The notes beneath the pieces were generated by a model that had not been told where the DNA came from, did not search any database, and saw only the letters and a program-made list of their open reading frames with translations. A stretch of DNA of 49,022 bases, taken from assembly GCA_945890745.1 (NCBI GenBank), contig CAMDCW010000003.1, forward strand, positions 1 to 49,022. The letters run 5' to 3'. Positions 1 to 49,022 of this stretch are shown here, in pieces (the stretch's first letter is position 1; each line of letters opens with the position of its first letter). Origin of the DNA: Phycisphaera mikurensis NBRC 102666 (GTDB lineage Bacteria > Planctomycetota > Phycisphaerae > Phycisphaerales > SM1A02). The position numbers were made by a program, and so were the translations under genes.

Positions 1-647
1 GCCTTCGGTTCGCGTGGTACCGGGATCATTCGGTTGGCATCGCGCGGATCGCGGCGGTGCGTTCCAAACGGATCGGGCCTCCACATCATGGTGATGTGAC
101 CGTCGCCATCCATGTCGTCTGGACCATCTTCATCGGCGACACCATCGCCGTCACTGTCGACGGGCTTCTGTCCAGTGCGTGCGGAATGCGGAGTGTTTGC
201 GTTGGTGAACCACTCAGCGCGTCCGTCCGGATTCACCAATGGAATGAGGTAGAAAGTGCTGCGATCAACCAATTCGGTGATCTTGGGAATTGTGCCATAG
301 CCAGAGAGCAAGTACCACGCCGTATACAACACGGTCTCGCCAGCTTGGATCTCGTTGGCATGAATAGCGCCATCGATATACATGGCGGGCTTGGTGCCTT
401 CGTCGCCGGTCTGGCGATTGTTGATGACCATAGCCAAGAACGGTCGTCCCAGCGCAGTGGTGCCAATGCGCTCCACGCGGCACAGCGATGGATACGACTC
501 CGCCAACTTAAACATGTAGGACTGCAACGTCTCCACATCACTAAAGCGGTTGAATGGAATTTCAACTTTGGAAGCGATCTGCTGCTGGGCATGGGTAGCA
601 AAGCACAGGCCACATGCGAACACCGATGCAAGAAGGCGAATATTCAC
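1..647 (-). CDS. Zinc carboxypeptidase, peptidase M14 family (N-terminal part; gene runs off the left edge)
   Basis: Hand translation of the minus strand from GTG at 647-645 gives an open frame to position 1: VNIRLLASVFACGLCFATHAQQQIASKVEIPFNRFSDVETLQSYMFKLAESYPSLCRVERIGTTALGRPFLAMVINN...KPAMYIDGAIHANEIQAGE...FYLIPLVNPDGRAEWF... Signal peptide, HxxE zinc motif (HANE) and NPDG motif of M14. Start overlaps the upstream stop (GTGA). Absent from the supplied ORF track. Confidence 0.88.
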   Translation of the reverse strand, partial: MNIRLLASVFACGLCFATHAQQQIASKVEIPFNRFSDVETLQSYMFKLAESYPSLCRVERIGTTALGRPFLAMVINNRQTGDEGTKPAMYIDGAIHANEIQAGETVLYTAWYLLSGYGTIPKITELVDRSTFYLIPLVNPDGRAEWFTNANTPHSARTGQKPVDSDGDGVADEDGPDDMDGDGHITMMWRPDPFGTHRRDPRDANRMIPVPREPK

Positions 648-2497
648 TTGCTGCCCTCCGCTTCGATTTTCTCTCCGTCACGGAACGCCCAACGCTGTGC
701 TGACTTACCGTTGTAGAGCAGTTCCACCGCCACCTCTTCACCGGGTGGCACGTTCACAAGCCATGAATACACGCGGGCGCTACCAGCATCAATTCCGCGA
801 ATCACGTCGTTGCGGTTGCCGGCCTGAATCCGATCCATCGGTGCTGAAATACGGATGACATGCGCCGGTGTGACCAGATCGGCACGACCTCCGCGCATGA
901 CCGATGGCAATCGACCAGTGTTAGTGAGGCGCGTTTCAATCCGCCACAGCGAAGGTCCCACTGCCAGCACGGTTGGCTCGGCAATGGCAATCTTCGGACG
1001 AGCGTCCGCAATGGCTGCGATGAACTTTGCACACGCCTCGCCCAAAGCGGGCACTTGAGCAATCGGCGGGTTCTCGCGGAAACCGGGCACCCATCCGCCC
1101 ACCTCAACGTTGCGCAATTGCGGATGATCCATACGAGTCCACGGGACGAACCCTGCGCCGTTGCACACGCGGTCACTGTATTCAAGCCAGGCTGCTGCTT
1201 CCGCGTCGGCAGGCTTGGGGGCGTCTTTCTTGTCCGCCTTCTTGTCCGCCGCTTTGTCTGCATTCGGGGCGTCTGCGGGCTTGGGCGCTTCCGGCGCCGG
1301 AGCATCCGGACGACCCCACAATGTTGAAGCAAATGTTGGGACGCCACGTTGAGCGTTCATCCACGCCACAAAGCTTCCGCCGCTATCACGCGCATCAGCT
1401 CGCTTCTGGCCGCTCAGTTCGCGCCATGACTTTGCAAGTTCTGCAAACGTTGCAACATCGGCTTCGTCAAGCATCACCGGCACTCCGCCCGGCGTGCGTG
1501 CCTTGCCGTCTGGGACATTGATCACCGTGTCATGGCGACCCAATACAAACGCAGCAAAAAGCGTTGGGTGCGACATCACAAAGTCAGCAATCGCCTTACT
1601 TTCCGGTGCAATCAACGGGTACGAGCCAGCTTCATCTTCAAATTCTGGCCATCGATGCGGAAAGTTCCGCTCCGGATCAATACCACCCAGCCAGTCCTCA
1701 GCGATGCGTCCATCTCCGTCCGTGTCAATGCCTTCAGTCCAAACGGCGTACACCGGAATTTCGCCCAACTTTGCATCGGGGCCACGCAGTAACCGTAGTT
1801 CTGCAGCGTCGGCGACCAGCGTTGGCGCGGTCCACGGCGTGGAATTTGCGGATGCGCGGATCTGCGTGATCAATCCGTCGCCGTTCAGATCACGCGGGCG
1901 GTCTTCCTCTCGATTGCCATCGCGATCATTGTCATGCACGATGCCGTCGCCGGAATAGTCGCGGCGCGGGTCGGTGGAAAATCCCTCCGCAGCATCAGGA
2001 TTGCCACGGGGGATGACATACACCGTTACCGTGCGAAGCATGTCAGCGTGATCGCGTGCGATCGCCTCGGCGGCAATCAATGCAGCCTCAGTACCGGACC
2101 AGCGCGGACCGTCCATGCCAGCAAGCATCAGGATGGCAGGGCGATCACTCGCCGTGGATGGATTGGCAGACAGTGTCAGCACCGGAATAGGACGTCGACC
2201 GGCGCTGTTGCCGATGTTGGAAAGCACCATGCTCGTTGGATAGCGCGCGCACAGGCTGTCGATCGCGGCAGTGAGCGATGCGGTGTTTCGTCGCTCCGCG
2301 GGCGTGGTGGTGGCGGCAGTTGGGGTGAGCACTGCAGTCGTGGCAGGCACCGCAGTCGCGGCGGGCACCTCAGCCACCTGAGGCGCGGCAGGCACCGCAC
2401 TTGCGTTGGGCACCGCCGTAGCGTCGGGCGCCGTGGGTGGAGTCTGCGAAAGCGCAAGCGTGACAGTCAGGCATACATGAATCATGGTGGGTTCCAT
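644..2497 (-). CDS. M14-family carboxypeptidase-like secreted protein with degenerate HxxE motif
   Basis: M14-like fold cues: LSNIGNSAGRRPIPVLTLS, IPRGNPDAAEGF, WLEYSDRVCNGAGFVPWTRMDHPQLRNVEVGGWVP; expected HGxE position reads GMDGPRWSGTEAAL. Signal peptide MIHVCLTVTLALS; AVPAAT-like and Lys/Ala/Asp low-complexity segments. Start could be 2497 or 2485. Confidence 0.75.
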   Translation of the reverse strand: MEPTMIHVCLTVTLALSQTPPTAPDATAVPNASAVPAAPQVAEVPAATAVPATTAVLTPTAATTTPAERRNTASLTAAIDSLCARYPTSMVLSNIGNSAGRRPIPVLTLSANPSTASDRPAILMLAGMDGPRWSGTEAALIAAEAIARDHADMLRTVTVYVIPRGNPDAAEGFSTDPRRDYSGDGIVHDNDRDGNREEDRPRDLNGDGLITQIRASANSTPWTAPTLVADAAELRLLRGPDAKLGEIPVYAVWTEGIDTDGDGRIAEDWLGGIDPERNFPHRWPEFEDEAGSYPLIAPESKAIADFVMSHPTLFAAFVLGRHDTVINVPDGKARTPGGVPVMLDEADVATFAELAKSWRELSGQKRADARDSGGSFVAWMNAQRGVPTFASTLWGRPDAPAPEAPKPADAPNADKAADKKADKKDAPKPADAEAAAWLEYSDRVCNGAGFVPWTRMDHPQLRNVEVGGWVPGFRENPPIAQVPALGEACAKFIAAIADARPKIAIAEPTVLAVGPSLWRIETRLTNTGRLPSVMRGGRADLVTPAHVIRISAPMDRIQAGNRNDVIRGIDAGSARVYSWLVNVPPGEEVAVELLYNGKSAQRWAFRDGEKIEAEGSK

Positions 2498-2563
2498 CAA
2501 CGGGGTGCAGTCAGGCAGATCGCGTGGCGCAAGACGTTGCACGCATCGTTCATCAGGTTCGGA

Positions 2564-3442
2564 TTACAGCTCTGGTTTTGCGCCTTCAACCATCCGGGCG
2601 CCATCAAGGATATAGAGGCCAACCAGCCAATTCTCAACAAGGTATGGGTCCACGCGGAACGTCCCGCGCACGCCACCAAAGTTAAACGCGGCATGCCGAC
2701 CACCGCGCTTGGCTGGCTCAAGCAACTTCACTTCAATAGCGTCGTAGGGCGTGGGCGGAACACCAATGCAGCATCCATCCCACTGATTCAGCATGACGAT
2801 GAGTTCCTTCGTTTCACTCACCATCAGTGGGAACGCCTGATATCCATCAATCTCCAGCACCTTGCCGTGCAGGAGCGCAATCCGTTGCGGGATTTCACGC
2901 TCCTGGAGACGCGGCATGTAACTCTCTGATGCGCTGGCGAGGCACTCCCAGCTCACGCGATATGGTGACTCTGGAGTACCGAGTCCACGAATCTCATACT
3001 TGCCGTCTGCATAGAGCAACATCTCCCCAGTCTTGGCATCCTTCTTGGGGACGATGTTCCCCGGAACAACCTTGGCATCGTGAATCGTCTGGTCCAGGCC
3101 CAAGTCAACGGCGTCTGCTGCACGAACGATCGGTGGTTTTTCTGCGCCGGCAGTCGTTTCAGTCGCCGCGCCGGCGGTCGCGCCAGCAGCTGCGCCGGCA
3201 ATCGCGCCGGTTGTTGTCGCCGATGTTGCAGGGTTTGCAGCGCCCGTTGACGAACTCACCGTCGCTGCAGTTGCCGCACCAGTTGCCGCACTCGGCGCGC
3301 TTGGTGCTTCGGTATTCATGGCCACCGCTGCTGCGCTACCCGCAGGCTGCGCGGGCGACGAATCGTTGCCGGTCAGCGCCAGTACCACTGCGAATCCCGC
3401 GAGGCCAGCGCCTACAATCCAAATGATTCTGGTTCCGTTCAT
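2564..3442 (-). CDS. DUF3299 domain-containing protein (N-terminal TM, Ala/Thr-rich linker)
   Basis: C-terminal half LLHGKVLEIDGYQAFPLMVSETKELIVMLNQWDGCCIGVPPTPYDAIEVKL resembles DUF3299; start chosen at MNGTRIIWIVG with GAGG-type RBS, 10 bp after the permease stop. Confidence 0.7.
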   Translation of the reverse strand: MNGTRIIWIVGAGLAGFAVVLALTGNDSSPAQPAGSAAAVAMNTEAPSAPSAATGAATAATVSSSTGAANPATSATTTGAIAGAAAGATAGAATETTAGAEKPPIVRAADAVDLGLDQTIHDAKVVPGNIVPKKDAKTGEMLLYADGKYEIRGLGTPESPYRVSWECLASASESYMPRLQEREIPQRIALLHGKVLEIDGYQAFPLMVSETKELIVMLNQWDGCCIGVPPTPYDAIEVKLLEPAKRGGRHAAFNFGGVRGTFRVDPYLVENWLVGLYILDGARMVEGAKPEL

Positions 3443-3452
3443 TGCCACTTCC

Positions 3453-4757
3453 TCATGCTGCAGGTCGAAGGTTGTCTGCCACGGGAACTTGGTACGCACG
3501 CCACGCAGGCAGAATTCCGGCAATGCCACCGAGCGCCACCGCGCCACCAAGGACGATCACCGTACTTCGTGGATCAAGTGTCGGATCAATGACGAGCCCG
3601 ATGGACGCCTTCAGCCACGCGCTCGCGGCGATTCCACCAAGCAGTGCCAGCACGATCCCTGAAAGCGCTCCGGCCATGGTGATGACCAAACTTTCCGTCA
3701 ACACCAGCCCAAACACGCGCCCTTGGCTCGCCCCCAACACTCGCAAGACGGCGATCTGCCGTGTTCGCGCCGCCATGGAGTTGTACAGGGCAAGCATGGT
3801 GCTCAATGAGCTTGAAATCAATACCACCACTGCCATTCCAATGAATATGCCGTCCACATTGGACACAATTTCAAACAGCTTCTGGATCTGTTGCGCCGGT
3901 TGCGCCACCACGATCGCCGTATCGCGTCGCAGCGTGTCAAACTGCTGCTGCATCGCGGCGCTGGCATCGCTACCGGGGCGGGTTGGCAGTCGCAGCAGAA
4001 TGCCGGTCACTTTGCGATCGTCATCTTCCAGGTCTGCTGCAGTCGTGATGCCGGAAATGCCCGCTCGCTCGCGACGATCGAAGGCGTGCAGAATCCAACT
4101 TGATTCAAGGTCAATGAAGAGCGCGCGGTCATGGGCACTCCCGGTCGGCTCAAGTACGCCGACAACTTTGAATGGATATTCGGTGTGCACATGACCAGCA
4201 TGCTCATCCGGCTCGCTGCCCTCGCGGCTCGCCCCTGAGCCGTGGGTAAGAAACACCTCTTGACCAAGGCGAAGTCCCGAGGCTTTGGCCGCCGCTGATC
4301 CCAGCACAATCTCAAACGGCCGCTCAAAGAACTTTCCACTTGCCAGTTTCCATGGCTCGCCCGCCACGGGCTCGAACTTGGAAAAGAAGTCAGTCGATGT
4401 TGCCATCGTTGGAGAGCCGCGGTAGCTGTCGCCTTGTTGGGTTGGAATCGCCCACTGATACGGGAACGCACCACGAATCGATTGATACTTGCTCCAAGCG
4501 ATTGGATTGGATGGGGCGTTGGCATAAAAAATGCCGTTGAGTACAGCCACTAGCGGGCTTGGGTCAGCGCTCACTAGCAAGTGAATATTCCCCGAACCCC
4601 GGTCGAATGCTCCACGCGCCGCCGTTCGCATACCAAACAGCACCAAGAGGAGCGCAACGCTGGTCGCCACCATGCCGATGGTGATCCATGTCGATAGCGG
4701 GCGCGCTCGCAAGCTGCGCATGACGATTTGCCAGTCGGTCAAGGTCTTTGCACTCAT
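3453..4757 (-). CDS. ABC transporter permease, FtsX/MacB-like
   Basis: N-terminal TM, large extracytoplasmic domain, C-terminal FtsX core (MALYNSMAARTRQIAVLRVLGASQGRVFGLVLTESLVITMAGALSGIVLALLGG). Confidence 0.88.
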   Translation of the reverse strand: MSAKTLTDWQIVMRSLRARPLSTWITIGMVATSVALLLVLFGMRTAARGAFDRGSGNIHLLVSADPSPLVAVLNGIFYANAPSNPIAWSKYQSIRGAFPYQWAIPTQQGDSYRGSPTMATSTDFFSKFEPVAGEPWKLASGKFFERPFEIVLGSAAAKASGLRLGQEVFLTHGSGASREGSEPDEHAGHVHTEYPFKVVGVLEPTGSAHDRALFIDLESSWILHAFDRRERAGISGITTAADLEDDDRKVTGILLRLPTRPGSDASAAMQQQFDTLRRDTAIVVAQPAQQIQKLFEIVSNVDGIFIGMAVVVLISSSLSTMLALYNSMAARTRQIAVLRVLGASQGRVFGLVLTESLVITMAGALSGIVLALLGGIAASAWLKASIGLVIDPTLDPRSTVIVLGGAVALGGIAGILPAWRAYQVPVADNLRPAA

Positions 4758-5425
4758 CGCGCGGCTCCTGCAATCATTGCATCAATCGATTCAATCCGCG
4801 CAAAGCGCGCTCGCATTGACGGGTCGTGGCTGGTGCACAGGAGCGCGGCACCTTCGGCGCGGCATGCTGATTGGATCAGGTCCATGGCGGTCTCCGTGTT
4901 CTCTGGGTCAAGGCTGGCCGTTGGCTCATCAGCAAGCACGAGAGCGGGGCGTGCCGCCAGCGCTCGCGCCACGGCCACGCGCTGTTGTTGGCCAACCGAA
5001 AGCCGGTCCACCTCAGCGTCCGCGTCGGCAATTCCGAGCGTGGAGAGCAGGGCGCGCGCGCGATGTTCGTGTTCGGCCACTGGCATCGAACTAAACATCA
5101 GCGCTGCAAAGACATTCTCAAGCGCCGTGAATCCGTGCAACAGGTTGAAGGTCTGGAAGATCATTCCAATGCTGCGTCCGCGCGCTTCGTCTCGCGCTGC
5201 GCCCCGCAGGGTGTCCATGCGAACGCCGGCCACTTCGACTGATCCACTTCCAGGTTCGCGCAACCCAGCAACCACCTGCAGCAGGGTGCTCTTGCCGCGT
5301 CCGGAGCCGCCGACAAGCAACACATGGTCGCCAGCTTCCACCTGCAAGTGCGGCACCGATAGTGCCCACGAGGCGTCTGGATACGAGAATCGGAGATCGC
5401 GGATGGTGAGTGCAGGTACGGGCAT
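4754..5425 (-). CDS. ABC transporter ATP-binding protein (LolD/MacB-like)
   Basis: Walker A GGSGRGKS, signature LSVGQQQRVAVARAL, Walker B LVLADEPTASLD; 4-bp overlap with the permease. Start at MPVPALTIRDLRF. Confidence 0.92.
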   Translation of the reverse strand: MPVPALTIRDLRFSYPDASWALSVPHLQVEAGDHVLLVGGSGRGKSTLLQVVAGLREPGSGSVEVAGVRMDTLRGAARDEARGRSIGMIFQTFNLLHGFTALENVFAALMFSSMPVAEHEHRARALLSTLGIADADAEVDRLSVGQQQRVAVARALAARPALVLADEPTASLDPENTETAMDLIQSACRAEGAALLCTSHDPSMRARFARIESIDAMIAGAAR

Positions 5426-5502
5426 CAGGGACGGAAGTCTACGCCCGATACCGTTGCTTACGGCACTCGCAGCGGTGCTTCGCTGCGCAATTTCACCCAC
5501 TA

Positions 5503-7608
5503 TCACGCCACATCGGCAAGGCCCAGCGCGCCGCCATAGGAATGCATGAGTTTGCGGCGTAGCAAGCGATGTTCAGGCGCGCTGAGATCCCCGTCCCGTT
5601 CGATCCAGTCCTTGGCGTCACGGCGCGCAAGGCGCAGCAATTCCATGTCGTGCATCAGGTCGGCCACTTTGAACGGCGGAAGCCCGCTTTGGCGGCTGCC
5701 AAACAGTTCCCCGGGTCCACGAATCGCCAAGTCAAGTTCGGCGATTTCGAATCCGTCATCCGTGCTGCCAATGGCATCAAGGCGTTTGCGCGCATCGTCT
5801 GTCATCGGCTCGCCGATGAACACGCACAGACTTTTGCGCAGGCCGCGCCCAACTCGGCCGCGCAGTTGGTGAAGTTGTGCTAGCCCAAATCGATCGGCAT
5901 GTTCCACCACCATGAGCGATGCATTGGCAACATCAACGCCCACCTCAATGACTACCGTTGCTACAAGTACATCCAGTTCGCCGCGCCGAAACGCGTCCAT
6001 GGTTCTTTCGCGATCATCGCGCGCCAATTGACCGTGCACAACGCCCACGCGCAATCCTGCAAAAACACCCGCCGACAGTGCGCGCGCGGTTCCTTCAGCA
6101 TCCTTGAGACCCATGGCACTCTCTTCAACCGCGGGCACCACCACGTAGCACTGCTCGCCTCCATCAATGCGCGAGCGCAGGTACGTGTACACCTCGGTTT
6201 CCTTGTCGCGACCAACCACCCGGGTAGTGACTGGTTGCCGACCGGCTGGCCGCGTTCGTATCACTGAGACATCAAGATCGCCAAATACTGTGAGCGAAAG
6301 CGTGCGCGGAATCGGCGTGGCAGTCATCACTAAAATGTGTGGGACCTCGCCGGTTTCGCGGGCAACCTTGGCGCGCATGGCCGCGCGTTGTTCAACACCG
6401 AACCGATGCTGCTCATCGATAACCGCGAGTGAAAGGTTCCGAAACACCGCGCCTTCCAAGAGCAGCGCATGCGTGCCAACCGCAATCTGGCTTTCACCCG
6501 TTGCGATCCGCTCCAGCGCCGCGCGCCGCGCCGCAGCACCCAAACTGCCCGTCAACAACTCCACGCGCACATCACTTCCAGCAAGAAATCGTCCGATCGA
6601 CGCACCGTGTTGTTCAGCAAGCAACTCCGTTGGCGCCACGATCGCCGCCTGGCCGCCAGCAGCCACCGCCGCCAACATTCCATACAGCGCCACCGCGGTC
6701 TTGCCACTACCCACGTCTCCCTGCAACAACCGATTCATGGGAACCACGGCGGCAATGTCACCAGCAATCTCCGCACACGCACGATCTTGTTCCGACGTAA
6801 ACACAAACGGAAACCGCGACCGGATCCGCGCGTCGACCGCCGCCGTCACCGGAACTGAAGCTGCTTTCGCCCCCTCCCGCATCTGGCGCTTCTTCATCAT
6901 GACGCCCAGTTGCAGGAGGAGCAATTCTTCAAACGCCAGCCGGCGCCGTGCCTCCCGTTGTTCGTCCATATCTTGCGGCGCGTGCATGCGGCGATAGCAC
7001 TCCGAGAGCGGCGGCAGCGCTCGCGAGGCGCGGTACTCGGCTGGCAGCGGGTCCTCAACGTGCGTCAGCAGTCCGGCCAGCGCAGGCACCATGGCTCGCT
7101 CAATCTGCGCGCTACTGATCTCTTCGCTGGCGGGGTAAATCGGTCGCAATCGCTCCGAACGTGGCGCAGCTTCCACGGCGCCTTCAGGCTCCCAGCGCGG
7201 ATTGGTCAGTTCCAAGTACTTGCCACGCAGTTTCGCTTGGCCTTGAATGACTCCCTTGGCTCCCGGATGCAGTTTCTGCCGCATCCACGGCGCGTGGAAC
7301 CAGACCGCGCGCACGGTGCCCGTGTCGTCTTCAAAGGTTGCCTCCGAGCGGGGCTTCGGCCGCGGCGTGTGCCGAACCGAGGCAACCTCTACGCGCAATG
7401 CCGCAATGGGGGTTTCGCCGCGTTCGCACAGTTCGATCAGGTCCGCGACGGTTCGCTCGCCGCGGTCGTGTTCGTAGCGCATCGGGAAGTGCCGGAGCAG
7501 GTCGCCCGCGGTGGCCAAGCCAAGGTGTCGAAACGAACGACCCACCTGCGGTCCCACGCCGGGGAACGCCTCGATAGGAGTAGATGGCCGAAGTTCGGTG
7601 TTCTTCAT
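5503..7608 (-). CDS. recG: ATP-dependent DNA helicase RecG
   Basis: Wedge/OB domain and helicase motifs: LLQGDVGSGKTAVALYGMLAAVAAGGQAAIVAPTELLAEQH, VIDEQHRFGVEQR, MTATPIPRTL, QLRGRVGRG. Start moved in from the ORF start to MKNTELRPSTPIEAFPGVGP. Confidence 0.95.
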   Translation of the reverse strand: MKNTELRPSTPIEAFPGVGPQVGRSFRHLGLATAGDLLRHFPMRYEHDRGERTVADLIELCERGETPIAALRVEVASVRHTPRPKPRSEATFEDDTGTVRAVWFHAPWMRQKLHPGAKGVIQGQAKLRGKYLELTNPRWEPEGAVEAAPRSERLRPIYPASEEISSAQIERAMVPALAGLLTHVEDPLPAEYRASRALPPLSECYRRMHAPQDMDEQREARRRLAFEELLLLQLGVMMKKRQMREGAKAASVPVTAAVDARIRSRFPFVFTSEQDRACAEIAGDIAAVVPMNRLLQGDVGSGKTAVALYGMLAAVAAGGQAAIVAPTELLAEQHGASIGRFLAGSDVRVELLTGSLGAAARRAALERIATGESQIAVGTHALLLEGAVFRNLSLAVIDEQHRFGVEQRAAMRAKVARETGEVPHILVMTATPIPRTLSLTVFGDLDVSVIRTRPAGRQPVTTRVVGRDKETEVYTYLRSRIDGGEQCYVVVPAVEESAMGLKDAEGTARALSAGVFAGLRVGVVHGQLARDDRERTMDAFRRGELDVLVATVVIEVGVDVANASLMVVEHADRFGLAQLHQLRGRVGRGLRKSLCVFIGEPMTDDARKRLDAIGSTDDGFEIAELDLAIRGPGELFGSRQSGLPPFKVADLMHDMELLRLARRDAKDWIERDGDLSAPEHRLLRRKLMHSYGGALGLADVA

Positions 7609-7640
7609 GCGCTGCCTTGAGCGACCGTATCGTATCGGTC

Positions 7641-9128
7641 GTGTCGAGAGTGCCCTTTGATCCCCAACGAGCGCGCGGTGGATTGTTTGATCCACCCAAA
7701 GTTGCCGCACCGAATGCCGGAGCCGCCCCGGCCGCGGCCACTTCGGGCGCTTCGTCCGCCGCCGCGCCGCCACCCATCACGGTCACCGAAGCGAGCAGTG
7801 TCATTCGACGCGCCGTTGAATCGGCGGGCCGCCAGCGCATTGTGGGTGAGGTTTCTAATTTCACGCATCGCGAACATTGGTACTTCACGCTCAAGGACGA
7901 CAAGAGCCAACTTGAATGCGTGATGTGGGCCAGTGCCAATGCGCGCAGCGCCATCACGCCAGCAAACGGCATGCAGGTGATTCTCACTGGTGACCCAACG
8001 CACTGGGGTCCACGCGGCCGCACGCAGTTGGTAGTCACGCGGGTCGAGCGTGTAGGTGAAGGCTCGCTGCAACAGCGTTATGAAGAGCTGTGCCGAACGC
8101 TGCGCGAACAGGGCTACTTTGACGAAGCGCGCAAGTGTCCGCTCCCGGATTACCCGCGCGCAATCGCTGTCATCACCAGCGCCACCGGCGCTGCGCTCCA
8201 GGATGTCCTGCGCACCGCCCGCCTGCGTGCGCCATTTGTGCGCATTCTGGTGGTTGATGTTCCAGTGCAGGGCGATGCCGCTGCGCCCGCGATCGCCCGC
8301 GCCATTGACGCCGTCGATCGGCGTGCCGATGAGCTGGGAATTGATGCAATGATCGTCACCCGCGGTGGCGGAAGTTTGGAAGACTTGTGGGCATTTAACG
8401 AGCGAATCGTGGCGGATGCGGTGTTCCGCGCCACCACTCCGGTGGTCGCCGCCATCGGTCACGAATCGGACACCACCATCATTGAATTGGTGGCGGACCA
8501 GCGCGCCTCTACGCCGACGGCCGCGGTCATGGCACTGCTTCCAGATAGTGAAGGAATGACGCAGCAGACCGATCATCTGCACGACCGCCTGCAATTCTTG
8601 ATGCGCCGCCGGATTCATGAGTTGCGCCGAACCGTGGAGTCGCACGCCCGACACACCATGTTCCGATCGCCCACTGCGGTGATTGATCTGCATCGCGCTG
8701 CGCTGTTACGCAGTGTGGCGCGCCTGGCGCTGGCTGCCCGCGCTCGGATCAACAGTACGCGGCACCGCCTGTCCGACGCTCGCACTCGTTTCGAGCGCCA
8801 CCGTCCCGCCGCTCGGCACGCCGCGGCCCGCGAGCGACTCTTTGGCCTGGAGGCACGGCTGCACAGCGCCGCACGTAGAACCATCGGCGACTTACGTTCG
8901 CAACTCGCGGGTGCCGATCGCCAATTGCGCCTGCTGGGACCGGGCGAAACGCTCGCGCGCGGTTGGTCGCTCACGTTTGCCGCCGATGGCACGCTCATTC
9001 GCAGTGCCGCCGATGCGCGGCCGGGTCAGGAAATCGAATCTCGTCTGGCCGACGGCACGGTGCGATCGCGGGTGATTTCTCCTGGTGTTTCCGCGGCTCC
9101 AAGCCTCTTTGATCCACCTGCCGGGTAA
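7641..9128 (+). CDS. xseA: Exodeoxyribonuclease VII large subunit
   Basis: OB-fold N-terminus (GEVSNFTHREHWYFTLKDDKSQLECVMW) and ITSATGAALQDVL...VTRGGGSLEDLWAFNE...AAIGHESDTTI. Exact start uncertain (7584 ATG, 7641 GTG or 7650 GTG). Confidence 0.94.
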   Translation: MSRVPFDPQRARGGLFDPPKVAAPNAGAAPAAATSGASSAAAPPPITVTEASSVIRRAVESAGRQRIVGEVSNFTHREHWYFTLKDDKSQLECVMWASANARSAITPANGMQVILTGDPTHWGPRGRTQLVVTRVERVGEGSLQQRYEELCRTLREQGYFDEARKCPLPDYPRAIAVITSATGAALQDVLRTARLRAPFVRILVVDVPVQGDAAAPAIARAIDAVDRRADELGIDAMIVTRGGGSLEDLWAFNERIVADAVFRATTPVVAAIGHESDTTIIELVADQRASTPTAAVMALLPDSEGMTQQTDHLHDRLQFLMRRRIHELRRTVESHARHTMFRSPTAVIDLHRAALLRSVARLALAARARINSTRHRLSDARTRFERHRPAARHAAARERLFGLEARLHSAARRTIGDLRSQLAGADRQLRLLGPGETLARGWSLTFAADGTLIRSAADARPGQEIESRLADGTVRSRVISPGVSAAPSLFDPPAG

Positions 9129-9153
9129 TCTCTTTACTAATCAGCACACACGT

Positions 9154-9447
9154 ATGAGCAAGCAACCACGCAAATCCGTCAGTAAGCCGCCCGTCGACCC
9201 CGCGCTCGATGCCGAAGTGGCCGCCATGAGTTACGAAGAGGCGATCGAAGAACTCGAAGCCATCATTGACCGCATGGAGAAGGGCGAAACGGTCCTTGAG
9301 GACAGCCTGCGCGAATATGCGCGCGGCGACGCATTGGTCCGTCGTTGTCGGCAAGTGCTTGATAGCGCCGAGCAGCGCATCGAGGCTATTTCTGGCCAGC
9401 AACTTGATGCAGATGCCAAGCCCGCGCAAGCGGACGCGCCGTTCTGA
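9154..9447 (+). CDS. xseB: Exodeoxyribonuclease VII small subunit
   Basis: MSYEEAIEELEAIIDRMEKGETVLEDSLREYARGDALVRRCRQVLDSAEQRI; directly downstream of xseA. Confidence 0.93.
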   Translation: MSKQPRKSVSKPPVDPALDAEVAAMSYEEAIEELEAIIDRMEKGETVLEDSLREYARGDALVRRCRQVLDSAEQRIEAISGQQLDADAKPAQADAPF

Positions 9448-9497
9448 CCGATGATGTTTGGTCATTACGCGGCTGCGTCAACAGGGAATCAATCACC

Positions 9498-11048
9498 ATG
9501 GGAAGCATGAACGACTTTACGATTGCACTCCCGACGATCGTCAACATGGTGTTCATGTTTGCCTTCGGTACATGCGCGGGCAGCTTTATTCACGTGGTGG
9601 CGTACCGCATGCCGGCGGGTTTGAGCGTCATCTCGCCTCCTTCGCGTTGCCCGGTGTGCGGATTTCGCCTGCCGTGGTATCAGAACATGCCAATCGTTGG
9701 GTACCTACTGCTGCGCGGTCGATGCTCGGCATGCTCAGTGCACATTCCGGTGCGTTATGTGCTGAGCGAGTTGCTGATGGGGCTTCTATTTGTTGCCATC
9801 TACGCCGTGCTCTTTCTGCCGAGTTCTGCTGACTTTTGGTATTCGGTGGGCGACGGTTGGTGGCGAGCCCAAGGGATCATCGCTGCGTTTCCGGCCTTGG
9901 TGGCGGTGCTGTGGGGCACTGGCGCACTTGTCGCCATGACCATGTGTGACGCGCGCACCTTTCTGATTCCCGTTGCCATTCCAGGGTGGGCGTCAGTAGT
10001 GGCATTGATTGCCTGGCCGATCGCCGCGCTGCTGGCGCGCGACTACGGTCATCCATTTCCGGCGCTTGCCCCAGCTTGGCCAGTGTGTGGTGCTGCAATC
10101 GGCGCCGTTGGTGGTCTAGCCATCGCACGCATTCTGCTAGTGGCCGGAATCTTGCCGCGCTCATTTGACGACTGGGGTGACTATGCCGAGAGCGAGGGCG
10201 ATGTCTTTGCTGACTATCCATATGCGCGCCGAGAGATGATCAAGGAAGTGGCCTTTGTTGGCCCGGCCGTACTGTTGGGGGCGGTCGGTTGGATTGTCGC
10301 CAATCAGCTTGGCGCGCCCACCGAAATGCATCCCGCGGTCGGCGCGATCTTTGCTGTCGCTGCCGGATTTGTCATCGGCGGCGGTGTGGTTTGGGCACTC
10401 CGAATCATCGCCTCCGTGCTTCTTGACACCGAGGCCCTTGGGCTTGGCGATGTGCACCTCATGGCGTGCGTCGGCGCGGTCTTCGGGTGGCGCGTGGCGC
10501 TGATTGGATTTGTCATCGCGCCGTTCGTTGGTCTGGCGTGGTGGTTGGCCAATCTGTTCCGCAAGGCGCCGATGCGCATGCCGTTTGGACCATCACTCGC
10601 TATCGGGTCATTCGCCGCATTCTTTCTGAAGCCGATCGTGGCAACGGCGGTTGTTGCCGGACTGGCAACCATGGCGCAGTTGGGAGGTTGGGCGCGCAAC
10701 GATCCGAGCGGTGCGCTGGCCGTGGCGTCGGTCTTGGCGATCGCCGCCACTGTTTCCGCTTGGGCCGCGCGAAAAACCGGCGGGATTGCGGCTGCGGCCT
10801 CAATCATCTTGATGGTGGGCGCCGTGGTGGCATGGATTCTGGCGGCTCACATGCGCCCCGGAGCAGGTGCAGTGGTGGCAGGGGTCTTAGTGGCGTGTTG
10901 CGTGGTGGGCAGTGCCGTGTCAGGCTCTGGATTCGAGGAAGAATCCGGTCCCCGAACAGCACTTTCGCGGATCCTGAGGCTCTTGGCATTCGTGGTGGTC
11001 TTGGTTGGGGCGTTTCTGCTGCTCGCACGCCCGGGCTCGCCAAGTTGA
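9498..11048 (+). CDS. Prepilin peptidase, A24 family, enlarged membrane domain
   Basis: CPVCGFRLPWYQNMPIVGYLLLRGRCSACSVHIPVRYVLSELLMG cysteine domain; aspartates in MCDARTFLIP and LGLGDVHLMACVGAVFGW; many TM segments. Start could be 9507. Confidence 0.85.
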   Translation: MGSMNDFTIALPTIVNMVFMFAFGTCAGSFIHVVAYRMPAGLSVISPPSRCPVCGFRLPWYQNMPIVGYLLLRGRCSACSVHIPVRYVLSELLMGLLFVAIYAVLFLPSSADFWYSVGDGWWRAQGIIAAFPALVAVLWGTGALVAMTMCDARTFLIPVAIPGWASVVALIAWPIAALLARDYGHPFPALAPAWPVCGAAIGAVGGLAIARILLVAGILPRSFDDWGDYAESEGDVFADYPYARREMIKEVAFVGPAVLLGAVGWIVANQLGAPTEMHPAVGAIFAVAAGFVIGGGVVWALRIIASVLLDTEALGLGDVHLMACVGAVFGWRVALIGFVIAPFVGLAWWLANLFRKAPMRMPFGPSLAIGSFAAFFLKPIVATAVVAGLATMAQLGGWARNDPSGALAVASVLAIAATVSAWAARKTGGIAAAASIILMVGAVVAWILAAHMRPGAGAVVAGVLVACCVVGSAVSGSGFEEESGPRTALSRILRLLAFVVVLVGAFLLLARPGSPS

Positions 11049-11214
11049 CGCGGCTCTGAACCGGGCGGGCTGTGCCAACAATTCAATAAAAATGCCTTCC
11101 AAGCCCTTTACAGGGGCTCCCGGGTCGAGTGCAATGCCGCCACCTCGCAAGGATGCGCGGTCCGACGGTTAGCCATCGGGTGCAGTCACGAACCATTTGA
11201 AAGGATTCAGCTCA

Positions 11215-12084
11215 ATGACATTTACTCGCATTATTGCCGTCCCAGCGCTCGCGCTTGTGTCGGTCCTCGTTGGTTGTAACGACTCGCAGAAGGCCGCTCA
11301 GGCGGATCTGCTAACTCAGAACGAGACGCTGACCAAGCAGCTCGAAGACAAGAACAACAATCTTCAAGATATTGGCGAGCAGCTCGCGCGTGCTCAGCAG
11401 CAAACATCGGACCTGCAATCGCAGCTCGAAGCCTGCAAGCAGACTGCTGCCGCTCCATCGACTGACGTTGCAGTATCGGGCGTCACTGCCAACGACTTCC
11501 AAGGAATCGAAGGCGTCGAGGCCACCGTTCAGGGTGACGACATTCATCTCACCATTGCCAACAGCTTGCTGTTTGATAGCGGACGCACCTCACTCAAGGA
11601 CTCTGCTCGCAAGTCGCTTGACAAGGTCTCCTCTGCCATCAAGAATAAGTTCAGCGACCGTGAGATCATTGTGGTTGGTTACACCGATGCCGATCCAATC
11701 CGCAAGAGTTCGTACCCAACCAATTACCACCTCGGCTTTGAGCGCGCCTTTGCAGTGCGTGGCTACCTGGACCGCAAGGGCGTGGTTGGTGCACACATGG
11801 GTCTCATGAGTTTCGGACCGGATCGTCCGGAGGCTTCCAAGGAGAAGAGCCGTCGCGTTGAGGTGATTGTTACCTCAAAGACTGCAAATTCCGAGGCTGC
11901 CGCTATGAAGACCGAGGCTCCGATGAACGCTCCAGCGGCTGCTGGCAAGGTCAATGCAACCAAGGCAACCGCCAGCCGTGCATCCGCTGCATCAACCACG
12001 AAGTCAAGCACTGCCAGTAAGTCATCTTCGACCACTTCAAGTAGTCGCAAGGCGACCGTTGCTCCGGTCAGTGCAAGTAAGTAA
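11215..12084 (+). CDS. OmpA-family lipoprotein with coiled coil and Ser/Thr/Ala/Lys-rich C-terminus
   Basis: Lipobox LVSVLVGC; coiled coil ETLTKQLEDKNNNLQDIGEQLARAQQQ; OmpA-like LLFDSGRTSLKDSARKSLDKV...IIVVGYTDADPI...RRVEVIV. Confidence 0.86.
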   Translation: MTFTRIIAVPALALVSVLVGCNDSQKAAQADLLTQNETLTKQLEDKNNNLQDIGEQLARAQQQTSDLQSQLEACKQTAAAPSTDVAVSGVTANDFQGIEGVEATVQGDDIHLTIANSLLFDSGRTSLKDSARKSLDKVSSAIKNKFSDREIIVVGYTDADPIRKSSYPTNYHLGFERAFAVRGYLDRKGVVGAHMGLMSFGPDRPEASKEKSRRVEVIVTSKTANSEAAAMKTEAPMNAPAAAGKVNATKATASRASAASTTKSSTASKSSSTTSSSRKATVAPVSASK

Positions 12085-12134
12085 GTGGCGCAAACGTTTG
12101 CGCTCAGTGACGGTTGATTGAGAACCGTGACACA

Positions 12135-12185
12135 CCATGAAACACACGAAGCCCGGCACCGCGCCGGGCTTCGTGTGTTTCATGG
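12135..12185. terminator. Candidate bidirectional terminator hairpin between convergent genes
   Basis: Perfect 23-bp inverted repeat ccatgaaacacacgaagcccggc-[accgc]-gccgggcttcgtgtgtttcatgg; lies between OmpA-like (+) and MCE (-) stops; no clean T-tract. Confidence 0.65.
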
Positions 12186-12220
12186 CACCCGTGGTTCGCG
12201 TACTCAGGACCGCGCGTCGA

Positions 12221-13099
12221 TCACGGCACCTTGATCTGCAGACCCTTCTCGCGAATCTGTAGCAACAATAAATTCGCTTGATCGAGCGCCTCGCGCAATC
12301 GCAGGCCGCTGTCAGCAAGATTCTCATAGAGCGACGGATCGCTGACAAGGCGTCCGGCCGTTCCTTCGCCCTTACCAACGCGCGCCACAATCTCATCAAC
12401 GCGCGCCATAGCGGACGCCAGTGAATCGGCGGTGCGCTGCAGTGTGACCGCCAGTTTGCTGGCATCCATCTGCACGCTCTGCGAAAGATTTCCAACAATC
12501 TGCACGGTATCGGTGGCTTCATCAAACAACACGTTGGCCCGTCCAACCGCGCCCTTCACATCAGCGCGCAGTTGTTCATCGTCCAGCCAGACCCGCGCTC
12601 GGTCAATGGCAGCTTGCGCGCCCACCAGTGCGCCATCAAGTCGTTCCTGCAAACTCACGCTCTCGCCACGCACGCGCATCGGCGGCTCCGTGGCGGCAAG
12701 CAGCAGGGCGCCAGCGTCTGCATCGGCACGGACGCGGAACGCCACTTCCGCAGATCCGCCAACCAGGGATTCCGACAGCCGAATATCAGCATCCGCCGGA
12801 ACCCGCGCATCGGGTCGTAGTTCGATCGTGATGTGCACGGGTGGATGCCACGCTGGATCAACCGCCACGTCGCGGACCGCGCCGACGGTGACGCCATTGA
12901 GCGTGACCAGGCTCCCCGGGCGCACTCCCTGCGCGCCGTTGGTTTCCACAATCACTGGAAAGCGTCGCTCTAAGAGTGGCTGCAGTTTCCCAAACGCCAA
13001 GAGCAGGGCGGCCACGCCCGCAATCGCGCCAATCGCTGTCGCACCCAACGCAAAGTCACGCTGGGAAGGGCGGTCGTCAAAGTTCATCATGAGCGACAT
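12221..13099 (-). CDS. MCE/MlaD family protein
   Basis: N-terminal TM then VIVETNGAQGVRPGSLVTLNGVTVGAVRDVAVD (MCE domain) and a helical C-terminus. Confidence 0.85.
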   Translation of the reverse strand: MSLMMNFDDRPSQRDFALGATAIGAIAGVAALLLAFGKLQPLLERRFPVIVETNGAQGVRPGSLVTLNGVTVGAVRDVAVDPAWHPPVHITIELRPDARVPADADIRLSESLVGGSAEVAFRVRADADAGALLLAATEPPMRVRGESVSLQERLDGALVGAQAAIDRARVWLDDEQLRADVKGAVGRANVLFDEATDTVQIVGNLSQSVQMDASKLAVTLQRTADSLASAMARVDEIVARVGKGEGTAGRLVSDPSLYENLADSGLRLREALDQANLLLLQIREKGLQIKVP

Positions 13100-13201
13100 C
13101 CCGCGAGGCGAGCGATTGGCATGCAGAGGACTTCCATCCGCGCATCATCCCCGACCCGCCGCCGGACGGCAATGGCACTCGCGTACGATTCCGCATAACC
13201 C

Positions 13202-13771
13202 ATGGACGGATCTTCTGGCCTGCCGCCTCCCCGTGTTGCCTATGACCGAACCCCCATCCACAGGGGCAGCGTGTTCGCCGTCGAGCGTGTGACGTTCCGC
13301 GACGACGCCGGTCGCGTCATCATTCGCGACATTGTTCGTCATCCCGGCGCCGTCACGGTTATTCCGGTCCGCGATGACGGCAGCCTGGTCATGATCCGTA
13401 ATTGGCGCGTGGCTGTTGGCACCTGGCTCGATGAATTCTGTGCTGGAAAGTTAGAGCCCGGTGAAGACCCCGCACTGGCGGCGGCGCGCGAACTGGAAGA
13501 AGAAACAGGTTTCACTGCCGCGCGCATTCGCCCGGTTGGCGTCTTCTTCACCAGTCCCGGCTTTGCTGATGAGCGCATGTATGTCTTTGAGGCAACTGGT
13601 CTGACGCCTGTACCGCAACGCCTTGAAGTGGGCGAGCAGATTGAAGTGGTTACGCGCTCGGTCGAGGACCTGCAGAGCATGATCACCCGCGGCGAGTTGG
13701 TTGACGGCAAGACGCTCGGCGCATTTACCCTTTGGAAACATGGAGCTTCTGCTGCCGGAGCAACGCAATGA
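13202..13771 (+). CDS. NUDIX hydrolase (ADP-ribose pyrophosphatase-like)
   Basis: Nudix box GEDPALAAARELEEETGFTA; EFCAGKLEPGEDPALAA context. Confidence 0.88.
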   Translation: MDGSSGLPPPRVAYDRTPIHRGSVFAVERVTFRDDAGRVIIRDIVRHPGAVTVIPVRDDGSLVMIRNWRVAVGTWLDEFCAGKLEPGEDPALAAARELEEETGFTAARIRPVGVFFTSPGFADERMYVFEATGLTPVPQRLEVGEQIEVVTRSVEDLQSMITRGELVDGKTLGAFTLWKHGASAAGATQ

Positions 13772-13790
13772 CGACCCGCGAGGCACGCCC

Positions 13791-14804
13791 ATGACGTGGG
13801 AACGATCCGCACCATCCGCTGCCAATCCATTGGCGTGGTCGTTGCCGTTGTTCCCGATCGCCGGCATCCACTTTCGGGTGCATTTCACCTTCATCGTGTA
13901 TGCGCTGGTGGTGGTCTTGCGGGGTTCGTACGGACCGGTGGAAGAATCATCGGTACACGGCGCCAGTACGGTGGGCATGGCGGTTGGAGCGCTCTTTCTC
14001 TTGGTGTTTCTGCGCGAAGTGGTGCGAGCATTGGTCGTGCGTGCCTCGGGCGGATCGGCGGAAGACGTTGTCCTGTGGCCGCTCGGCAGCCTGCAAGGCA
14101 TCGATCCCGCGCCTGGTTGGCTGGCCGCGCTCCTCTCTGCAGCGGTCGGAACGGCGGTTTCGGCGGTGGCATTTGCGGTCATGGGCATCACCCTCGGAAC
14201 CATCACCGGGGACTGGATTGGCGCTGGACTCCCAGACCCAATCTCCGCATCGTGGCTCAGTAACCCGCACGCGTGGTGGATCGATGCCCTGTGGATTGCT
14301 CATTGGACAGGCGTGCAATTGGCACTCTTGTCATTGCTCCCCATGTTGCCCCTTGATGGCGGCCGGGTCATGGAAGCCTTCATCCTGCGCCGGCGCGGCG
14401 AATATGACACCCCGCGGATTGCGGCAGCTGTCACGCTCGCCACGGCATCAACCGCTGGGCTGGTTGCCATCGTGCGTGACCTTGGCACGCTGCTGACCGT
14501 GGCAATTTCTTGCGCCGGTTTCGCAGCATTTGTCTTGTGGCGCCTGCGAGCCGGGGACTCCGTGGCGGCAGCGCGCCCGTCATGGATGGCAAACCACGAT
14601 GAATCCGAGGAGCGCGAGTCGCGTGAACTCCGCGCCGAGCGTGAAGCGGCTGAGCAGCAACGTCAGACGCTCGCCGCCGAAGACCGCGCCGTGGACCTCA
14701 TTCTTGAGAAGATCGCCCGCGAGGGTGCCGATCGACTCTCTGCTACCGAGCGCGCCACGCTTGCGCGCGCAACTGAGCGCCGTCGCGGTCGATCGCAGAG
14801 TTAA
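13791..14804 (+). CDS. M50/site-2-protease-like membrane protein lacking the HExxH zinc motif
   Basis: IHFRVHFTFIVYALVVVL, FLREVVRALVVRASGGSAEDVVLWPLGSL (position of HExxH), LLPMLPLDGGRVMEAF (third-ligand motif). Start at MTWERS. Confidence 0.75.
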   Translation: MTWERSAPSAANPLAWSLPLFPIAGIHFRVHFTFIVYALVVVLRGSYGPVEESSVHGASTVGMAVGALFLLVFLREVVRALVVRASGGSAEDVVLWPLGSLQGIDPAPGWLAALLSAAVGTAVSAVAFAVMGITLGTITGDWIGAGLPDPISASWLSNPHAWWIDALWIAHWTGVQLALLSLLPMLPLDGGRVMEAFILRRRGEYDTPRIAAAVTLATASTAGLVAIVRDLGTLLTVAISCAGFAAFVLWRLRAGDSVAAARPSWMANHDESEERESRELRAEREAAEQQRQTLAAEDRAVDLILEKIAREGADRLSATERATLARATERRRGRSQS

Positions 14805-14851
14805 GCGCCGCGGCGGACGCCGTCTTTCCTATATCTTCTCGCGTTCTACAT

Positions 14852-15955
14852 ATGGGCATCCAGGACCGACCGTACTACCGACCCGACGCTCGAACGCCAC
14901 CTGCCTATGCACGCGCATCGGGTTGGTCGGCCACCACGTGGATCATTGCCATTTGCGTGGCCGTGTTCGTGATCGATGGATTCCTGCCCTGGACCAACGA
15001 GCCGGTAGCAAGCCAACTGATGCCAGGCGCGTCTGCGGAACAAATCCGGCAGATCGACCGCAGCGAATTTGCACTCACCAAGCCAGTCGACGTCGCACCA
15101 GGCGTGGCGCGCGGCTATGCAGTCTTGGGCCGCGACAACGTGGTCGCCGAGGTGGAATACCGCAAGGAACGACCACTCACTCGCCTTGGATACTTCTCCA
15201 CCGCGCGCGCGGTGTACGCCTCGGATCCGGTGTTGGGTGTCTCTGGCTTTGAAGTGTGGCGGTTCGTCACATTCCAGTTCTTACATGCCAACCTCAATCA
15301 TGTGCTCTTCAACATGATGACGCTGTTCTTCTTTGGCGGCATGGTTGAGAATTTCCTTGGCAAGAAGCGCTATGTCGCTTTCTATCTCTTGTGCGGCGTG
15401 GCTGGCGCACTGATGTATCTGATTCTCAACGGCCTGGCGATTGGCGGGCAAGCAGCATTCGGTCCGTCGTTCCATCTGCCAGGACTGCTCTTCAATGATC
15501 CGAACACCATGCTGGTCGGCGCATCAGCTGGCGTCTTTGGTGTGATCATGGCTGCTGCATACCTGGCACCAAACGCCACCGTATTGCTGTTCTTTGTCAT
15601 CCCCATGCGCCTGGGTGTCTTGGCATACGGCTTGCTTGGATTTGCATTGCTCGCGGTGATCTTCGGTTGGACAAATGCAGGTGGTGAAGCTGCGCACATC
15701 GGTGGCGCGCTCGCCGGGTTCTGGCTTGTCCGCAACCCGAATCACTTGCATGGCTTCTTTGACTTCCTTGGCCAATACGACCCAACCAGCAGGGTGGCCC
15801 GCGCACGCGTTGCTGTGAAGCGCGGCAATGTGCAAGGATCTACTACCAGTACCGAAGTCAATCGCATCCTCGACAAGATTTCAGCGCGGGGCTTGCACTC
15901 GCTCACTGAAGGCGAAAAGCGCGTCTTGCGCGATGCGAGCCGGAAGCCGCGGTGA
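14852..15955 (+). CDS. Rhomboid family intramembrane serine protease
   Basis: HANLNHVLFNMMTLFFFGGMVE, catalytic GASAGVFG, AHIGGALAGF. Confidence 0.92.
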   Translation: MGIQDRPYYRPDARTPPAYARASGWSATTWIIAICVAVFVIDGFLPWTNEPVASQLMPGASAEQIRQIDRSEFALTKPVDVAPGVARGYAVLGRDNVVAEVEYRKERPLTRLGYFSTARAVYASDPVLGVSGFEVWRFVTFQFLHANLNHVLFNMMTLFFFGGMVENFLGKKRYVAFYLLCGVAGALMYLILNGLAIGGQAAFGPSFHLPGLLFNDPNTMLVGASAGVFGVIMAAAYLAPNATVLLFFVIPMRLGVLAYGLLGFALLAVIFGWTNAGGEAAHIGGALAGFWLVRNPNHLHGFFDFLGQYDPTSRVARARVAVKRGNVQGSTTSTEVNRILDKISARGLHSLTEGEKRVLRDASRKPR

Positions 15956-17154
15956 GTGCGCTTCAGTTTGAAATTCTTGCACGTTCTACGGCGAATCGCG
16001 CACGCCTTGGACGCGTCACAACGCCGCATGGATCCTTTGACACGCCAGCATTCATGCCGGTTGCCACCGCAGCAGCGATGAAGGGTTTGACCCCCGCGCA
16101 GATTCGCGGCACCGGCAGTCAAATTATTTTGAACAACGCGTATCACCTGTTCCTTCGTCCCGGCGGCGATCGCATCGAACGCCTCGGCGGAACGCATCGA
16201 TTGATGCGATGGAATGGCCCGATCCTCACTGATAGCGGCGGCTACCAGGCGTACAGCATGAGTGACACCGCTGTCCTCAGTGAAGAGGGCGTGACCTTCC
16301 GTAGCTTCATTGATGGCTCCAAGGTTCACCTTGGCCCAGAGTCAAGTATGCGCGTCCAGAATCAGATTGGCGCGGACATCATCATGGCCTTTGATGATTG
16401 CGCTCCCGCAGCGCTCCCCGCCGAAGACGCCGACGAGCGCCGCGTCGCTCGTACCCGCGGCGTTGTTGATCACGCGCTGCGCATGGAAGAAGCCCATGAG
16501 CGAACCCTGCGATGGATCGACCGCTGCGTTCAAGCGCATGCCCGAAAGCAGGATCAGGCGCTCTTTGGCATCGTGCAGGGCGCTACCAATCTTGACCTGC
16601 GCCGACGTTCCGTGGAAGGCGTGTGCGCTCATGATCTTCCCGGGTATGCCATCGGCGGGGTGGCGGTCGGAGAGGGCACCGAGGCGATCAAAACCGTGGT
16701 GGAATTCACCACGCCGCTCCTTCCGGACAATCGGCCAAGATATTTAATGGGCGTCGGCTACGAACGGGACATCGTCATGGCGGTGGCTGCCGGGGTGGAT
16801 ATGTTCGACTGCGTCCTGCCCACCCGCAACGGTCGCAATGCCAACGCCTTCACGCCCCAGGGGCCAATTCGCCTAAGAAATGCGCGATTTGCGGAAGATT
16901 CGCTGCCAATCGACCCCTCCTGTGACTGCGAAGCCTGCGCCGGCGGATTCAGCCGGGCGTACCTCCGGCACCTCTTTATGGCTGACGAAATGCTTGGGCC
17001 AACATTGGTGAGTGCCCATAACATCCGGCACTTCCAGCGGCTTATGCTGGACATCCGAACTGCGATCCGTGAAGATGCGTGGTCTTCGCTCCTCGTCGCA
17101 TGGCCGTGCATCGGCTCTGACGAGGCGCATTCGAGTACTGACGAGCAAACATGA
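15952..17154 (+). CDS. tgt: Queuine tRNA-ribosyltransferase
   Basis: GSFDTPAFMPVATAAAMKGLTPAQIRGTGSQIILNNAYHLFLRPG, LTDSGGYQAYS, zinc CxCxxC region DPSCDCEACAGG; GTG start overlapping the rhomboid stop. Confidence 0.96.
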   Translation: MSALQFEILARSTANRARLGRVTTPHGSFDTPAFMPVATAAAMKGLTPAQIRGTGSQIILNNAYHLFLRPGGDRIERLGGTHRLMRWNGPILTDSGGYQAYSMSDTAVLSEEGVTFRSFIDGSKVHLGPESSMRVQNQIGADIIMAFDDCAPAALPAEDADERRVARTRGVVDHALRMEEAHERTLRWIDRCVQAHARKQDQALFGIVQGATNLDLRRRSVEGVCAHDLPGYAIGGVAVGEGTEAIKTVVEFTTPLLPDNRPRYLMGVGYERDIVMAVAAGVDMFDCVLPTRNGRNANAFTPQGPIRLRNARFAEDSLPIDPSCDCEACAGGFSRAYLRHLFMADEMLGPTLVSAHNIRHFQRLMLDIRTAIREDAWSSLLVAWPCIGSDEAHSSTDEQT

Positions 17155-17561
17155 TCACTCCGACCCTGACCGCACTGACACTCCTCGCACAGACCACCGA
17201 CGGCCCGTCCCTGCCCGGGGCACCCGCTCCTGCAGCGTCAGCCGCCGCAACGGATGCAACCGGAGCCGCCGCGCCCGCCGCATCGGGTGGCAGTGGCTTC
17301 ATGATCATGATGGTGGTGCTCCTTGGAGCGATGATCCTGTTCTCCTTCATCAATGCTCGCCGCGAGAAGAAGAAGCGTTCAGATCTCTTGGGCAACATTA
17401 AGAAGCATGACAAGGTGCTGACCATCGGCGGCATTGTCGGAACCGTGGTCGAACTCAAGGACGACTCCCTGATCTTGAAGGTTGACGAGACTTCCAACAC
17501 TCGCATTACTTTCACCAAGAGCTCAATCTCGCAAGTGATCCCACAGGACGCTGCGGCCTGA
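17151..17561 (+). CDS. yajC: Preprotein translocase subunit YajC
   Basis: Single TM followed by INARREKKKRSDLLGNIKKHDKVLTIGGIVGTVVELKDDSLILKVDE; ATGA overlap with tgt. Confidence 0.92.
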   Translation: MITPTLTALTLLAQTTDGPSLPGAPAPAASAAATDATGAAAPAASGGSGFMIMMVVLLGAMILFSFINARREKKKRSDLLGNIKKHDKVLTIGGIVGTVVELKDDSLILKVDETSNTRITFTKSSISQVIPQDAAA

Positions 17562-17616
17562 TCGACGCTTCACCGTTATTGAATTTCGCCCACACTGCGG
17601 CACCACTGAGAACACG

Positions 17617-20600
17617 ATGCACCTGCTCTTCCACACCCTGATCCTTCCGCTCCTTCTTGTTATTTACGTTGCGGGAGTCCGCAAGGCATTTGCGCCACTC
17701 AAGCGCACGCTGCTTGACGTTGTAGTCATTGCTGCAACCTGCGTGGTCATGGTGCTCGCCATCATGCCGCCTGCGCAGAAGATCAAGCTCGGCCGCGATT
17801 TGCGCGGTGGCGTGAGCTTGATTTACTCGGTGAATATGCCGGCTGGATCAGATTCTGAAACAAAGTCAGAACTGCTCAAGCAGACGATTAAGACCCTTAA
17901 AAACCGCGTCAATCCGCAGGGTGTTCTGGACTTGACCATGACGCCGCAAGGCGAGGATCGCATCGAAGTGGTGATGCCACTTCCGGGTGACGAAGTTCGC
18001 GTTTCGCAGAAGGCGTATACGGATGCGCTTGATGCATTGCTTGCCAAGGCTCGTCTCACGCCGCGCGAACTGAACACCGCGCTTGCGGAGGGTAAGGCCG
18101 TTGAATTGGCTAAGGGCGATGCAACGCGCGCTGCTGAATTGACCAAGCTGCAATCACTCTGGAGCGCCGCGCGCGATGGTCGCGCTGCCTACGACGCTGC
18201 GATTGCTGCGGGCAAGCAGGGCGCTGATCTTGACGCATCTGCGGAAGCTGCTGCAACTGCCGAGGTGGCTTACGACGAACAGCGCGCCAAGGTGCAGACC
18301 GGCGCGCTCACCTCCAGTCGCTGGACGCGCGTGGTGGCATTGCCACAGTTGGCCAAGAAGGGCGAAGATCGTGGCACGGCGGTAGCGCAACTCAAGACGG
18401 AGTTTCCCTCTGCCGCGGCAGAGATCGACGCTGCACTCGTCAACTACGACGCCTACGCGGCGTTGCGCACGGTGCTTGATGACCCCGAAGACTTGAAGCG
18501 CCTGTTGCGGGGCGCCGGCGTGTTGGATTTCCACATTGCCGTCACTACGCAGAATTCGCTCGGCGTGAACGTCGAAGAATTGCGCAAGCAACTTGCGCAG
18601 GGCGGACCCCTTGCGGCCGAGAGTCCAGTGGCGCGTTGGTTCAAGATCAACAGCATTGATGAGTGGGCAAACACGCCCGCGCAGCGCGAAGCACTGGAAG
18701 CAAATCCGGCTGGGTTCTTTGCTTCAAGCCGCGGTTTGACCGCGGGCACCGGACCGGACAAGTCCATCTACGTTCTTCTCTGGATCACCCCGGACCGCAG
18801 CCTGACCCACGAGCCTGGCGGCAAGGAATGGGCCATGAAGCGCGTCGGTCGTACCAGCGACGAACTCGGGCGTGTTGCCGTGAGCTTTGAGCTTGATGAC
18901 TCTGGCGGTGTAGAGATGGGCCGCCTCACCGGCGCCAATGTTGCTCAGCCGATGGCCATCGTTCTGGACAACCAGGTCTATACCGCGCCGAACCTCAACA
19001 CCAAGATCAATGACCGCGGCCAGATCAGTGGCAACTTCAGCGAGAAGGAAATTGATTACCTCGTGCGCGTCCTTGCATCGGGCTCGCTCGGTGCGCGACT
19101 TTCGCCGGAACCGGTGTCGGTGAGCGTCCTTGGACCGGCCATGGGTAAGGACAACCTGCAGCGCGGACTGAACAGCGTGCTGATTTCGGTGCCTGCCACC
19201 TTCGCCATCATGGCGCTTTACTACTTCATCCCAGGAATCATTGCGAACATCTCGCTCCTGGTGAATGCCCTGATCATCTTCTACGCCATGTCGTTGGTTG
19301 ATGCCAGCTTCACGCTGCCCGGCCTCGCCGGTATCGCGTTGAACTTGGGTATTGCCGTTGACAGCAACGTGCTCATTTACGAGCGCCTTCGCGAAGAATT
19401 GGTCGACCGCAAACAGCCGCTCCTTGATGCCATCGATACCGCCATGCGCCGCGCGCGCACGGCGATCATCGACGGCAATATGACGCACTTGATCGTCGTC
19501 GTGGTGCTGTACTGGTTCGCTGGTTCTGAAGTGAAGGGCTTTGCGCTCGTCATGGGAATCGGCGTATTCAGCACACTTGCTGCCGGCTTGATAGTGACGC
19601 AGGTTCTCCTGCGCCTCTACGCACTTGGCCTCAACGCCAAGACCATGCCGATGCTGCCGATCGTGGTGCCCGCGCTCTCGCGCGCCTTGCACCCATCGAT
19701 TGACTGGCTTCGCTACCGATTCATCTTCTGGGGCGGCGCCATTGTGGTGGCAATCATTTGCATCTCCGCAACCCTTGGTCGCGGTGGTGACATCTTTGAG
19801 ACAGAGTTCCGCGGCGGAACCACCATGACCATGTCCACGCGTACAGCCCGGGCTGGCGAGGACGCGTTCGGTGGTCACCTGGCGATGGCGCGCAGTGCAG
19901 TGGAAGAACGTCTGCACGCACTCGGCGCAGCCAGCAGCGCTGATCCGGTGCTTTCGGAGCTTCGCAATGCCACCGTCCTCACGGTCGGTGAGACCAACGC
20001 CGCGCTGGAGTCGTCTGCATTCCAGATCAAGGTTCCCAATCCATCGGGCGTTTCCGAAGACACGCCGATTGCCAACATCTTGGTTTCGGCAGTGGTTGAA
20101 GCGTTCAAGGACGACATGGATATCCGTCGTCCGGTGAAGTTTGCCGGACTCGGTGTTGCTGCATCGGCGGGGCATTCGTTCCGGATCGATCGCCCAGGAC
20201 TCGGTGAAGTGATCGGGCGCCCAACGCTCGATTACCCAACTGATTCGGCCATCGGTGGCGTTGCCATCGTGGTTGCTGATGTTGAACCGCCGCTCGCTCC
20301 GGCCGATGCCTTGGAGCGCATTCGACGCATGCGCAGCAGTCCAGCATTCGCCGAAGCAGGCGGACGTTCGGTGGACGTGGTTGGCCTTGACGCTGCAGGT
20401 AACGGCACCTTCAAGTCACTGGCGATCGTTGTTGCTGACCCAGATCTTGCTGGCGCGCAGCTCTCTGACGTGGCATGGCAGAAGAACTACGCCGACCTAG
20501 AGTGGAACTTGATCTCCTCGGCGTTGAGTCAGCAGGCATCACTCGAACAGGTCTCCAGCATCTCCCCATCGGTGGCGCGCGATCTTGCGTCGCAGGCCAC

Positions 20601-21168
20601 CTTGGCCGTGTTGCTTTCCTGCGTCGGAATGTTGGTGTACATCTGGGTTCGATTCGGTTCGCTCCTGTATTCCGTGGCAACCGTCATCGGCGTTGTCTTC
20701 AACATCTCCGTTTGCCTGGGAATGTTGGCAATGAGCAAGTGGATCGGAGACACCCAGTTTGGGCATTTCCTACGCGTCCAGGACTTCCGCATCGACCTGA
20801 ACGTCGTCGCCGCTCTGTTGGTGGTGATTGGTTACTCACTCAACGACACGATCGTCATCTTGGACCGCGTGCGCGAGAATCGCGGCAAGTTGGCACACGC
20901 TTCGCGTTCCATCATTAACGAGTCGTTGAATCAGACCTTCAGCCGAACGCTGCTCACCGGTGGCTGCACGGCGGCCACGCCGATCGTTCTTTACCTGGTC
21001 GGCGGGCCGAGCATGCAGCCGTTCGCATTCACATTCTTTGTCGGACTAGTGGCAGGTACGTTCTCATCTGTCGCTATTGCCGCTCCGCTTGTTTACGTAC
21101 CCGGCGATGGAACGCCGGAGACTGATGGGGCGGCATCCCGCGCCCTTGCATCGCCGGCGTCTGCATGA
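17617..21168 (+). CDS. secDF: Protein translocase SecD-SecF fusion
   Basis: IKLGRDLRGGVSLIYSV (SecD), LGIAVDSNVLIYERLREEL (SecD TM4), EFRGGTTMTM and VVIGYSLNDTIVILDRVREN (SecF) in one ORF of 1183 aa. Confidence 0.95.
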   Translation: MHLLFHTLILPLLLVIYVAGVRKAFAPLKRTLLDVVVIAATCVVMVLAIMPPAQKIKLGRDLRGGVSLIYSVNMPAGSDSETKSELLKQTIKTLKNRVNPQGVLDLTMTPQGEDRIEVVMPLPGDEVRVSQKAYTDALDALLAKARLTPRELNTALAEGKAVELAKGDATRAAELTKLQSLWSAARDGRAAYDAAIAAGKQGADLDASAEAAATAEVAYDEQRAKVQTGALTSSRWTRVVALPQLAKKGEDRGTAVAQLKTEFPSAAAEIDAALVNYDAYAALRTVLDDPEDLKRLLRGAGVLDFHIAVTTQNSLGVNVEELRKQLAQGGPLAAESPVARWFKINSIDEWANTPAQREALEANPAGFFASSRGLTAGTGPDKSIYVLLWITPDRSLTHEPGGKEWAMKRVGRTSDELGRVAVSFELDDSGGVEMGRLTGANVAQPMAIVLDNQVYTAPNLNTKINDRGQISGNFSEKEIDYLVRVLASGSLGARLSPEPVSVSVLGPAMGKDNLQRGLNSVLISVPATFAIMALYYFIPGIIANISLLVNALIIFYAMSLVDASFTLPGLAGIALNLGIAVDSNVLIYERLREELVDRKQPLLDAIDTAMRRARTAIIDGNMTHLIVVVVLYWFAGSEVKGFALVMGIGVFSTLAAGLIVTQVLLRLYALGLNAKTMPMLPIVVPALSRALHPSIDWLRYRFIFWGGAIVVAIICISATLGRGGDIFETEFRGGTTMTMSTRTARAGEDAFGGHLAMARSAVEERLHALGAASSADPVLSELRNATVLTVGETNAALESSAFQIKVPNPSGVSEDTPIANILVSAVVEAFKDDMDIRRPVKFAGLGVAASAGHSFRIDRPGLGEVIGRPTLDYPTDSAIGGVAIVVADVEPPLAPADALERIRRMRSSPAFAEAGGRSVDVVGLDAAGNGTFKSLAIVVADPDLAGAQLSDVAWQKNYADLEWNLISSALSQQASLEQVSSISPSVARDLASQATLAVLLSCVGMLVYIWVRFGSLLYSVATVIGVVFNISVCLGMLAMSKWIGDTQFGHFLRVQDFRIDLNVVAALLVVIGYSLNDTIVILDRVRENRGKLAHASRSIINESLNQTFSRTLLTGGCTAATPIVLYLVGGPSMQPFAFTFFVGLVAGTFSSVAIAAPLVYVPGDGTPETDGAASRALASPASA

Positions 21169-21246
21169 GCCGTCATTGATTGAACTATCGCTGCGGGCAA
21201 CGCGTCCGCAGCACGATCGGATTCGCCACGGAAGGAGATTTTCGAC

Positions 21247-22152
21247 ATGTCTAACGGAGCCCGTCTCTCAGCAGTGATCGTGGTGGTGGCAGTTGCCGCC
21301 ATCGGTCTGTACTTCGCCTTTATGACCCCCTCAGGTCCCGCGCGGACTGAGAATCCCAAGGCGCCCGTTGACGCTTTGGTATCGCCAGACTCGGCCCAAG
21401 GAATCGGCGAGATGTCTGGCGCTGCCGCCGCAGCAGCTGGCGCAGACAACGGAGCCCCAGCACCGGAGGCGTTCGGTGCTGGTAGTGGAACGATCGCCGT
21501 TCCCGGAACCACCGACTCAGCAGGAACAACGATTGCCGCCCCAGGCGCTGGCGCTGGCGCAGGATCCATTGCTGGTGGTGCCGCCGGCGCAGCAGCCGCA
21601 ACCAATGCCAACTCAACACGCACCGCGACCCCGGTGACCACCGCTACGCCAGTCACTCCAACCGGTTCCGGCGCTGCCGGCTCGTTGACCACTGGGACTT
21701 CCAGTGGCGGAGCGACCGTGCCTCCGGTGAAAGTCGTGGCCGCACCAGCAGCACCGGCTGCCAGCACCACGCAATACACCATCAAGTCCGGCGACACCCT
21801 CGAGGGCATCGCTCGTGCGCAAATGGGCGACGGTCAGAAGTGGCAGCTCATTGCGGCAGCGAATCCTGGTCTTGATCCAAAGGCCCTCAAGATCGGCCAG
21901 AAGATCACCATCCCTGCCAGCACCACCACCGCAAGCAAGGACAAGACAGCCGCTCCAGCGGGTAGCAGCACGGCAGCAGCTCCAAACACCTACACGGTGC
22001 AGAAGGGCGACACGCTCATTGAGCTTTCCCGCAAGTTCTACGGGAATGACGCTGAATGGAAGCGCATCTTGGAAGCCAATTCCACCATGCTGAAGGGCGA
22101 CGCCAAGGCGATCGCTCCTGGCATGAAGTTGGTGATTCCGGCCAAGCGCTAG
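21247..22152 (+). CDS. Membrane-anchored protein with two C-terminal LysM domains
   Basis: N-terminal TM, Ala/Thr/Gly/Pro-rich linker, LysM repeats YTIKSGDTLEGIARAQMGD...KIGQKITIP and YTVQKGDTLIELSRKFYGND...GMKLVIP. Confidence 0.9.
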   Translation: MSNGARLSAVIVVVAVAAIGLYFAFMTPSGPARTENPKAPVDALVSPDSAQGIGEMSGAAAAAAGADNGAPAPEAFGAGSGTIAVPGTTDSAGTTIAAPGAGAGAGSIAGGAAGAAAATNANSTRTATPVTTATPVTPTGSGAAGSLTTGTSSGGATVPPVKVVAAPAAPAASTTQYTIKSGDTLEGIARAQMGDGQKWQLIAAANPGLDPKALKIGQKITIPASTTTASKDKTAAPAGSSTAAAPNTYTVQKGDTLIELSRKFYGNDAEWKRILEANSTMLKGDAKAIAPGMKLVIPAKR

Positions 22153-22183
22153 CCGCGACCTTTGGCCAATACGTTGACTGACC

Positions 22184-22238
22184 CCCGTGCCCCGAACTGC
22201 CCTTTACCGGACGCAGAACTCGGGGCACGGGTTTTTTT
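22184..22238 (+). terminator. Rho-independent terminator after the LysM gene
   Basis: 12-bp perfect stem cccgtgccccga / tcggggcacggg followed by ttttttt. Confidence 0.88.
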
Positions 22239-22385
22239 ATGATTTCGTGAAGTGAAATAGACCGCACGTCGCTGAGACGCGTACACATTGTGTTACCGGA
22301 GTTGGTGTTGTCTCCTGCGGAGCCCAATCTGAGTAAATACCGATCCGACCTGTCCCCACGACCGCCATATCTGAGAACAACTCTT

Positions 22386-23912
22386 ATGCCGCAATTCATC
22401 ACTCGTCACGCCGCCCCCGCCATCCGTATCGGTTCATCGGTCCTCTTCATTGCGTCGATCGCCGCCGTCATGGGTTCGCTCCCGGTACCGCAGGCACCGA
22501 CCGTGGCGACCGCCACTCCGGCCGACACGTCCGAAGGTCGGATGATGATTGGTATGGAACCCATGTGCATTGCAGAGATGCCTGGTGTGCCGTTGTCCCT
22601 GTGCTTCATGCCTGGTACATCCGCGGAAGAAGTGAATAAGGTCAGCCAGGGCTTGGTGTCACAGTGGGCGAAGGACCTTTCCGAACGCCCAATGGTAGGC
22701 GAGGGTGATGGTGGTGCTGCATACTTCGCCACTACCCGTTGGATTGTTAGCGGCAGTTCCGCGCAGGGAACACCATTAACCCTGACGTGGTCGATGCCTG
22801 CCGACGGTCTTTCCATTCCGGACGGCATCACCGGCGGAGCCGCTTCGCCGAACAACCTCAATGCCACCTTCGTCACCAAGTTTGGATCCCTTGAGGCAGG
22901 CAAGAGCCTGCTTCGGCAGGTCTATGCGCGCTGGTCTGACCTCTCGGGCGTCAACTACACCGAAGTCACTGATGACAATGCAGCTTGGGGCGCATCGGGA
23001 GGCGCTACGCGCGGTGACATTCGAATCGTTGGTCGCACCTTCGGAAGTACAGGCGTCTTGGCTTACAACTACTTCCCGAACAATGGCGATATGGTGATCG
23101 TCACCTCCAACAGCAGCGCTTGGACAGCCACCAACAACCAGCGTTATTTCCGCAATATTCTCGCACATGAGCATGGCCACGGCTTGGGCTTTGACCACGT
23201 CTGCCCAGCCAACAACTCCAAGCTCATGGAGCCGTTCCTCACGACTGCCTTTGATGGTCCACAGAACGATGACATCCGCGCCGCGCAGCGTCAGTACGGC
23301 GATAATTACGAGCCCAACGACACCATTGCTACTGGCTCCGCGATTATCAATGAGTCTGGCACTACCACGCTGGCCAATCTCTCAATTGATGACAACGCTG
23401 ACGTTGACTACTACAAGTTCAATGCCAACGTTGGAGCAACCGTCACGGTCCGTGCCACCCCGCAGGGTCCGAGCAGTTACCTGAATGGCCCACAGAATGC
23501 CAACGGCAGTTGCAGTGCCGGTACGACAGTGCTGCCACTCGCCGTGCAGGATCTGGTTGTCAGTCTCTACCGTGGCTCGAGCACCACGCCACTGATCGTG
23601 CAGAATGCATACGGTCCGGGCACTGTTGAAACGATCACCAGTTTCCCAATTACGTCATCGGACGTGTACTCCATCAGGGTGTCATCCGCGATCACTACTG
23701 ACGATGTTCAGCTGTACTCCCTGGTCACCACTATCGTCGCCACAGCGCCACGTATCGGTGACTTTGATGGCAACGGCGTCGTCAACGGTGGCGATTTGGG
23801 AATTCTCCTGGCCGTGTGGGGTCCCGTTACCTGCGGCTCGCAATACGACCTGAATGGTGATTGCGTTATCAACGGCGCAGATCTCGGCGCCTTCTTGGCC
23901 GACTGGGGCTGA
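22386..23912 (+). CDS. Secreted matrixin-like metalloprotease with pre-peptidase C-terminal-like region and C-terminal dockerin-type repeats
   Basis: Metzincin zinc motif HEHGHGLGFDH; C-terminal IGDFDGNGVVNGGDLGILLAVWG...YDLNGDCVINGADLGAFLADWG. Start at MPQFITRHAAPAIRIGSSVLFIASIAAV (signal peptide). Confidence 0.85.
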   Translation: MPQFITRHAAPAIRIGSSVLFIASIAAVMGSLPVPQAPTVATATPADTSEGRMMIGMEPMCIAEMPGVPLSLCFMPGTSAEEVNKVSQGLVSQWAKDLSERPMVGEGDGGAAYFATTRWIVSGSSAQGTPLTLTWSMPADGLSIPDGITGGAASPNNLNATFVTKFGSLEAGKSLLRQVYARWSDLSGVNYTEVTDDNAAWGASGGATRGDIRIVGRTFGSTGVLAYNYFPNNGDMVIVTSNSSAWTATNNQRYFRNILAHEHGHGLGFDHVCPANNSKLMEPFLTTAFDGPQNDDIRAAQRQYGDNYEPNDTIATGSAIINESGTTTLANLSIDDNADVDYYKFNANVGATVTVRATPQGPSSYLNGPQNANGSCSAGTTVLPLAVQDLVVSLYRGSSTTPLIVQNAYGPGTVETITSFPITSSDVYSIRVSSAITTDDVQLYSLVTTIVATAPRIGDFDGNGVVNGGDLGILLAVWGPVTCGSQYDLNGDCVINGADLGAFLADWG

Positions 23913-23956
23913 TCCGATCGGATCCCCTGACTGAAGCGACGGATTGACTGAAATGC

Positions 23957-24002
23957 ACAGGGCCTGATGAGCTGCGGACGGCCGCGGATCATCAGGCCCT
24001 GT
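23957..24002. terminator. Candidate bidirectional terminator between the metalloprotease (+) and smc (-)
   Basis: 14-bp perfect inverted repeat acagggcctgatga / tcatcaggccctgt, then tttcttt on the + strand. Confidence 0.75.
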
Positions 24003-24034
24003 TTCTTTGCCTGCTCACGGCCGTCGCCAACCGC

Positions 24035-27000
24035 TCAGTTCCGCTCCCAGGCGCCAGCGAGGGCGTCCGAGGGCCTGTTGGCGTCCTCATGGCTTCCCAC
24101 GCCTGCTCCCTGGTTCTGGTTCTGGCTCCGCGCCTCTTCAGCCTGCGCAGCATCCACGGCCTCCTTGGCGATGGTGCCATCCTTGCCAACCTGCTCGAAG
24201 CGCACGCTGACCCGCTTGCTGACGCCGCGCTGTGGCATGGTGATGCCATAGAGCTGGTCGCAGGACTGCATGGTGCGCTTATGGTGGGTGATGACAATGA
24301 AGTGGCTGCCGGAGAGGAATTCACGGAGCACGTTGCAGAATCGCTCCACGTTGGCCTCGTCGAGTGCGGCATCCACTTCGTCCAGGATGCAGAACGGGCT
24401 CGGCTTACTCTTGAAGATGCTCATCAGCAGAGCAACGGCGGTCATGGTCTTCTCTCCGCCGGAGAGCTGACTGATGACGCGCGGCTCCTTGCCTGGTGGC
24501 TTGGCGCGAATTTCCACGCCCGACTCCAAGATGTTCACCTCGCCGGTGACTTCGTCAGGAACCAGGAACAGGTCAGCACTACCGCCGCCAAACAGGCGTC
24601 GGAACATGCCGCCGTTACCCGCAAAGTTTTCACGAACCGTGTTGAATACCTGCTCGAAGCGGACCCGCGTGACGGCGTCAAGCTGCACGATGAGTTCGCC
24701 GAGCAGGGTGGTCGCGGAATCGATGTCGCTCACTTGGCGAACCAATTCCTCGTTGCGCTGCTCAAGCTGTCCCTCTTCCTCGATGGAATCGAGGTTGACG
24801 TTGCCAAGCTTGCGGATTTCGTCCTTGAGTCCAGCCAGTTCCTTCTCAGCGGCACCGCGGTCGGTATGTGCCCACTCGGGCAGCGCCCGTGCGGCAACAT
24901 GTTCGGCGTAGCCGGTGCCAAGGTCCAGTTCCAGGTCACTCAGCGCAGACTCTTCCAACGCCTCGCGCTTGATTTCCACTTCGCGGCGCCCAAGTTCCAC
25001 GCTGTTCCAATTGCGCTCCAAGATGTGCGCCTGGTCGCGGGCGATGCGCAGCGCGGTGGCTGCCTCTTCGGTACTGCGTTGCGCGGCGGCAACGGCTATT
25101 GCGGCGCCTTCTAAGCCATCAGTGAGCCCCACAAGTTCTGCGGCAGCTGCCTCGGAGGCGATTCGTGCTTCCGCAATGGTGGATTCGTAACGATCGATCT
25201 GCTGCTTGCGCCGGTCAGCCTGCTCAGCGGCGTGTACGCGCTGCCGTTGCTGCTCATCCCGGGAGAGTTCGGCGGTCCGTCGCTCGCGGCGCAGGACATC
25301 AAGCGCGGAATTGCGCTCACTGCTAGTCACACGAGCAGTGGAAAGTGCTTCCGCTGCGGTCTCAGCTTTGGCAATCGCCTTGGTGGCGTCCGCATCAGCA
25401 ACCGCGTGGCGGCCAACCAATGCTTCAAGCATGGCGCGTGCGCGTCCAAGCCGCTCATCTACCTCAGCGCGCTCCGTACTCAGGGTACGAATGCGCCGCA
25501 TCAGTTCATCGGATTCCAAGGAAAGCGTGGACTGCTCATGCTCAACGCGCTGGATCATCTGCTCGCAGCGATCGCGTTGGTACTCAGCATCAATGATGCC
25601 GCGCCGAACATTGGAGAGACGGTCTTCCACCTGGCGGTGGCGAAGGCGCGCTTCATCGGAGCGGGCCAGCAGCACAGCGGCTTCGCCCTCCAACAGTTCC
25701 ATCTCAATGGCCAAGATCGACAAGCGCTGGGTCAGTTGCGCCAACTCAGCACGCCGAGCCAGCAGGCCTTCGCCCGCGCCGTTGCCGGTGGGGGTGCCCA
25801 CCGTAACGCGTCCGAGGGCGTCGACCAGCTCGCCGGCCCGAGTGACGATCCGAGCACCCGCGTGGGTGGTGATCGAAGCCTCAAGGGCGGTGGCCAAGTC
25901 AGCAACCACCCAGGTGTCCGCCAAGAGGCGATGCACCAGCGTGGCAGCAGCATCGCGCACCCGCACGGTGGCGGATACCGGCTCAATGCCGGGGCGGGTT
26001 TCACGCGCAGGGGCGTTCACTGCCGGCAATTCCGCTGAGGCCATGGTCACTCGGCCGCGCACGGTGGCGCAGGTCGTGGCAACGGCAAGCACGGAATCTC
26101 CGTTGTCCACCACCAGCAATTCCAGATCGCGCCCCAGCGCGGCTTCAGCGGCCGCGGCGTCAGCCATCTCGGTTTCGATCCAGTCACCCAGGATGCCCAG
26201 GACGGAAGGGAAGCGATCGCGGTCACCAACTACTTCGCGCACCGCTTCATCAACGCCTTCACGGGCGCGTTGCATTTCTTCCAAGAGTCGGCTGCGGCTC
26301 TCAACTGCCGTCCGCTCATCGCGCAACTCGGAGAGTCGGCGCGAAAGTCCAGCATGGCGATCGCCAAGCGATGTTGCGTCGGAAATATGGATGTGCACAT
26401 CGGACTCAAGGCGAACCGCCTCGTCCAGTGCCACCATGCGGCGCACAACGTGCTGATTGCGCGCGGCGCGTTGCGCGTCAAGCTCAATAAGGAACGGCTC
26501 ACGACGACGCTCAATGCGGGCGAGTTGCTCTTCCAGTCCGCGTTCACGCTCGTCGACCGAGGCAAGGTGCGAAGCAGTGCGAGAGATTTCACGATCGGCA
26601 GAGACGGTTTGCTCGCGCAGGCGATCCGCCGCGAGGCGAGTCTGCTGCGCGGCTTCCGCGGTTCGAGCACGCGCGTCGGATGCGGTCATCACGCCGCGCT
26701 CAGCTTCGTTCGCGGCCTCGGCTGCGCCGGCAACGCGCTCAGCGGTGTCATCAATCTGTGCAGTGAGCTCAGTAATGCGCGCCTCAAGTTCAGCCAAGCG
26801 CATGGAGTCGGAAGCTGCCTGCTCGCGCACTTCACTCAGCCCGCGACCGGCCAGCTCCATTCGCTGGGCAGCCTGCTTCTCAGTGCCGAGCGCCTCAATG
26901 CGGCGCTGCTCCAGCGCGCGCTGTCCGTCCTGCGCTGTTTGGCGAATGCCCTCAACTTCGTTGCGGCGGTCTTCAAGGAGCGCAATAGCGCCGGACAACT

Positions 27001-27913
27001 CTTGCCGATCGCGCTCCAGGCTCGCTAGCTGACTAGTGAGGCCGGAAAGTTGCTCGCGGTACTCGTGATACAGGTCAAATGCCACTGCTTGGCGCAGTTC
27101 ACGGCGTCGCAGATCAAGCGTCTGGAAGCGACGTGCCTTCTCTGCCTGACCCTTCACAATGCGAAGGCGGCGCTCGGTGCTAGCAAGTTGTTCGCGCACC
27201 AGAACCAGGTTCTTCTCAGCGCTCTCCAGTTTGCGCTGCGCTTCCACTTTGCGCGCGCGGAACTTGGCAACACCCGCTGCTTCTTCAAGAATCGTCCGAC
27301 GCTCAAGCGGGGCGGCGCGCAACATGGCGTCGACCTTTCCCTGCTCAATGATGGAATAGGCATCGTTACCGATACCCGTATCCATGAAGAGTTCCTTGAT
27401 GTCACGCAAGCGGACCTTGCGCCCGTTGATGAGGTACTCGCTGCGACCGTCGGCATAGAGTCGACGGGTGACTTCCACTTCGTCAGTGTCGACGGGAAGG
27501 CCGCGATGGCGCACGGCGTGGCGATTGACCGACATACTTCCGTCGGCGTCGTCTTCGTCTACGTGTTCGGAATGTTCAGCGCGTGCGTCAACTTCGGCGG
27601 CCAGTACGGCCGGAGCTGGTGCAAGCCGGGCTTGCTCTTCAGCAGTCAGCACTGGATTGTCAAAGACCAAGGTCACACTTGCCATGCCGCACGGCTTGCG
27701 CGTGGCGCTGCCTGCGAAAATGACGTCAAGCATGGCGCCGCCGCGCAGGCTCTTGGCACTGCGTTCGCCAAGCACCCACTTGATAGCGTCAACGACGTTG
27801 GACTTGCCGCATCCGTTTGGTCCAACTACGCCGATGATCGGCGAGTCGAAACGGAATTCGGTGGTGTCGGCAAAACTCTTGAAGCCGCTCAGAACGAGTC
27901 GGGAAAGTCGCAA
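24035..27913 (-). CDS. smc: Chromosome segregation protein SMC
   Basis: [20 protein letters not shown], Walker [21 protein letters not shown], hinge, long coiled coils, signature [19 protein letters not shown], Walker [19 protein letters not shown]. Confidence 0.96.
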
Positions 27914-28011
27914 GGCAAGACCTCCTGTCGGGTATTCGTCGCGTCCCTTCCTGGAACGCGCGGCTCATGTGGACTAACTCAGACCGCCTGCCCCGAGCAA
28001 GGGGCGATTGG

Positions 28012-29919
28012 TCAACGTGGGACAGTATCCTTCCGCGCCTTCGCGGCATCAAGTCCAGATCCGACGGAAGCTGTCTCTAAATCGCTTCCTCGGCTGGCTC
28101 CAATCTCCGAAATACTCCTCGGGCCGACCTCGTCAGAATCGGAATCTCCGTCTTCTGCCGTAAATTCAGGCCTTAAATCCTTCTCGCCCTTGTCGTCCCG
28201 GAGCACTTCGGCCAGGATTCGGTCCTGTTCGGCCCGGAAATCGCAATCAATATATTTGAGCCGCCACAGCTCGTGGAGGGCGCTGATGGTCTCGCTGTAG
28301 GTGAAATTGAGGCCGGACTCCGGTCGGTCGGGAGTGGGGCGTCGGGCAAAGTAGCTGACCAGGGAGGACATGTCTGGCTTCACCCGGTCAACCACGGCAG
28401 GCGTTTCTGGGCGTTCGCGGTAGAAGACTTCCAGAAGTTTGTCGCCTTCATCGGCCTTGATGATCAAGCGACCGCTCCATGTGTAGAGCGTCATGGGGCG
28501 CTTCACTTCCACGTCTTCGCCGAAGATCACAATGCGTGGCTGTCCGCTCTGTGACACGTAAATCATCTTGTACTTGCTGGGCACAATGTTGAGTACAAAT
28601 TTCCTGCCCATCTCGATGCCGATGATGTGTGGGTCGCGCCGCCGGTCGAGCGCCTCAAACGCAGCAAGGCGAATTTCAACATCCGGGTCGTTGAGCAACT
28701 CGCGCAAGCCAATCTCGATTTCCGCATTGACGCCCATGCGTCCCAACAGCTTGATCGATTCGGTTCGATAGGTAATTGAGTCGCTGCTCTTCGCCATCTG
28801 TAGCAGCGGGGCAACGGCCAACATGTCGTTCAGTTTCGCTCCCGTATTCAACGCCGCAAAGCGCGGCTGTTCTTCCGGGTATTCGTAGAGATCCTGAATC
28901 ATCGGCAGCGCGCGCTTGCCAAGTGCTTGCCAACGCCAACTGGCCGCACCTGCTGCACCCGGGTTGGAGAGCAAGGAACGCCGAATCGCCATAGCGGTCT
29001 GCTCCGCGTTCTCAACATTCAATGGCGTGTGCCGAACCAGTTCTGCGAACTCTCCCGTGCGCCGGCGATACGAAGGCGGCACGGTCAAATCAATCGTTTC
29101 GCCGGAACGACCATGGGCGGTCTGGTCTTTCTGCTTGGATTCAAGCGGAAACAACGTATTGATGGTGTTCTGAATACTTTCCGATCGTGAATGACTTGGG
29201 GTCTGCAAGCGCAACTTCAGCTTCATGTCCTTGCTGAGGGTGCCACCATCAAGGATGCGTCCGCTGCTGCGGTTGATGGTGTCGCGTTGCGTTGCGTTTG
29301 GTTCAACAAAGGGATTGATGACAATGGAGCCAGCACCTTCGGCCAACGGAAACGGCTGCCGGCTGCCCGTGTACAGCGCACCGGGCCGCAAGTCTGCCAC
29401 TAACAATCGTCCACCTTCAAGGCTGGTGGTAGACGTTCCCGGCGCAGTAGTGACGCGAACATCAAAGCGCGAACCCTTGGGTGCACCAGGCGGAATCACG
29501 CCTTCAACGATCACCACCGCGGAGTCGCTGGAATTCAGCAACTGCTGCGGGGTCATCTTTGGTGAGCCGGGTGCGCCACTTCCAAAGCCACGCTTTGCCA
29601 GTTCCTGCGAAAGGAACGCGCGCACGTCGGATGGCATTTGTCGACTTCCGGTGTCGCGCAGACCAACCACAATTCCGTATCCACGCACGACCAGTGGATC
29701 AAATCCAACCAGCGACGTTTCCGAAGCCACCGTACCGCGCATGATCGGATCGATGTCCGTGGCCGCGACCGCCACCGCGTCGCGATTCACTGCCGCCTTC
29801 TGCAGCGCAGGATCAGCGCGTTCCACCATCATGTCTGAGCATCCGATGATCACCATGCTGGCCGCCACTGTGGCGACTGTCCTGGCCGTGATCCAGCGAA
29901 GTGCTCGGATCGTGGTCAT
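28012..29919 (-). CDS. Lipoprotein with FlgI (flagellar P-ring)-like N-terminal domain and HEAT-like repeats
   Basis: Lipobox VIIGCS; LVVRGYGIVVGLRDTGSRQMPSDVRAFLSQELAKRG and GSRFDVRVTTAPGTSTTSLEGGRLLVADLRP resemble FlgI; YRTESIKLLGRMGVNAEIEIGLRELLNDPDVEIRLAAFEALDRRRDP resembles HEAT repeats. Confidence 0.65.
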   Translation of the reverse strand: MTTIRALRWITARTVATVAASMVIIGCSDMMVERADPALQKAAVNRDAVAVAATDIDPIMRGTVASETSLVGFDPLVVRGYGIVVGLRDTGSRQMPSDVRAFLSQELAKRGFGSGAPGSPKMTPQQLLNSSDSAVVIVEGVIPPGAPKGSRFDVRVTTAPGTSTTSLEGGRLLVADLRPGALYTGSRQPFPLAEGAGSIVINPFVEPNATQRDTINRSSGRILDGGTLSKDMKLKLRLQTPSHSRSESIQNTINTLFPLESKQKDQTAHGRSGETIDLTVPPSYRRRTGEFAELVRHTPLNVENAEQTAMAIRRSLLSNPGAAGAASWRWQALGKRALPMIQDLYEYPEEQPRFAALNTGAKLNDMLAVAPLLQMAKSSDSITYRTESIKLLGRMGVNAEIEIGLRELLNDPDVEIRLAAFEALDRRRDPHIIGIEMGRKFVLNIVPSKYKMIYVSQSGQPRIVIFGEDVEVKRPMTLYTWSGRLIIKADEGDKLLEVFYRERPETPAVVDRVKPDMSSLVSYFARRPTPDRPESGLNFTYSETISALHELWRLKYIDCDFRAEQDRILAEVLRDDKGEKDLRPEFTAEDGDSDSDEVGPRSISEIGASRGSDLETASVGSGLDAAKARKDTVPR

Positions 29920-29988
29920 AGGGGAGGGCATGGGGGCACGAACGTTGGTGGGCGATTGCCAGGGCATACGGGCCAAACGGAAAGCAAA

Positions 29989-30061
29989 TGGGCGCTACTG
30001 GATTCGAACCAGTGACCACTGCTGTGTAAAAGCAGCGCTCTTGCCACTGAGCTAAGCGCCC
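29989..30061 (-). tRNA. tRNA-Val (anticodon TAC)
   Basis: Minus strand GGGCGCTTAGCTCAGTGGCAAGAGCGCTGCTTTTACACAGCAGTGGTCACTGGTTCGAATCCAGTAGCGCCCA: 7-bp acceptor, anticodon stem CTGCT/AGCAG with loop TTTACAC, T-arm GGTTCGAATCC. CCA not encoded. Confidence 0.95.
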
Positions 30062-30068
30062 CAATGGT

Positions 30069-33000
30069 GTGGGGAGGATACAGACCTACAATCCGTTCGC
30101 AGTGCTCGAACGGATCCGTCGTCTTCAGGAGCTCATTGCGGGCTGTCCCGCCCAGGAACAGCCCGTGTTTCGGCGTCGAGTGGCTGGATTGACCCGCGGC
30201 GCTGCGCGGCAGGAGCCCTCCGAAAGCGCCGTGAGTGCCCTAGAGCGCGATATTGTCCGAAGCACCGAGCGCCGGGCAGCGCGGGCGCAGCGTGTCCCTC
30301 CGGTGACCTACCCGGACGATTTGCCGGTGGCGCAGGCACGCGACCGCATCCGGGACGCCTTGCTCAGCCACCAAGTGGTGATTGTGAGTGGCGATACCGG
30401 CTCTGGAAAGACCACGCAGCTGCCCAAAATTTGCCTGGAGGCGGGGCGGGGCGTTGATGGCCTGATCACCATGACCCAGCCGCGCCGGATTGCGGCACGC
30501 AGTGTGGCCGCGCGTATTGCCGCAGAACTGCAAACAACACTCGGCGGCACGGTGGGGTTCAAGGTTCGCTTTGATGATCGCACTTCAGAACATTCCTTGG
30601 TGCGCGTAGTCACCGATGGCGTTCTGCTTGCAGAGATTGAGCGTGACCCACTGCTGTTGCGCTCTGACACCGTCATCGTTGATGAAGCGCACGAACGAAG
30701 TCTGAATATCGACTTCTTGCTTGGCTATCTCAAGCGCCTCTTACCCAAGCGCCCGGATCTCAAGGTGATTGTTGCATCCGCGACGATTGATGTCGATCGT
30801 TTCAGTGAGCACTTTGGAAATGCACCAGTGGTGCAAGTGGATGGTCGATTGCATCCGATTGAAACACGGTGGCGGCCGCTTGATGATGAAGCGTCGGACA
30901 GTTCGCCTGCCGAACGTGCGGTGAAGGGCGTTGAAGAATGTCTTGACTCGGGCCCCGGCGACATTCTGGTCTTCCTTTCTGGAGAACGTGATATTCAGGA
31001 CGCTGCCGATGCACTCTCGCGTGTGCCCGCGGCGCGCGGTGTGGAAGTGCTGCCGCTCTATGCGCGCCTACCAGTAGCTGAACAGGATCGAGTCTTTCAT
31101 GTTGGTCGTTCGCGCCGGATCATTCTGGCCACCAATGTGGCGGAAACCAGCGTCACCGTGCCCGGCATACGATTTGTTGTTGACACGGGAATCGCACGTA
31201 TTGCACGGTGGTCCGGGCGCACCCGCGTCTTACGTCTGCCGGTCGAGCCGATCGCGCGCGCTTCTGCTGATCAGCGCAAGGGTCGATGCGGCCGCGTTGG
31301 GCCGGGAGTGTGTATTCGCCTGTATTCCGAAGAGGACTTTCTAGCGCGCGAGCCATTCACCGCCCCGGAACTGCTGCGCACCAATCTTGCCAATGTCATC
31401 CTGCAAATGAAGGCACTTGGGCTTGGCGAAATTGCCCAGTTCCCGTTCCTGGAAACGCCTAGCCCGCGTCTGGTCGCGGAAGGCTTGGAAACACTTGCCG
31501 AACTTGGTGCGGTTGATCGCCGTGGTGATTTGACGGCGCTCGGCAAGCGAATGGCCACACTGCCCGTTGATCCGCGGCTCGCTCGCACCGTTCTTGCTGC
31601 GATCGACGAAGGAGCGCTCGCTGAAGGCCTGGTCATTGCCGCTGCGCTTTCGATTCAGGATCCACGCGAACGTCCCGCCGGGCATGGTGGTGCGGCAGAC
31701 TTTGCGCAGTTGATCTTTCGCGATCAAGAAAGTGACTTTCTATCGCTGCTCAAATTATGGCGACGCTGGCGAACAGAAAGTGCAGCGCTGGGAAGTTCCG
31801 CGCTGCGTCGCTGGTGCCGCGAACACTTCATTTCTCACCAACGCATGCGGGAGTGGGCGGAACTCCACGAGCAGCTGCGTTCCATGGTCTCCGAACGCCT
31901 GGGCATGCGTGCTGCGCCACTTGCCGATGCGTGCGACGCCAACCGCATTCACCGCGCCATGCTTGCTGGGTTTGTTTCGCAGCTGGGATTTCGGGGTGAA
32001 GACGGCGAGTATCGCACCGCAACCGGCGGGCGCTTTGCCATATTCCCAGGTTCAACCTTGGCGCGGCGCACGCCCAACTGGGTGGTGGCAGCAGAAATCG
32101 TGGAAACGTCACGCCGGTTTGGAAGAACACTGGCGCGCGTCCAAGGCGACTGGGTCGAACGCATTGCGCCGCACTTGGTGGAGCGCATCCGATCGGAGCC
32201 GCACTGGGTGCGCGCCACCGGCCAGGTTGCTGCCTGGGAGCGCGTGCAGTTTGGCGAACTCACCATCGTTCCGCGCCGGCGCGTTCCGTGGGGTCCGGTG
32301 CAGCCAGAAGATGCCCGCAACATATTCATTCAATGCGCCTTAGTAGATGGTGATTGCGATCTTGATGCTCCATTCATCAAGCACAATCACGCACTGCGCT
32401 TACGTATTGAGGCCATGGAAGCCAAGCGACGTGAGCGCGGTCTGCTTGTTGATAGTGAAGCTCGATTTGCGTTCTTTGACGCGCGCGTCCCCGCCGACGT
32501 GCACAGCATTCCATCATTTGAGCGATGGCGGCGCCGCGTGGAATCACGCGACAGTCGAACGCTCTTTATGCGCGAGTCAGACCTACTCGCCAGTACTCCG
32601 GACGCCGACATGTCCATGCGCTTTCCTGATGCCATTGATATTGGTGGCGGAGCGTCTGCGGAGTTGCGCTACGAATTGTCGCCCGGCACCGCCCTTGATG
32701 GAATTCACGCGCGCATCGCGCTCGGTGACCTTGGCTCAACCACCACCGACCGTCTGGAGTGGTTGGTGCCTGGGCTTCTTGCCGAAAAGATCGAAGCGCT
32801 CATCCGCACGCTTCCCAAGCGGTTGCGGGTCCGCCTCTTTCCATTGCGGGAAGTTGCCGAGGCCGCAGCAGAATCGATCCCATTTGCTGAAGGTTCAATA
32901 CTTGAGTCCGTTGCAGCGCACCTTGCCAAGGTGGCTGGTATGGCGCTCACGGCTGGCGACTTTGACCGCGCGCAACTACCGCCGCATCTGCGCCTGCATA

Positions 33001-34061
33001 TCGAAGTGGTATCGGATGCGGGTGACGTCCTTGCTGCTGGCGATGACATTGCCGCGCTGCGACGATCGTTGGCTCCCAAGGCGGCGGCGCATCGCGAAGG
33101 ACTGTTAGAGCGAGCCTTTCATCGCCATTGGAACCGCGTTGGATTGCGCACCTTTGATCTGGACGAACTTCCAGAGCGCATCGAAGCCACCGTTGACGGA
33201 CTGCGGGTCATTGCATGGCCGATGTTGGTGGATAGCGGTGATTCCGTCTCGCTTGGACTCGCCGCCGATCCAGAAGCAGCGGAACGCGCCACGCGCCTCG
33301 CCATGCGCACGCTGCATTCCATTGCGGCTCGTGATGCCATTCGACATCACTTGGAATACGCATCTGGATTCCAGGAATTGCTGATGACGTGGATTGCATC
33401 AACGCAGCTTGGCCGTGAGCCACTGATGGCTGCGCTGGTTTCTGCTGTAGCAGGGCGCGCGTTTGTCGATGATCGCCCCATCGTGCGCACGCCCGCTGAA
33501 TTTGAAACGCGGGTCGATCAGGGTGCGGCTGTCCTCAGTACTGCCGTGCAGGAGGTGGTTCGTGCGGCACTGGCGTTGCACACCCGGTCGGTGGAGGTTC
33601 TTGAAGCCATCGATGGTCCAACCCCAACGTCATGGTGTGCGGCAGTGGATGACATCACTCGGCAGCGCAAGCGGTTGGCTGCGCCCGACGCCTTGGCGCG
33701 CATTCCGTGGCAAGATGTTCAGCATCTGATTCGCTATGTGGCAGCGCTCGGTTTGCGTGCTCGCAAGTTGCGCACGTCTGGACCGGAGCGTGATGCAGTG
33801 TCCATGATGGAAGTGGCGCGCTGGGAGGATGAAATGTCCCGAGCTGAGGCGGCGTTGGCAGCCGAGGGGCGGGGCACCGCGGCTATCGCGCCGTTTCGGA
33901 TGCTTCTTGAGGAATACCGGGTCAGCCTGTTTGCCCAAGAACTACGAACGTCCATTCCAATCAGCGCCGAGCGCTTGGAGCGGGCGTGGCGCGATCGCGG
34001 TCAGGTTGTCCAGCAGCCAAGCAGCAATCCAAGGTCAGCGCCGTTCACCACGCCGTCGTGA
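30069..34061 (+). CDS. hrpA: ATP-dependent RNA helicase HrpA (DEAH box)
   Basis: VSGDTGSGKTTQLPKICLEAG, VDEAHERSLNIDFLLGYL, ASATID, VVDTGIARI, QRKGRCGRVGPG; 1330 aa. GTG start at 30069 may be too far upstream. Confidence 0.94.
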   Translation: MGRIQTYNPFAVLERIRRLQELIAGCPAQEQPVFRRRVAGLTRGAARQEPSESAVSALERDIVRSTERRAARAQRVPPVTYPDDLPVAQARDRIRDALLSHQVVIVSGDTGSGKTTQLPKICLEAGRGVDGLITMTQPRRIAARSVAARIAAELQTTLGGTVGFKVRFDDRTSEHSLVRVVTDGVLLAEIERDPLLLRSDTVIVDEAHERSLNIDFLLGYLKRLLPKRPDLKVIVASATIDVDRFSEHFGNAPVVQVDGRLHPIETRWRPLDDEASDSSPAERAVKGVEECLDSGPGDILVFLSGERDIQDAADALSRVPAARGVEVLPLYARLPVAEQDRVFHVGRSRRIILATNVAETSVTVPGIRFVVDTGIARIARWSGRTRVLRLPVEPIARASADQRKGRCGRVGPGVCIRLYSEEDFLAREPFTAPELLRTNLANVILQMKALGLGEIAQFPFLETPSPRLVAEGLETLAELGAVDRRGDLTALGKRMATLPVDPRLARTVLAAIDEGALAEGLVIAAALSIQDPRERPAGHGGAADFAQLIFRDQESDFLSLLKLWRRWRTESAALGSSALRRWCREHFISHQRMREWAELHEQLRSMVSERLGMRAAPLADACDANRIHRAMLAGFVSQLGFRGEDGEYRTATGGRFAIFPGSTLARRTPNWVVAAEIVETSRRFGRTLARVQGDWVERIAPHLVERIRSEPHWVRATGQVAAWERVQFGELTIVPRRRVPWGPVQPEDARNIFIQCALVDGDCDLDAPFIKHNHALRLRIEAMEAKRRERGLLVDSEARFAFFDARVPADVHSIPSFERWRRRVESRDSRTLFMRESDLLASTPDADMSMRFPDAIDIGGGASAELRYELSPGTALDGIHARIALGDLGSTTTDRLEWLVPGLLAEKIEALIRTLPKRLRVRLFPLREVAEAAAESIPFAEGSILESVAAHLAKVAGMALTAGDFDRAQLPPHLRLHIEVVSDAGDVLAAGDDIAALRRSLAPKAAAHREGLLERAFHRHWNRVGLRTFDLDELPERIEATVDGLRVIAWPMLVDSGDSVSLGLAADPEAAERATRLAMRTLHSIAARDAIRHHLEYASGFQELLMTWIASTQLGREPLMAALVSAVAGRAFVDDRPIVRTPAEFETRVDQGAAVLSTAVQEVVRAALALHTRSVEVLEAIDGPTPTSWCAAVDDITRQRKRLAAPDALARIPWQDVQHLIRYVAALGLRARKLRTSGPERDAVSMMEVARWEDEMSRAEAALAAEGRGTAAIAPFRMLLEEYRVSLFAQELRTSIPISAERLERAWRDRGQVVQQPSSNPRSAPFTTPS

Positions 34062-35563
34062 TTCAGGTCAAACGGCGAGCCATTCGCAGGCCCCCATGCT
34101 CCGAGCAGTAGACCAAGGTCGGCACCCGTCACGACTCCGTCGCCGTTGAGGTCGCCGCACACCGAGGGCAGTCCCAAGGATCCGTCCGCGTTCAACCGTG
34201 CGCCCACAATATCCGTCACGCCAACAGCGCCAGACTCCCAGATAGCGTGCACTCCGGCCGGCGTGCCAGAAGCGGCCATGAACACCGTGCGACCAACAAA
34301 GCCAACACCCGTCATCACCACGGGACTGGCCCAGCGTGGTGTGCCAAGCGCGTCGTAGGAATAGGCGCGAGCCGTCTGTGATCCGTATGCCGGAGAACGC
34401 ACCGACGAGAACGTTGGGAACTCACCCAGCATGGCAACCCGAGCCTGGGTTTCTTCATAGGTGGTATCGGTTGGCGAGAAGTTCACGCCGATATCGCCCC
34501 AGAGTCGCGTTCCGTCTTCAGAAAAACTCTGTCCGCCCGAGCCGTAGATACTGGAGTTCGGGACGTGCTCGTTCCACGCCACGTAGACGCGTCGCAGTGT
34601 TGGGTCATACGCCGCGGTGGGCGCCACGCGCTCTAGGTTGGTGGCGGCAGTCACGCCGGCACCGTTGGTTCCAAAGCGAAGCGCGCCAGTTGGCGAGACC
34701 CATTGTGCATAGCTTTGCAGCGGTCCGGTGCCGTACCAAGAGAAGATCGCTCCGCCTTCACCATCAGCGATGAACGATGGAAAGTTGCCAAATTGCAGTG
34801 ATCCAGTGGTAAATACCCGAACGTTGGTTGCCACCCATTGCGCAGCGCCAGTGGAGGAGAACTTCTGAGCTTGGATGGTCTTTGCGCCACTGAAGGTGGT
34901 GTAGCGAACGACTGAAGCAATGACGCTGCCGCCATCGCCTGGTTGCAAGTCCGACAGAAAGGTTGTTGCCGTGCCATCGGAAATGGTGGCGGGAGTCGCC
35001 CATGCAGCGGTGCCCTCCGGTGTCAGGCGCATGACTTTGGCTCTGCTGCTTTCGGTCCAACCTGCAACGGCTGCACCGTCACCAGCACGTCCGGCTTTGG
35101 GTGCATTCACTGCACTGCTCGCTGAAAGAGTGACGCCGGTGGCGCCCCACAGCAACACGCCTGACGGAGACACCGCCTGCGCAATGATCTTGGTCCCGCC
35201 GATGTCGCTCCGTGTCACGATGACTGCGTTGCCAGCAGCATCTGAAGTCAGACCGTAATCCTCGGTGCTACTAAAGTTGGTGTCGAGCACGCGGACGCCC
35301 TTGTTGGGCCATAGGCCGATCCCGTTGGCGTCGTACCGCTGCACCCACGGGTCATAGCCGCCGGTACTGTTGTCGTACCAGCTCATGTAGAAGCCGCCGG
35401 TGGGGATATTCACCACCTTGGACTGCACTTGGTCATTGGTTCCAGCGGCAAGCACGTCCGGCGTGTTGGGATCCGTGGTGAATTGCGCCACGGCGTTTGC
35501 ACACGCCACGCACATCGCAAAGGTGGCTGCCACGGCGCGCGTCTTGACGTTGGAAGAGGTCAT
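34001..35563 (-). CDS. Secreted protein with C-terminal dockerin-type repeats
   Basis: Signal peptide (MTSSNVKTRAVAATFAMCVACANAVAQ), repetitive beta-type body, C-terminus CGDLNGDGVVTGADLGLLLGAWGPANGSPFDLNHDGVVNGADLGLLLGCWTT. Confidence 0.78.
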   Translation of the reverse strand: MTSSNVKTRAVAATFAMCVACANAVAQFTTDPNTPDVLAAGTNDQVQSKVVNIPTGGFYMSWYDNSTGGYDPWVQRYDANGIGLWPNKGVRVLDTNFSSTEDYGLTSDAAGNAVIVTRSDIGGTKIIAQAVSPSGVLLWGATGVTLSASSAVNAPKAGRAGDGAAVAGWTESSRAKVMRLTPEGTAAWATPATISDGTATTFLSDLQPGDGGSVIASVVRYTTFSGAKTIQAQKFSSTGAAQWVATNVRVFTTGSLQFGNFPSFIADGEGGAIFSWYGTGPLQSYAQWVSPTGALRFGTNGAGVTAATNLERVAPTAAYDPTLRRVYVAWNEHVPNSSIYGSGGQSFSEDGTRLWGDIGVNFSPTDTTYEETQARVAMLGEFPTFSSVRSPAYGSQTARAYSYDALGTPRWASPVVMTGVGFVGRTVFMAASGTPAGVHAIWESGAVGVTDIVGARLNADGSLGLPSVCGDLNGDGVVTGADLGLLLGAWGPANGSPFDLNHDGVVNGADLGLLLGCWTT

Positions 35564-35618
35564 GAACACAGTGTGCCATACCTGGTGGTTCCTTGATCCC
35601 TGAATTTGTGAAGAATTA

Positions 35619-35647
35619 TTGACACACAAATAAATGGGACATATCCA
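35619..35647 (+). promoter_or_regulatory. Sigma70-type promoter candidate for an intergenic RNA
   Basis: TTGACA (35619-35624), 17-nt spacer, TATCCA (35642-35647). Confidence 0.6.
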
Positions 35648-35654
35648 CCACATT

Positions 35655-35785
35655 TACGCCCGATAGTCCTTGCGCGGACTCGCAAACCACGGCACTCTTA
35701 CAACTGCCTGAAAGGGCAGCAGCGAGTCCGAGGAGCGGGGCTCCCACGTGGGGTGGGGCCCGGCACCCGGGCTCGCAGCATTTTT
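35655..35785 (+). ncRNA. Candidate structured non-coding RNA (~130 nt)
   Basis: Between the promoter above and an intrinsic terminator; 9-bp helix cggactcgc (35675-35683) with gcgagtccg (35722-35730); inner hairpin CUGCCU-GAAA-GGGCAG (35704-35719); GGAGC-GGG-GCUCC (35732-35744). No plausible ORF. Confidence 0.55.
35756..35785 (+). terminator. Intrinsic terminator of the candidate ncRNA
   Basis: GCCCGG-CAC-CCGGGC stem (35758-35772) followed within ~8 nt by TTTTT (35781-35785). Confidence 0.65.
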
Positions 35786-35829
35786 AGACCAACGTCGAAT
35801 GTACAGCGGCTTTCCAGAATTCGTCAGGC

Positions 35830-37578
35830 TTACCCGTGCAGTTTGCGGTCTTCTCGTTCCTCTTCGCGCACTGCGCGCGTAACACCACGGCGGGTTCGCC
35901 AGATGTCCCAGATCAATCCGACGGAGAGGAAACCAGCAAGTAGGAATCCAACCAGTCCAATGGTTCCCACCATGCTTGCAGTATCGCCATGGGCGGCATG
36001 CAGCAGGACTGAGCTGGCAACAAGCAATGCGCTGATGAGTAGCGCATAGGCAACCGTGGTTGCCATGTGCTCCACGGTCATCCGGAATCGCTCAATACCT
36101 TCGAAGTGGAAATTGATCTTCGCTTCGCCAAGCCGAATCTTTCGCAGAATGCCAGTGATCTGCTTGGGCAGCGAATCGATGAGCTCCGCATAGGAGAACA
36201 GCGTGTTGGTAAATCGTTTGGTCAGTGCCTTGGGCGAGTAGCGGTCGTTCACCAACTTATAGATGAACGGCTTCGCTGCATCGATGATTTCGTAGTCGGG
36301 CTCAATGTCGCGCGCGACACCTTCAATGGTTCCCATCGCCTTAATGAGAAGCACCATGTCCGCCGGGCAGCGCACCTTGTAATCACGCAGGATTTGATAG
36401 AACTTATCAAGCACCGCAGCAATGTCAATTTCTGCGATCGGCTTGCCGACAAATTGATCCACCACCTCTTGCACATCGTCAAGTAGGGCGCGCTCGTCAA
36501 TGGAATCGGGCTCCACATTGCCCATGCGCATGGCGGCGCGCATGACCATGCGGGCATCGCCAGTGGCCACGCCGAAGACCAGTTCTGCAATTCGCTGCCG
36601 TGCGTCGGCGCCAATGCGACCAACCATGCCGCAGTCGATGAATGTCACACGACCATCGTCATGGATGAAGATATTGCCGGGGTGCGGATCCGCATGGAAG
36701 AAGCCCAGTTCGAGCGTCTGCCGGAACACCGCCCGCGCGCCGTTGGCAACGATCTTCTTGCGAATATCAAGAGGAATCGACGCGTACGGAGTGCGCGCTA
36801 GCAACTTGCCTTGGATCTTCTCAATGGTCAGAACACCAGTGGTGGTTGCTTCCCAATACACCTTCGGGAAGCTAATGCCTGGGTCACTCGCAAACGCATT
36901 TCGCATGCGGTCGGTGCTGCGGGCTTCAATAGTAAGGTTGGTCTCGCGGCGCAGTTCCTCGCGGAATTCAGCCACAATTTCCATCGGGCTGAAGCCCGTC
37001 TTTGCCAAGCGCTCCTCAGTGAGTCGGGCGACAAAGGCAAGCGCCTCCATGTCAGCCTCAATCTGATCAGCTGCATCCGGGCGCAGCAACTTGATCACCA
37101 CCTCTGAACCATCCTTCCAGATGGCACTGTGCACTTGCGCCATGCTGGCAGCAGCAAGCGGCTCGGGATCGATCCACTGGAACAGGTCGTCGGTTCGGCC
37201 CTTCAGTTGTTCATCGAGTGCGGCACGCACGCGGTCGAAGGGGATCTTCGGGCAGTCAGCCTGCAGCCGCGCAAACTCGTCAGCCAGTGCATCCGGAATC
37301 AGATCGCGGCGCGTGGAAAGAATCTGCCCGATCTTGATGAAGGTTGGCCCAAGTTCTTCCATCGCCTTGCGCAAGCGCACCTCAATCGGCGCGGAGGACA
37401 GGTCGATCGTTCCGTCGCGGCTGTACAACCAGTCCGCATTGGCCTTCCGAAGCGGCGAGAAGCCACTCTTGGAGATGAACGTTGCAAACCCATAACGAGC
37501 GAGTACCCCAATGACTTCACGGTACCTCTGTGCATTCTTGAGGCGTCTAGTGAGTGGGATGTCCATGACATTCGGCAT
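35830..37578 (-). CDS. ubiB: ABC1/UbiB/AarF family protein kinase-like
   Basis: LGPTFIKIGQILSTRRDLIPDALADEFARLQ, AAASMAQVHSA, FHADPHPGNIFIHDDGRVTFIDCGMVGR. Confidence 0.92.
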   Translation of the reverse strand: MPNVMDIPLTRRLKNAQRYREVIGVLARYGFATFISKSGFSPLRKANADWLYSRDGTIDLSSAPIEVRLRKAMEELGPTFIKIGQILSTRRDLIPDALADEFARLQADCPKIPFDRVRAALDEQLKGRTDDLFQWIDPEPLAAASMAQVHSAIWKDGSEVVIKLLRPDAADQIEADMEALAFVARLTEERLAKTGFSPMEIVAEFREELRRETNLTIEARSTDRMRNAFASDPGISFPKVYWEATTTGVLTIEKIQGKLLARTPYASIPLDIRKKIVANGARAVFRQTLELGFFHADPHPGNIFIHDDGRVTFIDCGMVGRIGADARQRIAELVFGVATGDARMVMRAAMRMGNVEPDSIDERALLDDVQEVVDQFVGKPIAEIDIAAVLDKFYQILRDYKVRCPADMVLLIKAMGTIEGVARDIEPDYEIIDAAKPFIYKLVNDRYSPKALTKRFTNTLFSYAELIDSLPKQITGILRKIRLGEAKINFHFEGIERFRMTVEHMATTVAYALLISALLVASSVLLHAAHGDTASMVGTIGLVGFLLAGFLSVGLIWDIWRTRRGVTRAVREEEREDRKLHG

Positions 37579-37616
37579 CCGGGGATTCTAACGATCTGCC
37601 CGCAGCGCCTGTTGCC

Positions 37617-38246
37617 TCAGCGAAACTGACTAATCTTTCGCATGGCTGCCATGGCTGCCGGCGGAGCGCCGCGGCTTGCATCCTCGAGCGAGCCGGGTTC
37701 CTTCCGAGCCTCTTGCAGCAATTTCCCCAACTGCGCGTCCAGCGCAAAGCGCCAGCGTTGGAAGAACGATTCCAGTTCGTGCCTGCTAAATCGGCTCATT
37801 GGGTCGTTCAGACCGCTCTGTGCCACGGCCCAGTCGATGAGTTTGCTGCCGCCATCAAAGCGGTACAGGGCAAACGTGTTCTTGAGGCGCCTTCCCACCG
37901 GAATGAATGGATCGGTGGCGGCATCCGGCAGGGCAATCATCATGTCTTCTGGCTTGCTTTTGGATATTTCACCCAGCCAACCAGCGTCTGCCCGAGCGTG
38001 CATGTCAGCCAACGTGGGGCTTGACGATGCTGCGGTCGCCAGTGAATCGGTCTCCACATGCTCCAATTCTGCCAAGCTTGCCAAGACTGTCTTTTCCCCA
38101 ACATTTGGGAATCGAATCCAGATGCGCCGATCGGGCCTCCCCTCGCGGGTAATGACTTCGATCTTGGCGATGGATCCGACGCCCCATTCTGGGCGCTTGC
38201 AGTGGCGAACTTTCTCGCCGATTTTGAAGGATGTCGTCTGCGGCAT
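37617..38246 (-). CDS. DUF3553 domain-containing protein
   Basis: MPQTTSFKIGEKVRHCKRPEWGVGSIAKIEVITREGRPDRRIWIRFPNVGEKTVL resembles DUF3553/CarD-like; uncharacterised C-terminus. Confidence 0.65.
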   Translation of the reverse strand: MPQTTSFKIGEKVRHCKRPEWGVGSIAKIEVITREGRPDRRIWIRFPNVGEKTVLASLAELEHVETDSLATAASSSPTLADMHARADAGWLGEISKSKPEDMMIALPDAATDPFIPVGRRLKNTFALYRFDGGSKLIDWAVAQSGLNDPMSRFSRHELESFFQRWRFALDAQLGKLLQEARKEPGSLEDASRGAPPAAMAAMRKISQFR

Positions 38247-38394
38247 AGTGTCAGCTGAAGGTAATGGCTGAAGATCCGGCCGATGGATCAACATTGGCGC
38301 CCACACGCAACGATGGGGCGATCCGGATCGCGCATCTATTGCTTCGGGGCACCCGAACCATTCCAAGTTTCAGGAACAGGTTAGAGTGTAGCGC

Positions 38395-39201
38395 ATGAGT
38401 CGCACTGTCAACGTGGTGTTCCTTGGGGACATTAACGGCGCCCCCGGGAAGGCCGCCTTAGAGAAGTTCCTGCCCATCCTGCGTGAGCGCTGGCAGCCGG
38501 ATGTACTCATCGCCAACGCTGAAAATGCCAGAAATGGCTCAGGATTAACGCCCGAACTGTATCGAACCTTCCGGTCATGGGGCATCGACGCCATCACCCT
38601 TGGGGACCATGTGTTCCGGGATCCAAAGATCGTGCCCATGCTGGAGAACCCGGAAGAGCCCATCGCGCGCCCGGCGAACTTGTCGAGCCGTTCCCCCGGT
38701 AAGCGATGGACGCGCATTGCGGCATCGGGCCGCCGCACCCGTGACATCTATGTGTGCACGGTGTTGGGTCGCATCTTCTTTCCGCTTCCCGCCAATGATC
38801 CATTTGCCGCCATTGATGAAGTAATCGCTTCGATCCCGGAGCGCCGCCCCATCCTGATTGTTGAAGCACATATGGAAGCGACCAGTGAGAAGGCTGCGCT
38901 GGCATCGTGGTGCGATGGTCGCGCCGGGCTGGTGGTCGGTACGCACACGCATGTACCAACAGCCGATGCGCGCATCCTCAAGAAGGGGACTGGCTTCATC
39001 ACTGATGTTGGCATGTGTGGCCCCTATGACTCAGTGATCGGGCGCGATATCGATGCCGTCATCCGACACATGACCACTGCCTTGCCGGTCCACTATGAGA
39101 TGGGCCAGCATGACGCACGCGTCTGTGGCGTGTTTGTAGAAATCAGTGAAGACACTGGGTTGGCCAATCGCATCGAACGGATTGAACTCAGCGCTCAGTG
39201 A
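38395..39201 (+). CDS. TIGR00282/YmdB-like metallophosphoesterase
   Basis: VVFLGDINGAPG, ITLGDHVFRDPKIVPML, EAHMEATSEK, GTHTHVPTADARIL, DVGMCGPYDSVIG. Confidence 0.88.
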   Translation: MSRTVNVVFLGDINGAPGKAALEKFLPILRERWQPDVLIANAENARNGSGLTPELYRTFRSWGIDAITLGDHVFRDPKIVPMLENPEEPIARPANLSSRSPGKRWTRIAASGRRTRDIYVCTVLGRIFFPLPANDPFAAIDEVIASIPERRPILIVEAHMEATSEKAALASWCDGRAGLVVGTHTHVPTADARILKKGTGFITDVGMCGPYDSVIGRDIDAVIRHMTTALPVHYEMGQHDARVCGVFVEISEDTGLANRIERIELSAQ

Positions 39202-39204
39202 CTG

Positions 39205-42200
39205 CTACGAGGGCGTAGCGACTGAGCCCCATGCGCCGCCGCCGGGCGTCTCCACTTCAAATGCATCGCCTGGCTCCAGATGGGCTGTGCATATTCCAGG
39301 TAAGTCCACCGTTGATCCGTCGGCGCGCAGAATGCGTTGCAGACCTGGCATTCCATCGCCGCCCCCGGCGGTTCCACTCGGACCGTGTGCGCGCCGTTGT
39401 GCTGCAAAGCACACATCGCATGGCGCGAGCACGCGAATGCGTCGAATCATTCCAGCGCCACCATCATGCGCACCGACTCCGCCACTGCCATGACGAATGG
39501 CCAAGCGTTCCAGTACCACCGGTGAGCGCAGTTCCATGGTTTCAGGATCGGTGAGGCGCGTGTTGGTCATATGCACGTGAACAGCATCGGTCCCAACAGC
39601 GGTGGCAGTGGCGCCAGCACCACCGCCCAGCGTTTCAAAAATGCTGAATTCATGACTGGCAATCACCACGTTGTTCATGGTTCCTTGGCTTGCCGCTGCA
39701 ACTCCAAAGGCTCCCAAGACTGCATCAACTACACGTTGGCTGGTCTCGGTGTTGCCAGCAAACACCGCTGGGCAACGGGTGGGGTCTGCATGGAATTCTG
39801 GGTTGAGCAGTCCGCGCGGAATCACTAGTTCGACTGGCTCTAGAAAACCCTCGTTGAGTGGTGCGCGGTGCTCATCAAGTACTTCATCCATCCCCGCCAG
39901 GACACGCAATGCATAGAGCACGGCGCTGCGCACAACGGCAACCGGTGCGTTGAGATTTCCGGCGTGGACATCTCCGGATCCAGTGAAATCAATGCGCAAT
40001 CCGTCAGGCGCGCGATCAATCCGCACGCAGATTGGCGTGCCATCATCAAGGAGCTCCGTACGCGCAATTCCAGCAGCGGGAACCCGCGCGGCGACAGACC
40101 GTGTGCGGGTGGCACTCCGCGCGAGCAATGCGTCGATAGCTGCAGTCAGCGCGTCGCTGCCGATGACGCGTGCCAGTCCGCTGAACGCAGTGGCGCCGGC
40201 ATCCAGTGCGGCGATAGCGGCGCGCACGTCGTCGCAATTGAGATCTGGATCGCGCGAAGGGTAGGGCGCTGTTGCCAACGCATGGCGAAGTGCAGTTTCA
40301 TCAAGTACGCCACCAAGCGCCACGCGCATGGGAGGAAACACCACGCCTTCTTCAGCAAGCGTGCGCGCGTCTGGTGGCATGGATCCCGGGCGAATTCCAC
40401 CAATTTCTGCATGGTGCGCTCGTGCCGCCACGTAGGCAATGCGGCGTCCCGCGTCATCATGGACAGCGCGCACCACGGTGATATCCGGAAGGTGCGAACC
40501 GCCAAACGCGGGATGGTTGGTGAGAATCACTTCGCCCGGCTCAATGGCGCGCAGCGCAGCAATGGAACGCACGCATGCTCCCAGTGCACCCAAGTGAACC
40601 GGAACGTTCGGGGCGTTCGCGCACAGTCGGCCGTCGGCAGTCAGTATGCCACAGGAAAAATCTAGTCGGTCCTTGATATTGACGCTCCGGGCGCTGCGTG
40701 AAAGGATGGCTGCCATCCATGAGGCGATCGCAGTGCAGCGCGCGGCTACTACATCCACTGGGAGCGCGGTGGTACTTGCCACTGCACTCGACCGACGGAT
40801 GTGTAGAACGCCCGATGCTTCCATCGATGCTTCCCATCCGGGGTCAATGGCGATCGTTGCACCGATCTCTACGATCAGAGCGGGGCCATACACGGTCACG
40901 TTCGGCAGCAATTGTTCCTCAACAGTCACGCCTGCGCCGTCTAGTTTGAGGACGGCGCGGACAGCAGCGTCCATCACGCTGTTCGCTGGGACGACCGCAA
41001 CCACCGCACGCACCTCTTCAACCTCCGGATCCGCACTTCCCGGATCGCGGCCAAACATGGCGCGGAAGCGATCAACAAACCGTGCTCGAATGTCTGCTGC
41101 GGTGAACTCGCCGCCGTCAATGGGTAGTTCCACGTCAATCGTTCCCGCCTGGCCAGGCCAGCGAACGATGGCGGTGGCACGTGTTAAACATGCAGCATTT
41201 CCAGCGTCTTTTAGACCCTTGTGCGCCGTAACAGTCACTTCCTGCAGTGCGGCGCGCAGCGCGCTGCCGTCGCCGAGCGCAGCGCGGAATGGAACCGTGG
41301 CGATCGCTTGACGCGGCGCCGTAAGCGCGCCCTCGCCACTGACAAATCCGGCGTGCGGCAATACCACCACGTGGGCAATGCCAAGTGCTTCGGCGACCGC
41401 GCAGCCGTGTTGGCCACCAGCGCCACCAAAGACCGCAAGTGTGAATGCGCGCGGATCGTGGCCTTGAACTTCCGTCACGGCGCGCACGGCACTGGCCATG
41501 TGCTCATTGGCCAAGGCAAGAAACTCGCGCAGCATGGTGTTTCGCTCGCGCCCACTCGCCAGCGCCTCTCGATCAGCAGCTTGTTCCGCCGCGGCGCGGT
41601 GTAAGGGGAGTGACGCCATGTGTTCTGGCAGGCGATCCAGGAGCAGGTTGATATCAGTCACGGTCAGTGGACCGCCGCGACCGTAACACGCCGGCCCGGG
41701 ATGAGCACCCGCACTCTCTGGACCAACAAAGAGTCCTTCACGCGTGGCTCGGCAGATGGATCCGCCACCTGCTGCAACGCTGTGCACATCAATGGCCGTG
41801 CTGGCAATGGTGATGCCCGATACGGTGGATGTTCCACGCATGGCAATCCCTGATCGATCGACGCGCGCAACATCCGTACTGGTACCGCCCATGTCAAAGG
41901 TGATTGCTTGCTCCACTCCAGCAAATTCCAGCGCCGTGCGTGCCGCAGCACACCCCATCGCTGGTCCACTCAGCAGGCTGTCTTTCGGGCGATAATTCGT
42001 AATATCCGACACGCCGCCTGCACTGCTTGCGGCGTACATATGTGCTTTCGGAAGCGCCGCTGCGATCCGTGCAAACAACCCGTGCACCGCGCTACTGAGT
42101 GCAGCATCCACCGCGGCGGTGTGTGCGCGTGCTAACAGGATGGGAATGCTGGCAACCCCAGAGCTCGTCGCAACGCGTTCGAATCCTTCTTCATGCAAGA

Positions 42201-43008
42201 TGGTGGCTACGTGCAGTTCATCGTGGGATGCGCGTGGCGCATGCAGCAACGCCACCGCAGCATGGCGAAATCCAGCAGCGCGTGCGCGACGAGCCTCGCT
42301 TCGGACATGCCTTTCATCAAGCGCGATAGTGACATTTCCGTCCGCACCTCGACGACCGCGAACACTGAACACACCGCGCACAACGGTTGGTGGCAAACGT
42401 GGGACCAAGTCAAACAATCCCAGGCGCTGCTGTGTGCCGATGGCAAACAATCCATCCAATCCTTCGTTGACGAATGCGGCGACCGGATCGGTATTACCCT
42501 CCAGAAGCGCGTTGGTTCCGCGTGTAGTGCCCACGCGCAATTCAAGTGCACCGAGCGGCATGCCGGGCGGTGTTCCGGACATCAGTCGTGCCGCAAGTAC
42601 GGGCGCTTCTTCGCCGGATTTCAAGTCAAAGCATGGCGGATCAGTTTCCGCAGGCGAATCAACTCGTCCCAGCGAATTCTGTCCGGCAGGCGCACCAGCC
42701 CATGGAATGGTGGCGACGCAACAGTTGTTCGCGCCGTACGCGTCCAGAACTACCCGTTCCGAACCATCCGCAGCCACCGCGGTCATTCCGACCAGTGCTG
42801 GTGCGGACCACGGGGGCAGTGCGGTTAAGGCGTACTGGGGGTGCGCCGTCCCGGTCGACGTTGAATCTCCAACGCGTGTTGCCAGCGTTCGGACCCGTCC
42901 ATCCGTCAAGATCTTGATTCTGCGCCGCGTTCCATCCGGGGCAATGCCAACACAGTCAGCGAAGGTGCCGCCAATATCGACACCGATACGCCAACCGTCT
43001 CCATTCAT
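39205..43008 (-). CDS. Fused hydantoinase A/B, 5-oxoprolinase-type
   Basis: N-terminal [17 protein letters not shown]...[14 protein letters not shown]...[14 protein letters not shown] (HyuA); C-terminal [34 protein letters not shown]...[14 protein letters not shown]...[16 protein letters not shown] (HyuB). Confidence 0.92.
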
Positions 43009-43412
43009 ACCACGCTCAAGAGTTTCGTCAGTCGGTCGACATCTGCATCATCTACCCAAATGAGAATTCCCATTTGTCCCCCAGATTCAAATGCATTGAC
43101 AAACTGGATGTTGATGCCTTCCTGAGAGATGGCATCAAGGGTGCCCACTAAGTCGCCACCGCGGTACTCGCCAGTGATGTGGAAGCATGATTCTTCCCAC
43201 GTGCCCAATCCGATCTTGGCGGCAAACTCCCGGAATTGCTCGGCATCAGCCGGGATGATGTGGAACCCATCGGCTGAGCGACCTTCGGTGGGGCCGTAGT
43301 AGGAAAGTATCTCCACCTTGGCAGCCCGCAATTGGGCAGTCAAGCGAGCGAGCTCTCCCGCGCGATGCGGGAGCCGGACGACGAATTCGGTAAGTTGCTG
43401 CCAGTGGGACAT
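43005..43412 (-). CDS. ACT-domain protein
   Basis: LTEFVVRLPHRAGELARLTAQLRAAKVEILSYYG and GDLVGTLDAISQEGINIQFVNAFESGGQMGILIWVDD look like paired ACT modules; ATGA overlap with the downstream oxoprolinase gene. Confidence 0.72.
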   Translation of the reverse strand: MSHWQQLTEFVVRLPHRAGELARLTAQLRAAKVEILSYYGPTEGRSADGFHIIPADAEQFREFAAKIGLGTWEESCFHITGEYRGGDLVGTLDAISQEGINIQFVNAFESGGQMGILIWVDDADVDRLTKLLSVV

Positions 43413-43471
43413 GTGTGCGAGGATGATATCGACCCACTGCTGAACCGGGTCTGAACCGTATCCTTGCCGGG

Positions 43472-44728
43472 ATGCGCCGACTGCGTGATGCCGCATACAT
43501 GTTCGCCATGACCGTGACCGCGCCCATTTGGGCGTGGCGGATGCACCGCGCTGGGAAGCTTCGTACTGATTGGGGTGCGCGCTTCGGCCATGGCGCGGCC
43601 TTGACCCCGCCTGAACGCCGGCGCATCCTGATTCATGCGGTATCGGTTGGGGAGGTCAACGCCATTCGGCAGCTGGTGGATCGGCTGTCCAACGATCACA
43701 CCAAGCCAGACATCGTCATCGCCGCCACCACCGACACCGGGTTTGCGCGTGCGCAGGCACTCTTTGGTCATCACACCGTGGTTCGATATCCCTTCGACGC
43801 AAGTTGGATGGTGGAGCGCTTCCTTGATCGCGTGCGCCCTGACGTGGTAGCGCTGTGCGAATTGGAAGTGTGGCCGAATTTCGTTGCAGCATGCGCAGCT
43901 CGCCACGTTCCGGTGGTGGTAGTAAACGGGCGACTGTCGGCGCGGAGTTACAGCCGTTACCTCCAGGCTCGCTGGGTGGTGGCGTCATCGTTTCGATCGC
44001 TGCACGCCGTGTTTGCTCAGAACCAAGAGTACGCAGCACGGTTCGTTGGACTGGGCTTGCATGAGAACAGTGCGTTTGTCACCGGCACCATGAAGTGGGA
44101 TACCGCCCAAGTGGCGGACGAAGTTCCTGGCGCTGCCGACTTTGCAGAGGCGATGGGAATCGATCGCTCCAAGCCGCTGGTTGTTGCTGGATCGACAGCG
44201 CCTGAGGAACATCGACTGCTCCGCGAGGCAATTCCAAAGGGCGTGCAATTGCTGTGCGCCCCACGAAAGCCCGAGTGGTTTGACGCTGCCGCCGCTGAAC
44301 TGAAGGGTTGTTCGCGCCGATCGGCACGAACGCCTGGAAGCACCACTGGTCTCTTTCTACTGGACACGATCGGCGAACTCCGCAAGGCGTATTCATTGGC
44401 TGATGTGGTGGTCATTGGTCGCACGTTCGGCACGCTGTATGGATCCGATCCCATGGAACCAGCGGCGCTCGGCAAGGCCATCATTGCTGGTCCACGCATG
44501 CATGACTTCAAGGATTCCGCAGAGGCATTGCAGTTGGCTAATGGCATGGTCCGCATCGATCAATCACAGTTGTTCTCCACCATTCGTCGCCTTGTAGACG
44601 ATCCGAACGAACGTGCGCGGCTCGGCCTCGCTGCCCGTGAAGTGGTGATCGCTCATCAGGGAGCAACCGAACGAACTGCCGAGGCGCTTCTTTCCATTCT
44701 CAGCACTGCAGGCAGTCATCATGCGTGA
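43472..44728 (+). CDS. waaA: 3-deoxy-D-manno-octulosonic acid transferase
   Basis: ILIHAVSVGEVNAIRQLVDRL, VALCELEVWPNFV, VVVNGRLSARSYSRY, VVAGSTAPEEHRLL, VIGRTF...MEPAALGKAIIAGPRMHDF. Confidence 0.93.
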   Translation: MRRLRDAAYMFAMTVTAPIWAWRMHRAGKLRTDWGARFGHGAALTPPERRRILIHAVSVGEVNAIRQLVDRLSNDHTKPDIVIAATTDTGFARAQALFGHHTVVRYPFDASWMVERFLDRVRPDVVALCELEVWPNFVAACAARHVPVVVVNGRLSARSYSRYLQARWVVASSFRSLHAVFAQNQEYAARFVGLGLHENSAFVTGTMKWDTAQVADEVPGAADFAEAMGIDRSKPLVVAGSTAPEEHRLLREAIPKGVQLLCAPRKPEWFDAAAAELKGCSRRSARTPGSTTGLFLLDTIGELRKAYSLADVVVIGRTFGTLYGSDPMEPAALGKAIIAGPRMHDFKDSAEALQLANGMVRIDQSQLFSTIRRLVDDPNERARLGLAAREVVIAHQGATERTAEALLSILSTAGSHHA

Positions 44729-45638
44729 GTCAGAGCTCATCGCCGAGATTTGTAAGCACAATGCAGAACTTGCGGCGTGCGGCGGAGCTGAGGTGTTGGT
44801 GCCGCCAGGCGATGACATGGCACTGGTGAAACTCGCCGGTCGTCGCGTGTTGGTTGCCGCGGACCAAGTGATTGCTGGTCGACACTTTGCGCTTGGAACC
44901 GCCATGGACTTGGTGGCACGCAAGGCGCTCGCGCGCAACATCAGCGATATTGCCGCAATGGCAGGGGTTCCTGCGTGTGCCGTGGCAACGGTGGCGCTTC
45001 CTGCGTCCATGCCTGACCATGAAGTGCGCGCGCTGTCTGACGGACTGCGCGCTGCCGCCCTCATGTTTCAGTGCCCAGTGGTTGGTGGTGATATCGGCAC
45101 GCACGCGGCAGCGGACGGTGCGTTGGTGGTTTCCGTTTCGGTACTTGCAGAACCCGGTCCAACCGGTCGCGTGGTGACCCGCTCAGGCGCACGTGTGGGC
45201 GACCTCCTCTGCGTAACCGGAACGCTTGGTGACGGCTGGCACGCGAACGGGTCGGGACGGCACCTCTCCTTTACGCCGCGCGTGGCTGAGGCGCTGGCGT
45301 TGGTTGAGGCGCTGGGTGATCGCCTGCATGCCATGATCGATATTTCTGACGGTCTCGCCCGTGATGCCGGACACCTGGCCACCGCTTCTGATGTGGCGGT
45401 TCGTATCGATGCCGCGCAATTGCCGTGTGCAGATGGAGCAGGGTGGCAAGCCGCTGTCAGTACCGGGGAAGATTATGAACTGGCGTTTGCATGCTCGGGC
45501 GAGCCGCCCGCTTCGGTTGCGGGCACGCCGGTGACGGTGGTCGGGCGCTTCCAACAGTCGGGCGGAGCGCGTGTCGCGGTCCGCGTTGGCAGTGAAGAAC
45601 ACGATGTTTCCGCCCTTGGCTGGGAGCATGGACAATGA
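44721..45638 (+). CDS. thiL: Thiamine-monophosphate kinase
   Basis: VPPGDDMALV, AADQVIAGRHF, ALARNISDIAAMAG, VVGGDI, MIDISDGLARDAGHLA, STGEDYELAFA. Confidence 0.92.
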   Translation: MRESELIAEICKHNAELAACGGAEVLVPPGDDMALVKLAGRRVLVAADQVIAGRHFALGTAMDLVARKALARNISDIAAMAGVPACAVATVALPASMPDHEVRALSDGLRAAALMFQCPVVGGDIGTHAAADGALVVSVSVLAEPGPTGRVVTRSGARVGDLLCVTGTLGDGWHANGSGRHLSFTPRVAEALALVEALGDRLHAMIDISDGLARDAGHLATASDVAVRIDAAQLPCADGAGWQAAVSTGEDYELAFACSGEPPASVAGTPVTVVGRFQQSGGARVAVRVGSEEHDVSALGWEHGQ

Positions 45639-45648
45639 GGATCACGTC

Positions 45649-46278
45649 ATGACTATTGAAATTCGCCGTACTTCCAGCCCCGAAGAAACCGAACGCATTG
45701 CGTCAGCGCTCTCGATGCGCGTTGCGCCGGGAACGGTGATCACGCTGGAAGGCGACCTTGGCGCTGGCAAGACATGTTTCGTTCGTGGTCTGGCGCGCGG
45801 GCTCGGAGCTGATGCGCACGCCATTTCCAGTCCAACGTTTGTCATTGAGCACCGACACCCGTGTGACTCCGGTCTGTTGGTGCACATTGATGCGTATCGA
45901 ATCCGTTCCTCGGAAGACCTGGCATCGATCGGCTGGGATGAATTGCTTGCACAAGGTGACGCCATCATTGCCATCGAGTGGCCGTCGCGGATCGCAGCAG
46001 TGTTGCCGGAGGTTCGGATCGACGTGCGCCTGCGCCACGCCGGTGAAGATGTGCGCGAGATTGAAATTGAGTGGGTGCGACCAGGCGTTGCGGCCGTTGA
46101 TTGCCGAACGTGCGGAGCTCCGCTTGGTCAAGGGAGTGACGGCCGGTTCTGCAGCAAGCGTTGCCGATTGGCAGATCTTGAGCGATGGTTCCGCGGCGAC
46201 TACTCAATCAGCCGACCGCTCGAAGAAGATGATTTGTCCGGTGGCATCCCACATCGGCGCCCAGATTCAGATCGCTAA
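45649..46278 (+). CDS. tsaE: TsaE (tRNA t6A ATPase) fused to a C-terminal YacG-type zinc finger
   Basis: TsaE: VITLEGDLGAGKTCFVRGLARGLG, SPTFVIEH, HIDAYRI, IAIEWPSRI; C-terminus DCRTCGAPLGQGSDGRFCSKRCRLADLERWFRGDYSI matches the YacG CxxC...CxxxC pattern. Confidence 0.88.
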   Translation: MTIEIRRTSSPEETERIASALSMRVAPGTVITLEGDLGAGKTCFVRGLARGLGADAHAISSPTFVIEHRHPCDSGLLVHIDAYRIRSSEDLASIGWDELLAQGDAIIAIEWPSRIAAVLPEVRIDVRLRHAGEDVREIEIEWVRPGVAAVDCRTCGAPLGQGSDGRFCSKRCRLADLERWFRGDYSISRPLEEDDLSGGIPHRRPDSDR

Positions 46279-46754
46279 GGGGCGCAGTCAATCAGCAACG
46301 TGCGCTTGCGCGCTTGAACCCCAGCGGCTTGGCAGAGTTCCAACACCAGTGCATCGATCCGTGGATCCGAGGTCACCGTACGGGTTCCGTCCGGATGGCG
46401 AATTTCAATCTGGGTGGCAAGCGCTGACTGGCCGTTATGGTCACTGGGCGCAAACTCATAACGAACCGAATCTCGAGCGTGCAAGCGTTCAACCAAGATG
46501 CCAGCGTCAACCAGCAACTTCAGGGTTCGGTATGCGGTGGCTTTGGAAACGGTGCGAGCGCGGCGATCAAGAACCGCCATCAGCGCTTCGGCATCGAAGG
46601 GATGTTCAAAGCCACTGGCAGCATCCAGGATGTCGGCGCGCTCGGTGGTGTATTTCAGTCCGACGCCACGGAGGTGACGACGGAACTGCGCGCACGGCGG
46701 AGCGACAATGCGACCGGCAGTTGGCGTGGCTGGGGTTGGTTTCCGAGCAGTCAT
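46275..46754 (-). CDS. Fur-family regulator-like protein
   Basis: FRRHLRGVGLKYTTERADILDAASGFEHPFDAEALMAVLDRRARTVSKATAYRTLKLLVDAGILVE matches the Fur winged helix; canonical HHDH and CxxC absent. Confidence 0.82.
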   Translation of the reverse strand: MTARKPTPATPTAGRIVAPPCAQFRRHLRGVGLKYTTERADILDAASGFEHPFDAEALMAVLDRRARTVSKATAYRTLKLLVDAGILVERLHARDSVRYEFAPSDHNGQSALATQIEIRHPDGTRTVTSDPRIDALVLELCQAAGVQARKRTLLIDCAP

Positions 46755-46942
46755 GGTCTGGCCAAACTCCGGGGGAGCCGATTCTCGCTTTGTCGACAAG
46801 GTCCCATAATGGCTGTTACGTTAAATTCCATATCCCAGGAAGCGGCGAGGGGGTCCCCTCCGGGGTTTCTTGGCTGCGGAGGCGATTTGGCCGGTTGCTC
46901 GTCTGTCACCGCCGAACCCGGTCCTGTCCATCCATGCGCCCG

Positions 46943-48214
46943 TCAACGGCGCCCCCGTCCGGTGGATTGCATTGGTGAACTGGTGCCGTCACCCGCCGAC
47001 AGTCCGAACGAGTCGTGCACCAACTGCAGCCCGCGCTCGCCGTGCTGGCGATCCACGATGCAGCTGATCTTGATCTCACTGGTGGTGATGTTGTGAATGG
47101 CGATCCCTGCCTCCCCAAGCGCTCGGAACATCCGGCTGGCCACTCCGGAGTGACTCTTCATGCCGGTCCCGACCGCACTGATCTTGGCCAGGCCCACCTC
47201 AACGTCAATGTCCCCGCGCCCCAACTGCCCGATCAGCGCCTGGCAGATGGACTTCACGTCCGCAATGTCCCCATGCTCCACGGTGAATGCGATGGTCGTG
47301 GTGTCGCCAAACTCCGTCTGCACGATGTCATCCACGCTGATGTTCGCTGTGGAGATCGGTTCAAAGATCTGCGCCTGAATGCCCGGGGTTCGCGGCAACG
47401 CCTTGAGACTGATGCGCCCAAGGTCTTGCTTGAGTGCGCAACCAACAACAACAATGTCTTCCATGATCTGCTCCTCGGGCACAATCAGCGTGCCCAAATC
47501 CGGCTTCTGGCTATGACGAACATGAATCGGGACGCTGAACTTTTCGCCAAACAACACGGCGCGCGGATGCATGACCGCGGCACCCATGGACGCCAGTTCC
47601 AGCATCTCTTCATAACTGATGTGTCGCAACTTGCTGGCGTTGGGTACCAGCCGTGGATCGGCGGTATAGACGCCATCAACATCCGTGAATATCTCGCAGA
47701 TGCCTCCATCCGCCGCAACATCCAGAGCAGCTGCAAGCGCAACCGCGGTGGTGTCGCTGCCGCCACGGCCAAGCGTGGTGATGTCACCGTTGGGTGAAAT
47801 TCCTTGGAATCCACAGACAACCGGCACCGCGCCCGAGTCAAGGATGCGCTGCAGTTGCTTGCGATCAATCTGCGAAATGCGTGCCTTGCGATGCGCGGCG
47901 TCGGTATCAATGCCCGCCTGCGCTCCGGTCAGACTCACCGCATCACAACCGAGCGTGTGCAGCGCCATAGCCATGAGCGCCACGGAGATCTGTTCGCCAG
48001 TGGCCATCAACATGTCCATCTCACGCGGACTGGGCGCGCCAGAGATTTGCTCAGCAAGGCCGATCAGCTGGTCCGTGGTGTGGCCCATGGCACTGACCAC
48101 CACCACGACGCGGTTGCCGGCGTTGCGTGCTTCAACAATGCGTGCAGCACAACGCATGATCCGTTGCGGATCGGCAACGCTGGTTCCGCCAAATTTTTGG
48201 ACGATCGTTGTCAT
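46943..48214 (-). CDS. lysC: Aspartate kinase
   Basis: IVQKFGGTSVADPQRI, GRGGSDTTAVALAAAL, CEIFTDVDGVYTADPRLV, two C-terminal ACT segments (VGTGMKSHSGVASRMFRALGEAGIAIHNITTSEIKISCIV). Confidence 0.95.
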   Translation of the reverse strand: MTTIVQKFGGTSVADPQRIMRCAARIVEARNAGNRVVVVVSAMGHTTDQLIGLAEQISGAPSPREMDMLMATGEQISVALMAMALHTLGCDAVSLTGAQAGIDTDAAHRKARISQIDRKQLQRILDSGAVPVVCGFQGISPNGDITTLGRGGSDTTAVALAAALDVAADGGICEIFTDVDGVYTADPRLVPNASKLRHISYEEMLELASMGAAVMHPRAVLFGEKFSVPIHVRHSQKPDLGTLIVPEEQIMEDIVVVGCALKQDLGRISLKALPRTPGIQAQIFEPISTANISVDDIVQTEFGDTTTIAFTVEHGDIADVKSICQALIGQLGRGDIDVEVGLAKISAVGTGMKSHSGVASRMFRALGEAGIAIHNITTSEIKISCIVDRQHGERGLQLVHDSFGLSAGDGTSSPMQSTGRGRR

Positions 48215-48294
48215 CCTGCCTGCACTCATTCCTTGGAAGCCCGCTGCTCAATGCTGCGGGCCGTTGGTCACACTGGTCGATCCATCGACTCGCA

Positions 48295-49022
48295 TTACAG
48301 ACTAACGCGAACCCGCTGCGCAGCATTCCGCGCCTTTGAAGTCACGCCAAAACCTGATTTTGCCGCACGTCCAGAGTTTAACAGAACATGTTTGCAAACG
48401 GACGTTGTATCGGCAGACGCGGTCTTGGCGGACACCCTGACCGAAGCCGCCGCATCGCCAGCGCGCGCATCGGACACAGCCGCGCGCCACCATTGCAACA
48501 GTCGCTCGCGCGCCGCGCCAACCGGAACCCCGTAGGCGTCACACATGAGACCAGCAAATTCATCGCGCGCGCTGATCGTTCCCAGTCGCTGCCACGTCGC
48601 TAGCGCACGAGCGCCCCGGCTCCATGCCGCGTGGTCGCCAGGCGCCGGAAGTGCACGCAATTGCGATGCCGAAACCCGAATCGCCTGGGCAGACATCCCC
48701 GCACCGGCGTGTCGCCACCATGCTTCGGCGGCCGTGGCTGGCGCCAACAAGGCGGCCGCCACCTTCCACAGATCGGCGGTGCGCTTTGGCGTCACGGTGA
48801 TCGCCGGGGTTGACGGCATGGCAATGCCCTTCGCATCCACCCACGCCTCAATCGCTCGGGTCTGGGTCGCCACCAGAATTTTGGGGCCCTTTCGTGCAAG
48901 CACCCACGGACCGAGCACGGCATCGTTCATCAGTTCGTTCGTTCGAATGATCGGCCCAAAGAAGGTCTGTCCGTGGATACGCACCGGCCGGGCTCCCCAG
49001 TCCAGGCGAGCGGCGCCGATCG
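48295..49022 (-). CDS. C-terminal part of a possible N6-adenine DNA methyltransferase-like protein (truncated by the window edge)
   Basis: Frame stays open upstream of the ORF-track GTG start (...IGAARLDWGARPVRIHGQTFFGPIIRTNELMNDAVLGPWVLAR) to position 49022; VATQTRAIEAWVD and AIRVSASQLRALPAPGD resemble target-recognition regions of such methylases. Confidence 0.45.
   Translation of the reverse strand, partial: IGAARLDWGARPVRIHGQTFFGPIIRTNELMNDAVLGPWVLARKGPKILVATQTRAIEAWVDAKGIAMPSTPAITVTPKRTADLWKVAAALLAPATAAEAWWRHAGAGMSAQAIRVSASQLRALPAPGDHAAWSRGARALATWQRLGTISARDEFAGLMCDAYGVPVGAARERLLQWWRAAVSDARAGDAAASVRVSAKTASADTTSVCKHVLLNSGRAAKSGFGVTSKARNAAQRVRVSL

Follow-up and report, generated by a model that had tools for sequence, protein, structure and literature searches.

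A conserved plus-strand hairpin with an invariant tip marks a putative stand-alone small RNA gene in one planctomycete genus

Locus and gene neighbourhood

The window (the whole 49,022-nt stretch of DNA analysed) derives from a freshwater planctomycete and holds a putative RNA gene between two minus-strand genes. The divergent neighbour (34001–35563, − strand; start at 35563 set by homology) encodes a secreted protein with a dockerin type I domain (Pfam PF00404, synteny), while the convergent neighbour (35830–37578, − strand) is identified as the gene of an ABC1/UbiB-type kinase, ubiB (Pfam PF03109, synteny). The order hrpA (+), dockerin gene (−), RNA (+), ubiB (−) is common to the orthologues, with hrpA lying convergently beyond the dockerin gene wherever the contig extends to it. 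As ubiB is convergent and the dockerin gene divergent, no plus-strand gene lies downstream of the RNA, and the same-strand downstream gene expected of a cis-riboswitch or attenuator is absent. The RNA is present in one copy in the source genome.

The sequence elements listed for this interval by a first-pass annotation, made from the sequence alone, are accurate in letters and position, including TTGACA (35619–35624), TATCCA (35642–35647), TTTTT (35781–35785) and three complementary arms, cggactcgc (35675–35683), gcgagtccg (35722–35730) and cgggctcgc (35768–35776). The predicted fold of the interval is more stable than those of 200 of 200 dinucleotide shuffles (z −3.8).

Distribution within the genus

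The orthologues, first found by DNA search, all belong to the same genus. The RNA is carried by 10 genomes of one uncultured Phycisphaerales genus, always at the same syntenic place; this number includes the genome of the window, so that the comparison set consists of the window and nine orthologues, and seven of the ten genomes are close to one another. The orthologue records are mostly planctomycete metagenome-assembled genomes (MAGs), including Lake Baikal and Lake Pavin isolates and Phycisphaerales UBA966. One public MAG titled Chitinophaga pinensis (CALQCP020000193.1) bears the planctomycete RNA locus and is apparently a mislabelled bin.

A covariance model built from the ten orthologues recovered the same ten and no other substantial match in 181 genomes of the family, a search which uses stricter filters beyond 40 genomes and may thus miss weak matches. 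A single weak match beyond the genus (G104, 21 bits) falls within a dus-like gene, does not contain the tip of the hairpin described below, and is attributed to chance. The tip pattern, searched in GTDB and across the class, gave outside the genus just isolated tip-sized matches with no rod around them, and the regions downstream of ubiB in 11 genomes from other genera contained no relative of the RNA. Within the scope of these searches, the RNA family appears to be restricted to one genus.

The congener G007 has the same gene order and both neighbours, with no RNA between them; its short intergenic region (contig C10, about 1380–1500) represents a natural deletion. In the ubiB tree G007 groups with G005 inside the genus, and loss of the RNA is thus the simpler account. 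The RNA is therefore dispensable, and neither neighbour has it as an obligatory cis-element. Three further members (G001, G004 and G013), whose assemblies are incomplete, gave no match to the RNA; in them ubiB has no match either (G004, G013) or is represented by its first part alone (G001).

The rod hairpin and its strand

The central feature of the interval is a GC-rich rod hairpin (35722–35776, + strand), whose 22 pairs are interrupted at four places by small internal irregularities, identified by comparison of the 10 genomes. Over the 10 sequences 96.4% of the rod cells are paired, a percentage that is biased if taken alone, since the structure was derived partly from the same sequences; stronger evidence comes from the five rod pairs that have changed on both sides. 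The covariation score of the rod was reached by none of 500 shuffles, and slid controls fell far below it. The helix 35722–35730/35768–35776 has 9 of 9 pairs in nine of the ten genomes; the tenth (L021) has 5 of 9 as aligned, and forms ACGGGCC/GGCCCGU when realigned by eye.

An A-C cell on the plus strand corresponds to a G-U pair on the minus strand. Across the 10 genomes the rod contains 13 G-U cells on the plus strand versus 2 A-C cells, and the functional strand is therefore taken to be the plus strand. A uridine tract (35781–35785, + strand; TTTT or TTTTT in 10 of 10 genomes, on the plus strand only) follows the rod, so that a hairpin followed by at least four T residues, typical of an intrinsic terminator, is present in all ten genomes. 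The location of every case between the same two minus-strand genes would also suit a minus-strand cis-element, either the 5′ leader of the dockerin gene or the 3′ end of the ubiB mRNA; this is improbable, as the G-U asymmetry and the U tract, present on one side only, point to the plus strand and both genes persist in G007 without the RNA.

The invariant tip

The apex of the rod is CUCCCACGUGGGGUGGGG (35741–35758, + strand), with the stem CCCAC/GUGGG, the loop GUGGG and the palindrome CCCACGUGGG. All 18 positions are invariant in the seven close genomes, and conservation over the ten is 0.98; the RNA consensus CUCYCACGUGGGGUGG is essentially invariant, while the flanks and the upstream spacer diverge. 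Terminator function needs no such sequence. A coding explanation was discarded, as the tip is invariant at every codon position and the rod of one orthologue (L010) carries, by inspection, a 1-nt insertion.

The palindrome is a perfect 10-bp one and is unchanged or one base off in the orthologues, which could also be explained if CCCACGTGGG were a regulator site acting at the DNA level and the hairpin incidental. This explanation is given very little weight, since the compensatory RNA pairs around the palindrome, the G-U asymmetry and the U tract all point to RNA. A homodimer of the RNA is predicted at −115.4 versus −109.4 kcal/mol, a modest gain.

Probable promoter and transcript

The promoter initially suggested (TTGACA-17-TATCCA) is not conserved, the TTGACA column reading, for example, TCGAGA, TCGCCG, TCGACG or TCCTTG in relatives. 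A different pair of hexamers probably represents the real promoter of the RNA gene: TTGCGC (35670–35675, + strand) as the probable −35 element, and CACTCT (35693–35698, + strand) as the probable −10 element. The first reads TTGCGC or TTGCGT at the same column in nine of ten genomes, its core being unchanged across the seven close ones, while L009 deviates with a shifted TTGCAT; the second reads CACTCT, CAATCT, CACCCT or CACCAT in relatives. By inspection, L009 fits TTGCAT-N16-TATGGT and L021 fits TTGCGC-N17-CACCAT. The hexamers are conserved at fixed spacing, yet match the sigma-70 consensus only weakly; the SRP RNA genes of the genus carry TAccAT or TAggAT at the place matching CACTCT. Between the hexamers lies a hypervariable 17-nt spacer (35676–35692, + strand), with a mean conservation of 0.67 versus 0.98–1.0 in the rod and flanking block and with no indels in the seven close genomes.

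This spacer holds most of the arm 35675–35683, which had been proposed to pair with 35722–35730 and thus to compete with the rod helix 35722–35730/35768–35776 in a conformational switch. The window sequence permits both pairings, and of the two helices the rod helix is indeed conserved with covariation. The other is perfect (9 of 9 pairs) in the window, falls to 3–6 of 9 pairs in the nine orthologues and is retained in none of them; no column of the arm is invariant across the seven close genomes, and forcing its helix costs about 6 kcal/mol (−58.8 vs −65.0). If TTGCGC and CACTCT are the −35 and −10 elements, the arm would moreover lie within the promoter and be untranscribed. Of 2000 mononucleotide shuffles of the interval, 88 (about 4%) contain a perfect inverted repeat of 9 bp, and the match in the window is thus unremarkable. 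As far as the compared sequences can tell, the switch is refuted as a conserved mechanism, its likelihood being negligible, and the complementarity is a coincidence of one genome.

Promoter-to-terminator distance and conservation suggest a transcript of ~82 nt (35704–35785, + strand). Its 5′ end would carry a small hairpin, CUGCCU-GAAA-GGGCAG (35704–35719, + strand), which most of the seven close genomes have, which is missing in L009, L010 and L021, and which shows no both-sides changes. Directly 5′ of the probable −35 element, the block ACGCCCGATAGTCC (35656–35669) is near-invariant in the seven close genomes and lost in the three distant ones; it may be part of the promoter of the divergent dockerin gene. 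The consensus fold suggests that an upstream GCCC block pairs with GGGC, a pairing in which almost nothing varies, and the transcript may therefore be longer, starting near 35655.

Proposed function

The best explanation, with a probability of about 0.6, is a stand-alone plus-strand small RNA gene with its own promoter and terminator, probably acting in trans via the tip. The earlier proposal of such a gene with its own terminator agrees with the conserved rod covariation, the G-U asymmetry, the hairpin and U tract, and the absence of a matching Rfam family. The comparison itself gives a structured plus-strand RNA whose 3′ end resembles a terminator and whose tip is invariant, whereas the promoter, the ~82-nt length and the trans action are inferred; the sample is small, comprising ten genomes of one genus, seven of them close. 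Transcription would start at about 35704 from TTGCGC-N17-CACTCT, pass the small 5′ hairpin and the long GC-rich rod, and stop at the U tract of the rod, the rod, U tract and strand in this scheme coming from the comparison. The rod would serve both as terminator and as a scaffold displaying the tip (CUCYCAC-GUGGG-GUGGG), which would most likely be the active part, either through pairing of its G-rich loop with C-rich mRNA stretches or through protein binding by the tip.

The main rival is a plain intrinsic terminator with no RNA gene of its own, which would stop plus-strand antisense read-through from hrpA via the dockerin gene before it reaches ubiB. The strong plus-strand hairpin with its U tract and the order of hrpA, dockerin gene, hairpin and ubiB, conserved wherever the contig extends, agree with this, but the invariant 16-nt tip and loop and the conserved hexamers at fixed spacing are left unexplained and the congener G007 does without the hairpin, so that a plain terminator is considered rather unlikely.

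If the small RNA gene is accepted, it may represent a new family of a known kind of molecule. A tentative further reading, somewhat doubtful at present, is a new genus-specific family of regulatory RNAs in planctomycetes without detected Hfq. Its active part would be the invariant tip of the terminator hairpin itself, where the G-rich loop GUGGG adjoins the palindrome CCCACGUGGG, and it would act by loop-mRNA pairing, protein binding or loop-loop dimerisation. In a search of 17 relatives, Hfq gave no match in this genus or in six genomes from its order, while the control genomes matched; pairing in trans would thus need another helper or none. No paper on such small RNAs in Phycisphaerae was found in the open literature. 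A single-copy RNA that is backed by comparison and has an invariant hairpin tip, in hosts without detected Hfq, provides a starting point for small RNA biology there, and the fate of the proposed switch illustrates that a striking complementarity in one genome can disappear once genomes are compared.

Comparison with known RNA classes

Rfam searches at gathering and relaxed thresholds gave chance matches below the cut-off, and no family was assigned. A likeness to 6S RNA (RF00013), an RNA polymerase-binding template for pRNA synthesis, had been suggested, and both are stable rod-like stand-alone RNAs. However, 6S RNA is ~180 nt long versus ~80 nt here and has a closing stem, a large central bubble and a terminal stem, whereas the present RNA forms one unbroken rod whose irregularities are single bases; the RF00013 model does not match it at either threshold. 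A separate 6S candidate occurs in the congener G003 (contig C13, 49634–49816; 38 bits, below the curated cut-off), which has the present RNA on contig C16. The Rfam 6S model finds nothing in other members of the genus, whose 6S RNA is probably too diverged for it. The bacterial small SRP RNA (RF00169) is likewise one rod hairpin of similar size, but its gene is separate, the sole RF00169 match in the source genome lying on another contig (C69, 3984–4080). As the SRP RNA gene of this genome and the 6S candidate of a congener that also carries the present RNA both lie at other loci, the present RNA is neither of the two. It resembles most closely the intergenic trans-acting small RNAs, sharing with them promoter-like hexamers, a length of ~80 nt, a 3′ hairpin-U-tract terminator, no following gene and no conserved reading frame, and differs from this general class in that no Hfq was found in its genus and in that the sequence which is conserved, and presumably active, is carried by the tip of the terminator rod instead of by a single-stranded seed.
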